64,000 bases of DNA from the NCBI GenBank assembly GCA_015232315.1, contig JADFZZ010000014.1:39101-103100 (forward strand). The letters run 5' to 3'. The notes beneath the pieces were generated by a model, which saw only the letters and a list, made by a program, of their open reading frames with translations, made no database searches and had not been told where the DNA came from. Shown one piece after another: positions 1 through 64,000 of this stretch. This DNA comes from SAR324 cluster bacterium. Lineage in GTDB: Bacteria; SAR324; NAC60-12. The translations under genes were made by a program, and so were the position numbers. Within the stretch, counting starts at the first letter, position 1; each line of letters begins with the position of its first letter.

Positions 1-2
1 GA

Positions 3-452
3 TACACCTATAAAAAACTGATGGGTGCTGTAAGAAATGATGGCTCCAGCAATTTTGTCCCCTTCAGGCAGGCAGGAAATCATGTGAGTATTCAGGGCGG
101 ACTCAATTTTATCGCAAACGTTTCAAATACATCCATAACTGGTTTTTCCCTTGCTGAACGTGTACCCTCCATCGCGGATGCTGTAAAATTCACTTACACT
201 ATTGTTACGGATGGTTCAGCCCAGTCACATATTTATATTTATATTCTGGCCACAGATTCGGCTACTGATTATCTGGGTTCAATAGGACCATCTATTGCGG
301 GAACTTCATCAGCCTCTTTACGTGTTAGTGGGACAGCTACCATGGCCCTGGATAAAACCAATGGGAGTCATCCTTACGCCTATTACAAAACAGATGCTAC
401 GACCACTAAATGTTATATTGGAGTGTCCGGATATTCTTTGACATTGTTTTAA
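3..452 (+). CDS. Phage tail fibre-like protein, 3' end only
   Basis: The reading frame is open from the left edge and runs through a Met at position 21 to a TAA at 450-452. The piece begins Y-T-Y-K-K-L-M-G-A-V-R-N-D and is rich in Ser, Thr, Gly and Asn with alternating beta-strand patterns. The K-L-M-G-A-V-R-N-D type motif followed by F-x-P-F recurs in phage tail fibre or collar-like proteins, as I remember that group. No catalytic motif is visible. The gene is probably truncated by the window edge rather than starting at 21, because the codons before 21 continue the same motif and there is no ribosome-binding site. Family assignment is tentative. Confidence 0.5.
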   Translation, partial: YTYKKLMGAVRNDGSSNFVPFRQAGNHVSIQGGLNFIANVSNTSITGFSLAERVPSIADAVKFTYTIVTDGSAQSHIYIYILATDSATDYLGSIGPSIAGTSSASLRVSGTATMALDKTNGSHPYAYYKTDATTTKCYIGVSGYSLTLF

Positions 453-480
453 ACGAATACTGTCGAAAAAATTATCACGT

Positions 481-534
481 CGGGGCAGACCTGTGTGTCT
501 GCCCGGAATCAGGGCGAACACACAGGTTCGTCCC
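481..534. repeat. Double palindrome between convergent genes
   Basis: Two adjacent hairpins: 483-490 pairs perfectly with 497-504 (GGGCAGAC/GTCTGCCC, 6-nt loop), and 512-519 pairs with 526-534 with one bulged base. The loops are also complementary: ACCTGTGTGT in the first palindrome matches ACACACAGGT in the second. It lies between the convergent ends of the tail-like gene and the kinase gene, so it could act as a bidirectional terminator. There is no clear T-run. It may instead be one copy of a dispersed repeat. Confidence 0.55.
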
Positions 535-560
535 TACAATTTCTTTGTCCATTCCTCGCC

Positions 561-3500
561 TTAAACCAGTCGTGCCACAATGAAAGTTGTGTCGTCATCC
601 CAAGCTTGATCTGAATAATGCTGACAGGCTGTTTTCAGAACACGGTCTTTGATTTCTGTGGCAGAGCAACCCATGGTGTTTTTGAGGACATTTTTCAAGC
701 GACGGATGCCGAACATCTCACCCTGTGAATTATAGTTTTCCAGAAGTCCATCTGTATAAAACAACAGCACATCCCCTTTTCGTAAATTTCTAACCTGACT
801 GGTGTAACGATTTTGTGCCTTATAGCCTAACGGTACGGAACGGCTATTCAAAGAATGAATTCCCTCTTTGGCCGTAGCAACCGTATTTTTTACAGTGTTG
901 TCATGCCATATCAACGGAGGATTGTGTCCAGCAGAGGTATAGGTGAGCTGATACTTCCTTAAATCCAGAGACGCATAAAAAAAAGTCATGGCATATTGAC
1001 CTTTTGTGGTGGAATATAACACTTCATTCAGCCACGCCAATGCATTTTCCTGACGCAGAAAAAGGTCATTCTCCACCTGATCATCCATGCAGACATCCAG
1101 TGTTTTATAAAAACTGCCGGCCATGGCAGTGATGAGTGCCGAAGGAACTCCATGTCCAGTCACATCGCCAATCAGAATATCCAGCACTCCATGAGCTTCA
1201 TAGTAACGGTAGCCATACCAATCGCCTCCGCTTTCTGACGCGGATTGATAAAAACTCGCCAGTTCCAGCCCTTCAACTTGCGGATCTGATGCGGGAATCA
1301 GTAACTCCTGCACACTGCGGGCAGTTTCCAGTTCATGCTTCAGACGTTCGGTGGTTTTCAGGTTTTCATAAAGTCGGGCATTGACGATTGAAATAGCGGC
1401 CTGAGAAGCCAGTGCTTTCAAAATAACCAGACGTTCCCTGGTGAAGGCTTCTTCCGCCAGATTGTTTTCCATATACACCATGCCAATGATCTGGTTCTGA
1501 TTCTGGATGGGGGTACAAAGCAGAGATTTAGGCTGATATTGCAGGATGTAGGGATCATTATAAAAATCAGGGGAATTGACAGCATTGCCGAGAACCAGAT
1601 TTTCACGAGTACGCATCACATAATGAATCAGACTGAGAGGCAGTAACGTCGTTCCTTCTGCTGACATTGACTCAAGAGGTTGGGGAGTCTGAGACGTTTG
1701 ATGTTCCTGTTCTGAGTGCCATTGGCCCACGATTTTCCATGTTTCATTTTCCAATAAAATCAGCACGCCTGACTGGGCCCCCGCGTTTTTCAACATGAGG
1801 TTCATCAGTTTGTTGAGAAGGTTTTCCAGCACAATTTCACTGGAAATGGTCTGAGATGCCTGCAAAACCGCGGCAAGATCAATTTGCTGGGAAAAGGTGC
1901 GTGAGGTCTGGTTATGAGCGGTTGTCTGATGCTCGTCAACGCTTCCAGTCCGCAAAACATCCTCCGATAATTTAAGATGTCGCTGATTCAACCTGTGAAC
2001 CAGAGCATGAGCTCCCCAGCGATTATAAGCATAGTGAGCCGCGCGAAAATGTGCGTCTGCTGAAAGATTCTGCTGGAACCCTTCAAAAAAACTTCCAGCA
2101 AGTTCATGCGCAAGCGCTTCATCCTGTGGAAACGCATGCTGTCGTGCCAAATCAATGGCCTGCTGATACAACCCCATGGCCTTGGTGCTGTTTCCGGAAA
2201 CGCGCTGATATTCAGCTTCCATCAAATACAGTTTGTGGGCATAATTATGGACGGAACTGTTTGCCCAGCGACGCATTTGCCGGATATCTTTTTTTGCTTT
2301 CCTGAGCAACGAACTGACTGAAACATCCGTGGTTCCCGCAAGTTTTATCCAGGCCAGTGTCCGGAAAAACAGAAACACTGGAATCATCGGAGAACTGATG
2401 GCAGAATCCCGATATGGCTGAGCCGCGTCAGCATATTCAACGGCCAATTCAATCCTGCCGTGATAATAGCATGAAATCATTTTGCACAAATATATGTTGA
2501 ATAAAAAGGAAGCATCCTGTTTTTCCAGAAAATGAGGCAACCAGTGTTCTTCATTAAAAAGCCTTCTGGGTGCCATGACAGTATGATCTGCTACATCTTG
2601 CAGATCAGCCATCAATTGGGCAAAAAATGACAAATACACACTAAACAGCTCCCGATCCAGGTGCTTCAGAATTTTACTATATTTTTCTATCTCAGTTTGT
2701 ACCAGATCCAACGGCTTCCCGGAAAAAAACGAGATAATGCAATAGTTATTGACCGCATACCCAGCATATTCCAGATCGCCAGATTTGAGACCTTTCTGAT
2801 AATCTTCAAGAAGGAGCGGAACCAATTGCTGAAGAGGTCTCGTCCAGTGATGGATGTAAAAGTGGATGACATTCAACACCCGACATTCCTGATCTGACAC
2901 ACCCAGTTTTTCCAACAGATCCAGTCCCAACCGGGCAAATTCATGGCCACGCTCAATCTGTCCCAAACCACCACACAGGACCACCCCGTAACTGACAAAC
3001 GCAAAGGGAGACCATTGGGTGTTGCCATAAGTCACGGATAATTTCAGTTGAGCAAACATCATGACCGGAATCATTTCCGGTTTATAAAACAATACCATCG
3101 GTGCAATGTTGACAAGAATTTTGATGGCGTTGAATTTGTTGACCTCTGTCATGAGGGGAAGGGTCATGAGTTCTTCAGGAGTTTTACGGTTCAACAGCAG
3201 CCATGTGTTCATTAAACCTGTCAGCAGATGCCATTTTCCCGGATGACGAGGAATGGACACACCCAACTTTTGTAAAATATCAATCGCCAGATCCAGGGCC
3301 TCATGGCCTTTGTTCCGGGGGAGCATGAGCAGGATCTGGGAATTACAGGCATCCAGTTGGTCTTCAAAAGTTCGGGCCTTTTGCTGAATCAGATTCACCA
3401 GTCGCTGGGCTTCGCTCAGATCACCAGACAGATAAGCGGCTTGAGTGTTGTCATTGTGCAGCGCCAAACACAGCGCATAGTGATTTTCCCAGGGAGATGC

Positions 3501-5840
3501 CCCGAGCCAGGCGATGCTGGCCTGAAAATAGCGCATGGCCGGTTCGAACGCGACAGCCTTCATCGCCCGACGGGCGGCCCTGCTGTTCAATTCTGCCATT
3601 TGCGGATTTTCAGTGCCACTGGTTTCTGACAAGCCGAGATTGAGATGATTCACCGCGTCAAACAAAAATTCCTCATGTTCGTCACGCTCCATCATTTTCA
3701 GTAGATATTCTCCGATTTTCCGGTGCAATTGGAATTTCAGGGACGGCTCAATATTTTCATAAACAGCCTGACGGACTCGATCATGCGCAAAACGATACAA
3801 TGTATTGGCCGAGCCAGATTGAAATCCCTCGGCATTCCGCAGTTCATGCTCACTGACAGGCAGAATGAATTCGTCCCACAGGGCATCCCACAGATTGGCG
3901 GAAATCTCCACCCAATCGTTTTCGGATAATGCGGACAAAGTCCGGGTATCAAACCGGTTTCCCAGACAGGCGGCCCATTCCAGCAGTTTCAGGGTGGGTG
4001 GGGTGAGTCGCCGCAGTTGATCAGACATCAAGTGAACCACATTATCGGTGATATTTTGGGATTCAATGCGTCGGAGATCCCATTCCCATTGTCTGGAATA
4101 TCCTGAAAACTGAATCAGCTTTTCCTTATGCAAGGTCTGAAAAAATTGCCGTACAAAAAATGGATTCCCCTGCGTTTTCTGGCAGATCAACTGTGCCAGA
4201 GAATAGAGCTGATCCTCAGGGTTGTGAAGCGTATCACGAAGCAATGCCTGAATATGTTCCACTCGCAAAGGTCTCAAGGGGATATGATGGGTCGAGACAC
4301 CAGCCTGTTCCAGTTCCAGCAATGTCAGAAAAGAGGGATGTCCCTCTGCCATTTCATTGTCCCGATAGGCGGTGATAAACAGAAACCGGTTCAGATCTGG
4401 AGCGGTCATGATGAATTTCAATAATTTCAGGGTTGCCCAATCCGCCCATTGCAGATCATCCAGATACAGCACCAGAAATTTATTATTCCGGGTAAAAACC
4501 CGCAGAAATTTCAGAAAAGTTTGATTGAACCGATTTTGGGCACTGGTTCCGGACAGTTCATAGGATTGGGCCTGTTCACCCGTGATGAGGGACCATTCCG
4601 GAATCAGGTCGCCCAGCACAGACAGGTTTTCTTCCAATTCCTCCGTCAGGCATTTTTTCCAGAAATCCAGAGTTTCTGCAGATTCAGTGAGCAGATGCCT
4701 TACCAGTTGCCGAACCGCTTGTAGTATTGAAAAATAGGGAATGTTGGCCTGAAATTGTTCAAATTTGCCGGAAATAAAATAGCCCTGGTTCTGATTCACC
4801 AACGGAATGAGTTCCCTGATGATTGCGGTTTTTCCAACGCCAGAGTGGCCTTTAACCTGAACCAGCACCGTGTTCCCTGTCAGGGCCTGCTCAAAGGCAT
4901 TCCGCAATTGTTCCAATTCTTCTAACCGTCCATACAAATTGGCGGGAATCTGGAATTTTCCGGATACATCCTGCAGACCAAGTGTGAATAGTGGAATCGT
5001 GTGTTGCTGATTCCAAAAATTCCGACACTGCTCCAGATCGGCTTGAATACCAAATGCGCTCTGATAACGGGAGTCGGGAGTTTTTGCCATCATTCGAGCA
5101 ATGATCTCACACAGCATTTGCGGGAGTTCCGGTCGGAGTTGAGCCAGGGGAGTCGGAGTTCTGGCAATGTGGCAATGAACAAGTTCCATCGTATCCGTTA
5201 CCGGAAAGGGCAGGGCCCCTGACAAAAGTTCATAAAAGCTGATGCCCAGAGAATAGAAATCGACTCGCCAGTCAACCATTCGATTCATACGTCCGGTCTG
5301 TTCTGGTGCGATATAGGCCAGGGTGCCTTCAAACTGTTCTACTCGCAACGACTCAACTTCGCTGGCAATCTGGTCTGCAATGCCAAAATCAATAATAGCC
5401 ACAACACCGGTTTGTGGATTGAAAATGAGATTGGAAGGTTTGATATCCTTGTGAATAATCTGTTGCTGATGAATATTGCCCAGAGCCTGCACCAGCCGAA
5501 TCGCTATTTCCCAAAAGGTTTCCAGCGGCATGGGTCGTTTTGCGGAAGTATACAGGTTATGCAGGGAGTCCCCGCCGATATCGTGCAGAATCAAAACCGG
5601 TCGGTCATCGCTCTCAATCAGGTCCAAGGCCCGGGTGAGACCATCCATAGACCATGAACGGGTCAATTCATATTCATGCCTCAAGGTTTGCGTCTCCTCA
5701 GGTGCTGGATACGCTTTGGCCAACGTTTTCAAAATAACCGATTCCCGGGTTTTCAACGATTTTCCCCGAAACACCAGTGTTCGATCACTCTGATGAATCA
5801 GCGTCAATTCATGATATCCGGCAATATTCATGATTGCCAT
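561..5840 (-). CDS. Giant Ser/Thr kinase-AAA ATPase-GAF-SpoIIE phosphatase fusion
   Basis: A 1759-aa cytoplasmic signalling protein with no membrane segments. Residues about 1-275 are a Hanks-type kinase: K38 as the beta-3 Lys, HKDIKPSN with catalytic D132, DFG at 151-153 and an APE at 178-180; the Gly-rich loop is degenerate, as is usual in this class. An AAA/STAND-type ATPase follows, with Walker A G331-T338 and a Walker B-like LYLDDLQWAD near 460. Residues about 750-1300 look like helical TPR-type repeats, then a GAF domain (about 1340-1500). The C-terminus is a SpoIIE/PP2C phosphatase with GDVTGHG, FYTDGL and DDDTT motifs. Related cyanobacterial fusions usually end in a histidine kinase; this one ends in a phosphatase, so kinase and phosphatase are on one chain. 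Likely partners are STAS proteins such as those at 11.8 and 17.5 kb (inference). The start has GGAG about 10 nt upstream; a second ATG lies three codons on. Confidence 0.9.
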   Translation of the reverse strand: MAIMNIAGYHELTLIHQSDRTLVFRGKSLKTRESVILKTLAKAYPAPEETQTLRHEYELTRSWSMDGLTRALDLIESDDRPVLILHDIGGDSLHNLYTSAKRPMPLETFWEIAIRLVQALGNIHQQQIIHKDIKPSNLIFNPQTGVVAIIDFGIADQIASEVESLRVEQFEGTLAYIAPEQTGRMNRMVDWRVDFYSLGISFYELLSGALPFPVTDTMELVHCHIARTPTPLAQLRPELPQMLCEIIARMMAKTPDSRYQSAFGIQADLEQCRNFWNQQHTIPLFTLGLQDVSGKFQIPANLYGRLEELEQLRNAFEQALTGNTVLVQVKGHSGVGKTAIIRELIPLVNQNQGYFISGKFEQFQANIPYFSILQAVRQLVRHLLTESAETLDFWKKCLTEELEENLSVLGDLIPEWSLITGEQAQSYELSGTSAQNRFNQTFLKFLRVFTRNNKFLVLYLDDLQWADWATLKLLKFIMTAPDLNRFLFITAYRDNEMAEGHPSFLTLLELEQAGVSTHHIPLRPLRVEHIQALLRDTLHNPEDQLYSLAQLICQKTQGNPFFVRQFFQTLHKEKLIQFSGYSRQWEWDLRRIESQNITDNVVHLMSDQLRRLTPPTLKLLEWAACLGNRFDTRTLSALSENDWVEISANLWDALWDEFILPVSEHELRNAEGFQSGSANTLYRFAHDRVRQAVYENIEPSLKFQLHRKIGEYLLKMMERDEHEEFLFDAVNHLNLGLSETSGTENPQMAELNSRAARRAMKAVAFEPAMRYFQASIAWLGASPWENHYALCLALHNDNTQAAYLSGDLSEAQRLVNLIQQKARTFEDQLDACNSQILLMLPRNKGHEALDLAIDILQKLGVSIPRHPGKWHLLTGLMNTWLLLNRKTPEELMTLPLMTEVNKFNAIKILVNIAPMVLFYKPEMIPVMMFAQLKLSVTYGNTQWSPFAFVSYGVVLCGGLGQIERGHEFARLGLDLLEKLGVSDQECRVLNVIHFYIHHWTRPLQQLVPLLLEDYQKGLKSGDLEYAGYAVNNYCIISFFSGKPLDLVQTEIEKYSKILKHLDRELFSVYLSFFAQLMADLQDVADHTVMAPRRLFNEEHWLPHFLEKQDASFLFNIYLCKMISCYYHGRIELAVEYADAAQPYRDSAISSPMIPVFLFFRTLAWIKLAGTTDVSVSSLLRKAKKDIRQMRRWANSSVHNYAHKLYLMEAEYQRVSGNSTKAMGLYQQAIDLARQHAFPQDEALAHELAGSFFEGFQQNLSADAHFRAAHYAYNRWGAHALVHRLNQRHLKLSEDVLRTGSVDEHQTTAHNQTSRTFSQQIDLAAVLQASQTISSEIVLENLLNKLMNLMLKNAGAQSGVLILLENETWKIVGQWHSEQEHQTSQTPQPLESMSAEGTTLLPLSLIHYVMRTRENLVLGNAVNSPDFYNDPYILQYQPKSLLCTPIQNQNQIIGMVYMENNLAEEAFTRERLVILKALASQAAISIVNARLYENLKTTERLKHELETARSVQELLIPASDPQVEGLELASFYQSASESGGDWYGYRYYEAHGVLDILIGDVTGHGVPSALITAMAGSFYKTLDVCMDDQVENDLFLRQENALAWLNEVLYSTTKGQYAMTFFYASLDLRKYQLTYTSAGHNPPLIWHDNTVKNTVATAKEGIHSLNSRSVPLGYKAQNRYTSQVRNLRKGDVLLFYTDGLLENYNSQGEMFGIRRLKNVLKNTMGCSATEIKDRVLKTACQHYSDQAWDDDTTFIVARLV

Positions 5841-5870
5841 TGAAGGAACTCCACAGTTTTCATTATTTGA

Positions 5871-5912
5871 CTGTCAAAGACTCCTAAGAAATTTTGAGAT
5901 GTCTCTTGACAG
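5871..5912. promoter_or_regulatory. Candidate divergent control region with TTGACA boxes
   Basis: The 297-bp gap between the divergent kinase and oxidase-like genes carries an inverted pair, CTGTCAA at 5871-5877 and TTGACAG at 5906-5912, and another TTGACA just downstream near 5946. These resemble -35 elements, but I cannot place a convincing -10 for each. Nothing else is recognisable in this gap. Confidence 0.25.
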
Positions 5913-6137
5913 AAAACAGACTTGATCAGATTCTGATTGGCATTTGACATGGTTGCCCTATGAATTTCAAGGCTTTGATCACAATCAGTTTTATGCATTC
6001 CAGAAAACAGCCAAACAGATTGGCTTTGATTCTATGAAAACAAGGCAATTATCATAATATGTTCATGAGATCGCATTATACAGAAGGGCGGGATTTTGAG
6101 ATAAACCCGTAAATCATCATTATTCAGGAAAAACAAC

Positions 6138-7904
6138 TTGAAATCGTTGATGAGAATTTGTCATTCTGGGGTTAAGGTTCCTTCATTTTTCCGGGTGAAA
6201 TCCATGTTGTCTGTCTCGCAAAAAACATTATCTGTCGCTTCCTGGCTATGGCGAAAAACACTTTCGGAAGATCACAAACAGATCGCAATGCTTTATGTCG
6301 CCCTGTCTGTGCTGCTTTCAGAGTTCTGGGGACTGCATGCCTTGTTCTGGAGCATGGGCAAATTACTCATTTCCCAGTCAACCGTCAAATTACCACCAAT
6401 GCTGAGTGATGGATTGATTCTCTGGCACCTCGCCTATCCGTTGATGGTTGCGGTGTTATCCTATCTGATTCCTTTAATGATCGGTGCACGGAAAATGGCG
6501 TTCCCCCGATTGCTGGGATTGGGGTTCTGGTGTTTTGTATGGGGATCGTTCGCATTGATTTTCCAGGTATTGTTCGAGGAAAACACTCATTCTTCCAGAT
6601 ATTTAGCCATTGTATTGCTCTCAATGTCCAGTGGTTGCAACGCCATCAGTTATCTGGTCACCATCAAAAACATGCGAACGTCAGGAATGACAATGTCACG
6701 CCTACCATTGCTGATTTGGGCCGGTGCGGGAATGGCCTGTGTCTGGTGTCTCAAATGGCCGCTGGAAACCATGTTTGCGGTGTTGCAGGCTCTGGCAAAC
6801 CAAATGGGGGAATTTGCGATCATTGATAATCCGATATGGCGCATGTTCATGCATGATTACAGAATGTGGAATTTTCATCCGGAAGTGATGGTCCTTGTGT
6901 TGCCGTCTTTCGGGATTATTTTTTCAATTTTCTCCACCTTCAGCAAAAAGCGGACACTGGTATACACCGGACAAATTTTCCTGTTTGGCATGATCATCCT
7001 ACTACTGATTATTGGATGGTGGCGTATCATTCTGCCCATTCCTGAAAATTTTAACGCGGTTTTTCTTGCAACCGTCCTGGTTTCTTTCATGGGCATTCAA
7101 AGTCTGCTGGGAATTTTTTCCTTGTCGATCAATAAGAACATGCTGAATCCCGCCATGATTCTGTCCCTGAATGCTGTCACAGTGCCCTTGATATGTATCC
7201 TGATTGAAGCGGGTGACGCCATGTTCAAGATCGCCTATACGGATATCATACTGATTCTTGCTCCAGTTCATGTGCAACTGATCCTGATCAGCATGATTTT
7301 AACATCCGGCATTGCCGCCATTTATTTCTGGTTTCCCAAGGCAACTGGTCGGCATGTGTATCCGCACTGGTCAATTCTTCATGTGATATTGCATCTTGCC
7401 GGTGTTTACCTGTCTTGCATGCCAGTGATTCAAAGTTCAGAAGGAATTCATGTGTTCACTGAATGGGTTGCCATGTTTTCACATGAAACGCTTGTGTGGG
7501 TGACCATGGGGCTTTTCTGTTGGTGCACAGGCTATGGGGTGGGAATCTTTAACTGGTTTCATAGTTATCATCATGGAGCAGTAGCCTCTCATGATCCCTG
7601 GAATGGACGGACGCTTGAATGGAGTGTGCCCTCGCCGGTGCCCCCCTATAATTTTGCGGTGTCACCCAAAGTGCATACCATGGACGCGTTTTTATATGAA
7701 AAATATGTGCATCCCGATGTTGTCGCGCATCCAGAAATGATTGAGGTTCACGGAGCCCTTCCGGGTAGTTCCATCTGGCCTTTTCTGATCAGCGTTGGTG
7801 GAGTGATCGCATTGATCAGCCTGCTGTCATGGTTCTGGATGGTCATCCCCGGACTCATTTTTATGTTTGCCGGCGTTCTGGGCTGGGCCTTTCATCCTGA
7901 ATAA
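6138..7904 (+). CDS. Degenerate haem-copper oxidase subunit I homologue
   Basis: A roughly 588-aa polytopic membrane protein clearly homologous to cytochrome c oxidase subunit I. It has DHK near residue 45, IPLMIGARKMAFPR (111-124), HPEV (247-250), YFWFPKATGR (396-405) and the classic C-terminal NGRTLEWSVPSPVPPYNF block. Aligned on those anchors, most functional residues are gone. The helix II haem a His is Ser90. The D-channel Asp of the GARD motif is Lys119. The cross-linked Tyr after HPEV is Met251. The Cu-B His pair is Arg296-Ile297. The K-channel Lys is Gln321. The helix X His-x-His is His378-Val-Gln380. Only His247, Glu249 and His378 remain. It therefore should not bind low-spin haem or a normal Cu-B. 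Start is TTG with AGGA upstream; an internal ATG at 6150 or 6204 is possible. It is followed 4 nt later by the subunit III-like gene. Confidence 0.85.
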   Translation: MKSLMRICHSGVKVPSFFRVKSMLSVSQKTLSVASWLWRKTLSEDHKQIAMLYVALSVLLSEFWGLHALFWSMGKLLISQSTVKLPPMLSDGLILWHLAYPLMVAVLSYLIPLMIGARKMAFPRLLGLGFWCFVWGSFALIFQVLFEENTHSSRYLAIVLLSMSSGCNAISYLVTIKNMRTSGMTMSRLPLLIWAGAGMACVWCLKWPLETMFAVLQALANQMGEFAIIDNPIWRMFMHDYRMWNFHPEVMVLVLPSFGIIFSIFSTFSKKRTLVYTGQIFLFGMIILLLIIGWWRIILPIPENFNAVFLATVLVSFMGIQSLLGIFSLSINKNMLNPAMILSLNAVTVPLICILIEAGDAMFKIAYTDIILILAPVHVQLILISMILTSGIAAIYFWFPKATGRHVYPHWSILHVILHLAGVYLSCMPVIQSSEGIHVFTEWVAMFSHETLVWVTMGLFCWCTGYGVGIFNWFHSYHHGAVASHDPWNGRTLEWSVPSPVPPYNFAVSPKVHTMDAFLYEKYVHPDVVAHPEMIEVHGALPGSSIWPFLISVGGVIALISLLSWFWMVIPGLIFMFAGVLGWAFHPE

Positions 7905-7908
7905 TGCT

Positions 7909-8421
7909 ATGGGAAATCTTCGACTGGGTATTGGCATTTTTATCTTCAGTATTTGCTGGGCCTTTGCGGTTCTCGCCAGACTGGCGGCTTCATTTGATAC
8001 CCCGCAACTCAATCCCTGGAGTGTGCTTCCAGAAACATTTTTATCTGGTGGCGTTCTGTTGGCATTATGCTGTGTGATTCTGACGCTTTCATCCAGAGCG
8101 CTGAATCGGGGACAACGTTGGTATTTCAGATTCTGGTTTTTGCTATTCCTGGGTTTGAGTGTGGGATATATGTTGCTGAAAAACTATGAATTTATCCAGA
8201 TGTACCCACGTATGACTTCCTTCAGGCTGGTTTCAGCCCTGCCGTTGCTCATGAGCATGTTTCACACGTTGCATGTTCTGGCAGGATTTATCTGGGGAAT
8301 CGGTATTGGTGCCGTTTCCTGGCTTGATACCAACTGGAGAAACATGGAAACCCTGCGAGGATGTATTTTATATTGGTATGGAATGTTGGTTTTATGGATT
8401 GAACTCGCACTATTTCTTTAA
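7909..8421 (+). CDS. Cytochrome oxidase subunit III-like membrane protein
   Basis: A 170-aa protein with about five membrane helices. The C-terminal half follows the subunit III pattern: an aromatic-rich RGQRWYFRFW segment, then FHTLHVLAGFIWG in place of the usual TGFHGLHV, then a final LYWYGMLVLWIELALF helix matching the family's YWHFVDVVW. Its length suits the short five-helix form of subunit III. The ATG at 7909 is chosen because it sits just after the subunit I-like stop; an earlier in-frame ATG would overlap that gene. Subunit III binds no redox cofactor. No subunit II (Cu-A) gene is nearby, so this is not an ordinary oxidase operon. Confidence 0.75.
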   Translation: MGNLRLGIGIFIFSICWAFAVLARLAASFDTPQLNPWSVLPETFLSGGVLLALCCVILTLSSRALNRGQRWYFRFWFLLFLGLSVGYMLLKNYEFIQMYPRMTSFRLVSALPLLMSMFHTLHVLAGFIWGIGIGAVSWLDTNWRNMETLRGCILYWYGMLVLWIELALFL

Positions 8422-8435
8422 CCACCGGGACCTTT

Positions 8436-10625
8436 ATGGACACTGATTCAGACAAGAAAAGCACACCGCCAGCACCTGATCAGAACCAGCAGGATGGAAA
8501 GAAATTCGGAACATTTCATGGCGTATTCCGACCAACCATCCTGACCATCCTGGGTGTCATGATGTACCTTCGGGAAGGTTGGGTCGTGGGCAATGCCGGA
8601 TTACTGGGAGTGATTCTGATTATCCTGATGGCCTATGTGATTACGGGAACCTCCGCTCTCGCGATTTCCTCCATCACCACCAATATCCGACTGGGAGCCG
8701 GAGGTGTCTTTTCTATTGTCAGTCAAAGTCTCGGACTCGAAGTCGGCGGAAGCATAGGATTACCATTTTATCTGGCACAGGGACTTTCAACAGCGATGTA
8801 TATCTATGGCTTTGTGGAAGGCTGGCTATATATTTTTCCCACACATATTCCCATGCTGGTGTCATTCATTGTCTTTGCTGTCATCTTTATCCTCTCGTAT
8901 ATCAGCACAACACTCGCATTCCGGGTACAATTGGTCGTCATGTGCGGTGTGATTCTTGCGCTTACTTCCATTTTATTGGGAGCCAAAGTGAATCCCATCT
9001 ACACGCCGGAATGGTGGGGTGGATTTCAGGATGTGGGTTTTTGGGGATTATTCGCCATTTTCTTCCCAGCGGCTACCGGCATCATGGTCGGTGCGAGTAT
9101 GTCGGGCAATCTGAAAACACCACGAACCAGCATTTACAAGGGAACCCTGATCGCCTGGGCCTTGTCGCTTGTGGTTTATCTGTCGCTGGCTGTCTGGTAT
9201 GCGTGCATTGCGACACCTGAAGAACTCAGAAGCAATCTGACCATTGCGGTAGACCGTGCTTATTGGGGACCAGCCGTCCTGCTTGGAATATTGTCTTCCT
9301 GTTTCACTGCCGCCCTGAGTTCCTTTGTCGCGGCCCCCAGAATTCTTCAGTCGCTGGCAAAACATCAAATTGTGCCACTGTCTGAATTTCTGGGTAAATT
9401 GCATCAGGGAGAGCCCAGAAACGCCATGGCATTCACGGCATTGCTGGTTTTTGTAACACTATTATTGGGTGATTTGAATACCATAGCGCAAGTCTTGACC
9501 ATGTTTTTTCTGCTGACGTATTTCACCATCAACAGTGTACTGCTCATTGAACAGCAGTTGAATCTTATCAGTTTCCGTCCGACTTTCAGCATTTCTCAGG
9601 GAATTCCGCTGATTGGTGCAATGTCCTGTCTTTCAGCCATTGTGATCATTAATCCCTTCTGGGGAATGATCGCGATTTTACTGAGTGTTGGCATCTATTT
9701 TTATCTGGACCGCAGAGGACTCGACTATCCCTGGGAAACAGTACGCAGTGGTTTGTTTGTCGCCATCGCCAACTGGGCTGCCAAAAAAGTGGTGACCAGC
9801 AAAGAACAGGAAAGCTTGAGGTCATGGAAACCGGACCTGCTGATTCCGATTGAACGTAGAACCCAATTTGAAGGAAATTTCCGTCTTTTGAGCGCCTTGG
9901 TCTATCCTCAGGGGTCGATTCAGGTCATTGCCCTGATGAAAGAGAAAGATATTGTGCCACTTCTCGGACTCAAGCAACTGATCAAGGAAATGCAGAGCGA
10001 AGGCATTTTTGCGTCTGCCGCAATTATTGATTCATCCGACTATATCAGCAGTATTAAAGCAACCGTTGCAGTGATGAAAGGATCGTTTTTTCAACCGAAC
10101 ACCTTTTTCACGGCCATTGAAAGCCGAACACAGGAAGAGCTTCAGGGAATCATGGATATGGCAAGGGGAAATCAGATGGGAGTTATCCTGTTCGCCACAC
10201 ATCCAGAGGTTCATTTGGGCCGGGAGAGAACTATCAATCTGTGGATTCGTGATCAGTCACCTGAATGGCAATTGAGCATCCAGTTAGCGAATCTTGATCT
10301 GTCACTTTTGTTGGGCTACAAACTCGTTAAAAACTGGAATGCGCGTTTGCGTGTGATTACTGTGGTTTCAGATGAAAATCATGTTGACATCGCCAGGAAA
10401 TATCTGGGAGATTTAATGGTGACAGCCCGCATTCCAAAAGGCTATGAAATTATTGCCGAGTACACCGATTTCAAAACATTTCTTGAAAAATCGCCAAGGG
10501 CTGATCTGAGTATTTTTGGTCTGGCGGACACTATCAGCAAAAACTTCCTGCAACAAATAATGATCCAAACAAAAAGTTCCTGTTTATTTGTGCAGGATTC
10601 TGGACTGGAAAGTGCGTTGGCCTGA
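8436..10625 (+). CDS. SLC12-type cation-chloride cotransporter / APC permease
   Basis: A 729-aa protein with a short polar N-terminus, about twelve membrane helices (residues about 30-440) and a soluble C-terminal region of about 290 residues. The helix 1 region reads FGTFHGVFRPTILTILGV followed by MYLREGWVVG, the diagnostic start of eukaryotic and bacterial cation-chloride cotransporters. Family members move Na+, K+ and Cl- (or amino acids) together across the cytoplasmic membrane; the substrate here cannot be read. It lies 14 nt after the subunit III-like gene and is probably co-transcribed with the two oxidase-like genes. A short A-run/T-run follows the stop. Confidence 0.85.
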   Translation: MDTDSDKKSTPPAPDQNQQDGKKFGTFHGVFRPTILTILGVMMYLREGWVVGNAGLLGVILIILMAYVITGTSALAISSITTNIRLGAGGVFSIVSQSLGLEVGGSIGLPFYLAQGLSTAMYIYGFVEGWLYIFPTHIPMLVSFIVFAVIFILSYISTTLAFRVQLVVMCGVILALTSILLGAKVNPIYTPEWWGGFQDVGFWGLFAIFFPAATGIMVGASMSGNLKTPRTSIYKGTLIAWALSLVVYLSLAVWYACIATPEELRSNLTIAVDRAYWGPAVLLGILSSCFTAALSSFVAAPRILQSLAKHQIVPLSEFLGKLHQGEPRNAMAFTALLVFVTLLLGDLNTIAQVLTMFFLLTYFTINSVLLIEQQLNLISFRPTFSISQGIPLIGAMSCLSAIVIINPFWGMIAILLSVGIYFYLDRRGLDYPWETVRSGLFVAIANWAAKKVVTSKEQESLRSWKPDLLIPIERRTQFEGNFRLLSALVYPQGSIQVIALMKEKDIVPLLGLKQLIKEMQSEGIFASAAIIDSSDYISSIKATVAVMKGSFFQPNTFFTAIESRTQEELQGIMDMARGNQMGVILFATHPEVHLGRERTINLWIRDQSPEWQLSIQLANLDLSLLLGYKLVKNWNARLRVITVVSDENHVDIARKYLGDLMVTARIPKGYEIIAEYTDFKTFLEKSPRADLSIFGLADTISKNFLQQIMIQTKSSCLFVQDSGLESALA

Positions 10626-10741
10626 AAAAGGTTTTTTTTAAGGATAAACATATCGCAAAATAGATTTGTATATTTATTGCAAAACGGAGATCAGGAAAAG
10701 GTATCCCTGCTTTGATTAACCCACATCTGAAGTAATTGGTT

Positions 10742-11629
10742 ATGCTAAACCCCTATCTTGTTCTAGGTGTTCCCCCATCCGCCTCATTTGAAGAACTGAA
10801 ACGTGCCTATCGGCGAGCTGTGCTCAGATATCACCCTGATACCGCCAAAGAAACGGGCAACGCAGAGAAATTCAATGCGGTGATTCAGGCTTACAATCAT
10901 CTGAAACTCAAGCATGAGAAAAAACCGGGCATGTCCCGAACCATGCATTTTTATCAACCACCACCTTATGCCGGTCCAGCACAAAGTTCCAGATACACGA
11001 GCCAGACAGGCAATAATGCACGGGAATCACATGTTGATAATCAAACATACCAGATGTCTCTGGAAGAACTCATCAGTTGTCTGGAATTTTCAGACAACCT
11101 CTACGTCAGACGTGTTGCCATTGAGGCGATAGCCCTGAAAAAAACGTCAGAATCTCTGGATTATCTGATTTCCCTGCTCAACAAATCAGACGCTAAAACC
11201 CAGCAAATGATTATTGAGTCACTGGGACAGAAAGAATTGCATCAGGCGAAATCAGCATTATTCCCATTGATTTTTAATTCAAATGTCGATATTGCCATTG
11301 GAGCAATCAAATCTCTGGAAAAGATCCAGCCTGTCAATCGAAGAAAAATCATTCAGGCACTGAAACGGGAAACATTATCTCCATGGAAAAAGGTTTTATT
11401 GCCAGCAAGGCACTACCTGCATAAAAAAAAGCATGTGCCTTCTCTGGATACCTTGGGAGAAATTGTGATGCGTGAATATCATGTGTCAGAAGAACAGTTG
11501 GAATTATCACTGTTGTTGCAAAAGCGTTTTCATCTTTTGCTGGGTCAAATTTTGAGAGAACTGGACTATCTTTCTGTGCCTCAAATCCAGAAAGCGATTG
11601 CCCGACAAAAAATGATGCGCAGTTATTAA
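10742..11629 (+). CDS. J-domain protein with HEAT-like repeats
   Basis: About 295 aa. The N-terminal 65 residues are a DnaJ domain with the HPD motif needed to stimulate Hsp70 ATPase (near residue 32) and a YLVLGV start. After a polar linker comes a helical region (about 105-210) with HEAT-type periodicity (VRRVAIEAIAL, MIIESLGQ, IAIGAIKSLEK). The last 60 residues (LGEIVMREYHVSEEQLELSLLLQK, split here only in description) resemble the small N-terminal domain of type II/IV secretion ATPases. There is no G/F region or zinc domain, so it is a specialised class C J-protein, perhaps delivering Hsp70 to one client. A TTG at 10736 is an alternative start. Function beyond this is unknown. Confidence 0.7.
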   Translation: MLNPYLVLGVPPSASFEELKRAYRRAVLRYHPDTAKETGNAEKFNAVIQAYNHLKLKHEKKPGMSRTMHFYQPPPYAGPAQSSRYTSQTGNNARESHVDNQTYQMSLEELISCLEFSDNLYVRRVAIEAIALKKTSESLDYLISLLNKSDAKTQQMIIESLGQKELHQAKSALFPLIFNSNVDIAIGAIKSLEKIQPVNRRKIIQALKRETLSPWKKVLLPARHYLHKKKHVPSLDTLGEIVMREYHVSEEQLELSLLLQKRFHLLLGQILRELDYLSVPQIQKAIARQKMMRSY

Positions 11630-11819
11630 TAAATTCTTTGAAATCCTTTCTAGAATTTGACATTATAAATTAAGAAGCATATCAACTACTCAAGATTGAT
11701 CTTGCTTCCAATGTTTGGGGTGTTCCCAATCTGTATTTTGAATTTAAAAACAATGGGGTATTTCTTTTCCGGAAATGCTCTGTTTAATCGATCAACCATT
11801 ATTGTAAGGGATTGTTTTT

Positions 11820-12155
11820 ATGGAAACAAAAATCGTTGATGCAGACAAAAAAATTGGTTCTGTCACAGTATTTGGCGACTTGGATGGGAGTACATCTCCT
11901 ACACTTCTAAAAGAAATTGAAGGGTTGATTGAACAGGGAATGGTCAATGTGATTCTTGATTTTTCAGGAATTGAATTTATTTCCAGTTCCGGAATTGGGG
12001 TGATTGCAGTCTCCAGTAAGGATATCTCTCAACGAAACGGGAAACTGATTGTTGTCTGCAACAATAAAAAAGTATTGTCCCTGTTTGATATTACCAACCT
12101 GAGCAAAGTCATTACCATCCACAAAACAATGGATGAAGCGTTATCAGCAATCTGA
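11820..12155 (+). CDS. STAS-domain anti-sigma factor antagonist
   Basis: A 111-aa single-domain STAS protein of the SpoIIAA/RsbV type. The phosphorylation loop is FISSSGIGVI at about residues 59-68; phosphorylation of the central Ser normally blocks binding to the cognate anti-sigma kinase, and a PP2C/SpoIIE phosphatase reverses this. TAAGGGA lies upstream of the ATG. It stands alone between the J-domain gene and a lipoprotein gene, and a strong hairpin follows it. A likely dephosphorylating partner is the SpoIIE domain of the 1759-aa protein or the PP2C at 38.0 kb (inference). Confidence 0.85.
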   Translation: METKIVDADKKIGSVTVFGDLDGSTSPTLLKEIEGLIEQGMVNVILDFSGIEFISSSGIGVIAVSSKDISQRNGKLIVVCNNKKVLSLFDITNLSKVITIHKTMDEALSAI

Positions 12156-12184
12156 TTTTGCTTTCTCCTGTCCTATGCCCAAGA

Positions 12185-12218
12185 CAAAGTAATGGTGTTT
12201 CAAAGCGCCATTACTTTG
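12185..12218 (+). terminator. Stem-loop after the STAS gene
   Basis: A perfect 11-bp stem, CAAAGTAATGG at 12185-12195 and CCATTACTTTG at 12208-12218, extends two more pairs into the loop. It begins 30 nt after the STAS stop. The 3' side runs into ACTTTATG rather than a full T-run, so termination may be partial. Confidence 0.55.
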
Positions 12219-12262
12219 ACTTTATGCCCGCCCAAGTTCTTCAAAAAATCTGAGAGGTGCCT

Positions 12263-12589
12263 GTGTTACGATGGTTTGCGGTCTCAATACTGCTGATATT
12301 ATCAGGCTGTGGTGGCGGTTATACGCCTCCGTCGGCAGGATCACAGTTGTTGCACTGGAAAGGCAAAGCAATCACTGAACTTTTTCAGAATCGTTATTGG
12401 GGTTACCCGCCTGACGAACTGATCAAGGAGAGTGAAACCATGATTTATGTTTATAACAAATCTCATGTCGCCTCCGGAAATGTTGGCAGCAATCGTGTTG
12501 TCCAGAATAAACCGTGTATTGCCAGATTTTATGTGGTGGGAGATATGATTGAAAATGTTATCGCGGAAGGTACTTGCCCTGCAAAATAA
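12263..12589 (+). CDS. Small putative lipoprotein
   Basis: About 108 aa. The N-terminus is hydrophobic and ends in the lipobox L-S-G-C followed by GGG, typical of lipoproteins attached after signal peptidase II cleavage. The mature part is about 90 residues and contains two further Cys near the C-terminus (NKPC and GTC). I prefer the GTG at 12263, which has AGAGG 5 nt upstream, over the GTG two codons earlier. It resembles small outer-membrane lipoproteins of the SmpA type in the W-x-G-K-x-x-x-E-L start, but the match is weak. Function unknown. Confidence 0.65.
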   Translation: MLRWFAVSILLILSGCGGGYTPPSAGSQLLHWKGKAITELFQNRYWGYPPDELIKESETMIYVYNKSHVASGNVGSNRVVQNKPCIARFYVVGDMIENVIAEGTCPAK

Positions 12590-12593
12590 TAAG

Positions 12594-12872
12594 TCATTTG
12601 TTTTTTAGATTTTCATTCACCACGTCTTTCAGGCTATCAATGTTGATGTTGCTTGACTGAATTTGAGTTTTCAGATTTTCAAACAATGGTGGATTGAGCG
12701 CATAGATGACCCCAATCGTGCCTGCAATTGATAACATCAGCCAGATAATGAGAACAAAACTTTGTCCGATAATTTTTTTCCCGCCGATGAATATCATGAT
12801 CAGTGAAACCAACAGAATTGAAAACTGAAGGGCATCCATTTCTGAAAGTCTGCTTAAGAATTGATCCGCCAT
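12594..12872 (-). CDS. Small two-helix membrane protein, unknown
   Basis: A 92-aa protein with two hydrophobic segments (about 15-32 and 38-60) and a polar, Asn- and Lys-rich C-terminal tail. AAGGGGA stands just ahead of the ATG, which supports it as a real gene. It converges with the lipoprotein gene, whose stop lies 4 nt away. I recognise no family. Confidence 0.6.
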   Translation of the reverse strand: MADQFLSRLSEMDALQFSILLVSLIMIFIGGKKIIGQSFVLIIWLMLSIAGTIGVIYALNPPLFENLKTQIQSSNINIDSLKDVVNENLKNK

Positions 12873-12955
12873 ATTCCCCTTGAAGAATTATAATTGATAG
12901 GATTCAATGTGTGTAGGAAGTTAACTGTTACATTTCATTTTTCATACCATTTCAA

Positions 12956-13633
12956 ATGGATGATGACGGAATCATTCATTTAATGATATTCCAGAATAAT
13001 TTAGAGGAATTCATGGATGCTCTGGAAGCTCTTGATGTGCTCATTCAAAAATTTGGTTCACAAACCAACGTCATCAATCTGTTAGGCTATAAAAAAGGGA
13101 CCCCTCTCAGAAAAGATGGAAAAATCATATCGCCACAGATAGAAGCCGATATTCTTAGAGTATGGGAGAATGAATGTGGAAAATCGATAATCAAGGCCAA
13201 ACCAAAACCCGGGAAATCCGCCAACAAACAAGCCTCAGGCGACCGAACCATAAAATCGACCGGCGTAGAACATTTTATTTCCGCGGTGATTGCACCACCC
13301 AAAATTGTAACACCACCACCTGTGCTCTATCACTCAACGCTGAATCCTGTCTCACAAAAATTAAAACAAATTCTTGACAGAAATCACTTTTCCTATGAGT
13401 TGGTCAGCCTCAAACAGGACTCTGAGGTGGCTGGCACCATAAAAAATCTGTTTGGACGATTGAAAACGCCTGTTTTGCAGCATGGTGAGCATTGGGTGGG
13501 AGATCCCGGCGAGATTCTGGATTATCTCAGGCAAACTTTTCCAGGAAGCTTGGAAATGACGCCCATGGAACAGATGATAGAAAGTGTCCTGTACCCCTCA
13601 AAGCTTCTGAAAAATTTTCGGCTAAAAAAATAA
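12956..13633 (+). CDS. Unknown protein with a glutaredoxin-like domain lacking the CxxC
   Basis: A 225-aa soluble protein. Residues 1-85 form an acidic, helical region I do not recognise, followed by a Lys/Pro-rich linker. Residues about 120-205 follow the glutaredoxin/GST-N fold: a VLYHSTLNPVSQKLKQIL strand-helix start, YELVSL, then KTPVLQHGEHWVGDPGEILDYL with the cis-Pro (TPV) and the GD/E motif. The active-site CPxC is NPVS, so thiol redox chemistry is excluded; glutathione-site binding or a structural role remains possible. It sits convergent to the histidine kinase gene, 5 nt from its stop. Confidence 0.6.
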   Translation: MDDDGIIHLMIFQNNLEEFMDALEALDVLIQKFGSQTNVINLLGYKKGTPLRKDGKIISPQIEADILRVWENECGKSIIKAKPKPGKSANKQASGDRTIKSTGVEHFISAVIAPPKIVTPPPVLYHSTLNPVSQKLKQILDRNHFSYELVSLKQDSEVAGTIKNLFGRLKTPVLQHGEHWVGDPGEILDYLRQTFPGSLEMTPMEQMIESVLYPSKLLKNFRLKK

Positions 13634-13638
13634 TATCC

Positions 13639-16512
13639 TCAGCGTTTTTCAAATTTTGCGGGAAAGATGAGGGTGAATACTGAGCCTTCATTCAAAATAC
13701 TTTTTACCTTAATATCCCCGCCAAGCAACTGAATCATGCTTTTCACCAGGGCTAAGCCAAGTCCTGTGCCTTCATGATGTCGTGTGGAGGAACCATCCAC
13801 TTGCCTGAAGGCTTCAAAGATTGATGAAAGTTGATCTGCGGGAATTCCACAGCCGCTGTCCTCCACTGAAATGGAAAAACGGTTCTCCTGCCGTTCCAGA
13901 ATTACAACAATTCTCCCCCCTTTTTCTGTAAACTTGATGGCATTCCCCAGTAGATTGATCAAAATCTGCCTGAGTTTATCGGGATCAGAATAACATTCAA
14001 TCTGATCGGTTTGGGAGGTGAACTGCAAATCCATGGATTTACTGGCAATGAGTGATTCAAGCAGCATCAGCACACTCTGGATCAGTTCCCTGAGATTGAA
14101 GTTTGATGGAGCAACATCCATGCGACCCGCTTCTATTTTTGACAAATCAAGCAATGAATTGATAAGATTCAGCAAGTTCTTTCCACTGCTGTGGATTCGG
14201 GTTAAACGATCGCGTTGAAACGAGGTGATCGGATTTTCTTCATCATCATCCAGTAATGTTTCAGTAAAATTATTAATTGCGTTGAGTGGCGTCCTCAATT
14301 CATGAGACATATTCGCCAGAAATTCGCTTTTTGTTCGTGTAGCCGCTTCCAGTTCCATATTGGCTGTTTCCAGAATATGCTGCTGCGTCTGCACCGTCTG
14401 AAACGTGAGCGCATTCTGAATGGCCACAGCCAAATGAGATGCGGAGTTTTCAATGAAAGGCACCAGTTCTTCCCGAAATTCAGAAACACTGGCTAACAAT
14501 AAAACCCCCAAGCATTCCTTCTGAAACATTAAGGGATATCCCAGAATTTCTTTGGGTTTACTGGTCATGATTCCCAAATGGAAGGCTTTACCATCTGAAA
14601 CAGGATCTGTCACTTTAATAGGTTTCTGTGTACGGAAAATCTGTTCCGGAAGTCCTTTTTCCTGATAAATGTCACTGTCCATCACACTTTCATCCACTGT
14701 ATAATAATGTTTCAGTATCAGTTGCGTGTTTGAGTTTCCGGATTCCAGTAAATAAATCACCCCCAACTGTGAATTTGTCGTTTGCGCAAGAGTATCGAGC
14801 GCGGCCTGCAGGATTGATTCAACATCCAGCGAGTTGATCGCCTGAGCGATCGTAGCCTGAGCTTTATCCAGCGCCAACTGGCCTTCGAGACGTTTATTTT
14901 GTTTTTCAAGTTTTTCAACAGCGACTTGACGTTTGGAACTTTGCTCTTCCAGTTCTTTCATCAAATGCCGTTCACCAGTCACATTTCGCCAGTGTAGTAC
15001 CGCGGCGCCATGATAGTGCTGTTCCGCATCCATCAAGGGACTGAAGGTGACTTCAATGACTTGTGTCCCGATTTTGATATCGATCTTGGGCGTCATAGGC
15101 AGGGTGTTTTGAAACTGATGATAATCAATAGAAGATTGCCCCAGAAGAAAATCTATATTTTTACCAATCATCTGGTCTGGTGGAATTGGCAAATCGCTGG
15201 AAAGTGCTCGAAGCTGATGTTCTGCGGCTGGATTCAAATACACCAGCTTCCGGTCCTGATTGACCAACATCATGGGAAATGGGGAATTCTGCAAAATTTG
15301 CCTGCTCCGGTTGGCATCCAATGTTCGTTCATTGATCGCATCCAGTAGATCCTGAAATTCATGAGCCAGTTCTCCGACCTCATCATTGGGCATGATCAGA
15401 ATGTTGCCGGTAAAATCTGAATCTCTGATGTTGCGAACATTCGCCCGCAATTCCCGGAGTGACGTTGAAATCACATTGCTCAAAAGAGGACCAAAGATAA
15501 AATAGCCGGAAACAGATACAAACAAGGTAATCCAGAGAGTGAGAAGCTGAAGATTGCCTGATTGGTTACTGATATTGTTTTTGTATTTCTGATGCAGGTC
15601 CAGATGTTTTTGAATATTGTTATTGATGAGTTGCAAAGTTTTTTGAGTCAGTGGAATAATTTCCTGTTCCAGTTTGTAGAGCGCAATATTTTTATCTTTA
15701 GGATTCAGTAGTTTATTCAACTGATTCAGTTGATCTTTCACTCTTGGCGCAACATCGAGCAGTTGTCGCCAATAAGGATATTCCTGTTCATTGAAAATAG
15801 TTGACGAAACGCTCAGATAAAATCGTTCATATTCAATCCACATTTTCCGGAAATTAGCCAACATTTCCGGATCACCTCTTAAAACATATTCTTGCAGCAA
15901 GTGCCTCATCTGCCATAACTGATCCTGAAAATCCGCGAATTTCCGCCAATCTTCCGGGGGCATTTTTCCCTTTGCCCACGTCGATTTCAAAATCACCCGC
16001 AAATTACTGAGCATCAATTCCAACGCAGGGTCAATATCCGCAAAAAACAATGCTTCTCTAGGACGATGTTGCTGAGTCATGACCAGTTGAGTGATCTGGG
16101 ACTGATAATTCTGAAGAGTCTTTAAATCAGCTCTGACATCAAAAAACTCCCGGATTTCTTCCATGGAACCAGTTTCTTCCAGAAAACCGCTACCTTGATC
16201 TTGCGATTCATAAAGCTTTTTAATGTTTTCCAGAAGAGGCTGGATCTGATTGTCCCAGATTTCCTGCTGTTGTTGCAAAAATGAGTCTTCATTGAACAAC
16301 AACCAGCGATTCTGAACTTCGATCACATGATGGATTGCACTCTGAAGATTGAGCCAGCCTTCAGAGATGGGATGCAAGGTTTCCAGCACCATCAGGGTTT
16401 GCTGTTCCTGTTGTCTGAGCTGGTAATACAAGGTAAGAAATCCTGCGACAGAAATAGTAGAACTGATCCAGAACACCACCAGAATTTTGGTTCGAATGCG
16501 TTTAGGGATCAT
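13639..16512 (-). CDS. Membrane histidine kinase with HAMP, PAS and GAF domains
   Basis: A 957-aa sensor kinase. A TM helix at about 12-30 is followed by a large predicted periplasmic helical region (about 31-325), a second TM (about 326-346) and a HAMP segment (about 347-400). A PAS domain (about 405-520) and a GAF domain (about 560-690) lead into HisKA with the phospho-acceptor in ANMSHELRTPLNAI. The HATPase carries an N box (LLGNAIKFT), G1 (DSGCGIP) and G2 (HEGTGLGLALV). No receiver domain is attached and no response regulator is in the window. It is the last gene of a minus-strand run, 18 nt after the recombinase gene, so the two are probably co-transcribed. Confidence 0.92.
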   Translation of the reverse strand: MIPKRIRTKILVVFWISSTISVAGFLTLYYQLRQQEQQTLMVLETLHPISEGWLNLQSAIHHVIEVQNRWLLFNEDSFLQQQQEIWDNQIQPLLENIKKLYESQDQGSGFLEETGSMEEIREFFDVRADLKTLQNYQSQITQLVMTQQHRPREALFFADIDPALELMLSNLRVILKSTWAKGKMPPEDWRKFADFQDQLWQMRHLLQEYVLRGDPEMLANFRKMWIEYERFYLSVSSTIFNEQEYPYWRQLLDVAPRVKDQLNQLNKLLNPKDKNIALYKLEQEIIPLTQKTLQLINNNIQKHLDLHQKYKNNISNQSGNLQLLTLWITLFVSVSGYFIFGPLLSNVISTSLRELRANVRNIRDSDFTGNILIMPNDEVGELAHEFQDLLDAINERTLDANRSRQILQNSPFPMMLVNQDRKLVYLNPAAEHQLRALSSDLPIPPDQMIGKNIDFLLGQSSIDYHQFQNTLPMTPKIDIKIGTQVIEVTFSPLMDAEQHYHGAAVLHWRNVTGERHLMKELEEQSSKRQVAVEKLEKQNKRLEGQLALDKAQATIAQAINSLDVESILQAALDTLAQTTNSQLGVIYLLESGNSNTQLILKHYYTVDESVMDSDIYQEKGLPEQIFRTQKPIKVTDPVSDGKAFHLGIMTSKPKEILGYPLMFQKECLGVLLLASVSEFREELVPFIENSASHLAVAIQNALTFQTVQTQQHILETANMELEAATRTKSEFLANMSHELRTPLNAINNFTETLLDDDEENPITSFQRDRLTRIHSSGKNLLNLINSLLDLSKIEAGRMDVAPSNFNLRELIQSVLMLLESLIASKSMDLQFTSQTDQIECYSDPDKLRQILINLLGNAIKFTEKGGRIVVILERQENRFSISVEDSGCGIPADQLSSIFEAFRQVDGSSTRHHEGTGLGLALVKSMIQLLGGDIKVKSILNEGSVFTLIFPAKFEKR

Positions 16513-16530
16513 GAGAAAGCGCAGTGGAGG

Positions 16531-17493
16531 TTAGATCATGGGCAAGCGATCGGTAGGGTTCTTTTTTAGTAAATCCTGATCGTGGTAATAGCGTATCGTT
16601 GTATTAGCTGAAACATGCCGGGCATAGCTTTGTACTTTTTGTAAGGGTTCTCCCAGTTCCAGCGCCAGCGTGATCGCAGTGTGTCTCAAATAATGAGCGG
16701 AAATATCCAGACCAACGATTTTCCCCAGACGCTGGATGACATCGTTGATCCCCTTCCCTGTCATTTTCTTCCCGAAGGTTCTAAAACTGAACGACGGAAA
16801 AATCCACGGACTTTCGATATGATGCTCTTCCAGCAGTTGTTTCCAGTCCTGGAGTTCGTTGTATAATTCCTGTCTCAATTTCAAAGGTTGGGGTACCCTG
16901 CTTTTGGTCTCTTCCAGAATCGCTACAAAGTATGGGCCATCCTGACGGATATTCACCCATTGGAGATTGGCGGCTTCACTGCGCCTTGCGGCGGTCAGAT
17001 ATAAAAACTTGAGAATCAGTCCATTTCGGACCCGCACAATTTCGGAAACACGCTCATCATAGACCTCTGACTGATTTGCTTCCATCATGGCACTGAGTTG
17101 CGCCACTCTCAGAGCACCTTTGTTGCTGATGCCTGAAGTTTTTTCATTACGGATGATGGATGACTTAAAGGGATTGGCCGAGATATAGCCAAATTCAGAC
17201 AAAAATTTACAGATTTTTTTCAGACCACTCATCGTCTGATTGATACTGGATGCAGCTTTCCCCTGACTTTTGAGAAATGTTTTATATTCCAGCATTTTCA
17301 TGCTGTTCAATTTGGCAAGATCTTCGACCTTCTCGATGCAGGCCCAAACCTGGAAATCCTTGAAAACCCGGGAGTATGCCCTCCGTGTATTGGGAGCATA
17401 TTCCTTGAACACCAATTCCAGTGCCTCTTGGGGGGTTGTAGGTAATTCTGTTTTTTTTGCAACCGACAGTTCAGGTTGAGTGATGAGTTCCAT
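16531..17493 (-). CDS. Tyrosine recombinase (phage integrase/XerCD family)
   Basis: A 320-aa protein with an N-terminal SAM-like core-binding domain (about 22-110) and a C-terminal catalytic domain. All catalytic residues are visible: Arg171 (AARRSE), Lys197 (ETKSR), His267 and Arg270 (HYLRHT), His293 (ARHVS) and the nucleophile Tyr302 or Tyr303 (TTIRYYH). It therefore looks active in DNA strand exchange. It is set tightly between a STAS gene (10 nt upstream) and the histidine kinase (18 nt downstream) on the same strand. I see no tRNA, att repeats or phage genes beside it, so it is more like a resident or domesticated recombinase than part of a fresh prophage. Confidence 0.88.
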   Translation of the reverse strand: MELITQPELSVAKKTELPTTPQEALELVFKEYAPNTRRAYSRVFKDFQVWACIEKVEDLAKLNSMKMLEYKTFLKSQGKAASSINQTMSGLKKICKFLSEFGYISANPFKSSIIRNEKTSGISNKGALRVAQLSAMMEANQSEVYDERVSEIVRVRNGLILKFLYLTAARRSEAANLQWVNIRQDGPYFVAILEETKSRVPQPLKLRQELYNELQDWKQLLEEHHIESPWIFPSFSFRTFGKKMTGKGINDVIQRLGKIVGLDISAHYLRHTAITLALELGEPLQKVQSYARHVSANTTIRYYHDQDLLKKNPTDRLPMI

Positions 17494-17503
17494 GAGCTAA
17501 TTG

Positions 17504-17854
17504 TCAGGTCTGGTCAGTTTGGATTGCCTTCAAGGCGTCAGCTTCTGTTTCGTAAATAGTGAAGATGCTGTCCAGACAGGTGGTTTTCATGATTTCCATC
17601 AAGTTGCCACCTAATCCGCATAAAATAAAAGTCCGTTGGTTTTCCTTCATGATATTGTAAAAGGAAACCAACACCCCAAGCCCGGAGGAATCCATGAAGG
17701 GGACATCCTCAAAATTGATAATAATTGTTTTAACCTCCAGATCATCGACAAAAGGACTGATCATGTCTTTTGCAATCTTTGAGTCCGTTTGAGCCAATAT
17801 TCCGCGGATACTGAATATTTTGGCACCATGTTTTTCGCTTTGGTCAACACGCAT
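17504..17854 (-). CDS. STAS-domain protein (SpoIIAA-like)
   Basis: A 116-aa single STAS domain with the phosphorylation loop FMDSSGLGVLV at about residues 53-63. The Ser pair after Asp is the usual phospho-acceptor site for anti-sigma kinases. It follows the MBL/cNMP gene by 12 nt and precedes the recombinase by 10 nt, so all three should share a transcript. The context suggests a partner switch that reports the state of the MBL/cNMP sensor. It differs from the STAS protein at 11.8 kb in length and N-terminus, so they are distinct paralogues. Confidence 0.85.
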   Translation of the reverse strand: MRVDQSEKHGAKIFSIRGILAQTDSKIAKDMISPFVDDLEVKTIIINFEDVPFMDSSGLGVLVSFYNIMKENQRTFILCGLGGNLMEIMKTTCLDSIFTIYETEADALKAIQTDQT

Positions 17855-17866
17855 ACGTTTCTAACA

Positions 17867-20101
17867 CTAAAAGGTTGTTAAAGAATAATCTTTATCTAAT
17901 AAATGATCGACCAGAATTCCCATACGTTTCTCAAATGTTTCCAGCAATTTCCAGTGAATAATCGGAATTTGATAAAGAACATTTTCAGGAATGAAAAAAA
18001 TCTTGGAAGTTCGAGTGGCTTTTGCCTGAAAACAACTCGGGATTTGCAGAATGACCGTGTCTTCTCCACAAAAATCACCAGGGCCCAGCATCTCAATCAC
18101 ATGATTTTCAGAATATACCTGCAAGGAGCCTTCTTCCACAAGAAAGAGCCCAAAGCTATCCGACACCGGAATGGGACTGCCTTCATGGTAAGTGAAAGGC
18201 TCCATTCCCCGGATAATTCTATTCTGTACAGGATGAGAGACATTGGTTCCAAACAGCCATGTTTTCTGAAGAAAAGAACGTGAACGACTCATATATTCAA
18301 TCGAATCCGATAACGCGTTTCTTTGGACAAACATGGCATACAAACTCGCTGGAATCTGAAGCACGTGAATATAACTGGTAGCCCGATATGTTTCTGTAAC
18401 TGGAATTTTCTTAAGCGCGGACAACTCACCAATCATACTTCCCGTTGACAGGGAATGCTGAATTTCAAAGCTCCCGTCAATAAATTCTACAGATCCTGTA
18501 AGTACCAGATAGACATGATCTGTGGTTTTATCTTTTTTCAGCAGAATGCTACCCGCATTGAAGGACACAACCACACAATTGGTCAGGATATGCAATTCCG
18601 ACTTATTCACATTAGGAAAATAAGTTCTCAGATAATTCATCGCATATTGTCTGAGATAATCCTGATGGGCCGGTATCATGATATCAATCATGCCAAACGG
18701 CGCCTCTGAGCCAATTTCTTTCTGACGTTGCGTCAGCATCATGGAGGTATGGGATAGAATAATTTTTTCTGTGGTATCGTCTTTAAAATCTTCTGCGTCG
18801 CCATGGATCAGAGCACCACCAATATCAATCTTTTTCAGATGAACAGGTGTCATGTAGTCTGCTTTAACGCGCTCATACATTTCTTTGGAAATTCCAGGCT
18901 GTTTGCCATCCACCGAAATCATTTCCCGCAGGACTTTCATGGATGCGATATCCGCAAAGTGGGCATAAGTTTTATAGCCATCTTCCCAAAATGCCCTGAA
19001 AATAAAAATATTTGTTTCAACCGGATGCGGTGAAAAAATAGGCATCACATCCAGCCCATTGATATCATTCCACTGATTGAAGTCCAGATCATGAACATCA
19101 AAGTAATCATCAAATCTGGACTCTTCCATGTTCATCAATGCCGCCAGTTTTTTCGAAACGGAATGACGCACCAGAGAAGTTGCATAATATTTCAACCGGT
19201 GATCGGATCGCATCAGTGTTGGCAAACCCGCAAAATGGTCATCATGCGCATGCGTATGAAAAATTCCCTCCACTTCACTGATATCAATTCCCAGGGCTCT
19301 CAGACTGTAATCAATATTAGGTCCTGCATCCAAAAGATATATTTTTCCCTGAAACATGATCACACTGGCCATGCATGGACGATTGATATCCCAACCATCG
19401 CCTTCACCGGAATGCACAATCGCAAAAAATTCAGGACGCAACTGATGAAAACCCAGAGAAAATGGCGATTCATAAACCTGATTCGGTTTCAGATTCATGT
19501 CCACAGGCATAGTTTCATTTTTATAGGAAATTTCGTATTTATTGAATCCCGTTTTACGGATAAATACTTCATTGCGTATTTCAACAGGCTGATCATCGAC
19601 AATACACGTATTGATCAATTCTTCTGTCTGGCGAATTTTACCAAAAGAAAACTTGAGCTTCATCTGCATCATTTCATGGGCTTGTTCGCCGGTCATACCG
19701 GCTGCCATCAACTCTTCCTCTGAAATGAGTCCGTAATTTCCACGGTAGATGTACTTCAATTGTGCTTCCACCTGAGGCCTGTTGCCCATGATGATGGGTT
19801 TGATGCCTGTATTGTTAGGGTGTCCGGGAATGATCGTTCCCTGACGATAGAGCATTTGAAGCACAGGAAATTCAGCCAGATTGGCAAACCGGCCATTTTG
19901 CACCGCGACATCAGAAAGCAGAATGGCATTGGGCCCGATTTCACAAGTCACATTATTCACTTCGACTGACCGGATCAGCCCCATTTTACGCAGATGTTTG
20001 ACAACGTCTGCCGGACATCCGCATAAAATATACACATCGGCTTCCTGAATCCCTACCCAGAATACACCTGAAGTGACTGAAACTTTTTTAATGTGGGACA
20101 T
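17867..20101 (-). CDS. Metallo-beta-lactamase-fold protein with two cyclic-nucleotide-binding domains
   Basis: A 744-aa soluble protein. The first 235 or so residues do not match a family I know. The MBL fold (about 240-475) carries HTHAHDDH at 282-289 and further metal-type His/Asp residues (HFAD, IHGDAED), so a di-metal hydrolase or oxygen-binding di-iron site is possible. Two CRP-like cNMP domains follow, about 500-600 (VYLVLTGSVEFI, GSMIGELSAL) and about 635-744 (LFLVEEGSLQVY, PGDFCGED). There is no DNA-binding helix-turn-helix. It is the upstream partner of the STAS, recombinase and histidine kinase genes. I infer a ligand-gated sensor or hydrolase; no substrate can be read. Confidence 0.8.
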   Translation of the reverse strand: MSHIKKVSVTSGVFWVGIQEADVYILCGCPADVVKHLRKMGLIRSVEVNNVTCEIGPNAILLSDVAVQNGRFANLAEFPVLQMLYRQGTIIPGHPNNTGIKPIIMGNRPQVEAQLKYIYRGNYGLISEEELMAAGMTGEQAHEMMQMKLKFSFGKIRQTEELINTCIVDDQPVEIRNEVFIRKTGFNKYEISYKNETMPVDMNLKPNQVYESPFSLGFHQLRPEFFAIVHSGEGDGWDINRPCMASVIMFQGKIYLLDAGPNIDYSLRALGIDISEVEGIFHTHAHDDHFAGLPTLMRSDHRLKYYATSLVRHSVSKKLAALMNMEESRFDDYFDVHDLDFNQWNDINGLDVMPIFSPHPVETNIFIFRAFWEDGYKTYAHFADIASMKVLREMISVDGKQPGISKEMYERVKADYMTPVHLKKIDIGGALIHGDAEDFKDDTTEKIILSHTSMMLTQRQKEIGSEAPFGMIDIMIPAHQDYLRQYAMNYLRTYFPNVNKSELHILTNCVVVSFNAGSILLKKDKTTDHVYLVLTGSVEFIDGSFEIQHSLSTGSMIGELSALKKIPVTETYRATSYIHVLQIPASLYAMFVQRNALSDSIEYMSRSRSFLQKTWLFGTNVSHPVQNRIIRGMEPFTYHEGSPIPVSDSFGLFLVEEGSLQVYSENHVIEMLGPGDFCGEDTVILQIPSCFQAKATRTSKIFFIPENVLYQIPIIHWKLLETFEKRMGILVDHLLDKDYSLTTF

Positions 20102-20196
20102 AGGTTTCCATTGAATGAACCAAGAAATCTGACCTCAATCTTAAGGGTAGCCTTAGCAAGGATTGGGCTATTTTGCAACACAAGTATTAATATTTT

Positions 20197-22440
20197 CTAT
20201 TTTTGCGAAGTATCGGGTGGAATCAGTTGATTCAACACGATTCCAAGCTTCGTTGCCTGTATCACATGCTGGAAAAAACGGCTCTGTGATTTATTCTCGC
20301 TGACAACCTCATGAGCCATACTGGAAAGCGAACTTTCATAAGGCAAAGGCCGATCATAGACGAGAAGATTTTCCGGTTTCCTTTTCAGATCCTTCAGCGT
20401 CGTGAGCAACCAATCCTGATACTGCTCCGGAAACAGGCCTCGCCATGTTTCTTCATGAGACATGGAATCAAACGCGGTAGGCGGAAATAAGAAGTCCTGT
20501 GCCCCTTGAGCCTTGAAACAAAACAGGTCCAGATCCTCTGTCAACGCATAACAACCCCGATTCCGGGTTTTGTAGAATAACTTGTCACCCATCAGATAAA
20601 TCCATGGAGACCCCTCCCCCGCAAACATATTTTTTCCCAGCCATCCTGTGAAACCGGAAAGACCTGTGATCGCGGCAAGGGTTGGAGCCACATCAATCTG
20701 GTGGACAGGATACTGAATCCGTTTTGGATTTTTTATATTTTTTGAAATAATCGCAATGGGAATCCTGAAACGCATTTCGGTCTGTTGCAATGGAAACAAT
20801 TCTTCATGGGGCATCACGCCTATGCTGTGATCAGCCTGCAAGACAACAATCGTGTCCTCTGCCAGCGTACTGGAAAAAAACGCGTCAAAAAAATGAGCCA
20901 ATGCGCCATCCAGATATTTCAGTCGAGATAAATATGCCTGATATTCAGGAAATCCGGCTGTGTCATGAACCAGATCAGGAGGTAGAGGGCCTTCCGGAAT
21001 CATCTTGAAATAAGGATGATGGGTGCTGATGGTTAGCAGATTGGCAAACACAGGACGGTTGTTCTTTTTCAATACTTCCAGGGCTTTCAAGGACTCCAGT
21101 AAAAAGGGCTCATCTGCCAGTCCCCAATTGCCGATTTTTTGATGGATGCCTTTGCTCTCATAATATTCCCTGTCATAAAACAGTCCTGTACCATGCAGGG
21201 ATTCAAACAAATCTGAGTTATGAAATGTGCGGTCCAGGGTATTCATCCAGGTCGTTTGATAACCGGCTTCCTGAAATAACTTCTGGATGCAACGAATGTT
21301 CAGATTGGGATACGCCAGAAAAGTGGCAGGACCTTTGATGTTGGGAAGCATGGAACACAAGGTGCTGAATTGCCCTCTGACAGTTTGCCCTGCGGTAAAA
21401 CTTGAACTGTAGGCCTGCGTGAACAACATGCTGTTATTCCATAAAATTGATCTCAAGCGGGGATAAACGCGTGGTCCAATGTCAGGATGCAACAATTCGA
21501 AGGCCCGCATGCTTTCCACAAAAATGACAATCACATTGACTGGTTTATCTTCAGAAAGTCCAAATTGCTGTCTCAAATCATGCATTTGAACTGGATTTCG
21601 GTCCATGTGACGCCAGAGTGGCCATTGGGTGTCTGAAACCGGGGGTTCCTTGAACTGGTGTCCTGATTCCTCAAAATCGGCATCATCATAATCCCGGAAA
21701 GACGCCAGCATTTTCCCCGCGGGTGAGAGCCAGACAGGGTCCAGGCTGGCTGGATCTTCAGGGTCGGCACGTTCCAGCACCCGATCATCTCCAACCATTT
21801 CTTCAACCCATGATTTGATCACATGATCACTCAGCATATTGCTTCGGGCAACATTGATCCATAGGGGAAATCGTCCAATCAGATAGATTAGGACAATATT
21901 CAACAGCAACATTTTCCAGGAGACCGGATACCGCTTTTGCTTTTTGTGAATCCGTTTGATGAGCAGACAACTCAGGATGGCCGCCAGACATAATACAATA
22001 CTGAGTATCATTGGCGGTGTCATGGCCAGTGACGCTGTAGAATCACTGACCGCTAGCAGATCTTGCCAGTGGAGTTGCACGACCCACCATTCCAGCCTGG
22101 TTTTAAAAAAGCGGAAATGAATGACATTCGAAAATGTCGCAAGCCAGACAAATATAGCTCCCGGAACCCAGAACCATACGGCATTCATTCTTGAGAGGAC
22201 CTGCAACCCATAACTGAAGACTGTCACGGCCAACACAATAGCAATGTCATACAGCCAGCCAATATAGATATTAAAACTCCACGCCTGCGCATAACCCAGA
22301 TTCATATCCACCACAATCTGGTGTCTTAAACTCACCATAGCCCCCCAGAGTAATACCCCGGGAATCAGAAAATACAGTGAATGGGAGTTTTTCACACTTT
22401 GGTGCTTATGGTGATTTCTTAAACGATTCTGGTTCATCAT
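20197..22440 (-). CDS. Sulfatase-fold membrane enzyme, LTA synthase/phosphoglycerol transferase-like
   Basis: A 747-aa protein with about five N-terminal membrane helices (to about residue 200) and a periplasmic alkaline-phosphatase-superfamily domain. Metal and catalytic features are IVIFVESMRAF (Glu ligand), FTAGQTVRG (the Thr that acts as nucleophile in LTA synthase-like enzymes), THHPYF and LQADHSIG (Asp-His ligands). Such enzymes transfer phosphoglycerol or phosphoethanolamine to glycans or lipids at the outer face of the inner membrane. It follows the GT39-type gene by 36 nt, which points to a shared role in modifying envelope glycolipid. The exact donor and acceptor cannot be told. Confidence 0.85.
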   Translation of the reverse strand: MMNQNRLRNHHKHQSVKNSHSLYFLIPGVLLWGAMVSLRHQIVVDMNLGYAQAWSFNIYIGWLYDIAIVLAVTVFSYGLQVLSRMNAVWFWVPGAIFVWLATFSNVIHFRFFKTRLEWWVVQLHWQDLLAVSDSTASLAMTPPMILSIVLCLAAILSCLLIKRIHKKQKRYPVSWKMLLLNIVLIYLIGRFPLWINVARSNMLSDHVIKSWVEEMVGDDRVLERADPEDPASLDPVWLSPAGKMLASFRDYDDADFEESGHQFKEPPVSDTQWPLWRHMDRNPVQMHDLRQQFGLSEDKPVNVIVIFVESMRAFELLHPDIGPRVYPRLRSILWNNSMLFTQAYSSSFTAGQTVRGQFSTLCSMLPNIKGPATFLAYPNLNIRCIQKLFQEAGYQTTWMNTLDRTFHNSDLFESLHGTGLFYDREYYESKGIHQKIGNWGLADEPFLLESLKALEVLKKNNRPVFANLLTISTHHPYFKMIPEGPLPPDLVHDTAGFPEYQAYLSRLKYLDGALAHFFDAFFSSTLAEDTIVVLQADHSIGVMPHEELFPLQQTEMRFRIPIAIISKNIKNPKRIQYPVHQIDVAPTLAAITGLSGFTGWLGKNMFAGEGSPWIYLMGDKLFYKTRNRGCYALTEDLDLFCFKAQGAQDFLFPPTAFDSMSHEETWRGLFPEQYQDWLLTTLKDLKRKPENLLVYDRPLPYESSLSSMAHEVVSENKSQSRFFQHVIQATKLGIVLNQLIPPDTSQK

Positions 22441-22476
22441 TTTTCATTCTTCAGAATATGGCCTGTGAACATCTCC

Positions 22477-24153
22477 TCAAAAGCCAGATTCACGCTGAAT
22501 TGAATCTTGGCCCACAGAATAAACTTCAAGAGTTCTGACAACCCGATGATTGCTTTCTGTGACCACATCGCCGAGATACTGTAATGGTGCTGTGAATTTT
22601 TGGGCAAAATGTTCACGAGCACGCTCACATTTTGGCAAATCACAGACGAATATTGAATTGTTGTTGAGAACATCTTCATCGAGACTCCATTGATTCCGTT
22701 CAGGTTTTTCCAGACTGTGAGGCCATGGAAAATCCGGGAGATAAAACGAAAGAGCCCCGCCAAGTTGATATTCCTTGCTGATCACATAACGTGGCATTGG
22801 CAATTGATTTTTTTTCAGTAACTCAACAATCGCATTTGCAGTTTCAGGCCAACCCAGCATTGGAGCGACCGGATCACTTAAGGTTCGCATGGCGGCACGT
22901 TGGATCAATGGCGAATACCGCTGAAAGTCTTCGTCTGACAAGCGCGATTGAAGCTCTTTGAAAAATGGTTCTGCGCCATAATAACGCGCTTTCATCGTTT
23001 TGAGTTCCTGCTGAACATTTTCGGGAACCCCTTTCCGTTGCAACCATGTATAGTTTTCCAGTTTGTACTGCATCACATCACCCAGCGGATGAAACACATG
23101 CAGGATCGCGACACCAATAAGCAACAGGTTGAACACAATCCCAAGCGCCAGCATCCAGCGTGTTTTAGCAGTCGCTACGGATTCCGCCAGAATTTTTCCG
23201 GCAAGAATCATGAACCCCAGATAGCTGACATTGACCCAATGCGGATCAGCAATATCGCCCCGAAAACTCATCATTGTAAAAAAAATCAACGGAAAGGATG
23301 AAACAACGATAATGACCGATTCCGGCGAACTCCCGTTGGCAAACATGGATCTTTTCTTCCATAAATTTTGAAAACACCACCAGGACCAGACCGGGGAAAA
23401 CAACATTAAATGCCCCAATGTGAAAAATATCGCGTTTTGTCCCAACGGGGCTCCCGACAATCCTCGTTTGAACTGAAATAAAAACGACACCCAGTGATTT
23501 TGATAATTCCACCACAGCACAGGTGTAAAAATGATCAACGAGACCAGACCGGCCACATAGAGCCACGGATTGAGCCATTGTCGGCGAAGGGGTTTATAAA
23601 GCAGGAAATGAATTCCCATCCCCATATAAAACAGCAGTGTGATGTATTTGGATAGCGCTCCCAACCCAGCGATAACACCAATCCCCATGAGCCATCGAAT
23701 TTTTTGGGTCTGATGGTAACGAACCAGAAAATACAAATTGATGAGCCAGAAAATCAGATAGGCCTGGTCAATGTGTAGAAAAATACTGCCCAAGGTGAAA
23801 TAAAGTGTGGAACAGAGCAACAGGAGCGTCATCAGTCCAGCGGTTGTTCCAAAAAGGCGGACACTGATTCCATAAGCCAAAACACAGATCAGTAGATTGT
23901 AGATCTGGGATCCGACCTCAAGGCTCATTTCATGGTTTCCGCCTAACAATGTGATTGTGCGGAAAACCCAGGCGACCATCGGGGGATGTTCATAGTAGGA
24001 CCAGGCAAGGAAACGGGACCAAACCCAATGGTCCAGCATATCCGGGTGGGGGTGAATGAACAGATTCAGAATAAAAAAGAACAAAAAATGAAATCCCAGC
24101 ACGGCAACAGCGATTTTGGGAGAGCGACCTGGTGACATAAAAAAAGTATTCAT
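22477..24153 (-). CDS. GT39-type polyprenyl-sugar glycosyltransferase (ArnT-like)
   Basis: A 558-aa protein with about ten membrane helices up to residue 350 and a periplasmic C-terminal domain. The first external loop reads DHWVWSRFLAWSYYEHPPMVAW, split by the conserved D-H and HPP motifs of dolichyl-/undecaprenyl-phosphate-sugar transferases of the GT39/ArnT group. These use a lipid-linked sugar to glycosylate lipid A or proteins in the periplasm. It sits between the unknown 427-aa gene (33 nt upstream) and the sulfatase-fold gene (36 nt downstream) on the same strand. The acceptor is unknown. Confidence 0.82.
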   Translation of the reverse strand: MNTFFMSPGRSPKIAVAVLGFHFLFFFILNLFIHPHPDMLDHWVWSRFLAWSYYEHPPMVAWVFRTITLLGGNHEMSLEVGSQIYNLLICVLAYGISVRLFGTTAGLMTLLLLCSTLYFTLGSIFLHIDQAYLIFWLINLYFLVRYHQTQKIRWLMGIGVIAGLGALSKYITLLFYMGMGIHFLLYKPLRRQWLNPWLYVAGLVSLIIFTPVLWWNYQNHWVSFLFQFKRGLSGAPLGQNAIFFTLGHLMLFSPVWSWWCFQNLWKKRSMFANGSSPESVIIVVSSFPLIFFTMMSFRGDIADPHWVNVSYLGFMILAGKILAESVATAKTRWMLALGIVFNLLLIGVAILHVFHPLGDVMQYKLENYTWLQRKGVPENVQQELKTMKARYYGAEPFFKELQSRLSDEDFQRYSPLIQRAAMRTLSDPVAPMLGWPETANAIVELLKKNQLPMPRYVISKEYQLGGALSFYLPDFPWPHSLEKPERNQWSLDEDVLNNNSIFVCDLPKCERAREHFAQKFTAPLQYLGDVVTESNHRVVRTLEVYSVGQDSIQRESGF

Positions 24154-24186
24154 TCACATCCTGAAAAAAATTAAAAACAAGCGGAC

Positions 24187-25470
24187 TTAACCTTCCATGC
24201 TCTCAGTGATGGAATATATGAGTCGGCTTTGCAAGCGAACCAGATTTGGATCAATCACCACGGCATCATCAATCGCTTCTTTCCCCTGTCTCAACAGATC
24301 CAGCACCCCTTCTCTGGTAATTTTGAACAGATCCCTGTGAACATAACCATAATGCGTCGCATTGGCGAATTCGCTCAAAACGGGAAGATCGGCTTTGGTG
24401 ACTGTGGTTTTTGAGGTCAGGCTCAGGGCTTTTTTGTAGCATGCAATGACTTTTTTATAAGTTGGAAAAAGTTTTTCCATCATACTGTAATCCCCGGCTT
24501 CAATACGCATCAGATAGTACTGAAGAGCCTGCATGTGAATCCGTCCTTCCAGCACATGAGCGTAATTTAGTTTGTCATCAATTTCTTTCATTTTATCCAC
24601 CAGTTTCAAGCCAATGGAATGCAGAACTGGTATTTGTTTAAGGATATCGATGATGATCATTAATTTTTTTAACAGAAACTGTTTTCGTTTGGAATCATCC
24701 GTTTCCGGTGTTTCAGTGGAAAAAAAGCCACTCAACGCCCGTTCCTGGTTACTGAGTTGATTCAATTCGTCCATATTGAAAGACACGGTCATCCGGGTAG
24801 ACAGAACTTTCATCAGTTCCGCCGACCTGTCCAGAAGTTCCTGGGCAATCTTCAACTCCATGATATAGGTGCGTTCTACCACATTTTCAGGTCCGAGTCT
24901 GTCTTTGAAATCAACCTTTCCCAAATTCGCGTTTTTGAGTTGTTTCGAACGCAATGTAAGCATTTGTTGCTTGAGGATATTCCCCATTTTATCCAGATAG
25001 AGTCGATAAGTTTTCAATACCATCCCCACTGTTCCAAGTGCTATATCTCCCAGATATACCGGGATCATGGACTGAATAATAATATCCCGATAGACGGATA
25101 GCGGAAAAGTACGTTCAGCTTCAAGAATCACATTGATCAGTTTCAATCGACTGACAGAAGACGTAGGATCTTTTTTCAGATCATCTACCAGCGATCTGGC
25201 TGTTTTATTGGGATGATGCCTCCCGATAATACTGCCATCCAGATGATTGATATTTTTGATTTCAGGCACACCGCCAATCAATTTCTGTTTCAGCCTTGTC
25301 AGAAATTTTGCATGTTGCTGCTTGTTGATCTGTTCCACAATGATGATTACTTTTTCCTGAAATCCGGTGAAATCCAGATTTTCCTGCATAGCCTTCCTGA
25401 CATCTTTTTCAGACAGTTCAATGCGGTCCTTCAGTGTGGATTCAATTTTCTTTTTTACGGGCTTTGCCAT
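24187..25470 (-). CDS. Unknown soluble protein, paralogue of the one at 55.7 kb
   Basis: A 427-aa, Lys- and Leu-rich, all-helical protein without signal peptide or membrane segment. It shares ordered blocks with the 381-aa protein at 55740-56885: LKKDP near residue 98, RLKL, IQSM, TYRLYLDKM, IPVLH and GRIHMQ (paralogue: LKKNP, RLKL, MQSS, SYQLYLKRL, IPMLH, GRIHMT). These match no family I know. No catalytic motif stands out; a scaffold role is possible. It is the first gene of a minus-strand set leading into the GT39-type and sulfatase-fold envelope genes. Confidence 0.75.
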   Translation of the reverse strand: MAKPVKKKIESTLKDRIELSEKDVRKAMQENLDFTGFQEKVIIIVEQINKQQHAKFLTRLKQKLIGGVPEIKNINHLDGSIIGRHHPNKTARSLVDDLKKDPTSSVSRLKLINVILEAERTFPLSVYRDIIIQSMIPVYLGDIALGTVGMVLKTYRLYLDKMGNILKQQMLTLRSKQLKNANLGKVDFKDRLGPENVVERTYIMELKIAQELLDRSAELMKVLSTRMTVSFNMDELNQLSNQERALSGFFSTETPETDDSKRKQFLLKKLMIIIDILKQIPVLHSIGLKLVDKMKEIDDKLNYAHVLEGRIHMQALQYYLMRIEAGDYSMMEKLFPTYKKVIACYKKALSLTSKTTVTKADLPVLSEFANATHYGYVHRDLFKITREGVLDLLRQGKEAIDDAVVIDPNLVRLQSRLIYSITESMEG

Positions 25471-25899
25471 AATTCCTCGTGATGTGGGTCAGAGTTTCCG
25501 GCATCTTTACGTTTTTCACCATAATCACCATCATGTCATGAGTTCAGGTCAAATGACTAGATGAAAAGAATAATGAACCATTTTATGAAAAAAATTTTCG
25601 TAGAAGACAATGAGACTGTTGCTTTTTTTAATAAAAATCGCTAACTCCTCAAATATTAATCTGATACTGGTATGATTTCTGCTGGATTTATTGAAATCCA
25701 TACCCTGATTTAGTACCTTTGTGCAATTTTGTTTTAACCGATGTAAATTATTGAAATCATTTACGTCGGACGTGTCCTACAACATCCGGAAGATAGTTCT
25801 TCAAACGACTGGAATCACAGAAGATCATTTCTATTGACCGGGATAACACGTTTAAAATGACGAAGGTATTGTGATTTTTTTGGTTGTAACGGAGGTGTT
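25471..25899. other. AT-rich intergenic region with one hairpin
   Basis: A 429-bp gap, AT-rich, upstream of the minus-strand 427-aa gene and ahead of a small plus-strand ORF. It holds an imperfect hairpin, GATGTAAAT at 25740-25748 and ATTTACGTC at 25759-25767. I see no gene; a 23-codon ORF at 25573-25644 is too short to support. Confidence 0.4.
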
Positions 25900-26088
25900 T
25901 TGGAAAATCAGCACAATGATGTGATTTTAAAATTGCAGTGTAATGCCTTGAAGCTTTATGCAGAACAGTTCCCTTGTGAAGAACGGGAACAGAAGATTCT
26001 GGAGTGGATTGCAAAATATGCCCATGTTTATCGCGATACCATGGAACAGTTCATTGATTGTTCAGGCCAACAGCCAACTCAAAACTGA
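25900..26088 (+). CDS. Small unknown protein with a TTG start
   Basis: A 62-aa ORF beginning with TTG, placed by GGAGG only 4 nt upstream (25891-25895). The product is acidic and helical with two Cys (KLQCNAL and QFPCEE) and a third near the end. No family is recognised. Support rests on the strong ribosome-binding site and the lack of any other gene in this stretch. Confidence 0.4.
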   Translation: MENQHNDVILKLQCNALKLYAEQFPCEEREQKILEWIAKYAHVYRDTMEQFIDCSGQQPTQN

Positions 26089-26318
26089 AACAGTTCTTCG
26101 CCTCCTGATCAACCCTCTTCTATTATCAAATAAGATCCGAAACTAAGGCGATCACCAGCTATAAACATACTCGGAATTATGTCTGCCTCCGTGTCACTCC
26201 CGCGAAGGAGGATAAATTCCTTTCTGGCTTTCGCCTAAACCGACCAAAGCCTTTAAGGTGCGAAGATTGCCTGCTTGAGTTTCGGGTTTTATTAACCGTT
26301 GAGTCCTAAGGACCTGAA

Positions 26319-27053
26319 GTGCTGGAAATCAGAAACCTGACAAAACATTATGGAAAAACACTTGCGGTGAATCAGGTTTCCTTACAGGTTCGCCCCGGTG
26401 AAATCATGGTGTTGCTGGGACCAAATGGTTCTGGAAAATCATCCCTCATGAAAATCATCAGTGGATTGCTCAAATCGGATTCCGGCCGCATTGAATGGAA
26501 CAGTGAACCTCTCACGCCGCATTGGATCAAACAAAATGGCAAAATTGGTTACTGTCCCCAGTTTCTGCAAATATGGGAAGACCTGACGCCCCTGGAACAA
26601 CTCGTGTTCATGGGCTTGATGTATGGCGGGGAAAACGAACAGGTGAAAACCCAAAGCGTGAAGATTCTGGAACAACTCGGTCTGACTCCGCAAACCCATC
26701 AACTCACTCGAATTCTTTCGGGTGGCATGAAACAACGGGTCAATATTGGACTCGCCTTGATCCATGAACCAGCATTGATTCTGCTGGATGAACCCACCAA
26801 CGGTCTTGATCCCCATAGTCTGATCCTCATCAGGGAATTGCTCAGAACGCGCTCCCGACAACAGCGGCAAACCATGATGATCGCCACTCACGACATGGAT
26901 GAAGCGGATAAGCTCGCTGACCGGATTGCTATTCTACATCTTGGGAAAATCATTGCTTGTGATGAACCCCATGCATTGAAACAAAGGGTAGATCCCTCAG
27001 GCAATATTTCCATGGAAGATGTATTTATAGCGTTGACCGGAAAGGTGTCATGA
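26319..27053 (+). CDS. ABC transporter ATP-binding protein
   Basis: A 244-aa ABC ATPase with Walker A GPNGSGKSS (about residue 33), Q-loop CPQFLQ, signature LSGGMKQR, Walker B LILLDEPTNGLD and the switch His in ATHDMDEAD. GTG start with AAGGA upstream. Its stop overlaps the next gene's start as ATGA, so it and the ABC-2 permease form one exporter. ABC-2 systems of this type move lipids, polyketides, drugs or polysaccharides outward. Confidence 0.93.
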   Translation: MLEIRNLTKHYGKTLAVNQVSLQVRPGEIMVLLGPNGSGKSSLMKIISGLLKSDSGRIEWNSEPLTPHWIKQNGKIGYCPQFLQIWEDLTPLEQLVFMGLMYGGENEQVKTQSVKILEQLGLTPQTHQLTRILSGGMKQRVNIGLALIHEPALILLDEPTNGLDPHSLILIRELLRTRSRQQRQTMMIATHDMDEADKLADRIAILHLGKIIACDEPHALKQRVDPSGNISMEDVFIALTGKVS

Positions 27054-28201
27054 TCCAAAGAATCCTTCCTGTTTTGAAAAAAAATATCATTCAGCAATGG
27101 CGAGATTTGCCTGTTCTGCTGCTGACATTGTTGACTACGCCTTTGTTTGTTTTGGTTTACTGGCTCATGTTTGGTCATGCGGTGTTCACATATCACATTC
27201 AATACACCCTTGAGCACAAGGATGGACAGTCATCCTCATCCATTCCAGACACACTGCTCAACAAACTGCAAACGGCGTCAACAACCTGGAACACGGCTTC
27301 ATTTGAAATTAATCAGGCAGTGAATCAGCAAGTGATGGAATCACAAATCCGTCAGGGAAACATCACCTTGGGCATCGTGTTTCCTGAAAATATGTTCAAT
27401 TCTTCTTCTCAAAACAAAATTTCTGAGCCAGTGTTGCTGTTGGGGGATGTGTCAGATCCAGTATTTCATATGGTTTCAGCAGGGATTCAGCAGATGTTGA
27501 CCGGATTTTTGCTGGAGCAGGCATTGGGGACATCCATGAATCTGGTTCAAATTCAACCGATCATGGGTGTCTCTCTTCGGTCTTCCTTTGAAATGTATGT
27601 CCCGGGATTACTGGTCTTTTCTGTGATCATGCTGATTTTTTCCGCCGCAATGACGCTCATGCGTGAACGGGAACGAGGCTTGCTGGAACGGTTGAGATTG
27701 ACCCGTGTCAGCATGATTGAACTGGCCCTGGGCATGAGCATTGTCCAGCTAGGGTTGGGAACGCTGTCATCAGCAATGGCCTTTATCACCGCATATATTT
27801 TGGGTTTTGAAAGCACAGGATCCCTGTTGAGCGCATGGTTTTTCGTCATTCCCGCACTGCTTTCCAGCATCGGACTGGGAATCATCGCAGCCAGTTTTTC
27901 AAGAAACATGCTGGAATGTTTTCTGGTATCCAGTGTTCTGATGTTTGTGCTGATGCTGTTTTCAGGACTGGTCTTTCCTGTTCCGGATATGGTTTTGTTT
28001 AAACTGCAATCACATGATATATTGCTGGTTGATTTTCTGCCGACCACGCATCTGCGTCAGGCGCTTCATAAAATTCTCAATCTGGGAATGCCGCTGGAGT
28101 CGCTGTATCCTGAAATGATCGGGTTGCTATTATTGTCCATATTTCTGTTTGGTGCGGGAATACTGATCTTTAAAAAACACTCACAGGAGTTTCACGGATG
28201 A
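27050..28201 (+). CDS. ABC-2 type transporter permease
   Basis: A 383-aa permease with one N-terminal TM (about 20-45), a long extracytoplasmic loop (about 50-175) and five C-terminal TM segments, the standard ABC-2 layout. The region MTLMRERERGLLERLRLTRVS is the family's coupling motif between TM segments (split: RERERGLLERL). It is translationally coupled to the ATPase before it and to the UbiA gene after it (ATGA overlaps on both sides). Substrate unknown; the neighbours suggest an isoprenoid lipid (inference). Confidence 0.9.
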   Translation: MIQRILPVLKKNIIQQWRDLPVLLLTLLTTPLFVLVYWLMFGHAVFTYHIQYTLEHKDGQSSSSIPDTLLNKLQTASTTWNTASFEINQAVNQQVMESQIRQGNITLGIVFPENMFNSSSQNKISEPVLLLGDVSDPVFHMVSAGIQQMLTGFLLEQALGTSMNLVQIQPIMGVSLRSSFEMYVPGLLVFSVIMLIFSAAMTLMRERERGLLERLRLTRVSMIELALGMSIVQLGLGTLSSAMAFITAYILGFESTGSLLSAWFFVIPALLSSIGLGIIAASFSRNMLECFLVSSVLMFVLMLFSGLVFPVPDMVLFKLQSHDILLVDFLPTTHLRQALHKILNLGMPLESLYPEMIGLLLLSIFLFGAGILIFKKHSQEFHG

Positions 28202-29097
28202 AAACGCTGTTTATCTGGCTCAAAGCCTCCCGTTTGGCCTCACAAAGCTATATTTTTTTACCCTTGCTACTGGGACAAAGCATCGCCTGGTCTCAGACAG
28301 GAATCTGGGACTGGAAGGTGTTTGCGCTGGTACAACTTTTTGGTCTGTTTGATCAGTTCTATATCGTTTACGCGAATGATTATGCGGATTATGCGACAGA
28401 CCGTTTGAACCAGACCTATACGATTTTTTCCGGTGGATCACGAGTTTTGGCCGATCAGGATATGCCCCCCGAACACCTCAAAATTGCGGCCTGTGTCATG
28501 GCATTTCTCAGTTTGGGATGCGGCGTGGCACTTGGCGTTTTTGCTGGTCGCTGGGGTACAGTTCCGTTGATTGGGGGAGGGTTGCTACTGCTGTGGATGT
28601 ATAGCTATCCACCTGTGCGCCTGTCTTATCGTGGCGGAGGCGAGTGGCTCCAGATGCTGGGGGTCGGAGTGATTCTACCGCTTGTGGGATACTATGCCCA
28701 GACCGGTGAATGGCGTTTTCCCATGGAATGGATGCTAGTGATTCTGCCGACTCAACTGGCCTGTTCAATTTCAACTTCCCTGCCAGATGAACCCTCAGAC
28801 CAGCTTTCCGGTAAAAAAACGGTTCCTGTAACACGAGGGGCCTTGACCGCCAAAATAATGATTCTTGGACTACACTCCCTCAGCAGCATTAGTTGGATCG
28901 TGTTGACCTGGAACTGGACAGGAATGACCATGTTTCAAATTTTATTGGTTCCCTTGACTTCCATGCTGATTTCGTTGTTCTGGATCAAGGCCCGACCTGG
29001 TGACAAAGGGATGACCGTGTTTGTATTCTTTCAAATTTTATGCACTCTGTCATGGATGGCAGGGATAACCGCAATTCATTTTTATGGCTGGAGATGA
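28198..29097 (+). CDS. UbiA-family prenyltransferase
   Basis: A 299-aa protein with about eight or nine membrane helices. The first Asp-rich motif is NDYADYATD (N60-D68, the NDxxDxxxD form), followed by IFSGGSRVL as in MenA-like members, and the second is LPDEPSDQ near residue 195. These motifs bind the prenyl diphosphate through Mg2+. The family includes MenA and UbiA, but also lycopene elongases (CrtEb/LyeJ). ATGA overlaps tie it to the ABC permease upstream and the lycopene-cyclase-domain gene downstream. The acceptor is not readable from sequence. Confidence 0.88.
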   Translation: MKTLFIWLKASRLASQSYIFLPLLLGQSIAWSQTGIWDWKVFALVQLFGLFDQFYIVYANDYADYATDRLNQTYTIFSGGSRVLADQDMPPEHLKIAACVMAFLSLGCGVALGVFAGRWGTVPLIGGGLLLLWMYSYPPVRLSYRGGGEWLQMLGVGVILPLVGYYAQTGEWRFPMEWMLVILPTQLACSISTSLPDEPSDQLSGKKTVPVTRGALTAKIMILGLHSLSSISWIVLTWNWTGMTMFQILLVPLTSMLISLFWIKARPGDKGMTVFVFFQILCTLSWMAGITAIHFYGWR

Positions 29098-29786
29098 CCT
29101 GGAATTTTTTAATTCTGTCGTTGCTGTTTTTAATACCCGGTATGCTGGTTTATGCGGTCCGTCCTGATTTAAGAACCGCCATTCACCGGATGAGTGTGTG
29201 CGCTCTGCCATTTGCACTCACAGAAAGATTTTTTTATCCGGATTACTGGGAACCCCGATTTTTGTTTGATCTGGCCGACCACATTGGTTTTGGGCTGGAA
29301 GATATTTTGTTTGTGGTGGGACTTGCCGCCTTCACCACCACCGCATATCCCGCGTTTTTCAGGAAAACCTATGAAACACAGCATGTAGAGACTGGACGTG
29401 TTCGGGTCTTCCGTGCAGTAAAAATTCTGTTGCTGACATTTATTGGAGTTGGACTGGTGGTGGCGTTGCGCATTCCCATGATTTATGGCTCCATTGTGAT
29501 CATGACCATTGCCTTCGCGGGATTATGCCTGATTCGACATGACCTTCTAGTGCCGGGATTGTTGGGAGGACTGGTATCTCTGGGAATTTACACGTTGCTG
29601 TGCTGGCTCTTTGAGTGGATGCTTCCCGGCGTTTTTGATCTGGCCTGGCACACGGATCAATTTCTGAATCTGTTTATTGCCGGCATTCCCCTTGAAGAGT
29701 TGCTTTATGGTTTTACCTCAGGAATGATCGCCACCGTGTTTTATCCCTTTGTATTCGAAATTCGGTATGTTTCATTGAAAAAATGA
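29094..29786 (+). CDS. Lycopene cyclase-domain (CrtYc/CrtYd-like) membrane protein
   Basis: About 230 aa with six or seven membrane helices. It carries two copies of the family's motif pattern: FGLEDILFVVGLAAF in the first half and AGIPLEELLYGF in the second, so both halves of the CrtYc/CrtYd-type cyclase appear fused. The acidic pairs (ED and EE) are the residues retained in carotenoid beta- and epsilon-cyclases. I place the start at 29094, where ATG overlaps the UbiA stop (ATGA), rather than further upstream inside UbiA. Together with UbiA this resembles C50 carotenoid elongase/cyclase pairs, but no crtE, crtB or crtI is in the window. Confidence 0.75.
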   Translation: MTWNFLILSLLFLIPGMLVYAVRPDLRTAIHRMSVCALPFALTERFFYPDYWEPRFLFDLADHIGFGLEDILFVVGLAAFTTTAYPAFFRKTYETQHVETGRVRVFRAVKILLLTFIGVGLVVALRIPMIYGSIVIMTIAFAGLCLIRHDLLVPGLLGGLVSLGIYTLLCWLFEWMLPGVFDLAWHTDQFLNLFIAGIPLEELLYGFTSGMIATVFYPFVFEIRYVSLKK

Positions 29787-29840
29787 TGGCAATACTCATT
29801 CTGATTTGAATCCAAAACTATACGATGCCACGGCTGAGTC

Positions 29841-31706
29841 CTAAATCAGTTTCTCCTCAATATCATTCAATTGATCAAATTTTTCTCCTGGAAGAATAAT
29901 CGATTTGCGCATCTCCTCGATATAATATTTCTTGAGATAATTCTCTTCTGTTAAATAACGGATGATGTTGTCATAGGTTACGGTCAGATTCGCTTCCGGG
30001 GCTTCCACTTCTGCCAGGAGATACAATTTTAGAAACGCTCTCTGCATTTCCCCAATTATTTCCTTGGAACTGATCGAAGATGCCGGATCCCTGACCTGGG
30101 TCAAATAATAAATTGCGATCCTGAAGGCTTCACGGAAAGGCAACAGGATTCTCGCCAGAATTTGCATTTCACTGAATTTGTCCGGGTTGGGCGTATATAT
30201 TTCCCCGTTTTTTGTAGTCAGACCATATTTCTCAAAGAAATTCAGCATCATGGTCACATTATCAATAAAATCGAAAGAACTGGGAAACATGAACTCGTAG
30301 CGGAACAGATGATCAAAAATGAGAATGTGTCCCAACAAGGATTCCTTGGTTTGTGGTTCTTTCTGAAGTTGAAATGCCAACACCGAAGGAATGACCAAAT
30401 GATGGATGATGATATTTTTATAAATATTCAGTCGGATTTTGTTCTGATAGCGGAAATAATAGATATCACCTTTGGGATCTTCCAACATCCCTACTGAACC
30501 ACTGCGGAACATAAACTGGATCACTTCCTCCAGGGTTTCTTTACTGCCGAGCAAAGTTTCTTTGGGACGGGGATGAGTGACTTCATACAGATCAATCAGA
30601 AATTTCCCTTTTTCGATCAGTTCTTCTTTACGGAATCCCTGCTTTTTTTCTGAGAGCAGAATCGTCGCGATCAGCGGTGTCGCTGAAGTGACGCTGTATT
30701 TATTCATGGTGTCCGTAATGTCCATCCCCAATCGGTAGAGCATGGCACCACGGTCTGCCTGTCCGTAATATCGCTGCATCAATCCACGTAATGAAATGGG
30801 GGGTGAAAAAGAAACATAAACTTTTCCATAATTGACACTGAGCATTTTCCGGGAACGTAGCAAACCACCCAGACTTTCCTTGCGTTTGGGCAAACCGCCA
30901 AGTTCTTTGACGTAGGAGGACTCTTCCATAACCCGGTCATAGACATTGGAAACTGGAACCAGGTGCAGATCCCGATCAGGTTTTTCCTCCACATATTGAA
31001 CCAGCATGGAAAGAAATCCTGTTTTGGGTGGGAGGTTTTTTCCAGTACGGGATCGCGTGCCTTCAATAAAAAATTCCATGCTGAACTTGTTATCCAGCAG
31101 ATAATACAGATAACTGAGAAACACTGTTGAATAGAGTTTCTGTCCTTTGAACACCCGTCTGATAAACACGGCACCACCCCGTTTGAGGATCGCGCCCACA
31201 ATAAACATATTCAAATTTTCTCCGGCAATGATCATCGGCAGAGATAATTTATGCTCATATAAAATGTGTGACAATAAACCATAATCCAGATGACTGCGGT
31301 GGCAGGGAATATAAATAATTGTTTTACCTTCGTGACTTTGCCGCTGTTCGTCCAGACCTTTGACAACCACCCCGTCAAAAATACGATTCCAGAGAAAGCG
31401 TAGTGCAATGCTTGCCAAAAAGACCGCAAAAACTGAAGGGACGGCTATCATTTCCTTATAAAAGTCCCTGACAGGAGAATAAAACGGACGATACCAGGGT
31501 TTTTTGGGAGGATGTTCGTTGAGTGCCTCCTGGACTAAAGTGCTTTTTTCCAATTCTCGTATCAGTTTCCTGCGTGACTGATGCGTCGCACCAAATACAG
31601 AAAAATCCTTAGGCTCCCAGAATTTAAAACGTCTAAACGGTTTTTTACTCAGCCATTGTTTGAAGAAACTCATAAGACTCTTGGGAAAGATCAGGTTAAG
31701 AGACAT
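29841..31706 (-). CDS. PlsB-like glycerol-3-phosphate acyltransferase
   Basis: A 621-aa protein with the acyltransferase motifs in order: HRSHLDY (His136, Asp141, the HX4D catalytic pair), GAVFIRR (block II), and FFIEGTRSRTGK (block III). These match the PlsB class, which adds the first acyl chain to glycerol-3-phosphate at the inner membrane, more than the PlsC class. It is shorter than enterobacterial PlsB (about 800 aa), mainly at the N-terminus. It starts 24 nt after the acyl-CoA synthetase gene, giving a fatty-acid activation and phospholipid entry pair. Confidence 0.85.
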   Translation of the reverse strand: MSLNLIFPKSLMSFFKQWLSKKPFRRFKFWEPKDFSVFGATHQSRRKLIRELEKSTLVQEALNEHPPKKPWYRPFYSPVRDFYKEMIAVPSVFAVFLASIALRFLWNRIFDGVVVKGLDEQRQSHEGKTIIYIPCHRSHLDYGLLSHILYEHKLSLPMIIAGENLNMFIVGAILKRGGAVFIRRVFKGQKLYSTVFLSYLYYLLDNKFSMEFFIEGTRSRTGKNLPPKTGFLSMLVQYVEEKPDRDLHLVPVSNVYDRVMEESSYVKELGGLPKRKESLGGLLRSRKMLSVNYGKVYVSFSPPISLRGLMQRYYGQADRGAMLYRLGMDITDTMNKYSVTSATPLIATILLSEKKQGFRKEELIEKGKFLIDLYEVTHPRPKETLLGSKETLEEVIQFMFRSGSVGMLEDPKGDIYYFRYQNKIRLNIYKNIIIHHLVIPSVLAFQLQKEPQTKESLLGHILIFDHLFRYEFMFPSSFDFIDNVTMMLNFFEKYGLTTKNGEIYTPNPDKFSEMQILARILLPFREAFRIAIYYLTQVRDPASSISSKEIIGEMQRAFLKLYLLAEVEAPEANLTVTYDNIIRYLTEENYLKKYYIEEMRKSIILPGEKFDQLNDIEEKLI

Positions 31707-31730
31707 GGGCGGAAAACCCGCCCAATACTT

Positions 31731-33506
31731 TTATGCGGTGTACAGGCTTTCAATCATATCTTTGTATTTATCCACAACAATGCGTCGCTTGAGCTTGAGG
31801 GTCGGCGTTAGAATGCCATTTTCTGTTCCCCAGTCCTCTTCCAGAAGCGCGAATTTTTTCGGTACTTCATAGCCTTTGAAGGAGGCGCCATAGGTTGCGA
31901 TTTCCTTCTTGATGAGCTCCACAATGCGATGGTCATGAAGCAACGCTGTTCCAGTGGTTGAGATGCCATTTTCACCAGCGTATTTCTGAAGCATGTCTCG
32001 TGCGGGCACAATCAAGGCCACATTATACAACCGCCCATCACCATAAATCATGACCTGTTCAATATATTGGCTGAGTTTCAGTTTTTCTTCCAGAGGAGAA
32101 GGGACCACATATTTGCCGTTTTCCAGTTTATACTGCTCCTTGATTCGTCCGGTGATGTACAAAAAGCCATCACTGTCGAACCTGCCAAGATCTCCAGTTC
32201 GGAAGCCGCCATCTGCTGTCATGACGGAGGCGGTTTCTTCCGGCTTGTTGTGGTATCCCTTCATCACGTTGGGGCCATGCACCACGATTTCGCCATCGGG
32301 GCTATCTTCGCCGACCACGCTCTTGTCAAGTGTGACCGTCACATGGGGAATCGGTTTACCCACGCTGCCAATGCGCCGTCCGGCTTTGGAGTTGGCTGTA
32401 ACCATCGGGCTTGTTTCGCTCAGGCCATAGCCTTCATAAACGAGAATTCCCATATTGTCGATAAAATCGGCAACTTCTTTGCTCAACGCTGCCGCACCAC
32501 TCACAGCATATCGCAGACGGCCACCAAAACGGCCACGGATCTTGTTGAAAACAATCGTGTCTGCAAGCCAGAAAAGCGCTGAATCCACTAACCCCAGGGA
32601 ACCATGCTGTTTTTTCAGAGTTGCTTTTTGCATTCCCATATCGAACAAAAATTTGGCAAGCCCACCATCAGCGTTCATTTTATTTTGCACACCGTCATAA
32701 ATTTTATTAAAAATTCGCGGTACACTGAACAGTAACGTTGGTTGAACTTCTGCAAGATTGTCAATAATCGTGGTCACATTTTCCGCAAAACCAGAGGATG
32801 CGCCGCATGATACAAGACAATGGAGTTCCACGGTTTGACCGAAAGAATGGGCCCATGGCAGAAAAGAAAGACTGCGGTCGTCCGGATTGACATCCAGAAT
32901 ATCTTCTATCGCATTGACGTTGCTCATGATATTCCCATGACTCAACAACACACCTTTAGGATCGCCCGTTGTTCCTGAAGTATAGATCAGTCCCATCAGG
33001 TCATCCGGTTCCGGATGTTGAGAACTTGCGGGATGATCCTCACCGACTTTCAGCAGATATTTGTAGCTTTTATGATCACTGATTGAACCAGCCAGATCAA
33101 CGACATGCTGTAAACATTCAATTTCTGAAGGCAGATTTTCCACCTGGGAATATATTTCATCATTGGCCACCAGCAAAACCTTGCTGCCTGAGTCCTGAAT
33201 GATATATTTCCACTCTTTCATACTTTGGGATTCATACATCGGGACAAAAATCCCTTTCAATCCATAAGTGGCATACGCCGCCACCGCCCATTGGACACTG
33301 TTGTTGGAAATAATGGCCACTTTATCCTGTGGGCCAACTCCCAGTGATGCCAAGCCGCCCCTAAAATGATCAACCATTTGAGCAAATTCACCATAGGTAA
33401 TCCACTCATAAAGTTTTCCATTTTTGGTTCCCAATAATTCACGGTCCTTGAAAGTGGCACATGATTTTTCCTGCATATCAACAAGATTTTTGTATTTACC
33501 TGGCAT
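31731..33506 (-). CDS. Long-chain acyl-CoA synthetase (AMP-forming)
   Basis: A 591-aa adenylate-forming enzyme with the P-loop-like YTSGTTGDPKGVLLSH, the Y-E-G-Y-G-L-S-E-T motif, and the C-terminal TGDLGRFDSDGFLYITGR hinge (motifs split). It activates a fatty acid with ATP and CoA. It has the shorter bacterial FadD15/FACL-like layout. It is first in a two-gene unit with the PlsB-like gene. Upstream AGGAGCG stands before the ATG. Confidence 0.92.
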   Translation of the reverse strand: MPGKYKNLVDMQEKSCATFKDRELLGTKNGKLYEWITYGEFAQMVDHFRGGLASLGVGPQDKVAIISNNSVQWAVAAYATYGLKGIFVPMYESQSMKEWKYIIQDSGSKVLLVANDEIYSQVENLPSEIECLQHVVDLAGSISDHKSYKYLLKVGEDHPASSQHPEPDDLMGLIYTSGTTGDPKGVLLSHGNIMSNVNAIEDILDVNPDDRSLSFLPWAHSFGQTVELHCLVSCGASSGFAENVTTIIDNLAEVQPTLLFSVPRIFNKIYDGVQNKMNADGGLAKFLFDMGMQKATLKKQHGSLGLVDSALFWLADTIVFNKIRGRFGGRLRYAVSGAAALSKEVADFIDNMGILVYEGYGLSETSPMVTANSKAGRRIGSVGKPIPHVTVTLDKSVVGEDSPDGEIVVHGPNVMKGYHNKPEETASVMTADGGFRTGDLGRFDSDGFLYITGRIKEQYKLENGKYVVPSPLEEKLKLSQYIEQVMIYGDGRLYNVALIVPARDMLQKYAGENGISTTGTALLHDHRIVELIKKEIATYGASFKGYEVPKKFALLEEDWGTENGILTPTLKLKRRIVVDKYKDMIESLYTA

Positions 33507-33631
33507 GAGTCGCTCCTGTAAAATGATTTGGTAATAAATCTGATCTAAAAGTATCAGGTGTTTGTTCGCAATGAATTGCTAAGGTTATCCCTAACAAAAA
33601 TACTTATGTCTGTGAAGAGGAACTTATCAAA

Positions 33632-33772
33632 TTGAACAAGTTTCTTTCGAAACATAAGATTTCAAAGGCTCCCGCATTGTGGTTAGCCACAATCAATGAG
33701 TCTGAAGAAGCCAATAAAAGTGACGCCATATCAGAAACAAAGCCACTGAATTTTCCCGAAATAAGTGGGTAA
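33632..33772 (+). CDS. Possible 46-aa protein with a TTG start
   Basis: A TTG-initiated ORF with AAGAGG 11 nt upstream. The product is basic at the N-terminus (NKFLSKHKISK) and acidic in the middle (NESEEANKSD). No relative is known to me. It lies in a 370-bp stretch with no other gene. The spacing is long and the start rare, so this is weak. Confidence 0.25.
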   Translation: MNKFLSKHKISKAPALWLATINESEEANKSDAISETKPLNFPEISG

Positions 33773-33876
33773 ACTCTGGATTCTGTCTTTTAATCATGTT
33801 ATGGATGCGACGTTCAATTCAAATTTTATTTATGTTGCTGAAATTTCCCTCAAAATTTTCTTCATAAGGAGATGTC

Positions 33877-33975
33877 ATGAACTGGTTTATAATTTTTGGT
33901 ATCCTGTTTTTTTGCCTCATGCTGTGTCCCGCACTTGTTTTCAGCATAAACTTTAAACGCATTCATTCCAATTAG
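33877..33975 (+). CDS. 32-aa single-helix membrane protein
   Basis: An ATG with AAGGAG 5 nt upstream (33866-33871) opens a 32-codon ORF ending at TAG. The product is M-N-W-F followed by about 20 hydrophobic residues and a basic end (NFKRIHSN), a typical small inner-membrane protein. The excellent ribosome-binding site is the main support. It stands 64 nt ahead of the solute-binding protein gene and may share its promoter. Confidence 0.5.
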   Translation: MNWFIIFGILFFCLMLCPALVFSINFKRIHSN

Positions 33976-34039
33976 ACATACATTCAGAAATGTGGAGGTA
34001 ATTCTCCACTATTCTTCACTATTCCCCGGTCCCGCCTTC

Positions 34040-35554
34040 ATGATTTTTATTCACCATCGCAATGTTTTTGCATTATTTTTTGTGGCATGGTTGCTTATTT
34101 CCCAAGGAAACTCGCACATGATACAGGCCAAAGATGAGGTCGTTCTTGCGATTGAAGCCGCGCCCAAGACATTGGACCCCCGTTATGCGGTGGATGCTTT
34201 TGGCATGCGAATGACGCAGCAATTGCTGTATGAAACGCTGATTTATCCGGATATCAATCTCAAGATGGTGCCCGGACTTGCAGAACGTTGGGAAACACCT
34301 GCGCCCGATGTCCTTCGGTTTTTTTTGAAACAAGGAATCCAGTTTAACGATGGAAGCGCACTCACGGCAGAGGATGTGAAATCTAGTTTCCAGACAGTCA
34401 TGGAGCCTGAAACAGGCTCTCCATTTCAGTTTCTTGGAACAAAAATCAAAGCTATTCGGGTGATTGACTCCAGGACCCTTGAGTTTCAATTGACAACGCC
34501 CCAAAGCTCTATCTTGTGGGATTTGTTACTCCCGATATTCAAGGCCAGCACTGACCGTAAAAATTTTTATGGAACCGGACCTTTTTTATTGAAGGAACAA
34601 ACACCGAATGAAATCGTCTTTGTACCAAATCCTGGCTATCCCGATCCAGTATCCTATAAAAAACTGGTATTTAAGATTATCCAGGATGATAACACACGCT
34701 TTCTCAAGATCAGAAAAGGTGAAATTGATTTGGCCATCAATACGATCCCCTTTGCAAAAGTTGGTTTTTTGCAGGAATCCAACTGGAGTAATAAATATGA
34801 TGTTATCGAATCTCCGGGATTGTCCTACCAGTATCTGGGCTTCAACATGAATCATCCGATTCTCAAGCATAAAGAAGTTCGTCAGGCGATTGCCCATGCA
34901 ATCAATATTGATGAGCTCATCCAGTTTCACCAAAAAGGTCATTCTGTCAGAGCAAACAGCTTGATTACGCCGCAAAATGAATTTTATATTCCGGATCTTC
35001 CCCAATACAATTACAATCCTGACAAGGCAAAGCAACTGCTAGATCAGGATTTTCCCATAAAAAACGGAACTCGCTTTGCTCTGGAATATAAAACGACCAC
35101 CAAACGTGAAGCAGTGACGCAGGCTAGGATCATCCAAAGCCAATTAAAGCAGGTAGGCATTGACATCAATATCCGCTCATTTGAATGGGGAACGTTCTTT
35201 ACAGATATTAAAAGCGGAAATTTTGAATTATTTTCATTACTCTGGGTGGGTGTTGCAGAACCTGATTTTTACTATACCCTGTTTCATACTTCTCAAATTC
35301 CGCCTGAAGGCAAAAATCGTGGTCATTTCAGCCTTCCCCGACTGGACAGTCTTCTGGAGCAGGGGCGTCGGGAAATGGATCTTGAAAAACGTAAAAAAAT
35401 CTACCGTGAAGTTCAAACAATCCTTTCCGAAGAATTGCCCTATGTCAGTATGTGGCACAACAACAATATCGCCCTTATTGATAAAAAATTGCACGGGTTT
35501 CAGTTGCATCCCGCTGGAGGATATTATTCACTGAGATCATTAAACTGGAAATAA
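34040..35554 (+). CDS. Family 5 solute-binding protein (peptide/nickel type)
   Basis: About 504 aa with an N-terminal signal sequence (RNVFALFFVAWLLISQG) and the family start LDPRYAVDAFGMRMTQQLLYETL. Later blocks include FFLKQGIQFNDGSALTAEDV and YLGFNMNHP, standard for DppA/OppA-like proteins. It should bind peptides or similar solutes in the periplasm for an ABC importer, but no permease or ATPase genes adjoin it. The ATG at 34040 gives the best signal peptide; a GTG at 33992 is an alternative that adds 16 residues. Confidence 0.88.
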   Translation: MIFIHHRNVFALFFVAWLLISQGNSHMIQAKDEVVLAIEAAPKTLDPRYAVDAFGMRMTQQLLYETLIYPDINLKMVPGLAERWETPAPDVLRFFLKQGIQFNDGSALTAEDVKSSFQTVMEPETGSPFQFLGTKIKAIRVIDSRTLEFQLTTPQSSILWDLLLPIFKASTDRKNFYGTGPFLLKEQTPNEIVFVPNPGYPDPVSYKKLVFKIIQDDNTRFLKIRKGEIDLAINTIPFAKVGFLQESNWSNKYDVIESPGLSYQYLGFNMNHPILKHKEVRQAIAHAINIDELIQFHQKGHSVRANSLITPQNEFYIPDLPQYNYNPDKAKQLLDQDFPIKNGTRFALEYKTTTKREAVTQARIIQSQLKQVGIDINIRSFEWGTFFTDIKSGNFELFSLLWVGVAEPDFYYTLFHTSQIPPEGKNRGHFSLPRLDSLLEQGRREMDLEKRKKIYREVQTILSEELPYVSMWHNNNIALIDKKLHGFQLHPAGGYYSLRSLNWK

Positions 35555-35616
35555 TCAGAAAAAAAACATATACCACTGCCCTTACATTGGGGGTGATTGC
35601 TAAAAAATGATTGAAA

Positions 35617-35774
35617 ACTTGGCACCTTTCAGAAATTGTGAAAAGTAATTAACAATTTGAATGTGTCATCCCGACAGAGTGAAGTACGAATGACGAGGGA
35701 TCTTAACGCAAGGTGTATAAGGTCACTCCTTCGTCGAGATGACAAACTGTAAACAAAAATGAAAGGTGCCGAAA
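35617..35774. repeat. Nested inverted-repeat element (MITE/REP-like)
   Basis: An outer pair GGCACCTTTC near 35621 and GAAAGGTGCC near 35765 encloses an inner pair, TGTCATCCCGAC at 35664-35675 and GTCGAGATGACA at 35733-35744 (one mismatch). The right half recurs at 63667-63709. It fills the gap between the solute-binding gene and the R3H gene; no coding sequence is seen in it. Confidence 0.6.
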
Positions 35775-35860
35775 ACTTAATATATACTTGGCTGGTATTT
35801 ATTTTTATTGTTCGGCATCACATGCTTTTAATTATTTAACCTGCTGTTATCTGGAAAACT

Positions 35861-36430
35861 ATGCAAAAAACAGATTTGGAGTTTCTTGAAGAAATGTCTC
35901 AAAGAGTTGATGAATTTGTTAATTCATCCGCAGAAATGATGGAACTGGAACCTGTCAACGGTTACCTGCGAAGATTGATCCATAAACTAGCCGACATTTA
36001 TCACCTTTCCACGCAATCGGTGGGAGAAGGCGAAGATCGTTATGTTTGCTTGATTCGTAATGAAAAAACAGCAATTCCAGCAGACAAAAGCAAACTTCTG
36101 GGAGGCTTGACTAGTGACACAAAACCCACATCACCCAAAAAATCTTATGAGAAAGAACCTGAAAAAGAACGACCAAGGGGAAGAGAGAAAGAACGGAATA
36201 GAGGGGATCGAGGAGATCGAGGGGATCGAGACAGTTCCTCAAATTCTGATTTTGGTGACAAAGTATTTCAGACGATCCCTGGAACAACGATTGTTCTTCG
36301 ACAAGATGGAAGTGTTGGCATAATCCGAAAAGATGATAAATCACCGGTTATTGCAGAAAGAGTGATTGACAATGGAATTTTTAAAGTTGTGAACAATACG
36401 ATTGTCTGTCCCGGTGATGATCAATGGTGA
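35861..36430 (+). CDS. R3H-domain nucleic-acid-binding protein
   Basis: A 189-aa protein. Residues about 27-70 are an R3H domain (MELEPVNGYLRRLIHKLA, then SVGEGEDRYVCL), close to the C-terminal domain of Jag/KhpB but without the KH domain. A low-complexity, highly charged linker (about 85-130) contains RGDRGDRGDRD encoded by a short tandem DNA repeat near 36205-36235. The last 60 residues form a small beta-rich region of unknown type. R3H domains bind single-stranded nucleic acid. It overlaps the Mini-RNase III start by 7 nt, which fits a joint RNA-related role. Confidence 0.75.
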   Translation: MQKTDLEFLEEMSQRVDEFVNSSAEMMELEPVNGYLRRLIHKLADIYHLSTQSVGEGEDRYVCLIRNEKTAIPADKSKLLGGLTSDTKPTSPKKSYEKEPEKERPRGREKERNRGDRGDRGDRDSSSNSDFGDKVFQTIPGTTIVLRQDGSVGIIRKDDKSPVIAERVIDNGIFKVVNNTIVCPGDDQW

Positions 36431-36870
36431 TGATGCAGTCTGCTGTCGACAATTCAAGCTTTTCCCTCTCCTATCTGGGGGATGCCTGGTACGAATTGTG
36501 GTGTCGTCATTATATTCTGAGGCAATGTTCTTCTGCCAGGAATGTACATCCAAGAGTTGTCGCGATGGTACGATGCCAGACTCAGGCTGAAATTATGCGG
36601 TTGATACTGCCGTTATTAACCCTGGATGAAGAGCTTGTTTTTAAACGTGGAAAAAATGTGAAACCTCAAACATGCCCCAGACATGCGTCTGTCAAGGATT
36701 ATCGCTTTGCCACAGGATTCGAATGTCTCCTGGGATACTGGTATGTTCAAAATAATACCAATCGTTTTGAAGAATTGATTTCACATCCCGTTGTTGATTC
36801 ATTCCTCAACCAACATTTAAATAATGTTCAGAAATCTCAGCCTGAAGGATTCAATGTTTGTTCTGCTTAG
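36424..36870 (+). CDS. mrnC: Mini-ribonuclease III
   Basis: A 148-aa RNase III catalytic domain without a dsRNA-binding domain. Motifs: YLGDAWYELW (catalytic Asp and Glu), QTQAEI, the basic KRGKNVKPQTCPRHASV stretch and YRFATGFECLLGYWY with the second acidic residue. Mini-III trims 23S rRNA ends in Firmicutes and cyanobacteria, so a copy in a Gram-negative setting is worth noting. ATG at 36424, 36430 or 36433 are all possible starts. Confidence 0.85.
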   Translation: MVMMQSAVDNSSFSLSYLGDAWYELWCRHYILRQCSSARNVHPRVVAMVRCQTQAEIMRLILPLLTLDEELVFKRGKNVKPQTCPRHASVKDYRFATGFECLLGYWYVQNNTNRFEELISHPVVDSFLNQHLNNVQKSQPEGFNVCSA

Positions 36871-37117
36871 CCTTTTAGTTGGCTCACTCACTATCTTTGC
36901 ATTGCTGTATCCACTATTGTTCAAACCTGTCAAATCATATCTTAATAATGATAAATCCCTGGCAGAGTTTAACGAACAGGAGTCCTTGCTGTCGGCAATC
37001 ACAGAATTAGATCATGATTATGAATTGGGTCGTTTGTCAGTTACAGATTATGAACACCTCAAACTGTACTTCCAAAGAAAGTATCTTGAAGAAAAACAGT
37101 CCATTGAATCCTCATGA
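36854..37117 (+). CDS. Small membrane protein, CcmI N-terminus-like
   Basis: About 87 aa with one N-terminal TM (VLLSLLVGSLTIFALLYPLLF) and a soluble tail reading ITELDHDYELGRLSVTDYEHLK. That tail pattern (E-L-D-x-D-x-x-x-G-x-L-x-x-x-D-Y) is seen in CcmI and in small zinc-ribbon-less membrane proteins of cytochrome c maturation operons. GAAGGA lies 5 nt before the ATG at 36854, which overlaps the end of mrnC. A haem-related role is only a guess. Confidence 0.55.
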   Translation: MFVLLSLLVGSLTIFALLYPLLFKPVKSYLNNDKSLAEFNEQESLLSAITELDHDYELGRLSVTDYEHLKLYFQRKYLEEKQSIESS

Positions 37118-37980
37118 CAGCCATCGTTCATATCGCTGAAAACTCAATTCTGGATGTTACCTCGCATGAGCGGTTGTCCTCACAAGGTCTGTTGATCTAT
37201 CCTGTTGTCTCCAGACGTTCTGGCGGTGTTTCAATCGGAATCAATTTGAATCCGGACAAAATTTGTAATTTTCACTGTGTTTACTGTCAGGTCAACCGAA
37301 CCAGACATGAAACAGTGCCGGTACCATCCGTGCGCTTGATTCTGGACCAACTGAAACAGTTTTTTATAAAAATTCAGGAAGCCGGAGGATCTTGGCAAAA
37401 AATGCCCGTTTGTGATATTGCCTTGTCAGGTGATGGCGAACCCACTACGTATCCTGAGTTTGATCAATTGATACCAGGCTTAATTGAGTTGCGTCAGCAA
37501 TTCAATCTTCAACATATTCCTCTTGTTTTGATCACCAATGCATCTTGTCTGCATCTCCCACGGATCCAGAAGGTTCTCCCAATTTTTGTTGAAAATGGCG
37601 GACGAATCTGGGCCAAACTGGATGCCGGAGATGAAAAAAACTGGCAGCAACTCATGCAGACGGATGTTCCATTTGCCAGAATTCTGAATAACCTCAGAAA
37701 CACTGGAATGAAGTATAAAATTCTGTTGCAAAGTTGTTTCATGCAAATACATCAGCAGGAATTTTCTCCCACTCTGCTGGACACCTATGTGAGCACAGTA
37801 CAGTCTCTGCTGAATAACAAAACACAGATTCAAGAAATTCAGGCCTATACCATTGCCAGACCGCCTGCAAATTCTTTTGTACGGGCATGGGATGATTCTG
37901 TCATGGATGAAATCGGCAAGATTTTGACAAGACAGATTCCTGTTCCTGTAAAAATATATTATGGCAGGCATTTTGACTGA
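37114..37980 (+). CDS. Radical SAM enzyme
   Basis: A 288-aa protein with the 4Fe-4S motif C51-x3-C55-x2-C58 (CNFHCVYC), a GGE-like ALSGDGEPTTYPEF segment for SAM binding, and a C-terminal region without extra Cys clusters. It belongs to the radical SAM group near COG0731/MoaA-like oxidoreductases. Its start overlaps the previous stop (ATGA), so it is translationally coupled to the small membrane protein. Substrate unknown; the RNA-related neighbours allow tRNA/rRNA modification. Confidence 0.85.
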   Translation: MTAIVHIAENSILDVTSHERLSSQGLLIYPVVSRRSGGVSIGINLNPDKICNFHCVYCQVNRTRHETVPVPSVRLILDQLKQFFIKIQEAGGSWQKMPVCDIALSGDGEPTTYPEFDQLIPGLIELRQQFNLQHIPLVLITNASCLHLPRIQKVLPIFVENGGRIWAKLDAGDEKNWQQLMQTDVPFARILNNLRNTGMKYKILLQSCFMQIHQQEFSPTLLDTYVSTVQSLLNNKTQIQEIQAYTIARPPANSFVRAWDDSVMDEIGKILTRQIPVPVKIYYGRHFD

Positions 37981-38012
37981 ACGACCACCCCTTTTATTTT
38001 TCTGAGTTGAGC

Positions 38013-38840
38013 ATGGCTAAAGCGGTGATACTGGGCAATTCCAATTTGCCACATTGGGAAAGCCCTGTGACAATACATCTGGAATATTCTTTGTGCAGTG
38101 CCATTTCCTATCGTGGTGTTGGTTATAAAGATATTAATGAAGATCGTGTGATTGTTATACCGAATAAGAATACCATGATTGTCGCCGATGGCATGGGTGG
38201 GCCTGGTGAAGGATACAAAGCGGCTCAAATTCTTTGTGATATTTTGATGGCCTTACCTGAATTTGAGTCAAGTCCTATCCTTGCAGCATTGGAGGATGCC
38301 TCATCAAGAATTCGACAGGAATGCAAAAAAAGTTCAGCCGGTGTGTGTTATCTGATTGCGAAACTGGATTATCCCACCCTACACATCTGGTATGCTGGCG
38401 ATGTCAAACTGCTCATTCTGAATCATGGTATCAGATTTGAAACACAGGATCACACATTGATCAACACATGGATTCAGAACGGCGATATTTCTCCTGACGA
38501 TGCGATCCATCACCCGATGAGGCATATCGTCACTCGAGCGCTATCTGGCGATGGGCATGAAATGGATTACTGTCAGACAACTCTGGAGCCAAATGACAGA
38601 ATTATTATTGCGTCCGATGGTCTTTGGGATAATTTTACGCCGATAGAAGTGGACAATTATGTTGTAGGCATTTCTCCATTCTCAGCCGTTGAATTGTTAT
38701 TGCAAAAATCAACTTACAAAATGCGACAGGTCTATTCTGATCAATGGGAAGGACTACTAGCTCCCAAACCAGACAATATAAGTATTCTGATCACGGATAT
38801 TCTTGTTCATCCAAAACAAAACTATCAGCCCGCTCATTAA
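38013..38840 (+). CDS. PP2C-family Ser/Thr phosphatase
   Basis: A 275-aa protein with the PP2C metal motifs: NEDRVIV, VADGMGG, ASDGLWDNF and PDNISILI. The N-terminal 25 residues precede the catalytic core. ATG at 38013 is preferred over a TTG two codons upstream. It follows the radical SAM gene by about 30 nt. It could dephosphorylate STAS proteins or substrates of the kinase at 0.6-5.8 kb (inference). Confidence 0.88.
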   Translation: MAKAVILGNSNLPHWESPVTIHLEYSLCSAISYRGVGYKDINEDRVIVIPNKNTMIVADGMGGPGEGYKAAQILCDILMALPEFESSPILAALEDASSRIRQECKKSSAGVCYLIAKLDYPTLHIWYAGDVKLLILNHGIRFETQDHTLINTWIQNGDISPDDAIHHPMRHIVTRALSGDGHEMDYCQTTLEPNDRIIIASDGLWDNFTPIEVDNYVVGISPFSAVELLLQKSTYKMRQVYSDQWEGLLAPKPDNISILITDILVHPKQNYQPAH

Positions 38841-38857
38841 TTTTCTGAGAATTTTTT

Positions 38858-39343
38858 ATGAAAAAAATGATTTTCTGGATCAAAAGTCTTGATCTTCAAA
38901 GATATCCCAATGGAGGATATTTGTCAGAAACGTACCATTATGGTACTCATCAAGTTGATAGCATTGACCCTTTATGTAGCGGTTTGGCAAGTTACTATCT
39001 GCTTCCTGGCAATGAATTTCTTGCGTTCAATCGTCTCAATTCAGACATTCTCTGGCATTTTTATTATGGCTCCACAATGCATCTGCATATTATGGATAAC
39101 ATGGGTCAATATTATTGCTCCAAGCTGGGAAATAATCTCGATCGTGGTGAACGACATCAGGTGATCGTTCGAAAAAACTTCTGGTATGCGGCAACTGTTT
39201 ATGAAAAAAATGGTTATGCGTTGACTGGTGCCACTATTTTCTCAGGAGAGCAAAAAATTGATTTGGAAATGGGGTCGAGATCTAAATTATTGGAGGAATA
39301 TCCGCAACATTTTCAGATTATTGAAAAGTTAACGTTGCCGTAA
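38858..39343 (+). CDS. DUF985 cupin-like protein
   Basis: A 161-aa single-domain cupin of the DUF985/COG3542 group. Diagnostic motifs are LDLQRYPNGGYLSETY, FNRLNSDILWHFYYG, GERHQVIV, FWYAATV and the C-terminal LEEYPQHFQIIEKL. Family members have a beta-barrel that may bind a metal or sugar-like ligand; the biological role is not settled. It is the last gene of the R3H-to-PP2C run, 17 nt after the phosphatase. Confidence 0.88.
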   Translation: MKKMIFWIKSLDLQRYPNGGYLSETYHYGTHQVDSIDPLCSGLASYYLLPGNEFLAFNRLNSDILWHFYYGSTMHLHIMDNMGQYYCSKLGNNLDRGERHQVIVRKNFWYAATVYEKNGYALTGATIFSGEQKIDLEMGSRSKLLEEYPQHFQIIEKLTLP

Positions 39344-39372
39344 TTTTTGCTGACACAAAAAAGAAGGGATGA

Positions 39373-39399
39373 TCTTAGCGGATTGAGCAACCGCTAAGA
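39373..39399. terminator. Convergent stem-loop between cupin gene and actF
   Basis: A perfect 9-bp stem, TCTTAGCGG at 39373-39381 and CCGCTAAGA at 39391-39399, with a 9-nt loop. It sits between the ends of two converging genes and could stop transcription from both sides, though no long T-run follows. Confidence 0.5.
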
Positions 39400-39409
39400 C
39401 CACTGAGAC

Positions 39410-40690
39410 TTACCGACCATGCCATGAATGGCAGAGATGTTTGTCTGAAACAGGAAGAAGAGGTACCTTGCTCAGAAATGTGAGATATGCCAAAGCAAAC
39501 GCTCCGCCAAATCCTGCGGTGATGAGGATTTCATGCAAACCGAAGGGAATATGGTAGTGTCCTGGTTCCTGCAATGATGGAACAACGATTAGATAGACTG
39601 CAAACCATTGTCCTAATGCGATATATCCGCCCATCGCCCTGACAAAATTAGGTGTTCGGCACAATGTTCTTGGCATCAGTCCCAGAAACACCGATACGAA
39701 CAACCAAAGTATCACAATCACAAAGACCGTACTCCATGGCTGAATCATCGATCGGATGATCAAAAATGGAGTTTCTTCACTCAAGTCGCCATACCAGATC
39801 ACAATATACTGTGAAAATCCAAGATAGGTCCATGCCATAGCGCAGGCAAATGTCAATTTTGCCAAATCATGGATGCGGTTGATGGTGATATAAGCTTCCC
39901 CGTCACTACCAAGTTTGCTGCGAACAGTCACTGCGACAATCAGCAACAACCCCAAGGCTGCGTGCAGATTACCCATCATAAAAAATGCTGCAAATAAGGT
40001 ACTAAACCATTCCTGATCCAGAGTCATTACGAAATCCCATGAAATAAAGGATCCGGCAATTGCGTAAATAATCATCAAAACAGGAGCTACTTTGCGAGAA
40101 AGTAATTCCATACGGACTACTTCATCTTTATGATTATTGTACCCCTTCAGCAACTTGTCCGCCAGAGTTCCGCCCCATCCGGGAATGAGTGTTCTCGCAA
40201 ATCCAAAATCGGGTTTAAGGGACAATCGAATGAACGCAAAAGAAACTCCATACATCAATAACAGCCAGAAAATATTTCTGGTGATAAAGAAATGATAGTT
40301 GAGCCAACCTGCTTTCACAGCAACCCCATGATGCAGAAACGGTTTCTCAACCCATTCGTACAAAATGTGTCCTCCAAAAAACAAGATAATGAACATTAAA
40401 AAAGAGATGGGCAAAAAGGCACCGAAGGCTTCAGCCAGACGTTTGAAGGGACGGCCCCATTTTGAATCTGTAAGCTGCCAGATCACAGCCATGATCACAC
40501 CAGCCTGGGATAAACCACCCCAGAACACCACATTGATTAAAAAAGTCTGCCATGTCCGTTTCACACCTTCATGGTCACCAATAGCCAGACCCACTACAAA
40601 CATCAGCACCCCTAAACCAATCAGGGCCCAAAGCAGCATTCTGATTTGTTTGGGAATCTCAAATAAGGATTTTTCAACTATCGCTTTCAT
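39410..40690 (-). CDS. actF: Alternative Complex III subunit ActF
   Basis: A 426-aa protein with about ten membrane helices, homologous to the NrfD/PsrC-like quinol-interacting subunits. It is the sixth gene in an act operon in the order A-B-C-D-E-F, which fixes its identity better than any one motif. ActF pairs with ActC in the membrane and is thought to take part in proton movement. No actG or actH-like gene follows; the next gene is convergent. Confidence 0.88.
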   Translation of the reverse strand: MKAIVEKSLFEIPKQIRMLLWALIGLGVLMFVVGLAIGDHEGVKRTWQTFLINVVFWGGLSQAGVIMAVIWQLTDSKWGRPFKRLAEAFGAFLPISFLMFIILFFGGHILYEWVEKPFLHHGVAVKAGWLNYHFFITRNIFWLLLMYGVSFAFIRLSLKPDFGFARTLIPGWGGTLADKLLKGYNNHKDEVVRMELLSRKVAPVLMIIYAIAGSFISWDFVMTLDQEWFSTLFAAFFMMGNLHAALGLLLIVAVTVRSKLGSDGEAYITINRIHDLAKLTFACAMAWTYLGFSQYIVIWYGDLSEETPFLIIRSMIQPWSTVFVIVILWLFVSVFLGLMPRTLCRTPNFVRAMGGYIALGQWFAVYLIVVPSLQEPGHYHIPFGLHEILITAGFGGAFALAYLTFLSKVPLLPVSDKHLCHSWHGR

Positions 40691-41329
40691 TTAATTTTCC
40701 TCCTTCCCAAATTGTGGACTCTTCAAATAATTCACAATATCCCAGCGTTCCTGACGGGTTGTCAGGGCTCCATAAGCAGGCATAATTCCCGCAGGTTTGC
40801 TGCCATAACGGATCTTGTTGTAAAAATGAGTCTCACTGAATATCTGCACAAATCCCGCAATCGGAATAGCTGGCATACCTTTTTCAACCACTGGAGTGTT
40901 ACCATTTCCATCTTTGGCATGACACACCGCACAGTAAATGTTATACATTTTTCGACCATTAGCTACCGATGCTTCCGTTGCTGTTGTTGGATTCAGTGGT
41001 CGAATTTCACGCTCTGCCATCGGCACAAACGACTCATAGATCTGCTGTATCTTTCCCAATTCAAATCGAACAGGCACAGAATCAGATGGAAAATTCTGAT
41101 AGGTTCCTTCTTCCTGGGGTTTAATGCTTTTACCATTAAACATATCCTGGAAGAACGGATAATCCTTGCCGTCAAACCAGGGGCTGGCGTCATTTTTTAA
41201 GTTATATCCGGGTTCTTTGGTTCGAGGATCATCGAATGGATTATTTTTTCCGGCCCACGCCAAATTGCCCACAAAACTAAAGCTGATGGCGAGCATCAAT
41301 ATTTTGTTCAGCTTATTCATTTTCAACAT
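40691..41329 (-). CDS. actE: Alternative Complex III monohaem cytochrome c ActE
   Basis: About 212 aa with a Sec signal (KLNKILMLAISFSFVGNLAWA) and one haem c site, CAVCH, in the second half, followed by a distal Met region (AGIMPAYGAL). GGAGGAGG directly precedes the ATG at 41329; a second ATG at 41320 is possible. It overlaps the end of actD. It probably passes electrons from the complex to soluble or oxidase-bound cytochrome c. Confidence 0.88.
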   Translation of the reverse strand: MLKMNKLNKILMLAISFSFVGNLAWAGKNNPFDDPRTKEPGYNLKNDASPWFDGKDYPFFQDMFNGKSIKPQEEGTYQNFPSDSVPVRFELGKIQQIYESFVPMAEREIRPLNPTTATEASVANGRKMYNIYCAVCHAKDGNGNTPVVEKGMPAIPIAGFVQIFSETHFYNKIRYGSKPAGIMPAYGALTTRQERWDIVNYLKSPQFGKEEN

Positions 41330-41837
41330 GCACCTCCTCCGCTCCATGGTTATTCAATAACACCTGAAAGTCATTCAGCTTGGCCGACTCACAAGGGATG
41401 ACGATGCCAAAACGGTCCCGTTGAAACCGGACATATTTTTTAACGGATGACGGGAGTGGATTTTTCAATGTATCCACCGTAGCCAGCAACACGACCCCCA
41501 TCAAGGTGAATAAAGCGGTGAATAAGATAGTTAACTCAAAACCGATAATAGTGAATGGGGGAATAGCAATAATCGGTTTTCCACCCACAGGAAGCACCCA
41601 GTCAGCGGCTGTCCATGCGGTGAAACTATATCCTGTCAGACATCCTAACGCTCCAGCACACAAGGAGATGAATGGAAGTCTTGACTGCCGATCGCCCAAA
41701 GCGTGATCAATTTCATGTCTGGGACATGGTGACAATACAGTAGGCTCAATCCCTTTCTGACGCACGGCCTTAATCGCGGATGTCAACTCATCCAGGTATT
41801 CAAAGGTGCCCCACACTCCTGAAAATTTCTTGCTCAT
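41313..41837 (-). CDS. actD: Alternative Complex III subunit ActD (DUF3341)
   Basis: A 174-aa protein: a cytoplasmic ferredoxin-fold-like start (GVWGTFEYLDELTSAIKAVR), two membrane helices (about 65-90 and 100-130) and a C-terminal tail. This is the DUF3341 layout of ActD. It overlaps actC by 4 nt (ATGA) at its start and actE at its end, so translation of the operon is coupled. It has no cofactor motif. Confidence 0.88.
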   Translation of the reverse strand: MSKKFSGVWGTFEYLDELTSAIKAVRQKGIEPTVLSPCPRHEIDHALGDRQSRLPFISLCAGALGCLTGYSFTAWTAADWVLPVGGKPIIAIPPFTIIGFELTILFTALFTLMGVVLLATVDTLKNPLPSSVKKYVRFQRDRFGIVIPCESAKLNDFQVLLNNHGAEEVHVENE

Positions 41838-43210
41838 TTTCCTCCTTTCATCGGTGGATGAATTGCTTCTTTCAATTCCATAATCGCCATTGGAGGTAAG
41901 GCTTTCACAAAAAGCGCAAATAATGTGAAAAAGAAACCAAATCCTCCAATAGTCAATCCGACTTCAACAATCGTAGGCCAATACGAGCCCCAGGCATGAG
42001 GCAAAAAGTCTCGCTGTAGTGAACTTCCTACAATGTTAAAACGCTCAAACCACATGCCAATGTTGATCAGAATCGTGATGATCCAGACGGCCACCAGATT
42101 GGTTCTGATTTTAAATCGCCATAAAGGCAATGGTGCGATGACGTTGCAGAAAACCATCAACCAGAATGCGATTTGAGGAAATCCAAAATCATGATCACCC
42201 AACAGAGTCCAATCTGTCATAGCGCCAAAAGGGCGAAAATAAAAAATAGCTTTTTCAAAGGGATTGCCACTGTAAAATGCGATAAAGAACTCTGTCGCAT
42301 AGGCATAACCCACAATCATCGAGGTGAATAAAATCACACGACACACACTTTGGACCACATGATCTGTGATATATTCCTCAAGGCCAAAGACGACTCTTAC
42401 CGGAATCAACACAGTCATCACCATTGCCAGTCCGGAGAAAATCGCTCCAGCCACGAAATATGGAGCAAAAATGGTGGTGTGCCATCCAGGAATAGAGGAC
42501 ATGGCAAAGTCCCAGGAAACGATGGAGTGAACGGAAAACACCAGCGGTGTTGCCAAAGCTGCAAAGATCAGATACCCCCGCATGTAATGCAACCACTGAT
42601 GATTGGTTCCTCTCCAGGCCAGCGCCATTGGAGTATAAATCAGAGCTTTCAGTTTTTGTCCACGGCGGATGGCTTCATCCCTGAGAATGGCCATGTCAGG
42701 AATCAATCCCATCACGAAAAACAGGATAGATACTGTCATGTAGGTTGTTACCGCAAACACGTCCCATGCCAAGGGAGATTTGAAGTTGATCCATAACATC
42801 CGTTGATTTGGATATGGAATCAAAAAATATCCCAACCACGGACGTCCTGTATGAAGGATGGGGAACATTCCTGCTGTCATCACAGCAAAAACTGTCATGG
42901 CTTCCGCACTTCGGTAAATCGCATTCCGCCAGGGAGCGCGTGTCAGATAAAATACTGCGGAAATCAGTGTTCCCGCATGTCCAATCCCGATCCAGAACAC
43001 GAAATTGGTGATATAAAACCCCCAACCAATCGGGTGACTCATCCCGGCGTATCCAATTCCGACATCCACTTGCAACGCAACACTCAGAACTCCCAGCATC
43101 AATGCTACCAGAAATCCAAGGACGAGCAGAAAATAAGATGGATGCGGCTTTTCCAGCATTGCCAGCAGATCATCATTGATCTTGGCATACGTGAGTTTGG
43201 TATCACTCAT
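41834..43210 (-). CDS. actC: Alternative Complex III quinol-binding subunit ActC
   Basis: A 458-aa NrfD/PsrC-family membrane protein with about ten helices. Features include HPIGWGFYITNFVFWIGIGHAGTLISA near residue 60 (motif split at PIGWG and GHAG) and SIVSWDFAMS, typical of ActC, where a menaquinol site is expected on the periplasmic side. It starts 3 nt after actB. Together with ActF it anchors the redox subunits ActA and ActB. Confidence 0.92.
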   Translation of the reverse strand: MSDTKLTYAKINDDLLAMLEKPHPSYFLLVLGFLVALMLGVLSVALQVDVGIGYAGMSHPIGWGFYITNFVFWIGIGHAGTLISAVFYLTRAPWRNAIYRSAEAMTVFAVMTAGMFPILHTGRPWLGYFLIPYPNQRMLWINFKSPLAWDVFAVTTYMTVSILFFVMGLIPDMAILRDEAIRRGQKLKALIYTPMALAWRGTNHQWLHYMRGYLIFAALATPLVFSVHSIVSWDFAMSSIPGWHTTIFAPYFVAGAIFSGLAMVMTVLIPVRVVFGLEEYITDHVVQSVCRVILFTSMIVGYAYATEFFIAFYSGNPFEKAIFYFRPFGAMTDWTLLGDHDFGFPQIAFWLMVFCNVIAPLPLWRFKIRTNLVAVWIITILINIGMWFERFNIVGSSLQRDFLPHAWGSYWPTIVEVGLTIGGFGFFFTLFALFVKALPPMAIMELKEAIHPPMKGGK

Positions 43211-43212
43211 AA

Positions 43213-46206
43213 TCAGGCCTCCTGTTTCTCATTTTTTGATAAAATGTTCATTGCATGATGGGACGTTGCATGAGCTCCTGCCGTTTCCCGGAAATTGACC
43301 TTTTTTAAATAAGTGATCGCTGGTTTGTAATTCATTTCAGCAATGATTTCATACTGACGATCTCTTTTTTCCATCTCATTCCGCTGAGCCAGTTTGGATA
43401 CCTGACTGGAAGAATCCGCTAGGTTGCCAAATGTAATGGCGCTGGTCGGGCAGGTTTGCTGACAGGCGGTAATGATTTCACCATCCTGAACATCACGATT
43501 CATTTCATTTGCCGCAAACTTGGCTTCCGCGATGCGTTGAATACAAAAGGTACATTTTTCCATCACACCGACAGATCTGGTTGTAATGGTTGAATTGAGT
43601 TGCTGATGCAAAGGTGCAGGAAACTCATAGTCAAACCAGTTGAATCGTCGAACCTTGTAAATACAGTTGTTGGAGCAATAGCGAGTTCCGACACAACGGT
43701 TGTATGCCTGAACATTCAAACCTTCCGGATTGTGGTAGGTCGCATATACTGGGCATACAGGCTCGCACCCTGCGTTTTCACACTGCTGACAGGTCATTGG
43801 CACAAAACGGGTTTCCAGATTTTCCCCATATCCTTCAATATAGCGTTCCAGCCGGATCCATGACATTTCACGTCCCAGACCCATCCGCTCCTTACCAACT
43901 ACAGGGATGTTGTTTTCGGAATAACAAGCAACGACACACGCAGAACAACCGTTACATTTATCCAGATCAATGGTCATTCCCCACTTATAGGGCTCATAGT
44001 ATCCGGCTGTTTCCTTGCGGTCAGGATAGAATTCTGTTTGTCGTTTGTGTCCCGTTTGGTGATGAACCGGCCCCTGTGCGAGTTCAGTAATGGTGACAGC
44101 GGCCGCAATATCACGTCCTAATTGTCGTGCATTTCCATCCATATTAACTGCATAGGCAAGTGCTGACGCTTTTTTAACTTCAGCGTTCACGCTCAACCAT
44201 GCCAGTTCACCGGACATTCGGTCTGTCTTTGCAGGAAGCAGGTCCAAAACATTCACGCCATATCGGTCAGCCGCCAAGCCTGAATTTTCGTGACCTTGAC
44301 CAAAGGGAATGGCGATAGCGCCCTTGTGAATGCCAAAATGATAATACGCGGTCAAATCCACTTGACCATAGGGGGTTTTAACTTCCATCAAATCCCGGTC
44401 ATGGATTCCCAGTTTTTCGGCTGTTTCCGGATTGATTTCCGCCCAGGAATCCCAGACAATCTGTGTCATTGGATCCGGAACTTCCTGGAGCCATGGTTTG
44501 TTGGCACCACTCCCATCACCCAGCAGGACAGATGTCGATGGAATCAATGTCAGTCCTTTGCCCTCATATTGAGGTGTTTTCAGATGCATTTGAGTGACCT
44601 GGGGATTCAGTTCAACTGCCACTTCAGGAACAACATCGAACAAGCCACCATTTTCCAGAGTACGAACCCAGAAATCCTCAAAAAAGGTCTGTGGACTGCC
44701 TTTTTCAGCATGAATTTTGGTCCAGGACTGTTTCAGGTAATCAAGATAACGTTTCATCCCTTCAAAAGCACTCGGATTCAGTTTTTGTCCAACCGCCATT
44801 AAAACATCTTCGCGGGCTTTGGCATCAAATCCCTGCACCGGACTCATGACAGGCTGAATGATACTGCGAACACCGGAACGAGTCTCCACATCTCCCCAGC
44901 TTTCATAAGGGGTCAGTGTTGGCAAGACCAGATCTGCTTCATGAGATGTTTCATTCTGAACAGATGACATGACCACTACAAACGCATTTTTCATTGCATC
45001 GGCAAAGCGGCTGGTTTTAGGCAATGCATACACCGGATTGCTTTCATCAATGATCAGCAATTTCACCTGACCGTTTTGCAATTCCTGAATCAAATTCAGA
45101 ATGTTTTGCTGACCCATCATTTCCGGTGCGGCCTGATCAATAAAGGATACGGTCTTGCCAAGATTGCCAGAGACAGCATTCAGAATATTCACAGCAACCA
45201 TTGTTTCTGTTGCCTGTTCAGTAATGGTTGCACTACCACCACCAATCGCCAGACTTGGTCCATTTTCAACAAATTCTTTGGCGAGTGTTTTAATTTTTTC
45301 AGCAGTCAGCCCAATGTCGCCAGCAACTTTTTCAGGGAGGTACTCCGCCAGATAATCAGCCAGAAATACATACCCGCCAGTTCGTCTGCGAATTTCATGA
45401 GCCATGGACAGAGCCAGAATTCCTTCTGTCCCTGGAGTAACAGGAACCCACTCATCCGCACTGCTACCTGACAGCGATAAATGAGGTCCGACATGAACGG
45501 CTTTGTTTTTGTGGCCATCCGCATAGGCATGCATGGCAGCAAACTGCCGGGCGTTTTCAACGATGCCGCCCCAGTTTTCCAGAAAATCTGCACCAAAATT
45601 AATAAAGTATCGTGCTTTATCAAAATGATAGAGTGGGACATCTGCACGACCAAATGAAACTTCATTGGCCTTGATCAGGTTCGCCCTGTTGAAAACCTGA
45701 AAACCGATACGACGTCCACCGCCTACAGCGTTAAGCCATTCAGCCATGAAGTCTTTATCGCTCCCGGTTGTAGGCCGACCTAAATAGACAATACTGCCTT
45801 GTGCGGACTGAATTTTTTCCACAAAGACTTTTTCAGCTTCTTCCCACGAAATATTTTTTCCACCTTTCAATGCTGGCGTCGTCAGTCTGGCTGGATTGTA
45901 GAGTGCTTGCAGGGACGATTGTCCTCTGGCACACAATTTACCCTGATTGACAGGGTGCAAGGGATTTCCTTCGGCCTTTTGGGCGCGTCCCTCTCGTGCT
46001 GTTACCATCATCCCGCATCCCGCATCACATTCCCTGCAGGTTGTCATGTAATTGAATGCGTTATGAGGACTGTAATCAATCCCATCTGGCGGAACCAGCA
46101 ACGGAATAAGTTTTTCAGGTTTATTCTGACAGCTCGCCGCAGTGACAGCGGCACCACTAACTGCCATGTATTTGAAAAGATTTCTTCTACTGAGACCTTT
46201 CTTCAT
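43213..46206 (-). CDS. actB: Alternative Complex III iron-sulfur subunit ActB (fused B1-B2)
   Basis: A 997-aa fusion of a molybdopterin-oxidoreductase-like domain and an NrfC-like ferredoxin domain. The N-terminus has a Tat motif (SRRNLFK, residues 6-12). Four Cys (C57, C60, C64, C92) could bind a 4Fe-4S cluster next to the Mo-type fold, although ActB of characterised complexes carries no molybdenum. The C-terminal 250 residues hold ferredoxin Cys groups: CNGCSACVVAC, CQQCENAGCEPVCP, CVGTRYCSNNC and CTFC with CQQTCP, fitting three 4Fe-4S and one 3Fe-4S cluster. It lies 27 nt after actA. Confidence 0.94.
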   Translation of the reverse strand: MKKGLSRRNLFKYMAVSGAAVTAASCQNKPEKLIPLLVPPDGIDYSPHNAFNYMTTCRECDAGCGMMVTAREGRAQKAEGNPLHPVNQGKLCARGQSSLQALYNPARLTTPALKGGKNISWEEAEKVFVEKIQSAQGSIVYLGRPTTGSDKDFMAEWLNAVGGGRRIGFQVFNRANLIKANEVSFGRADVPLYHFDKARYFINFGADFLENWGGIVENARQFAAMHAYADGHKNKAVHVGPHLSLSGSSADEWVPVTPGTEGILALSMAHEIRRRTGGYVFLADYLAEYLPEKVAGDIGLTAEKIKTLAKEFVENGPSLAIGGGSATITEQATETMVAVNILNAVSGNLGKTVSFIDQAAPEMMGQQNILNLIQELQNGQVKLLIIDESNPVYALPKTSRFADAMKNAFVVVMSSVQNETSHEADLVLPTLTPYESWGDVETRSGVRSIIQPVMSPVQGFDAKAREDVLMAVGQKLNPSAFEGMKRYLDYLKQSWTKIHAEKGSPQTFFEDFWVRTLENGGLFDVVPEVAVELNPQVTQMHLKTPQYEGKGLTLIPSTSVLLGDGSGANKPWLQEVPDPMTQIVWDSWAEINPETAEKLGIHDRDLMEVKTPYGQVDLTAYYHFGIHKGAIAIPFGQGHENSGLAADRYGVNVLDLLPAKTDRMSGELAWLSVNAEVKKASALAYAVNMDGNARQLGRDIAAAVTITELAQGPVHHQTGHKRQTEFYPDRKETAGYYEPYKWGMTIDLDKCNGCSACVVACYSENNIPVVGKERMGLGREMSWIRLERYIEGYGENLETRFVPMTCQQCENAGCEPVCPVYATYHNPEGLNVQAYNRCVGTRYCSNNCIYKVRRFNWFDYEFPAPLHQQLNSTITTRSVGVMEKCTFCIQRIAEAKFAANEMNRDVQDGEIITACQQTCPTSAITFGNLADSSSQVSKLAQRNEMEKRDRQYEIIAEMNYKPAITYLKKVNFRETAGAHATSHHAMNILSKNEKQEA

Positions 46207-46233
46207 CGCAATGTCTCCTAATGGATTAATCTA

Positions 46234-46995
46234 CTAATAATGACATGTATAACAATCTGTCAGGTTTGGATTATGATACCCCTTTGGATTTTTCAGGCCG
46301 ATTTTTGCCGCGCGTTCAATATCTTCTTCTTTCGCGTTAAACCATCCCCCCAAGGTAGTCAGTGCGGATTTTCTTTCTTTTGCGCCCTTTACCTGTAAAT
46401 GGCACTGAAGACACCAGCCCATTTTACCAAAATCGGCATCTACCATCTGTACCACGTCCATGGCCTTAACATTCCCGTGGCAGGCTACGCAACGGTCGTC
46501 ATCCCCTTTTTTGAAATAGCCCACTCTACAGGCCAGAGAGCGGTCATCTTTTTGCATGTCGCAGGCTGTGTCAGCGTCATCCCGAAACCGGTTGGCATCC
46601 GCATTGATATGTTTTTTATGCGGAAACCGAACGAAATCAGGGATATCATGGATTTTGACCCAAGGAATCGGTTCTTGTCTTGCCCAATACCCTCGAGCCT
46701 TGTCCGCTTCAGGATACTGTGCCTTGTCTGCTCGCACCAGCGGCATTTCATTGGTTCCGTGACAACCGACACAAACGCTGACAGGAGGAACTCCTGAAGA
46801 ATAGGACCTTCTGGCATAACTGTGACAATATTGACAGGGGATGTTATCGTTGGTTGCGTGAAGTTTATGACTGAAATTGATTGGCTGGCTTTCCTGGGCG
46901 GAGACTGAAGTGGCGATACCGACTGACAAGATCATCGTCAGAATTCCACCACCCATGAATAACACCGCCTTCGCAGCAAAGATGAGTCGTCGCAT
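46234..46995 (-). CDS. actA: Alternative Complex III pentahaem cytochrome c ActA
   Basis: A 253-aa protein with an N-terminal membrane anchor or signal (VLFMGGGILTMILSVGIA) and five CxxCH haem sites: CQYCH, CVGCH, CVACH, CLQCH and CYTCH. Five haems match ActA. It is first in the operon. ActA and ActE give the complex six haem c groups in all. The promoter should lie in the 395-bp gap upstream, but I cannot place it. Confidence 0.93.
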   Translation of the reverse strand: MRRLIFAAKAVLFMGGGILTMILSVGIATSVSAQESQPINFSHKLHATNDNIPCQYCHSYARRSYSSGVPPVSVCVGCHGTNEMPLVRADKAQYPEADKARGYWARQEPIPWVKIHDIPDFVRFPHKKHINADANRFRDDADTACDMQKDDRSLACRVGYFKKGDDDRCVACHGNVKAMDVVQMVDADFGKMGWCLQCHLQVKGAKERKSALTTLGGWFNAKEEDIERAAKIGLKNPKGYHNPNLTDCYTCHY

Positions 46996-47167
46996 AAAAG
47001 ACCTTACCCATGAAGAATTTATGGAAAAATAGGAACCCTATAGAAAAGAGGCCGCAACACACCATAACACGGAAACAAAATCAAACTATTTTTCTTTGAT
47101 AAGGCCAATTAGGGGTTGAAAATTATGTTTGATAGGCAAGGTGCTGAAAATGAGAAAATGTGTCATA

Positions 47168-47228
47168 CCGGACTTGATCCGACCTCCAAAAAATCTCAGC
47201 AGGCCACTGGATTCGGAGTCAAGACCGG
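47168..47228. repeat. Imperfect inverted repeat in the actA-lon gap
   Basis: Within the 395-bp gap 46996-47390, CCGGACTTGATCCG at 47168-47181 faces GGATTCGGAGTCAAGACCGG at 47209-47228. The form, a GTCATACCGGACTTGATCCG start, recalls short intergenic repeats common in many genomes. The rest of the gap is AT-rich with no gene; it must contain the divergent promoters for actA and lon. Confidence 0.5.
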
Positions 47229-47390
47229 ACGGACTCGCTATTTCAACGCCTAAGTCGCATTGACCGTTCAAGAACAGTGAAACCATGTGAAATATAAAAT
47301 CCTCTATTGCTATTTACGATTTCAGTGATTAGTATTTTTAAAAGTACCGTATGAACCATGAGGATTCATTTCAGAAAAGGGAGTTTGTTT

Positions 47391-49853
47391 ATGCATCAGA
47401 CAGATACAGAAGAATATCAGACACTGCCTATGTTGCCAATGCGGGATATTGTTGTATTTCCGCATATGACGGCACCGTTTTTTATTGGCCGCCCTCTATC
47501 AATTACGGCAATGGAACGAGCGTTGAGCGGAGATCGTAAAATTTTTGTGATCGCACAAAAAGATCCCATGGTGGAAGATCCCGCCGACAGTGATTTGTAC
47601 AAAGTTGGAACTATCGGACAGATTCTACAGATCATGCGCTTGCATAATGGCACGATCAAAGCCTTGTTTGAGGCCCACTCTCGTGCCAATCTCATTGAGG
47701 CTAATCTGAATCCCCCCTATTACTCCGCTGTCGTGTGCCCCATTCAGGAGACACTGACTAGAACACCAGAGATCATTGCGCTGAGTAAAAACGTTCAGTC
47801 AGAACTCAAACGATATCTGAAAGAAGTCAAACGCCAGACCGATGGCATTGAAAAACTGGCCATTGATACAGAAGAACCACACCGTCTTGCCGATAGAATC
47901 GCACCGTTGCTCAACATGGATCTCCAAAAGAAACAAATACTGCTGGAAATGAGCGATCCTCGTCAGCGCCTGGAAATTGTGTATGAGAGAATGCTGGAAG
48001 AAAGCGAATTCAAAAAAGTAGAGCGAAAACTGAAAGAACGGGTCCAGGGACAGATTGGACGAACCCAGAAAGAATATTACATGAATGAGCAGATCAAGGC
48101 GATTCAGAAAGAACTGGGCCAGACCGAGGACAGTAAAGCTGAAATGGAGGAGTACACCAATAAAATCAAAGAATTGTCTTTGTCCAAAGAAGCGCGTGAA
48201 GTGGCTGAAAAAGAAGTAAAAAAGTTAAAAATGATGCAATCCATGTCTGCTGAAGCCAATGTGGTACGCAATTATCTGGACTGGTTGCTGGGAATGCCCT
48301 GGGGCGTTAGAACTACGGACAGTTTTGATATTGATGCCGCAGAAACCATTTTGAACCGACAGCATTATGGTCTGGAAAAAATCAAGGAACGCATTATTGA
48401 ATATTTGGCTGTCGCTAAAAAAGTGGGTGAAATGAAAGGCCCGATCATTTGTCTGGTTGGACCTCCCGGAGTGGGAAAAACATCACTGGCGCGTTCGGTT
48501 GCTGAATCTCTAGGTCGAAAATTTGTGCGAATGAGTCTGGGTGGCGTCAGGGATGAAGCTGAAATACGCGGTCATCGTCGAACTTATGTCGGCGCGCTTC
48601 CCGGAAAAGTCATCCAGTCTTTGAGAAAAGCCAAAAGCAATAACCCTCTGATGCTTCTGGATGAAATTGATAAAATGACGCATGGTGTGATGGGGGACCC
48701 TGCGGCGGCGTTGCTGGAAGTGCTGGATCCGGAACAGAATCACACCTTCATGGATCATTATCTGGAAATTGAATATGATCTGTCTGATGTCCTGTTTTTC
48801 TGCACAGCCAACGTTGGACAGAAGATTCCGGCGGCTCTTCAGGATAGAATGGAAATCATCAATCTGTCCGGTTATACCGAGTTGGAAAAAGAGCATATTG
48901 CTCTCGAACATTTACTGCCCAAGCAAATTGAAGAAAACGGACTCAAGCCCGAACAGATTCAATTCCAGCACAAAGCCATCACGACCATTATTCAGAACTA
49001 TACCAGAGAAGCCGGTGTACGTAACCTGGAGCGGGAAATATCAAAAGTCTGTCGAAAAATCGCAACCCAGATTGTCAAGCAACCCAAACAAAAAATGATT
49101 CATGTCACCCCCAAACAAATCAAAACTTTTTTGGGAATCCAGAAGTACAAGCATGCCAGCGTTGAAATAAACAATGAGGTTGGTGTCACTTGCGGATTGG
49201 CCTGGACACAGGCTGGCGGAGAACTGCTGATGACGGAGGCAACCACGATGAAAGGCAAGGGCGGTCTCAAACTGACAGGTCAACTGGGCGATGTGATGAA
49301 AGAATCCGCGCATGCGGCGTTAAGCTACATCCGGACCAATGCCAATCGACTGGGAATCTATTCTTCAACATTCAAAGAAACAGATATCCACATTCATATT
49401 CCAGAAGGCGCAGTTCCCAAAGACGGTCCCTCTGCCGGTGTGACCCTGACCACCACGCTGTTGAGCGTGTTCACGGGCATTCCTGTTAGAAAAGAAATTG
49501 CCATGACTGGAGAAATCACACTGAGCGGCAAAGTGTTGCCTATTGGTGGATTAAAAGAAAAATTGCTTGCGGCGAAAAGAGGTAAAATCAAAATAGTTCT
49601 AATTCCCATGGATAATGAAAAAGATCTGAAGGACATTCCCCGGGAAATCACCAGGGATCTTCAGATCATTCCTGTGAAATTTGTGGATGAAGTGATGCAA
49701 ATCGCCTTGGAACGATTCCCTGTTCCCGTGATTGATCCTGTCCCTCAACCTGAAAAATCCGGTGACGCTGAAGTGGACAGTTCCTTTTTGAAAACACCGG
49801 AGTTTTCAGGCTCTGATCTGCCGCATATCTCTTCCAAATTTTTATTGTCTTGA
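47391..49853 (+). CDS. lon: ATP-dependent protease Lon
   Basis: About 820 aa. N-terminal substrate-binding domain (LPMLPMRDIVVFPHM), AAA+ module with Walker A GPPGVGKTS and Walker B LMLLDEID, and the protease domain with the catalytic Ser in PKDGPSAGV and Lys in SGKVLPIGGLKEK. GGGAG 7 nt before the ATG at 47391 decides the start over an ATG eleven codons earlier. Lon degrades misfolded and regulatory proteins in the cytoplasm. A short tandem repeat follows its stop. Confidence 0.96.
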   Translation: MHQTDTEEYQTLPMLPMRDIVVFPHMTAPFFIGRPLSITAMERALSGDRKIFVIAQKDPMVEDPADSDLYKVGTIGQILQIMRLHNGTIKALFEAHSRANLIEANLNPPYYSAVVCPIQETLTRTPEIIALSKNVQSELKRYLKEVKRQTDGIEKLAIDTEEPHRLADRIAPLLNMDLQKKQILLEMSDPRQRLEIVYERMLEESEFKKVERKLKERVQGQIGRTQKEYYMNEQIKAIQKELGQTEDSKAEMEEYTNKIKELSLSKEAREVAEKEVKKLKMMQSMSAEANVVRNYLDWLLGMPWGVRTTDSFDIDAAETILNRQHYGLEKIKERIIEYLAVAKKVGEMKGPIICLVGPPGVGKTSLARSVAESLGRKFVRMSLGGVRDEAEIRGHRRTYVGALPGKVIQSLRKAKSNNPLMLLDEIDKMTHGVMGDPAAALLEVLDPEQNHTFMDHYLEIEYDLSDVLFFCTANVGQKIPAALQDRMEIINLSGYTELEKEHIALEHLLPKQIEENGLKPEQIQFQHKAITTIIQNYTREAGVRNLEREISKVCRKIATQIVKQPKQKMIHVTPKQIKTFLGIQKYKHASVEINNEVGVTCGLAWTQAGGELLMTEATTMKGKGGLKLTGQLGDVMKESAHAALSYIRTNANRLGIYSSTFKETDIHIHIPEGAVPKDGPSAGVTLTTTLLSVFTGIPVRKEIAMTGEITLSGKVLPIGGLKEKLLAAKRGKIKIVLIPMDNEKDLKDIPREITRDLQIIPVKFVDEVMQIALERFPVPVIDPVPQPEKSGDAEVDSSFLKTPEFSGSDLPHISSKFLLS

Positions 49854-49884
49854 AAACAGGAGCGCTCTTGTAAAACAGGAGCGC
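49853..49884. repeat. Short tandem duplication after lon
   Basis: AAAACAGGAGCGC occurs at 49853-49865 and again at 49872-49884, a 19-nt period. It may be a slippage product and supplies an AGGAG ahead of the next small ORF, though too far to be its ribosome-binding site. Confidence 0.5.
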
Positions 49885-49899
49885 CTTGAAGCTGGTCCA

Positions 49900-50064
49900 A
49901 TGTTGCTGTTCATCTGCCTTGTATGCGGGATCATTCTGGGATGGTCTCTTAAAAATTATATGGGATTTCTACGTATTTCGCCTGAAATATTCCGGCAGCA
50001 AATTCTGTTAACACGTCAGTCTAGCCCCTCCACACACTTGCCAACCCAAAGTGGTCGCGAATGA
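49900..50064 (+). CDS. 54-aa membrane protein coupled to the CPBP protease
   Basis: A 54-codon ORF starting MLLFICLVCGIILGWSL, one TM helix, then a basic, polar tail. Its TGA overlaps the CPBP ATG as ATGA, the usual sign of translational coupling. The upstream ribosome-binding site is weak. No family recognised; a partner or regulator of the protease is possible. Confidence 0.5.
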   Translation: MLLFICLVCGIILGWSLKNYMGFLRISPEIFRQQILLTRQSSPSTHLPTQSGRE

Positions 50065-50756
50065 AGCAATATTTTCAAGTCTCGCATTCTGCGTTTTACT
50101 CAGTAGTCACCGCACTGCCCCTGTTGATTGGCTACGAAATCATGCTTGCGTCTACCAGCAATCCCTACTGGCATGTCCGTAACGCGGTTGATATCTGGAT
50201 GCGCCATGTACTGCAATCGTTTGACGTCAGCACCCGTCAGGCAACGTTTGTCATGATTGGAGTTTTGTTTGCCGCAATTCCCTTCATTCATAAAAAAGAA
50301 ACACCTCTCCGTTTTAAATATGCAGGTTGGATGATTCTGGAAGCCATCATCTATAGTTTATGCCTGAATCTGATTATCCAGTCGGTGTTGAAACCTGTCT
50401 TTCTGACCAAGATGATTCCCTTGAGCAACAGTATTCAGAGTATCGCCCTGTCGTTGGGAGCCGGCTTGTTTGAGGAATTTTTTTTCAGAGTAATTCTGCT
50501 GAACGTGTTGTATTTTGGATTGTTGTTTTTACTTAAGAAACCCCTTCTAAGCGGTATTATAGCCATTCTGCTGGCATCCTTTCTGTTTTCTCTAAGTCAC
50601 TATTTTGGCAACATGGCAGATTCCTTCAATCTGTATAGTTTTTTGTTCCGTTGGTTTGCCGGACTTCTGTTTACCCTCTTGTATTTTTTAAGGGGATTCG
50701 GCATTACAGCCTATACCCATGCATTTTATGATATCAGGATTTTATTATTGGCCTGA
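50061..50756 (+). CDS. CPBP-family intramembrane metalloprotease
   Basis: A 231-aa polytopic protein with the CPBP (Abi/CAAX-like) motifs: AGLFEEFFFRVIL (EExxxR), FSLSHYFGN (first His) and AYTHAFYD (second His). The family includes Rce1 prenyl-protein proteases and bacteriocin-immunity proteins; bacterial substrates are mostly unknown. It is coupled to the small protein before it and precedes the DegT gene by 27 nt. Confidence 0.82.
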   Translation: MKQYFQVSHSAFYSVVTALPLLIGYEIMLASTSNPYWHVRNAVDIWMRHVLQSFDVSTRQATFVMIGVLFAAIPFIHKKETPLRFKYAGWMILEAIIYSLCLNLIIQSVLKPVFLTKMIPLSNSIQSIALSLGAGLFEEFFFRVILLNVLYFGLLFLLKKPLLSGIIAILLASFLFSLSHYFGNMADSFNLYSFLFRWFAGLLFTLLYFLRGFGITAYTHAFYDIRILLLA

Positions 50757-50783
50757 GGTCTCAACCTTTTCTACTGGTGTTTT

Positions 50784-51956
50784 ATGCAGGTACCATTGCT
50801 TGATTTAAAAGGTCAGTTGCGTCCTTTACGAGATGAAATATTGGCCGCGATTGTGGATGTTCTGGATTCAACCCAATACATCATGGGTCCCAAAGTTGAA
50901 GAACTCGAACGGGCGGTTGCCCAATATTCAGGCTGTAGTCATGCCCTTGGTGTCTCTTCGGGCACGGATGCGTTGTTGCTGGCGTTGATGGGGTTGAATG
51001 TTGGTCCGGGAGATCTGGTGATTACCAGTACTTTTTCATTTTTCGCGACCGCCGGAGTTATTGCCAGATTGAACGCAACACCGGTTCTCACAGATATTGA
51101 CCCGGTTACTTTCAATATGTCCCCGGCTCACCTTTCAGAAATTCTGAAAGCCATGCCTGAAGATACCCGCAACAAGGTCAAAGCCATCATTCCCGTGCAT
51201 TTATATGGCCAATGCGCTGACATGCAGTCCCTCATGAAGGTAGCGGCTCAGTGGAATATTCCTGTGATTGAAGATGCGGCTCAGGCGATTGGCGCTGAAT
51301 ATCCACTGGAAGGGAAGGTACAGCGTGCAGGAAGCATGGGGAAAATGGGTTGTTTTTCATTTTTTCCCAGCAAAAATCTGGGGGGAATCGGTGATGGCGG
51401 CATGATCGTGACCAACGATTCCACACTGGCCCAGTATCTTGTGTACCTGAGAAATCACGGCGCAAACCCCAAATATTATCACAAATTCATTGGCGGAAAT
51501 TTCAGACTGGATCCACTTCAGGCCGCAGTGCTAAATGTCAAACTGCCCCATCTGGATCAATGGCATCAACAACGGCAACGCAACGCTAATCGATATATCG
51601 AGTTATTTTCCAAGGCGGGCATCGCTGAAGTCGCACTTCCCGCAGCCGTTTATCAAACGCATAAAATCAGTAACTATCACATTTATAACCAGTTCATGAT
51701 TCGGGTTCCTCAACGGGATGAATTACGTCAATTCCTGCAAAGCCAGCAGATTGTTACGGAAGTTTATTATCCTGTACCGTTTCATGTGCAGGAATGTTTC
51801 AGTTATCTGAATTATAAATCCGGCGACTTTCCGGAATCCGAGAAAGCCGCACGAGAAGTTCTGGCACTGCCCATCTATCCTGAACTGACAGAAGAAATGC
51901 AGGCACATGTGGTGCAACAGATTAAGGCTTTTTATCAGGAAAGGAAAACGCTATGA
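50784..51956 (+). CDS. DegT/DnrJ/EryC1/StrS sugar aminotransferase
   Basis: A 390-aa PLP enzyme. Motifs: GPKVEELERAVAQY, SGTDALLLAL, IEDAAQAIGAEY and SFFPSKNLGGIGDGG with the PLP-binding Lys. The HXXR-like NFRLDPLQAAVL region is also standard. Enzymes of this group transaminate keto-sugar nucleotides (WbpE/PglE/PseC types), feeding surface polysaccharide synthesis. It overlaps the next gene by 4 nt (ATGA). The sugar cannot be assigned. Confidence 0.88.
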   Translation: MQVPLLDLKGQLRPLRDEILAAIVDVLDSTQYIMGPKVEELERAVAQYSGCSHALGVSSGTDALLLALMGLNVGPGDLVITSTFSFFATAGVIARLNATPVLTDIDPVTFNMSPAHLSEILKAMPEDTRNKVKAIIPVHLYGQCADMQSLMKVAAQWNIPVIEDAAQAIGAEYPLEGKVQRAGSMGKMGCFSFFPSKNLGGIGDGGMIVTNDSTLAQYLVYLRNHGANPKYYHKFIGGNFRLDPLQAAVLNVKLPHLDQWHQQRQRNANRYIELFSKAGIAEVALPAAVYQTHKISNYHIYNQFMIRVPQRDELRQFLQSQQIVTEVYYPVPFHVQECFSYLNYKSGDFPESEKAAREVLALPIYPELTEEMQAHVVQQIKAFYQERKTL

Positions 51957-52621
51957 CACAGGCGATTCTGGTGGGCGGCAGTGGATTGGTCGGTCAGGAG
52001 TGTCTGAAATATCTGCTTCAGCATTCGGCCTATGAAAACATCATTCTACTGCTCAGAAAACCATTAAACGTGAATAATTCTAAAGTGAAGGAACATCTGA
52101 TTGATTTTGATCATCTTGATTCCTGTCAGGACTTGATCCGTGGTGATGACCTCTTCTGTTGTCTGGGCACAACCATCAAACAGGCAGGTTCACAAGAAGC
52201 ATTCAAACGAGTGGATCATGATTATCCATTGCAGATTGCACGTATCGCGCAAAAAAACGGAGTGAACCACTGTGCCATTGTTACGGCTCTTGGCGCCAAT
52301 AAATCCTCGGCTGTGTTTTATAACCGGGTCAAGGGTGAAGTGGAAACAGGCCTCAGTGAAATCCCGTTCACAAGTCTGCATTTTTTTCGTCCCTCCCTTT
52401 TGCTGGGAAATCGAAGCGAATTCAGAATTGGTGAGGAAATTGGCAAATACGCAATGCCGCTGTTTACTTCGTTTCTCCCCAGAAAATTACGGAAATATCG
52501 CCCCATTCAGGCGGATACGGTTGCATTCGCCATGGTCCACATGGCCCAAAAAGCCGATCACCTGGCACGATATGCTTTCGAATCCAATGAAATCCAGAAA
52601 ATTTATGATGACAATCATTGA
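51953..52621 (+). CDS. NAD(P)-binding Rossmann protein (HTATIP2/SDR-atypical type)
   Basis: A 222-aa protein beginning with a Rossmann GGSGLVGQE motif, then FCCLGTTIKQAGS and HFFRPSLLLGNRSEFR, the pattern of the atypical SDR group near HTATIP2/TIP30. It should bind NAD(P)H. The catalytic Tyr-x3-Lys may be Y-N-R-V-K near residue 123. It is translationally coupled to the aminotransferase. Confidence 0.75.
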   Translation: MTQAILVGGSGLVGQECLKYLLQHSAYENIILLLRKPLNVNNSKVKEHLIDFDHLDSCQDLIRGDDLFCCLGTTIKQAGSQEAFKRVDHDYPLQIARIAQKNGVNHCAIVTALGANKSSAVFYNRVKGEVETGLSEIPFTSLHFFRPSLLLGNRSEFRIGEEIGKYAMPLFTSFLPRKLRKYRPIQADTVAFAMVHMAQKADHLARYAFESNEIQKIYDDNH

Positions 52622-52701
52622 GTGATTTTTGAAATGGTCTGATCCCTGCAAAACATTGATTAATTTTTCAGATATTTTGAATGATTGAATCAAGGAGGAT
52701 T

Positions 52702-53013
52702 ATGGCAACCATTGAGGAAATTTTAAGTGGCGTTCAGGAAGAGATTGATAAGGCAGTAACCCAGACAATGAGTCGGGTGTTGCCTCAAATTGAGGATATA
52801 TTATTGGAAAACCGCATGGTCCTGTTGAGGCAAACCATACAGAGCGGGAAGTTGGAAAATACCATCGATCAGATCATTTCCAAAACAACCCGAAACCTTG
52901 CGCCGAAAATCAAACAAACTGTACTCACTGAACAACAGAAAAAAATTGGCAGTACCTGGACTCCGCTCACAATAAATGAGGTGTTGGGTTCTCAAAATTC
53001 AGTAACTTCCTGA
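52702..53013 (+). CDS. Small helical protein, unknown
   Basis: 103 aa. AAGGAGG directly precedes the ATG at 52702, which I choose over an ATG seven codons earlier. The product is amphipathic and helical with many Gln, Ile and Glu, no Cys, and no membrane segment. Its TGA abuts the livH stop on the other strand. No family recognised. Confidence 0.55.
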   Translation: MATIEEILSGVQEEIDKAVTQTMSRVLPQIEDILLENRMVLLRQTIQSGKLENTIDQIISKTTRNLAPKIKQTVLTEQQKKIGSTWTPLTINEVLGSQNSVTS

Positions 53014-53916
53014 TCAAACTTTTTCCCGGGTTTCTCGCCCGAGCAGGCCTGCGGGTTTAAAAATCAGGATGATGACCAGCAAGGCGAAGGCGAAAACGTC
53101 TTCGTAGTCGCTGGAAATATAACCCGCGGCAAAACTTTCAGTCCATCCAAGAATCAGTCCTCCCAGCACAGCCCCCGGAATATTGCCGATCCCCCCCAGA
53201 ACCGCCGCAGTGAACGCTTTGATTCCAGCAATAAACCCGATATAGAAGTTGATTTGCCCCACTCTGGTAGCCACCAGAACGCCGCCAATCGCCGCCAGCA
53301 TGGAACCTAAAATAAAAGTGAACGAGATCGTTTTATCCAGGTCTACACCCAGCAACATTGCCATTTTCTTGTCCTGGGAAATAGCTCGCATCGCCATTCC
53401 CATCCGGGTGTGCCTGGTCAGAACACTCAGCAGGATCATGACCAGAACCGTCATGAAGAGGATCATCAGATCAGATGGCTGAATAAATTCTGACCATTGC
53501 TCAAGGAATGGCATTTCCGGCACCAGCGATGGGTATGCCTGAAATTCCGGTCCTTGAGCCAGCAGTACATAATTCTGTAAAAAAATGGACATTCCGATCG
53601 CACTGATCAGTGGAGATAGCCTGGGGGCATGTCGAAGTGGCTGATAGGCGATTTTTTCCATGGTGTAACCGTAGGCTCCCGCATACACAGCGGCAAAAAC
53701 CAATACCAGGGCAAACACAGCCCAGGCATTGAGTTCCATAGTGATCAAAACCCCTGACGCTACCAATCCAGTGAAAGCACCAATCATGTAGATTTCACCA
53801 TGCGCGAAATTGATCAGTCCCAGCACACCGTAAACCATGGTGTATCCCAGAGCGATCAAGGCGTAGATACTGCCTTTGATGAGTCCGGCAATAAACAAAT
53901 CAAGGAAATATTCCAT
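53014..53916 (-). CDS. livH: Branched-chain amino acid ABC permease LivH
   Basis: A 300-aa permease with eight or so TM helices. GLINFAHGEIYMIGAF near residue 33, GMAMRAISQDKKMA (the coupling EAA-like loop) and GGIGNIPGAVLGGLILG are signature LivH blocks. It follows livK by 60 nt. The usual livM, livG and livF partners are absent from the window; the next gene is convergent. Confidence 0.93.
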   Translation of the reverse strand: MEYFLDLFIAGLIKGSIYALIALGYTMVYGVLGLINFAHGEIYMIGAFTGLVASGVLITMELNAWAVFALVLVFAAVYAGAYGYTMEKIAYQPLRHAPRLSPLISAIGMSIFLQNYVLLAQGPEFQAYPSLVPEMPFLEQWSEFIQPSDLMILFMTVLVMILLSVLTRHTRMGMAMRAISQDKKMAMLLGVDLDKTISFTFILGSMLAAIGGVLVATRVGQINFYIGFIAGIKAFTAAVLGGIGNIPGAVLGGLILGWTESFAAGYISSDYEDVFAFALLVIILIFKPAGLLGRETREKV

Positions 53917-53976
53917 GCGACCGGATATTAAAACAAGAGGAAGGAATGGGACCTGTGACCAGGCCCCGGTGATGGC

Positions 53977-55113
53977 TCAATTTTGGACAGGAACAAACGC
54001 GGGAGCTACCTGATACATGGCAAATCCAGCACCAATGATGTCTCCATGGTCATCAAACCTGATTTTCCCAAGCGGAGTTTCCACTTCTTCCGATTTCAAC
54101 GCTTTGACCAACGCATTATAGTCCTGCCCCCCGGTTTTCCGGATAGCATTGACTAACGCCTGAAGCGCCGCATATCCCTGAAGCGTGAAAGTCCCTGGAT
54201 CAGCACTGAATTTTGATTTATACAGACCGCTGACATCCCCTGCCATTTTGATTTGTGAGGTGTCTGTTGGTGCGGATGCATAATATCCGAGAGCGTCTTC
54301 ACCAGCGATTTTAAGGAAAGAAGGATCTTTCACGCCATCTCCGGAAATGAAAGGCGCATTGATTTTTTTCTTTCGGGCTTCCGATACAATTTTGGAGGCT
54401 TCAGGGTGATATCCGCCAAAAAAGATGGCCACACCTTTGCTCTTTGTTTTGAAGGTGGCTTTAATTTTAGCCACCAGTGCAGAATAATCCACAGCCCCTG
54501 GTGTCACGCCTTCAAACATTTCAATTTTTACTTTTTTTGCTTCGAGTCCCGCTTTGACCAGTTCCGCAAGCCCTTTTCCATAAGCGCCTTTATCATGCAG
54601 GACAATCGCTTGTTTGACTTTCAGTGTATTGACCGCAAAATCAACCTGCAAATTAGCCTGAGCCGCATCATGAGCAATGGTCCGGAAAAAGTTGGGATAT
54701 TTTCCATCCAACGTCAGGGAAGGGTTGGTGGATGCCGCTGAAACAAGTATAATTCCGGATTCTTTATAGGTCGGCAGAGCCGCCTCTGTCGCGCCACTGC
54801 ACAAATGACCAATCACAGCGACTACTTTTTCCGACACCATTTTTTTTGCGGCATTGATCGCGGTGTTGGGTTCACACACGTCATCTTCCATCACCAACTC
54901 AATTTTCTGACCATTCACACCACCAGCCGCATTGATGTTTTCAACCGCCAGAATCGCCGCGTTTTTTACAGGAATCCCATAACCGGCGAGATCGCCGCTG
55001 TAAGGCCCGACAACTCCGATTTTCAAAGGAGTTTGTGCCCAGACCAGTGCGGACATCAGGGTTATTCCGAGCATGGTCACCAGCCATTTTTTCATTACGC
55101 TTCCAATCATCAT
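53977..55113 (-). CDS. livK: Branched-chain amino acid-binding protein LivK-like
   Basis: A 378-aa periplasmic type I binding protein with a signal peptide ending ALVWAQ. The mature start LKIGVVGPYSGDLAGYG, then ENINAAGGVNGQKIELV and GHLCSGATEAALPTYKE, are standard for LivJ/LivK. GGGAG precedes the ATG. It would feed LivH. The ligand may be Leu/Ile/Val or another amino acid. Confidence 0.9.
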   Translation of the reverse strand: MMIGSVMKKWLVTMLGITLMSALVWAQTPLKIGVVGPYSGDLAGYGIPVKNAAILAVENINAAGGVNGQKIELVMEDDVCEPNTAINAAKKMVSEKVVAVIGHLCSGATEAALPTYKESGIILVSAASTNPSLTLDGKYPNFFRTIAHDAAQANLQVDFAVNTLKVKQAIVLHDKGAYGKGLAELVKAGLEAKKVKIEMFEGVTPGAVDYSALVAKIKATFKTKSKGVAIFFGGYHPEASKIVSEARKKKINAPFISGDGVKDPSFLKIAGEDALGYYASAPTDTSQIKMAGDVSGLYKSKFSADPGTFTLQGYAALQALVNAIRKTGGQDYNALVKALKSEEVETPLGKIRFDDHGDIIGAGFAMYQVAPAFVPVQN

Positions 55114-55349
55114 GTTTCTCCCTACAAATTGAATACAATTAATTCAACAGGACCTGCCCTCGAATGTTCGTGAAACAGGTCGGCTAAAACGATAAAATCG
55201 TTCGTGTTTTTAATGATGATTATTCAGGAAACGCAAGTTTTTAATCAGGGATAAAACCATGCGGGCTATCAATGTAAACCGATAACTTTTATAAATTCGA
55301 AGGATTAGGCGAAAAGCGGAAAAGAATCTACCGGGAATGGGGTCACGGA

Positions 55350-55540
55350 TTACGTCCCGGGGAGTGCGACAAGCAGTGGAAAGGCATCGGGACGTAACCC
55401 GATGCTACCGTTTTCGGCCCGAGAGTCACACAAAGTCGTCAACTTAATGCGTTCTTCGCCGGGGAATCCCCCTTTTCAAAGGGGGCATGGGGGATTTAAC
55501 GCTCAGAATTACATCCCCCAAACCCCTTGAACCAAGGGGG
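55350..55540. repeat. Cluster of hairpin repeats in the livK upstream gap
   Basis: Several perfect hairpins: TTACGTCCCG (55350-55359) pairs with CGGGACGTAA (55388-55397); GCATCGGG/CCCGATGC at 55384-55405; CCCCCTTT/AAAGGGGG at 55468-55485, flanked by AATCCCCC and GGGGGATT; and CCCCTTG/CAAGGGG at 55523-55539. No gene is present. Confidence 0.6.
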
Positions 55541-55567
55541 AATTGAAACACAGCACCATTCAGAATG

Positions 55568-55676
55568 CTTAGGAATCGCTCATCAATAACATTCCCAACT
55601 ATAAATCTTCCTCTCCATAGCTGTGCTTTGGCTGGTTGGAGGCAAATGGGTAAGTTATTTCTGTGCGATTCCTAAG
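55568..55676. repeat. 109-bp MITE-like element with 12-bp inverted ends
   Basis: CTTAGGAATCGC at 55568-55579 and GCGATTCCTAAG at 55665-55676 are perfect inverted ends. An inner pair AATAAC/GTTATT extends the symmetry. The internal sequence has no ORF. The whole stretch 55114-55739 (626 bp) contains no gene. Confidence 0.5.
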
Positions 55677-55739
55677 TTGATGACATTGGGGAGTCACAGC
55701 ATGATACGGAAAAGTTTATAACTTATTGTTTGAGCGTTC

Positions 55740-56885
55740 CTAAAGATCAATCAATGCAGCCTGAAGTTTGGCTTTGAGTTCCAGATCACGGTATTCGGTC
55801 GATTGGAGCCGTTCCATATCTTTTTGCGCCACGACCAGCAGATTGCCAACCACGCCCGGTGGAATTCCCAGACGATGTTTCAAATGCCAGGCCTGCAAGG
55901 CCACCGTGGCGTATTCTCTCAGCAAAAGACGCACTCCCTGGTTCAGATCATAGGTTTCAGCCATTTTTTTTGCCTGCCCATAGGCGGAGATGCAGGCCCT
56001 GAATTCCTTGTCCATTCTGGATTGAAGCTGCTTTGATCGTTGGGTGTGCTGAAGCGACAGCACATGCACCATGGTCATATGGATCCGGCCATGAGAAATG
56101 TAAGGCAGCAGTGAGTCTGGCCAGGTCTGTTTCAACTGGCGGATGATGTCGATGCTGAACTGGTGCAGCATTGGAATCATCCGGAACAAATCCAGCGCTC
56201 TGAAAAGGACGGGGAGCATGGCTTTATGATTTCTCAATACAGGTGTTTGCGAGTCTGCCATCCATGCCCGCACTTTTTGGGCGGATTCCCGAGAAACTCT
56301 TATATCAGAGATATAAAGACCTTCGTGTGAGCGCGGAACGCCTGACAGTTTTTCCGCAAGGCGCCACAAATTGTCCACCACTTCCATGCGGTTCTGGATG
56401 ACTGTACCGGAGTCATTATTTTCACGGGAATACAGCACCAGTTCCTGACGGAGTCGTTTGAGGTATAACTGGTAACTTCGGATGATCGCGGTTAGGACCT
56501 CCGGATGCAGACAACCTGTCACCGCAATCACGCTGGATTGCATCAGACATTCTCGTGCGATTAACAATGGTGGTGTCTGTTCAAGGACGTTCTGGACCAG
56601 TTTGAGACGATGAGACCAATGCCTCGGATTCTTTTTTAAGGCCTTGACATGCTCATTGTTTTCTTTACTTAAGTGAAACCGTTGCAACGGTTCAGCAGAT
56701 TTTCGTTCTGATAAATTCCTGGCAGGTGCCAGATTGCTATTTTTGTCTGAAGTTTCAGTCGAGTCATGAATGATTTCCAGTGCTCGTTGTTGCAATTCTT
56801 CAAACCATAAATCTTTTTCCAGGGAAACACCGGGAATTGCGTTCATGGATAAAATATTACGCAGATCACTGTGTTGCTGTGTCAT
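55740..56885 (-). CDS. Unknown soluble protein, paralogue of the one at 24.2 kb
   Basis: A 381-aa helical protein, Arg/Leu/Gln-rich, without signal or TM. Shared ordered blocks with the 427-aa protein at 24187-25470 include LKKNP, RLKL, SYQLYLKRL, IPMLH and GRIHM (residues about 100-290). The N-terminal 90 residues differ. It is divergent from ftsW and overlaps the ftsW upstream region, so expression may be linked to envelope growth. Function unknown. Confidence 0.72.
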   Translation of the reverse strand: MTQQHSDLRNILSMNAIPGVSLEKDLWFEELQQRALEIIHDSTETSDKNSNLAPARNLSERKSAEPLQRFHLSKENNEHVKALKKNPRHWSHRLKLVQNVLEQTPPLLIARECLMQSSVIAVTGCLHPEVLTAIIRSYQLYLKRLRQELVLYSRENNDSGTVIQNRMEVVDNLWRLAEKLSGVPRSHEGLYISDIRVSRESAQKVRAWMADSQTPVLRNHKAMLPVLFRALDLFRMIPMLHQFSIDIIRQLKQTWPDSLLPYISHGRIHMTMVHVLSLQHTQRSKQLQSRMDKEFRACISAYGQAKKMAETYDLNQGVRLLLREYATVALQAWHLKHRLGIPPGVVGNLLVVAQKDMERLQSTEYRDLELKAKLQAALIDL

Positions 56886-56939
56886 ACAACCTGTCTCAAT
56901 GAAAAATACCGGGATATTCTTATTCTGATTGACTTGCCC

Positions 56940-58079
56940 ATGTTCAAACCATCTGTTCCCAAACTTTCGCAGTATGATCCGTTTTTAATGTTTGTCAGCA
57001 TGATTCTCATTTTGTGGGGAACCGTGATGATCTATAGCACCAGTGCTGTGTATGCGGAACTCCGCTTTCATAACAGTTACCATTTTTTACAGAATCAGCT
57101 CATTCATGTTTTCATCGGCTGTCTGGGAATGATTGCGGCATTGCTGGTGCCCATTTCTTTCTGGAAAAAAAATCTCCCCTGGCTGATGCTACTGGTGTTG
57201 CTCATGCTCATCATGGTTCTGATTCCTGGTATCGGCCATGAAGTCAAGGGCGGCAGACGGTGGATACGCCTGAGGGGATTAGGGATCCAGCCTTCCGAAC
57301 TGTTGAAAATCACTCTGATCTTTTATGTAGCGTCTTATCTGGAAAGAAAACAAGAAGTACTTTCTCTATTTCTCCGGGGACTGACACCTAATTTCCTGGT
57401 AACAGGTGTTTTTTTGCTACTGGTGCTACTACAGCCTGATTTTGGAACGGTCATGTTGCTTTCTCTGACAGTGCTGTTCATGATTTATGCCGGAGGGGCA
57501 AGAAAATCGCATATTCTGGGCAGTTTATTTGGCGTATCGCTACTCGGGGGCATTCTGATCGCAACCCATTCCTACCGTGTCAAACGACTGCTGGCGTTCC
57601 TGAACCCCTGGGAAGATCCGCTGGATTCAGGATTTCAGATTATCCAGTCCTTCATTGCGCTTGGAACAGGTGGCTGGTTTGGACGCGGACTGGGTGAGAG
57701 TCGTCAGAAACTTTTTTTTCTGCCTGACGCACATACAGATTTTATTTTTGCGATTCTGGGGGAAGAATTTGGTTTTCTTGGCGGGTGTCTGCTGATATTG
57801 CTGTTTATGGTTTTTATTTGGCGGGGATATTTTATCGCCTGGAAAACCCGGGAATTTTTTCCGAAATTTCTGGCTTTTGGCGCGACAACCCTGATTGCGC
57901 TGCAAACCATGTTCAATCTTGGGGTTGTGACAGGTCTCCTGCCAACCAAGGGACTGCCTCTGCCCTTTGTCAGTTTCGGGGGAACCTCCCTCCTGTCGAC
58001 CATGTTCACCACAGGATTACTCCTGAATGTCAGCGCCATGCGTCATTCAGACAGCAAGCCTGTGGCCAACAAAACCTAA
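56940..58079 (+). CDS. ftsW: FtsW/RodA-family SEDS protein
   Basis: About 379 aa with ten TM helices. SEDS motifs: LGIQPSELLKI, LLQPDFGTVMLL, ESRQKLFFLPDAHTDFIFAILGEEFGFLGG (split: LPDAHTDFIF, EEFGFLG) and PTKGLPLPFVSFGGTSLL. The last block favours FtsW over RodA. SEDS proteins polymerise the glycan strands of peptidoglycan. It lies outside a dcw cluster. ATG at 56940; an earlier ATG would overlap the divergent gene. Confidence 0.9.
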   Translation: MFKPSVPKLSQYDPFLMFVSMILILWGTVMIYSTSAVYAELRFHNSYHFLQNQLIHVFIGCLGMIAALLVPISFWKKNLPWLMLLVLLMLIMVLIPGIGHEVKGGRRWIRLRGLGIQPSELLKITLIFYVASYLERKQEVLSLFLRGLTPNFLVTGVFLLLVLLQPDFGTVMLLSLTVLFMIYAGGARKSHILGSLFGVSLLGGILIATHSYRVKRLLAFLNPWEDPLDSGFQIIQSFIALGTGGWFGRGLGESRQKLFFLPDAHTDFIFAILGEEFGFLGGCLLILLFMVFIWRGYFIAWKTREFFPKFLAFGATTLIALQTMFNLGVVTGLLPTKGLPLPFVSFGGTSLLSTMFTTGLLLNVSAMRHSDSKPVANKT

Positions 58080-58099
58080 CTTCATGTGTGGTGTTTTTC

Positions 58100-61000
58100 A
58101 TGAGTGTTTCGTTCAGGTTTCCTGTTCCAGATATTTCTTGTAGCAAAAAGCACAGTGCCGTGATGCTACTTTCTGGAATGCTCTGTTTTTTATCCTCGGC
58201 CTTCGCCCAGGACCCTCCACAGATCAAGGCTGAGGACGCACCCCAGGTCAATCAGTATTTCCTGAATAATTTCATGAGTGTCGTGAAGGACAAGGATGAC
58301 TGGACGGCCATAATGCTGGCGATCCGTACCAGCACTGAGGCCCTGGAGTTACTACTGAAACAGGGCATGAATGTGAACGTAAAAGGGAAAAACGAATTTG
58401 AACGGATCACACCACTCATGCTGGCCTGTCGTCTTGGCCAAATGGATGCGGTGAAACTCCTGTTAAGATACCATGCCGCCGTCAATGACGCCTCTCCCGA
58501 AGGAATCTCCGCGTTGATGTGGTCTGCACGGGATGGTCACACCGATATTGTCCAACTCCTTATTGAACATAAAGCCAATATTCACGCTCAGGATCAAAAT
58601 GGCTGGACTCCGCTGATTTATGCGTCGACAGAAGGTCATGCGGACACCGTAAGTCAGTTATTGCAACAGGGTAGTCATGTTCACACCCGGGACAACCGGG
58701 GTATGGACGCCTTGATGTGGGCCTCGCATTTCGGACATTCAGATACCGTTCAGGTTTTGCTGGAGGCTCATGCGAATCCTCTCCAGCAGACCCCGAAGGG
58801 ATTCCATGCGCTCATGTGGGCCGCCCGCTTTGGCTATGCTTCCACCGTTCAGTTGTTGATCGAACATGGCGCGGATGTAAATCTGAACGAAAAAGAGTTT
58901 GAACGAACTCCGCTGATGGTTGCCTCCCAATATGGGCATCTGGACGTCATCAAACTATTGCTGGCACATAATTCCCGGATCAATGCTCAAAGCAGTCAGA
59001 AAATGACAGCTTTGTTGTCTGCTATTCAGGAAAATTTTCCTGAGGTGGCTGTGTTGCTCATTCAAAGCGGCGCGGATCCGCTGATCAAGGATTCTTATGG
59101 CAGAGATGCACTTATTCTGGCCTCTGCTCAAGGATTGTATGGCGTGCTGGAAGCATTGTTGCCACAGATCAAGGATATTGAAACCAGAGACAACGAGGGC
59201 AAAACCCCCCTGATTTACGCAAGCACCAATGGGCACCTGAAAACAGTGATTAAACTGATTTCAAGTGGTGCCAATGTGAATGCCACCGACCAATATGGAA
59301 AATCGCCAACGATCTGGGCCATGGAGCAATCACAATTCAAGGTTGTCCAGTTTTTGATTTCCAAAGACGCGGATACCAAAAAAAATCTGATGTTCGCCGC
59401 GGAAGGCGGCTATACCGATGTGGTTCGACTTTTTATTGAGCGAAAAACAGATCTCAATGAAGCCGATTCCCGTGGTTGGACACCATTGATGGTTGCCAGC
59501 AATAATGGAAAAAAAGAAACCGTGGAACTGCTGGTTCAAAATGGGGCTAAGGTCAATGCTCGTGGAGCAAATGGCTGGACAGCCCTCATGCTGGCCGCAG
59601 GTTCAGGTCATTCACAGACGCTCAAGTTTCTTCTGGACAATGGGGCTCAGATTCATTTGAGAGATAATGATGACTGGGATGCGTTGGTCTGGGCCGCCGC
59701 AAAAGGACATACCGAAACAGTGGCGCTTTTGCTACAACATGGAGCTGATGTGAATAATCGTGGACTGAATGGAGTCACCCCGCTCATCTGGGCGTCTATC
59801 AAGGGGCATAAAGAAACGGTGACGCTGCTGATCAATCAGGGGGCTCAGGTGACAGCCCGGGATCGTTATGGCAAAACAGCGCTGATGGAAGCCTGCCTTC
59901 GGGAAAATAATGACACGGTCAAAGTGTTGATTGAACATGGCGCCAATGTGGATATCAATCTTCTGTTTGCGGCAGAACGTGGCTATACCAAAATCGCAAG
60001 CCTGCTACTCAAACAAAAAGCCATGCCGGATTATGTCAATGACCAAGGTGATACCTCCCTTATTCTTGCGGTCAAGGGCGGTTATATGGAAACAGTCCGG
60101 TTGCTTCTTGAAAACAAGGCTAAACCCGACATCGTGAACCTGCAGGGTCAGAGTGCGTTGACCATTGCCATTTCCCTGGGGGCTGAAAATATTGCCCGTT
60201 TACTGATCGGCTACAATGCCAATGTCAATATTCGCGGCACACAGGGGAACACACCACTGACCATCGCTTCTCTCAGAGGGTATAGTCCGATTGTGAGACT
60301 GCTGTTACGCAACCATGCCCAGGTGGATCTGAGAAACTCTGAAAATCTGACACCGCTTATGATTGCAAGTGAAAATGGTTATGCTGAGATCGTGCAATTG
60401 TTGCTGGATTTTAATGCAATGGTAGATCTTAAAAATGATCAGGATTATACCGCTTTGGGTCTTGCCGCTAAAAATGGTCACACGCTTTCCATAAAAATGT
60501 TGCTCGAGAAAAACGCGGATATCAATATGAATACGTTTGACCGCAATGGCCGGGGGGGGACTCCGCTTATCATTGCCACCATGAATGGACATTTTCAAAG
60601 CGTTAAAGTGCTTGTAGAAAATAATGCCACCATTGAAGCCCGGGAATTGATGTTTCGCCAGACAGCGTTGATGGTGGCCGCATCTCATGGATTTGCGGAT
60701 ATTGTGGAACTCCTGACCGGAGCCAATGCTGATATTGAAGCTCAAAGTGATTCAGGCGAAACGCCATTACTGCTTGCCGCGTTTAATGGACATCTGGAGG
60801 TGGTAAAAAAACTGATCCTGAAAACAGCGAATATTCATCATGCGAATCATAATGGACAGACGGCCTTGATGCTGGCGGCGCTCAATGGACATGCCACGGT
60901 AGTCGAGTATTTAATGCAGAGTGGCATCAATCCGGAAAAAGGAGATCCTTCAGGGAAAACCCCGTTAATGGTAGCGGCAATGCGAGGGCATATCAATGTG

Positions 61001-61159
61001 GTCAAGGTTCTTGTTCAGGTAAAAAAACTGGTCCGGCAACGTGATGATCAGGGCAATACGGCGATCACACTGGCTGAACAGGCTGGTTTTCCGGACATTG
61101 TTGAGGTGTTAACTTCTACGGAGTCGTCACAGGTCACGAGTCCACCAGGAAAGAATTAG
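58100..61159 (+). CDS. Exported protein made of about 28 ankyrin repeats
   Basis: About 1019 aa. A signal peptide (VMLLSGMLCFLSSAFAQ, about residues 21-38) precedes an almost unbroken array of 33-residue ankyrin repeats from about residue 60 to 1005, with G-x-T-P-L-x-x-A and V-x-x-L-L-x-x-G/N-A motifs throughout. There is no other domain. Ankyrin repeats bind proteins; export suggests a periplasmic, outer-membrane or secreted binding role. I choose the ATG at 58100, just after ftsW; the frame is open further up, but there it overlaps ftsW. TPL-to-x-A spacing slips at several points where repeats appear degenerate. Confidence 0.9.
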   Translation: MSVSFRFPVPDISCSKKHSAVMLLSGMLCFLSSAFAQDPPQIKAEDAPQVNQYFLNNFMSVVKDKDDWTAIMLAIRTSTEALELLLKQGMNVNVKGKNEFERITPLMLACRLGQMDAVKLLLRYHAAVNDASPEGISALMWSARDGHTDIVQLLIEHKANIHAQDQNGWTPLIYASTEGHADTVSQLLQQGSHVHTRDNRGMDALMWASHFGHSDTVQVLLEAHANPLQQTPKGFHALMWAARFGYASTVQLLIEHGADVNLNEKEFERTPLMVASQYGHLDVIKLLLAHNSRINAQSSQKMTALLSAIQENFPEVAVLLIQSGADPLIKDSYGRDALILASAQGLYGVLEALLPQIKDIETRDNEGKTPLIYASTNGHLKTVIKLISSGANVNATDQYGKSPTIWAMEQSQFKVVQFLISKDADTKKNLMFAAEGGYTDVVRLFIERKTDLNEADSRGWTPLMVASNNGKKETVELLVQNGAKVNARGANGWTALMLAAGSGHSQTLKFLLDNGAQIHLRDNDDWDALVWAAAKGHTETVALLLQHGADVNNRGLNGVTPLIWASIKGHKETVTLLINQGAQVTARDRYGKTALMEACLRENNDTVKVLIEHGANVDINLLFAAERGYTKIASLLLKQKAMPDYVNDQGDTSLILAVKGGYMETVRLLLENKAKPDIVNLQGQSALTIAISLGAENIARLLIGYNANVNIRGTQGNTPLTIASLRGYSPIVRLLLRNHAQVDLRNSENLTPLMIASENGYAEIVQLLLDFNAMVDLKNDQDYTALGLAAKNGHTLSIKMLLEKNADINMNTFDRNGRGGTPLIIATMNGHFQSVKVLVENNATIEARELMFRQTALMVAASHGFADIVELLTGANADIEAQSDSGETPLLLAAFNGHLEVVKKLILKTANIHHANHNGQTALMLAALNGHATVVEYLMQSGINPEKGDPSGKTPLMVAAMRGHINVVKVLVQVKKLVRQRDDQGNTAITLAEQAGFPDIVEVLTSTESSQVTSPPGKN

Positions 61160-61423
61160 CTTTTTTTCCCGCATCTCAAAAGTAGGCTTATCCAGTTTTC
61201 CTTCACTGAATCCCTGGCGGAGATAATGCAATTTTGCCAGGCATTCTTCGCTACTGTCGCTGAAACTCCAGCCTTTCTGATTTCTTAGAACAAGTTGCTG
61301 ATATGTCTCTGGAGAAATCAGGATGGGCGCATCCCTGGCATAAGGCGTCAGGCAAATCATTGGTGTCATGTCTTCTCCATGAACTTTGGTGTATTCCTGT
61401 TCCTCAACAGGGTGTGTTTTCAT
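61127..61423 (-). CDS. Small unknown protein at the end of the argD run
   Basis: 98 aa, acidic to neutral. The ATG at 61423 overlaps the histidinol-phosphatase stop as ATGA, so translation is coupled; a start at 61435 is less likely. The 3' end overlaps the convergent ankyrin gene by about 33 nt. No family recognised; residues P-I-L-I-S-P-E-T-Y-Q-Q-L recall the helical start of antitoxin-like proteins only loosely. Confidence 0.5.
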   Translation of the reverse strand: MKTHPVEEQEYTKVHGEDMTPMICLTPYARDAPILISPETYQQLVLRNQKGWSFSDSSEECLAKLHYLRQGFSEGKLDKPTFEMREKKLILSWWTRDL

Positions 61424-62274
61424 GGCAATTCCCATTTAAACTCAGTTAAAATTCCGTTGTGGGATTTTTCCAGCCCATGGAGGGAATGGATTCCCATCTT
61501 TTTCAAAAACAAAAACAGGGTGTCAAAGCCAAGTCCCACTTCCTGTGGCGCATGAGAATCATCACCCGCCGTCAAACGGCCTCCATGCTCCAGAATGATT
61601 TGCAGGATTCGCTGTTCAGGATAAGGTTCCCCAAAGCCTTTTTTAAAAGCACGGGCATTGACATCAAATAACGCGCCGTAGGCAATGGCATAATGGATAT
61701 TTCTGCGAATCAGTTTCCAAACAGATTCCGGCATTTCAAAGTCAGGGCGAAACAGTCGAATCAGATCAAAATGTCCAATAATTTCAGGGTGAATTTCCCG
61801 GAACATCTGATATTGAGTTTCATAGTAGGCTTTGAACACCTCCGAAGTGCCACCGAGACTCTGCTCCAGAAGTGAAATATCAGACTCCCGATAGTCAATC
61901 GGTATCCCTGAAACAAAATGAATGGAGCCCACCAGAAAATCCAGGTGGTATTGTGTTCGCAAGCGGCGGATTTCATCCCAGTTGGAATCGATCACTTCAA
62001 TTTCCATTCCCACCAGCAGATGGATGCGTGATTGCTGGTTTGCCTGCAGAAATCGGGCTTCTGTCACATAGGACGAAAACATCTCGTGTAGTTTTTCAGA
62101 GGTGCGTCCGGCCTGTTGCTCTTCCTCATACAGAAATCCGGATCTGGGCATGTGTTCCGTAAGCCCATAATGCGAAAATCCACGCTCAACCGCTTGCGCA
62201 ACCAGGTCACTTAGCGTTCCGTGAGCATGATCACAATAGGAACCACTGTGCCCGCCATGAAGAGAAACCAGCAT
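61420..62274 (-). CDS. PHP-family histidinol-phosphatase
   Basis: A 284-aa PHP-domain metallophosphatase. Metal motifs: LHGGHSGSYCDHAHG near the start, GLTEHMPR, VGMEIEV, VGSIHFV, IIGHFDLIRLF, and DDSHAP near residue 250. This matches the HisK-type histidinol-phosphatase that makes histidinol, although related PHP phosphatases exist. It overlaps the argD stop by one base (TAATG), so the genes are coupled. Confidence 0.85.
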   Translation of the reverse strand: MLVSLHGGHSGSYCDHAHGTLSDLVAQAVERGFSHYGLTEHMPRSGFLYEEEQQAGRTSEKLHEMFSSYVTEARFLQANQQSRIHLLVGMEIEVIDSNWDEIRRLRTQYHLDFLVGSIHFVSGIPIDYRESDISLLEQSLGGTSEVFKAYYETQYQMFREIHPEIIGHFDLIRLFRPDFEMPESVWKLIRRNIHYAIAYGALFDVNARAFKKGFGEPYPEQRILQIILEHGGRLTAGDDSHAPQEVGLGFDTLFLFLKKMGIHSLHGLEKSHNGILTEFKWELP

Positions 62275-63512
62275 TATTCCTGGAAATTCAAGGTTGAAAA
62301 GGCCTGTTCCATTCGTTCCAGTCCGGTATTGAGTTCTTCATCAGAAATATTGAGCGGTGGCAAAAATCGGAGCACATTCTTTCCGGCCTGAAGAATCATC
62401 ACGCCCTGCTGATGACAGGCGTGATTGATCTCAGGCGCGTGATTGAGGAAACGACCCTTGAGTTCTGCGCCGACAATCAACCCCTGTCCACGAATTTCAC
62501 TGAACATGTCATATTTTTTATTCATTTCTTGAAGTCTTGCTTTCAGGGTTGCTCCCTGTTTTTCTACATTTTTCAGAGTTTCCCGAGAATTGATCACCTT
62601 CAGGGCCGCTCTCGCGACAGCGCACATCACCGGATTTCCGCCAAAAGTGGAACCGTGATCGCCCGGAGAAAATACGCTGGCAAACTGGTTGGTGGTCAAC
62701 ACTGCGCCCAGTGGCAAACCACCACCCAGTGCTTTGGCCAGTGTCATGATGTCTGGAATCACGGTTGTCCATTCATAGGCGAACAGCTTCCCGGTCCGTC
62801 CCATGCCGCACTGGATTTCGTCAAAAATCAGCAGTGCCTTGTATTGATCACACAACTGGCGGAGATGCTCAAGAAACTGTAAATCGGAGATATTGATTCC
62901 GCCTTCGCCCTGGATGGGTTCAATCAGCACAGCGCAGGTTTTTTCTGAAATCGCCTGATCGACAGCGTTACGGTCATTGAGGTTGCAATACACAAAACCG
63001 CCTGTCAACGGAGCGAATCCTTTTTGATATTTAGGCTGGGCCGTCGCGCTCACAGTGGTGATTGTTCTGCCATGAAACGATCCCTGAAAAGTGATGATTT
63101 CACGCTTGTCTTCCGCAAAATGAGCACTGGCGTATTTTCTGGCAATCTTGATGGCGGCTTCATTGGCTTCAGCGCCTGAATTGGCAAAAAAGACACGCTC
63201 CGCAAAAGACAGGGATACCAGTTCTTCGGCGAGACGAATGGCCGGTTCAGAATAATACAGATTGCTGATATGCCATAGTTTTTCGCCTTGTTCCTTGAAA
63301 GCCGCTACCAGTTCCGGGTGTTGATGTCCCAGGCTGTTGACTGAAATGCCGGCACTCATATCAATATATTCCCGGCCATCTGTGTCCCACAACCGTGAGC
63401 CACGGCCATGGCTTAAAATAAATTTTTGGGGAGAATAAACCGGAAGATAATATTTTTCTCCCTTGGCAACCAGATCATGAGTCATTGATGAAGACGGCGT
63501 TTCCAGAGACAT
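62274..63512 (-). CDS. argD: Acetylornithine aminotransferase
   Basis: A 412-aa class III PLP aminotransferase. Motifs: NSGAEANEAAIKIARKY, LLIFDEIQCGMGRTG and the PLP Lys in TLAKALGGGLPLGAV. The GMGRTG and overall length fit ArgD/succinylornithine transaminase, which converts N-acetylglutamate semialdehyde to N-acetylornithine. It leads a minus-strand unit with the histidinol-phosphatase. Confidence 0.92.
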   Translation of the reverse strand: MSLETPSSSMTHDLVAKGEKYYLPVYSPQKFILSHGRGSRLWDTDGREYIDMSAGISVNSLGHQHPELVAAFKEQGEKLWHISNLYYSEPAIRLAEELVSLSFAERVFFANSGAEANEAAIKIARKYASAHFAEDKREIITFQGSFHGRTITTVSATAQPKYQKGFAPLTGGFVYCNLNDRNAVDQAISEKTCAVLIEPIQGEGGINISDLQFLEHLRQLCDQYKALLIFDEIQCGMGRTGKLFAYEWTTVIPDIMTLAKALGGGLPLGAVLTTNQFASVFSPGDHGSTFGGNPVMCAVARAALKVINSRETLKNVEKQGATLKARLQEMNKKYDMFSEIRGQGLIVGAELKGRFLNHAPEINHACHQQGVMILQAGKNVLRFLPPLNISDEELNTGLERMEQAFSTLNFQE

Positions 63513-63666
63513 ATCGAGACTCCAATAACAAGAAACATAATGAAATACTGACGTTAAAACGTGTGAGACCGGAACTATACCCGCACTCCCGCAATTCTCA
63601 ATTTTAAAACATGAAGACGTAAAAATGGATTTTAGTGAGCAGCACCCTCAGTGAACGACTTTCGGC

Positions 63667-63855
63667 GTCGAGAGAACAACCTGTAACCTGGAAAATGAAA
63701 GGTCCCGAAGGTTCAGTCACAAAAACTAATCAGGATTGAAAGACTTTCATTGCCTTAAAATCACAGGTTGCACCTCACGGTTTCACGATGTATGATCCAT
63801 GCACGGCATAAATTAAACACGCTGATTGTCATACTGAGCCAACGGCGAAGGATCT
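63667..63855. repeat. Partial copies of dispersed intergenic repeats
   Basis: 63667-63709 matches the right half of the element at 35.6-35.8 kb (GTCGAGA, ACAA-CTGTAA, then AAAATGAAAGGT-CCGAA). 63827-63855 starts TGTCATACTGAGCC and ends GGATCT, a form common in intergenic repeats. The gap 63513-63957 (445 bp) holds no gene apart from the ribosome-binding site at its end. Confidence 0.5.
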
Positions 63856-63957
63856 AAACATCTGTTATACTTGCTTGGGTTTTCGAAAAAAACATCTGTT
63901 GAGTTGTGTTGATTTGGCATAAAAATTTTCTGAGCGCCATTCACCCCAGGAGGACGT

Positions 63958-64000
63958 ATGAAAATCCCTTGTATTGAAGCATTACCTTGGTTAGTAGCTG
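63958..64000 (+). CDS. 5' end of an unidentified gene
   Basis: AGGAGG (63949-63954) precedes an ATG at 63958; the frame stays open to the window edge and begins M-K-I-P-C-I-E-A-L-P-W-L-V-A. Too short to identify. Confidence 0.5.
   Translation, partial: MKIPCIEALPWLVA

Follow-up and report, generated by a model that had tools for sequence, protein, structure and literature searches.

The open reading frame at 6138-7904 in the window, by which we mean the whole stretch of 64,000 nucleotides analysed, encodes a homologue of the A-type haem-copper oxidase subunit I. By its alignments, this homologue is without at least three of the six metal-ligand His residues, and without other conserved catalytic residues. 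Low-spin haem and CuB would both go unbound by such a protein, and its job would be one other than respiration. We are modestly in favour of the view that it has been kept, together with a divergent subunit III, as a redox-dead I-III membrane shell with a structural or regulatory role. The observations beneath this view are the homology, the substitutions, the adjacency of a subunit III gene and a transporter gene, and the departure of both membrane core and reading frame from simulated drift. The shell would be retained for its membrane body and its cytoplasmic face, subunits I and III would still pair, and, as the least certain step, the pair might act with a cation-chloride cotransporter as an accessory or regulatory module.

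The subunit I homologue and its gene neighbourhood

The genes considered here are as follows.

561..5840, minus strand: Ser/Thr kinase-AAA-GAF-SpoIIE phosphatase, 1759 aa, upstream and divergently transcribed
6204..7904, plus strand: homologue of oxidase subunit I, putatively metal-stripped, 566 aa when started at ATG 6204
7909..8421, plus strand: divergent homologue of oxidase subunit III, 170 aa with five predicted helices, 4 bases past the subunit I stop
8436..10625, plus strand: cation-chloride cotransporter, 729 aa, 14 bases past the subunit III stop codon
10736..11629, plus strand: DnaJ-domain/HEAT-repeat protein, after the transporter

The open frame at 6138-7904 (plus strand) comprises 588 codons and begins at TTG 6138. 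ATG 6204 is the likelier start, and the 566 aa encoded from there agree in length with P0002, the copy of the protein in the database. The frame scored 88.8 bits against Pfam COX1 (PF00115; cut-off 34.8). The source assembly, taken to be that of a SAR324 bacterium (5.25 Mb, 88 contigs, 95.18% complete), contains five COX1 matches, among which the window's gene ranks fourth by score. The NCBIfam equivalog cut-offs for CyoB (145.6 against 1020.35 bits), QoxB (122.1 against 1015.5 bits) and CtaD (136.9 against 670.75 bits) were all missed. The backbone motifs of an oxidase subunit I, which the original prediction described as kept, are all present: GARKMAFPR (116-124), HPEV (247-250), YFWFPK (396-401) and NGRTLEW (489-495). 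Sequencing error was rejected as a source of the substitutions, as there are many separate in-frame amino-acid changes and the adjacent genes are normal.

The product of 7909-8421 is as divergent as the subunit I homologue. It gave no Pfam COX3 match and reached 20.7 bits against NF050119 (cut-off 190), and its assignment comes from homology and a predicted five-helix COX3 fold, both of which were found. A search of the protein database (424 candidates) and of its own genome with this protein returned only itself. No match to subunit II was found on the window's contig, and Pfam COX2 or COX3 matches elsewhere in the assembly were restricted to contig C42, plus a weak COX2 match at C48; since the Pfam search missed the subunit III homologue, it would likewise miss a subunit II that had diverged very far.

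The cotransporter is likely to lie on the same transcript as the oxidase-like pair. A homologue in another genome, G005, is 69% identical to it, and gene order was compared at this one transporter locus (G005:C3): the order transporter-DnaJ is common to the window and G005, and the oxidase-like pair is absent in G005. In seven other transporter loci, no open reading frame gave a match to either subunit I (best E value 0.38) or subunit III (best E value 0.40). A bolder idea is that the oxidase I and III core, minus its metals and its electron-input subunit, forms a built-in cotransporter partner or ion-transport module. We regard this as unlikely, and the transporter-DnaJ pair of G005 without oxidase-like genes counts against a transporter link. 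As a separate observation, G005 carries three cation-chloride cotransporters (L129, L130 and L131), which are 69, 56 and 44% identical to that of the window.

Metal ligands and catalytic residues

To place the ligand positions, the window protein was aligned by MAFFT with 100 relatives, made up of 95 of the 119 listed non-self database matches and five loci (alignment A1). Ligands were inspected in 57 and 95 rows, among the best 120 of 1,959 database matches. All six ligand His residues are present in 97 of the 100 relatives, and the other three (P0023, P0050 and P0100) each miss one. The corresponding codons in the window, all on the plus strand, are listed below.

6405..6407, plus strand: Ser90, which in the gapless register takes the position of the low-spin haem ligand His of helix II
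6426-6428, plus strand: His97, in the helix II ligand column by MAFFT
6492..6494, plus strand: Lys119, at the place of the D-channel Asp (alignment to relatives)
6876..6887, plus strand: HPEV, with the retained CuB-type His247 and Glu249 (alignment to relatives)
6888..6890, plus strand: Met251, at the place of the cross-linking Tyr (alignment to relatives)
7023..7028, plus strand: Arg296-Ile297, at the place of the CuB His-His pair (alignment and HMM)
7098..7100, plus strand: Gln321, at the place of the K-channel Lys (alignment to relatives)
7269..7277, plus strand: His378 (kept), Val379 and Gln380 of helix X, where the other His is lost
7461..7466, plus strand: Glu442-Trp443, at the place of an Arg-Arg pair conserved in 100 of 100 relatives

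Relative to this family, the substitutions read earlier from the window alone were borne out, with reservations for helices II and X. The CuB pair is indeed replaced by Arg296-Ile297, where 99 and 100 of the 100 relatives have His, leaving His247 as the sole survivor of the three CuB ligands. The cross-linked Tyr, found in every relative, is Met251; the D-channel residue is Lys119 (Asp in 100/100) and the K-channel residue is Gln321 (Lys in 99/100). The proposed low-spin haem pair of Ser90 and Gln380 held in the gapless register. Gln380 stands where all 100 relatives have His, and the Ser90 half depends on the register: the helix II ligand place falls on Ser90 when counted without gaps from MIGAR, on the neighbouring Leu89 by profile HMM, and on His97 in both MAFFT alignments, at the cost of deleting seven residues from within a membrane helix. 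It is unlikely, given that cost to the helix, that His97 would be the helix II ligand. In helix X, His378 pairs with the first (high-spin) His in the gapless register, whereas the HMM inserts two residues and pairs it with the second (low-spin) His; since helix X holds a single His, one of its ligands is gone whichever register is taken. The claim that two of six His remain therefore stands for His247 and His378 in the gapless register, and because the gapless and HMM placements of helix II differ from that of MAFFT, the best count is two, with a third possible at His97.

Further losses were found beyond those of the original prediction. The Arg pair is now Glu442-Trp443 and the helix I Arg is now Ser72; we take the former to have a haem-propionate role and the latter a haem-contact role. 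Three Asn residues near the D-channel Asp are lost (positions 108, 126 and 171), and little is left of the periplasmic loop that joins helices III and IV. At a conservation of 95% or more there are 139 columns, of which 69 are kept and 70 are lost, with the kept column at His97 doubtful. The protein does not have the full set of two His ligands for low-spin haem and three for CuB, the cross-linked Tyr, or the D- and K-channel residues that characterize an A-type subunit I, and since these defining features were looked for and found absent, we do not file the gene among the oxygen reductases.

That the protein still works as an oxidase, through metal ligands of an unusual kind, is extremely unlikely: the predicted fold and two His are kept, but the losses include three or more of the six His, the Tyr and the residues of both proton channels, and the contig holds no match to subunit II. 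We also consider it rather improbable that one haem is still bound on His378, with or without His97, in a membrane haem or gas sensor. His378 and His247 are indeed kept and MAFFT would allow His97 as a helix II ligand; however, the gapless and HMM placements leave no helix II His, and residues that contact haem in the family have been lost, namely both Arg of the pair, the Arg of helix I and one of the two His of helix X.

Predicted fold and membrane body

The AlphaFold2 model of the window protein has 12 helices, and an A-type subunit I has at least 12. In line with the earlier claim of an intact fold, the model matches oxidases, with the 12 helices followed by a C-terminal extension; a different fold was rejected on the same match. 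The model leans on canonical relatives, and it is therefore not independent evidence. Five new charges lie in the membrane core, namely Glu62, Lys206, Glu210, Glu357 and Asp360.

We then compared the two sides of the membrane, with helix limits taken from the predicted model, conserved columns defined at 80% or more, and the cytoplasmic and periplasmic sides assigned from the family topology. The cytoplasmic half keeps 64 of its 114 conserved columns and the periplasmic half 32 of 114 (Fisher p 2.8e-5), and the motifs of the cytoplasmic face and the C-terminus are retained. To allow for the clustering of kept columns, the contrast was set against circular shifts, of which 4 of 227 were as large, and block shuffles, of which 8 of 5000 were. 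When the C-terminal tail is left out, the counts are 41/90 and 32/114; circular shifts reached this contrast 21 times in 203, and block shuffles 87 times in 5000. By these shift and shuffle counts, the contrast between the two sides stands for the whole protein and is suggestive for its membrane part. The better-kept cytoplasmic face could be the working surface of the protein.

Retention of much of the cytoplasmic face and the presence of a subunit III partner gene would also suit a protein that acts on the canonical oxidase as a decoy or as a regulator of its assembly, competing for subunit III or for assembly factors, and canonical subunits I, II and III are indeed encoded in the genome at C42. 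Against this, the homologue has its own divergent subunit III, it lies beside a transporter on a contig separate from C42, and oxidases of a family found in other SAR324 genomes (f2) score above the C42 oxidase (143 vs 56 bits). We hold this explanation, like that of a haem sensor, to have a low probability.

Decay or selection

The claim that this is not a decaying gene was examined by simulating neutral drift, without selection, from the genome's own canonical subunit I gene. At 0.5 identity the simulated genes had accumulated 13.6 stops on average, and at 0.3 identity 18.9, compared to zero in the window's gene, and once identity had fallen to 0.7 or below, none of 200 neutral runs was free of stops. 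The adjacent subunit I and III homologues are both open, over 566 and 170 codons. Codon choice fits the genome in each: 0.102 per codon for the subunit I homologue against a null of -0.133 (sd 0.024), and 0.107 for the subunit III homologue against -0.148 (sd 0.046). None of the stops, frameshifts or drift-like protein composition that would mark a pseudogene was found. Of the three marks of a pseudoenzyme, a kept fold is predicted and the catalytic residues are lost; for the third, maintenance by selection, the support comes from simulation.

A frame could also be held open for reasons unconnected with its product, so that transcription and translation reach the transporter (avoidance of polarity) and the amino acids are irrelevant. 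The gaps to the next genes, merely 4 and 14 bases, and the 69% identity of the transporter to its homologue in G005 would fit. In drift with stops forbidden (three starting genes, four identity levels, 1,200 runs), however, the membrane core gained at least 9 charges, against 5 in the window protein and 4-8 in the family. The lowest drift value, 9, came from the C42 gene at 0.6 identity, having started at 8, and the lowest at 0.5 identity was 10. Retention of the cytoplasmic-face and C-terminal motifs likewise speaks against irrelevant amino acids, and we judge this explanation very unlikely.

Decay of a gene that is by chance still open would be consistent with an end branch of 7.71 changes per column, with the failure to find an orthologue (best 120 of 1,959 database matches; 51 other SAR324 genomes), and with conserved columns retained barely better than variable ones. 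The column retention ratio from the most to the least conserved class is 0.50, 0.35, 0.35, 0.42 and 0.50, so that conserved sites are retained little better than variable ones; from this flat profile, the membrane body appears to be under more constraint than the old residues are. Decay is opposed by the zero stops in 566 codons and in the 170 of subunit III, by a membrane-core charge at the level of the family and by native codon usage, and we give it little credence. The earlier claim is thus upheld by the stop-free frame, the native codons, the family-level core charge and the open subunit III gene adjoining, and the simulations suggest that the subunit I homologue is likely kept by selection.

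Relatives and searches for orthologues

A protein database search with the subunit I homologue scored 7,997 candidates and gave 1,959 hits, of which the best 120 were listed. The self match scored 1278 bits and the next, a COX1 protein, 167 bits; among these best 120 of 1,959 matches the closest relative shares 31% identity. No orthologue turned up in the 51 other SAR324 genomes, where the COX1 homologues were no closer than ~31%. A search of 39 genomes, its own included, also found no orthologue, and a contig pattern search gave 16 matches, none of them a relative. Because the gene is a singleton in the database search and in the SAR324 genomes, its substitutions are without the support of an orthologue that carries the same ones, and it is on the remaining evidence that we infer its repurposing. 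In the tree, the window protein sits on its long end branch (7.71 changes per column) with no supported neighbour, and for that reason we claim no origin for it.

Several other oxidase relatives were observed in the SAR324 genomes, the first of which is a weak COX1 family.

L034:7934-9325 (G000:C34), minus strand, also L136-L140: second weak COX1 family, ~465 aa

This family is open in 6 of 52 SAR324 genomes, at 30-52% identity to the G000 copy. His61, His212, His343 and His345 are invariant and were read as the helix II, VI and X ligands; there is no His-His pair at the place of two CuB ligands, and neither of the two members scanned had an NCBIfam match. By its sequence this is a conserved relative of the oxidases whose CuB site is incomplete. 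Two further oxidase-like proteins, at L033:7087-8640 (plus strand; G000:C18) and L137:6273-7862 (plus strand), have GHSAQQ compared to the A-type GHPEVY and keep the His-His and HFH motifs; the one in G002 (L137) lies ~1.4 kb from a member of the weak COX1 family. At L002 (G000:C37), a cbb3-like protein has an NCHSQ c-type haem-like motif in the same 717-aa frame, which suggests a putative fused CcoN-CcoO.

Comparison with known systems

In haem-copper oxidases, six His ligands are treated as what defines subunit I. If the reading given here is true, with fold, partner gene and frame kept and the metals not, the oxidase scaffold is open to other uses, and the discards of six-His filters deserve a second look. 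Among the matches listed in the open-licence literature, including those on SAR324 and transporter topics, no metal-stripped oxidase subunit I was found. Sousa et al., 2011 (PMC3084760) left sequences without six His out of their oxidase data sets; metal-stripped subunits I would be missed by design, since the classifier drops them.

The closest counterparts by sequence and fold among solved structures are discussed last. Haem-free relatives of redox subunits have a precedent in CydB of cytochrome bd, which belongs to a superfamily different from that of haem-copper oxidases: it is a homologue of the haem-bearing subunit, is itself haem-free, and is kept as the partner of active CydA. The window protein, in contrast, has no visible active partner. 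For the cbb3 oxidase of Nitrospina gracilis, the genome paper describes one replacement at the CuB centre, that of a conserved Trp, as unprecedented, and reports that most binding sites are kept (PMC3578206). This gives a measure for the losses in the window protein, where both His of the CuB pair, the Tyr, one helix X His and the two channel residues are gone.

Within SAR324, the f2 oxidases (G024, G025, G028 and G031) are the top-scoring homologues among the 51 other genomes, with 26-31% identity of their subunits I to the window protein and a best score of 143 bits at 30% identity in G031. As in the window, subunit III directly follows subunit I at three loci, and the fourth ends with its contig. 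Unlike the window protein, all four retain six His, and subunit I is preceded, at both of the loci scanned, by a gene for a COX2-cytochrome c subunit II. Among solved structures, the best matches in both sequence and fold are the subunits I of the cytochrome bo3 and aa3-600 quinol oxidases (CyoB/QoxB; 8qqk and 6kob). The window protein differs from these in being without metal ligands, Tyr and D/K-channel residues, and resembles them in its 12 helices and in a C-terminal extension with the DPWNGRTLEW...YNFA block.
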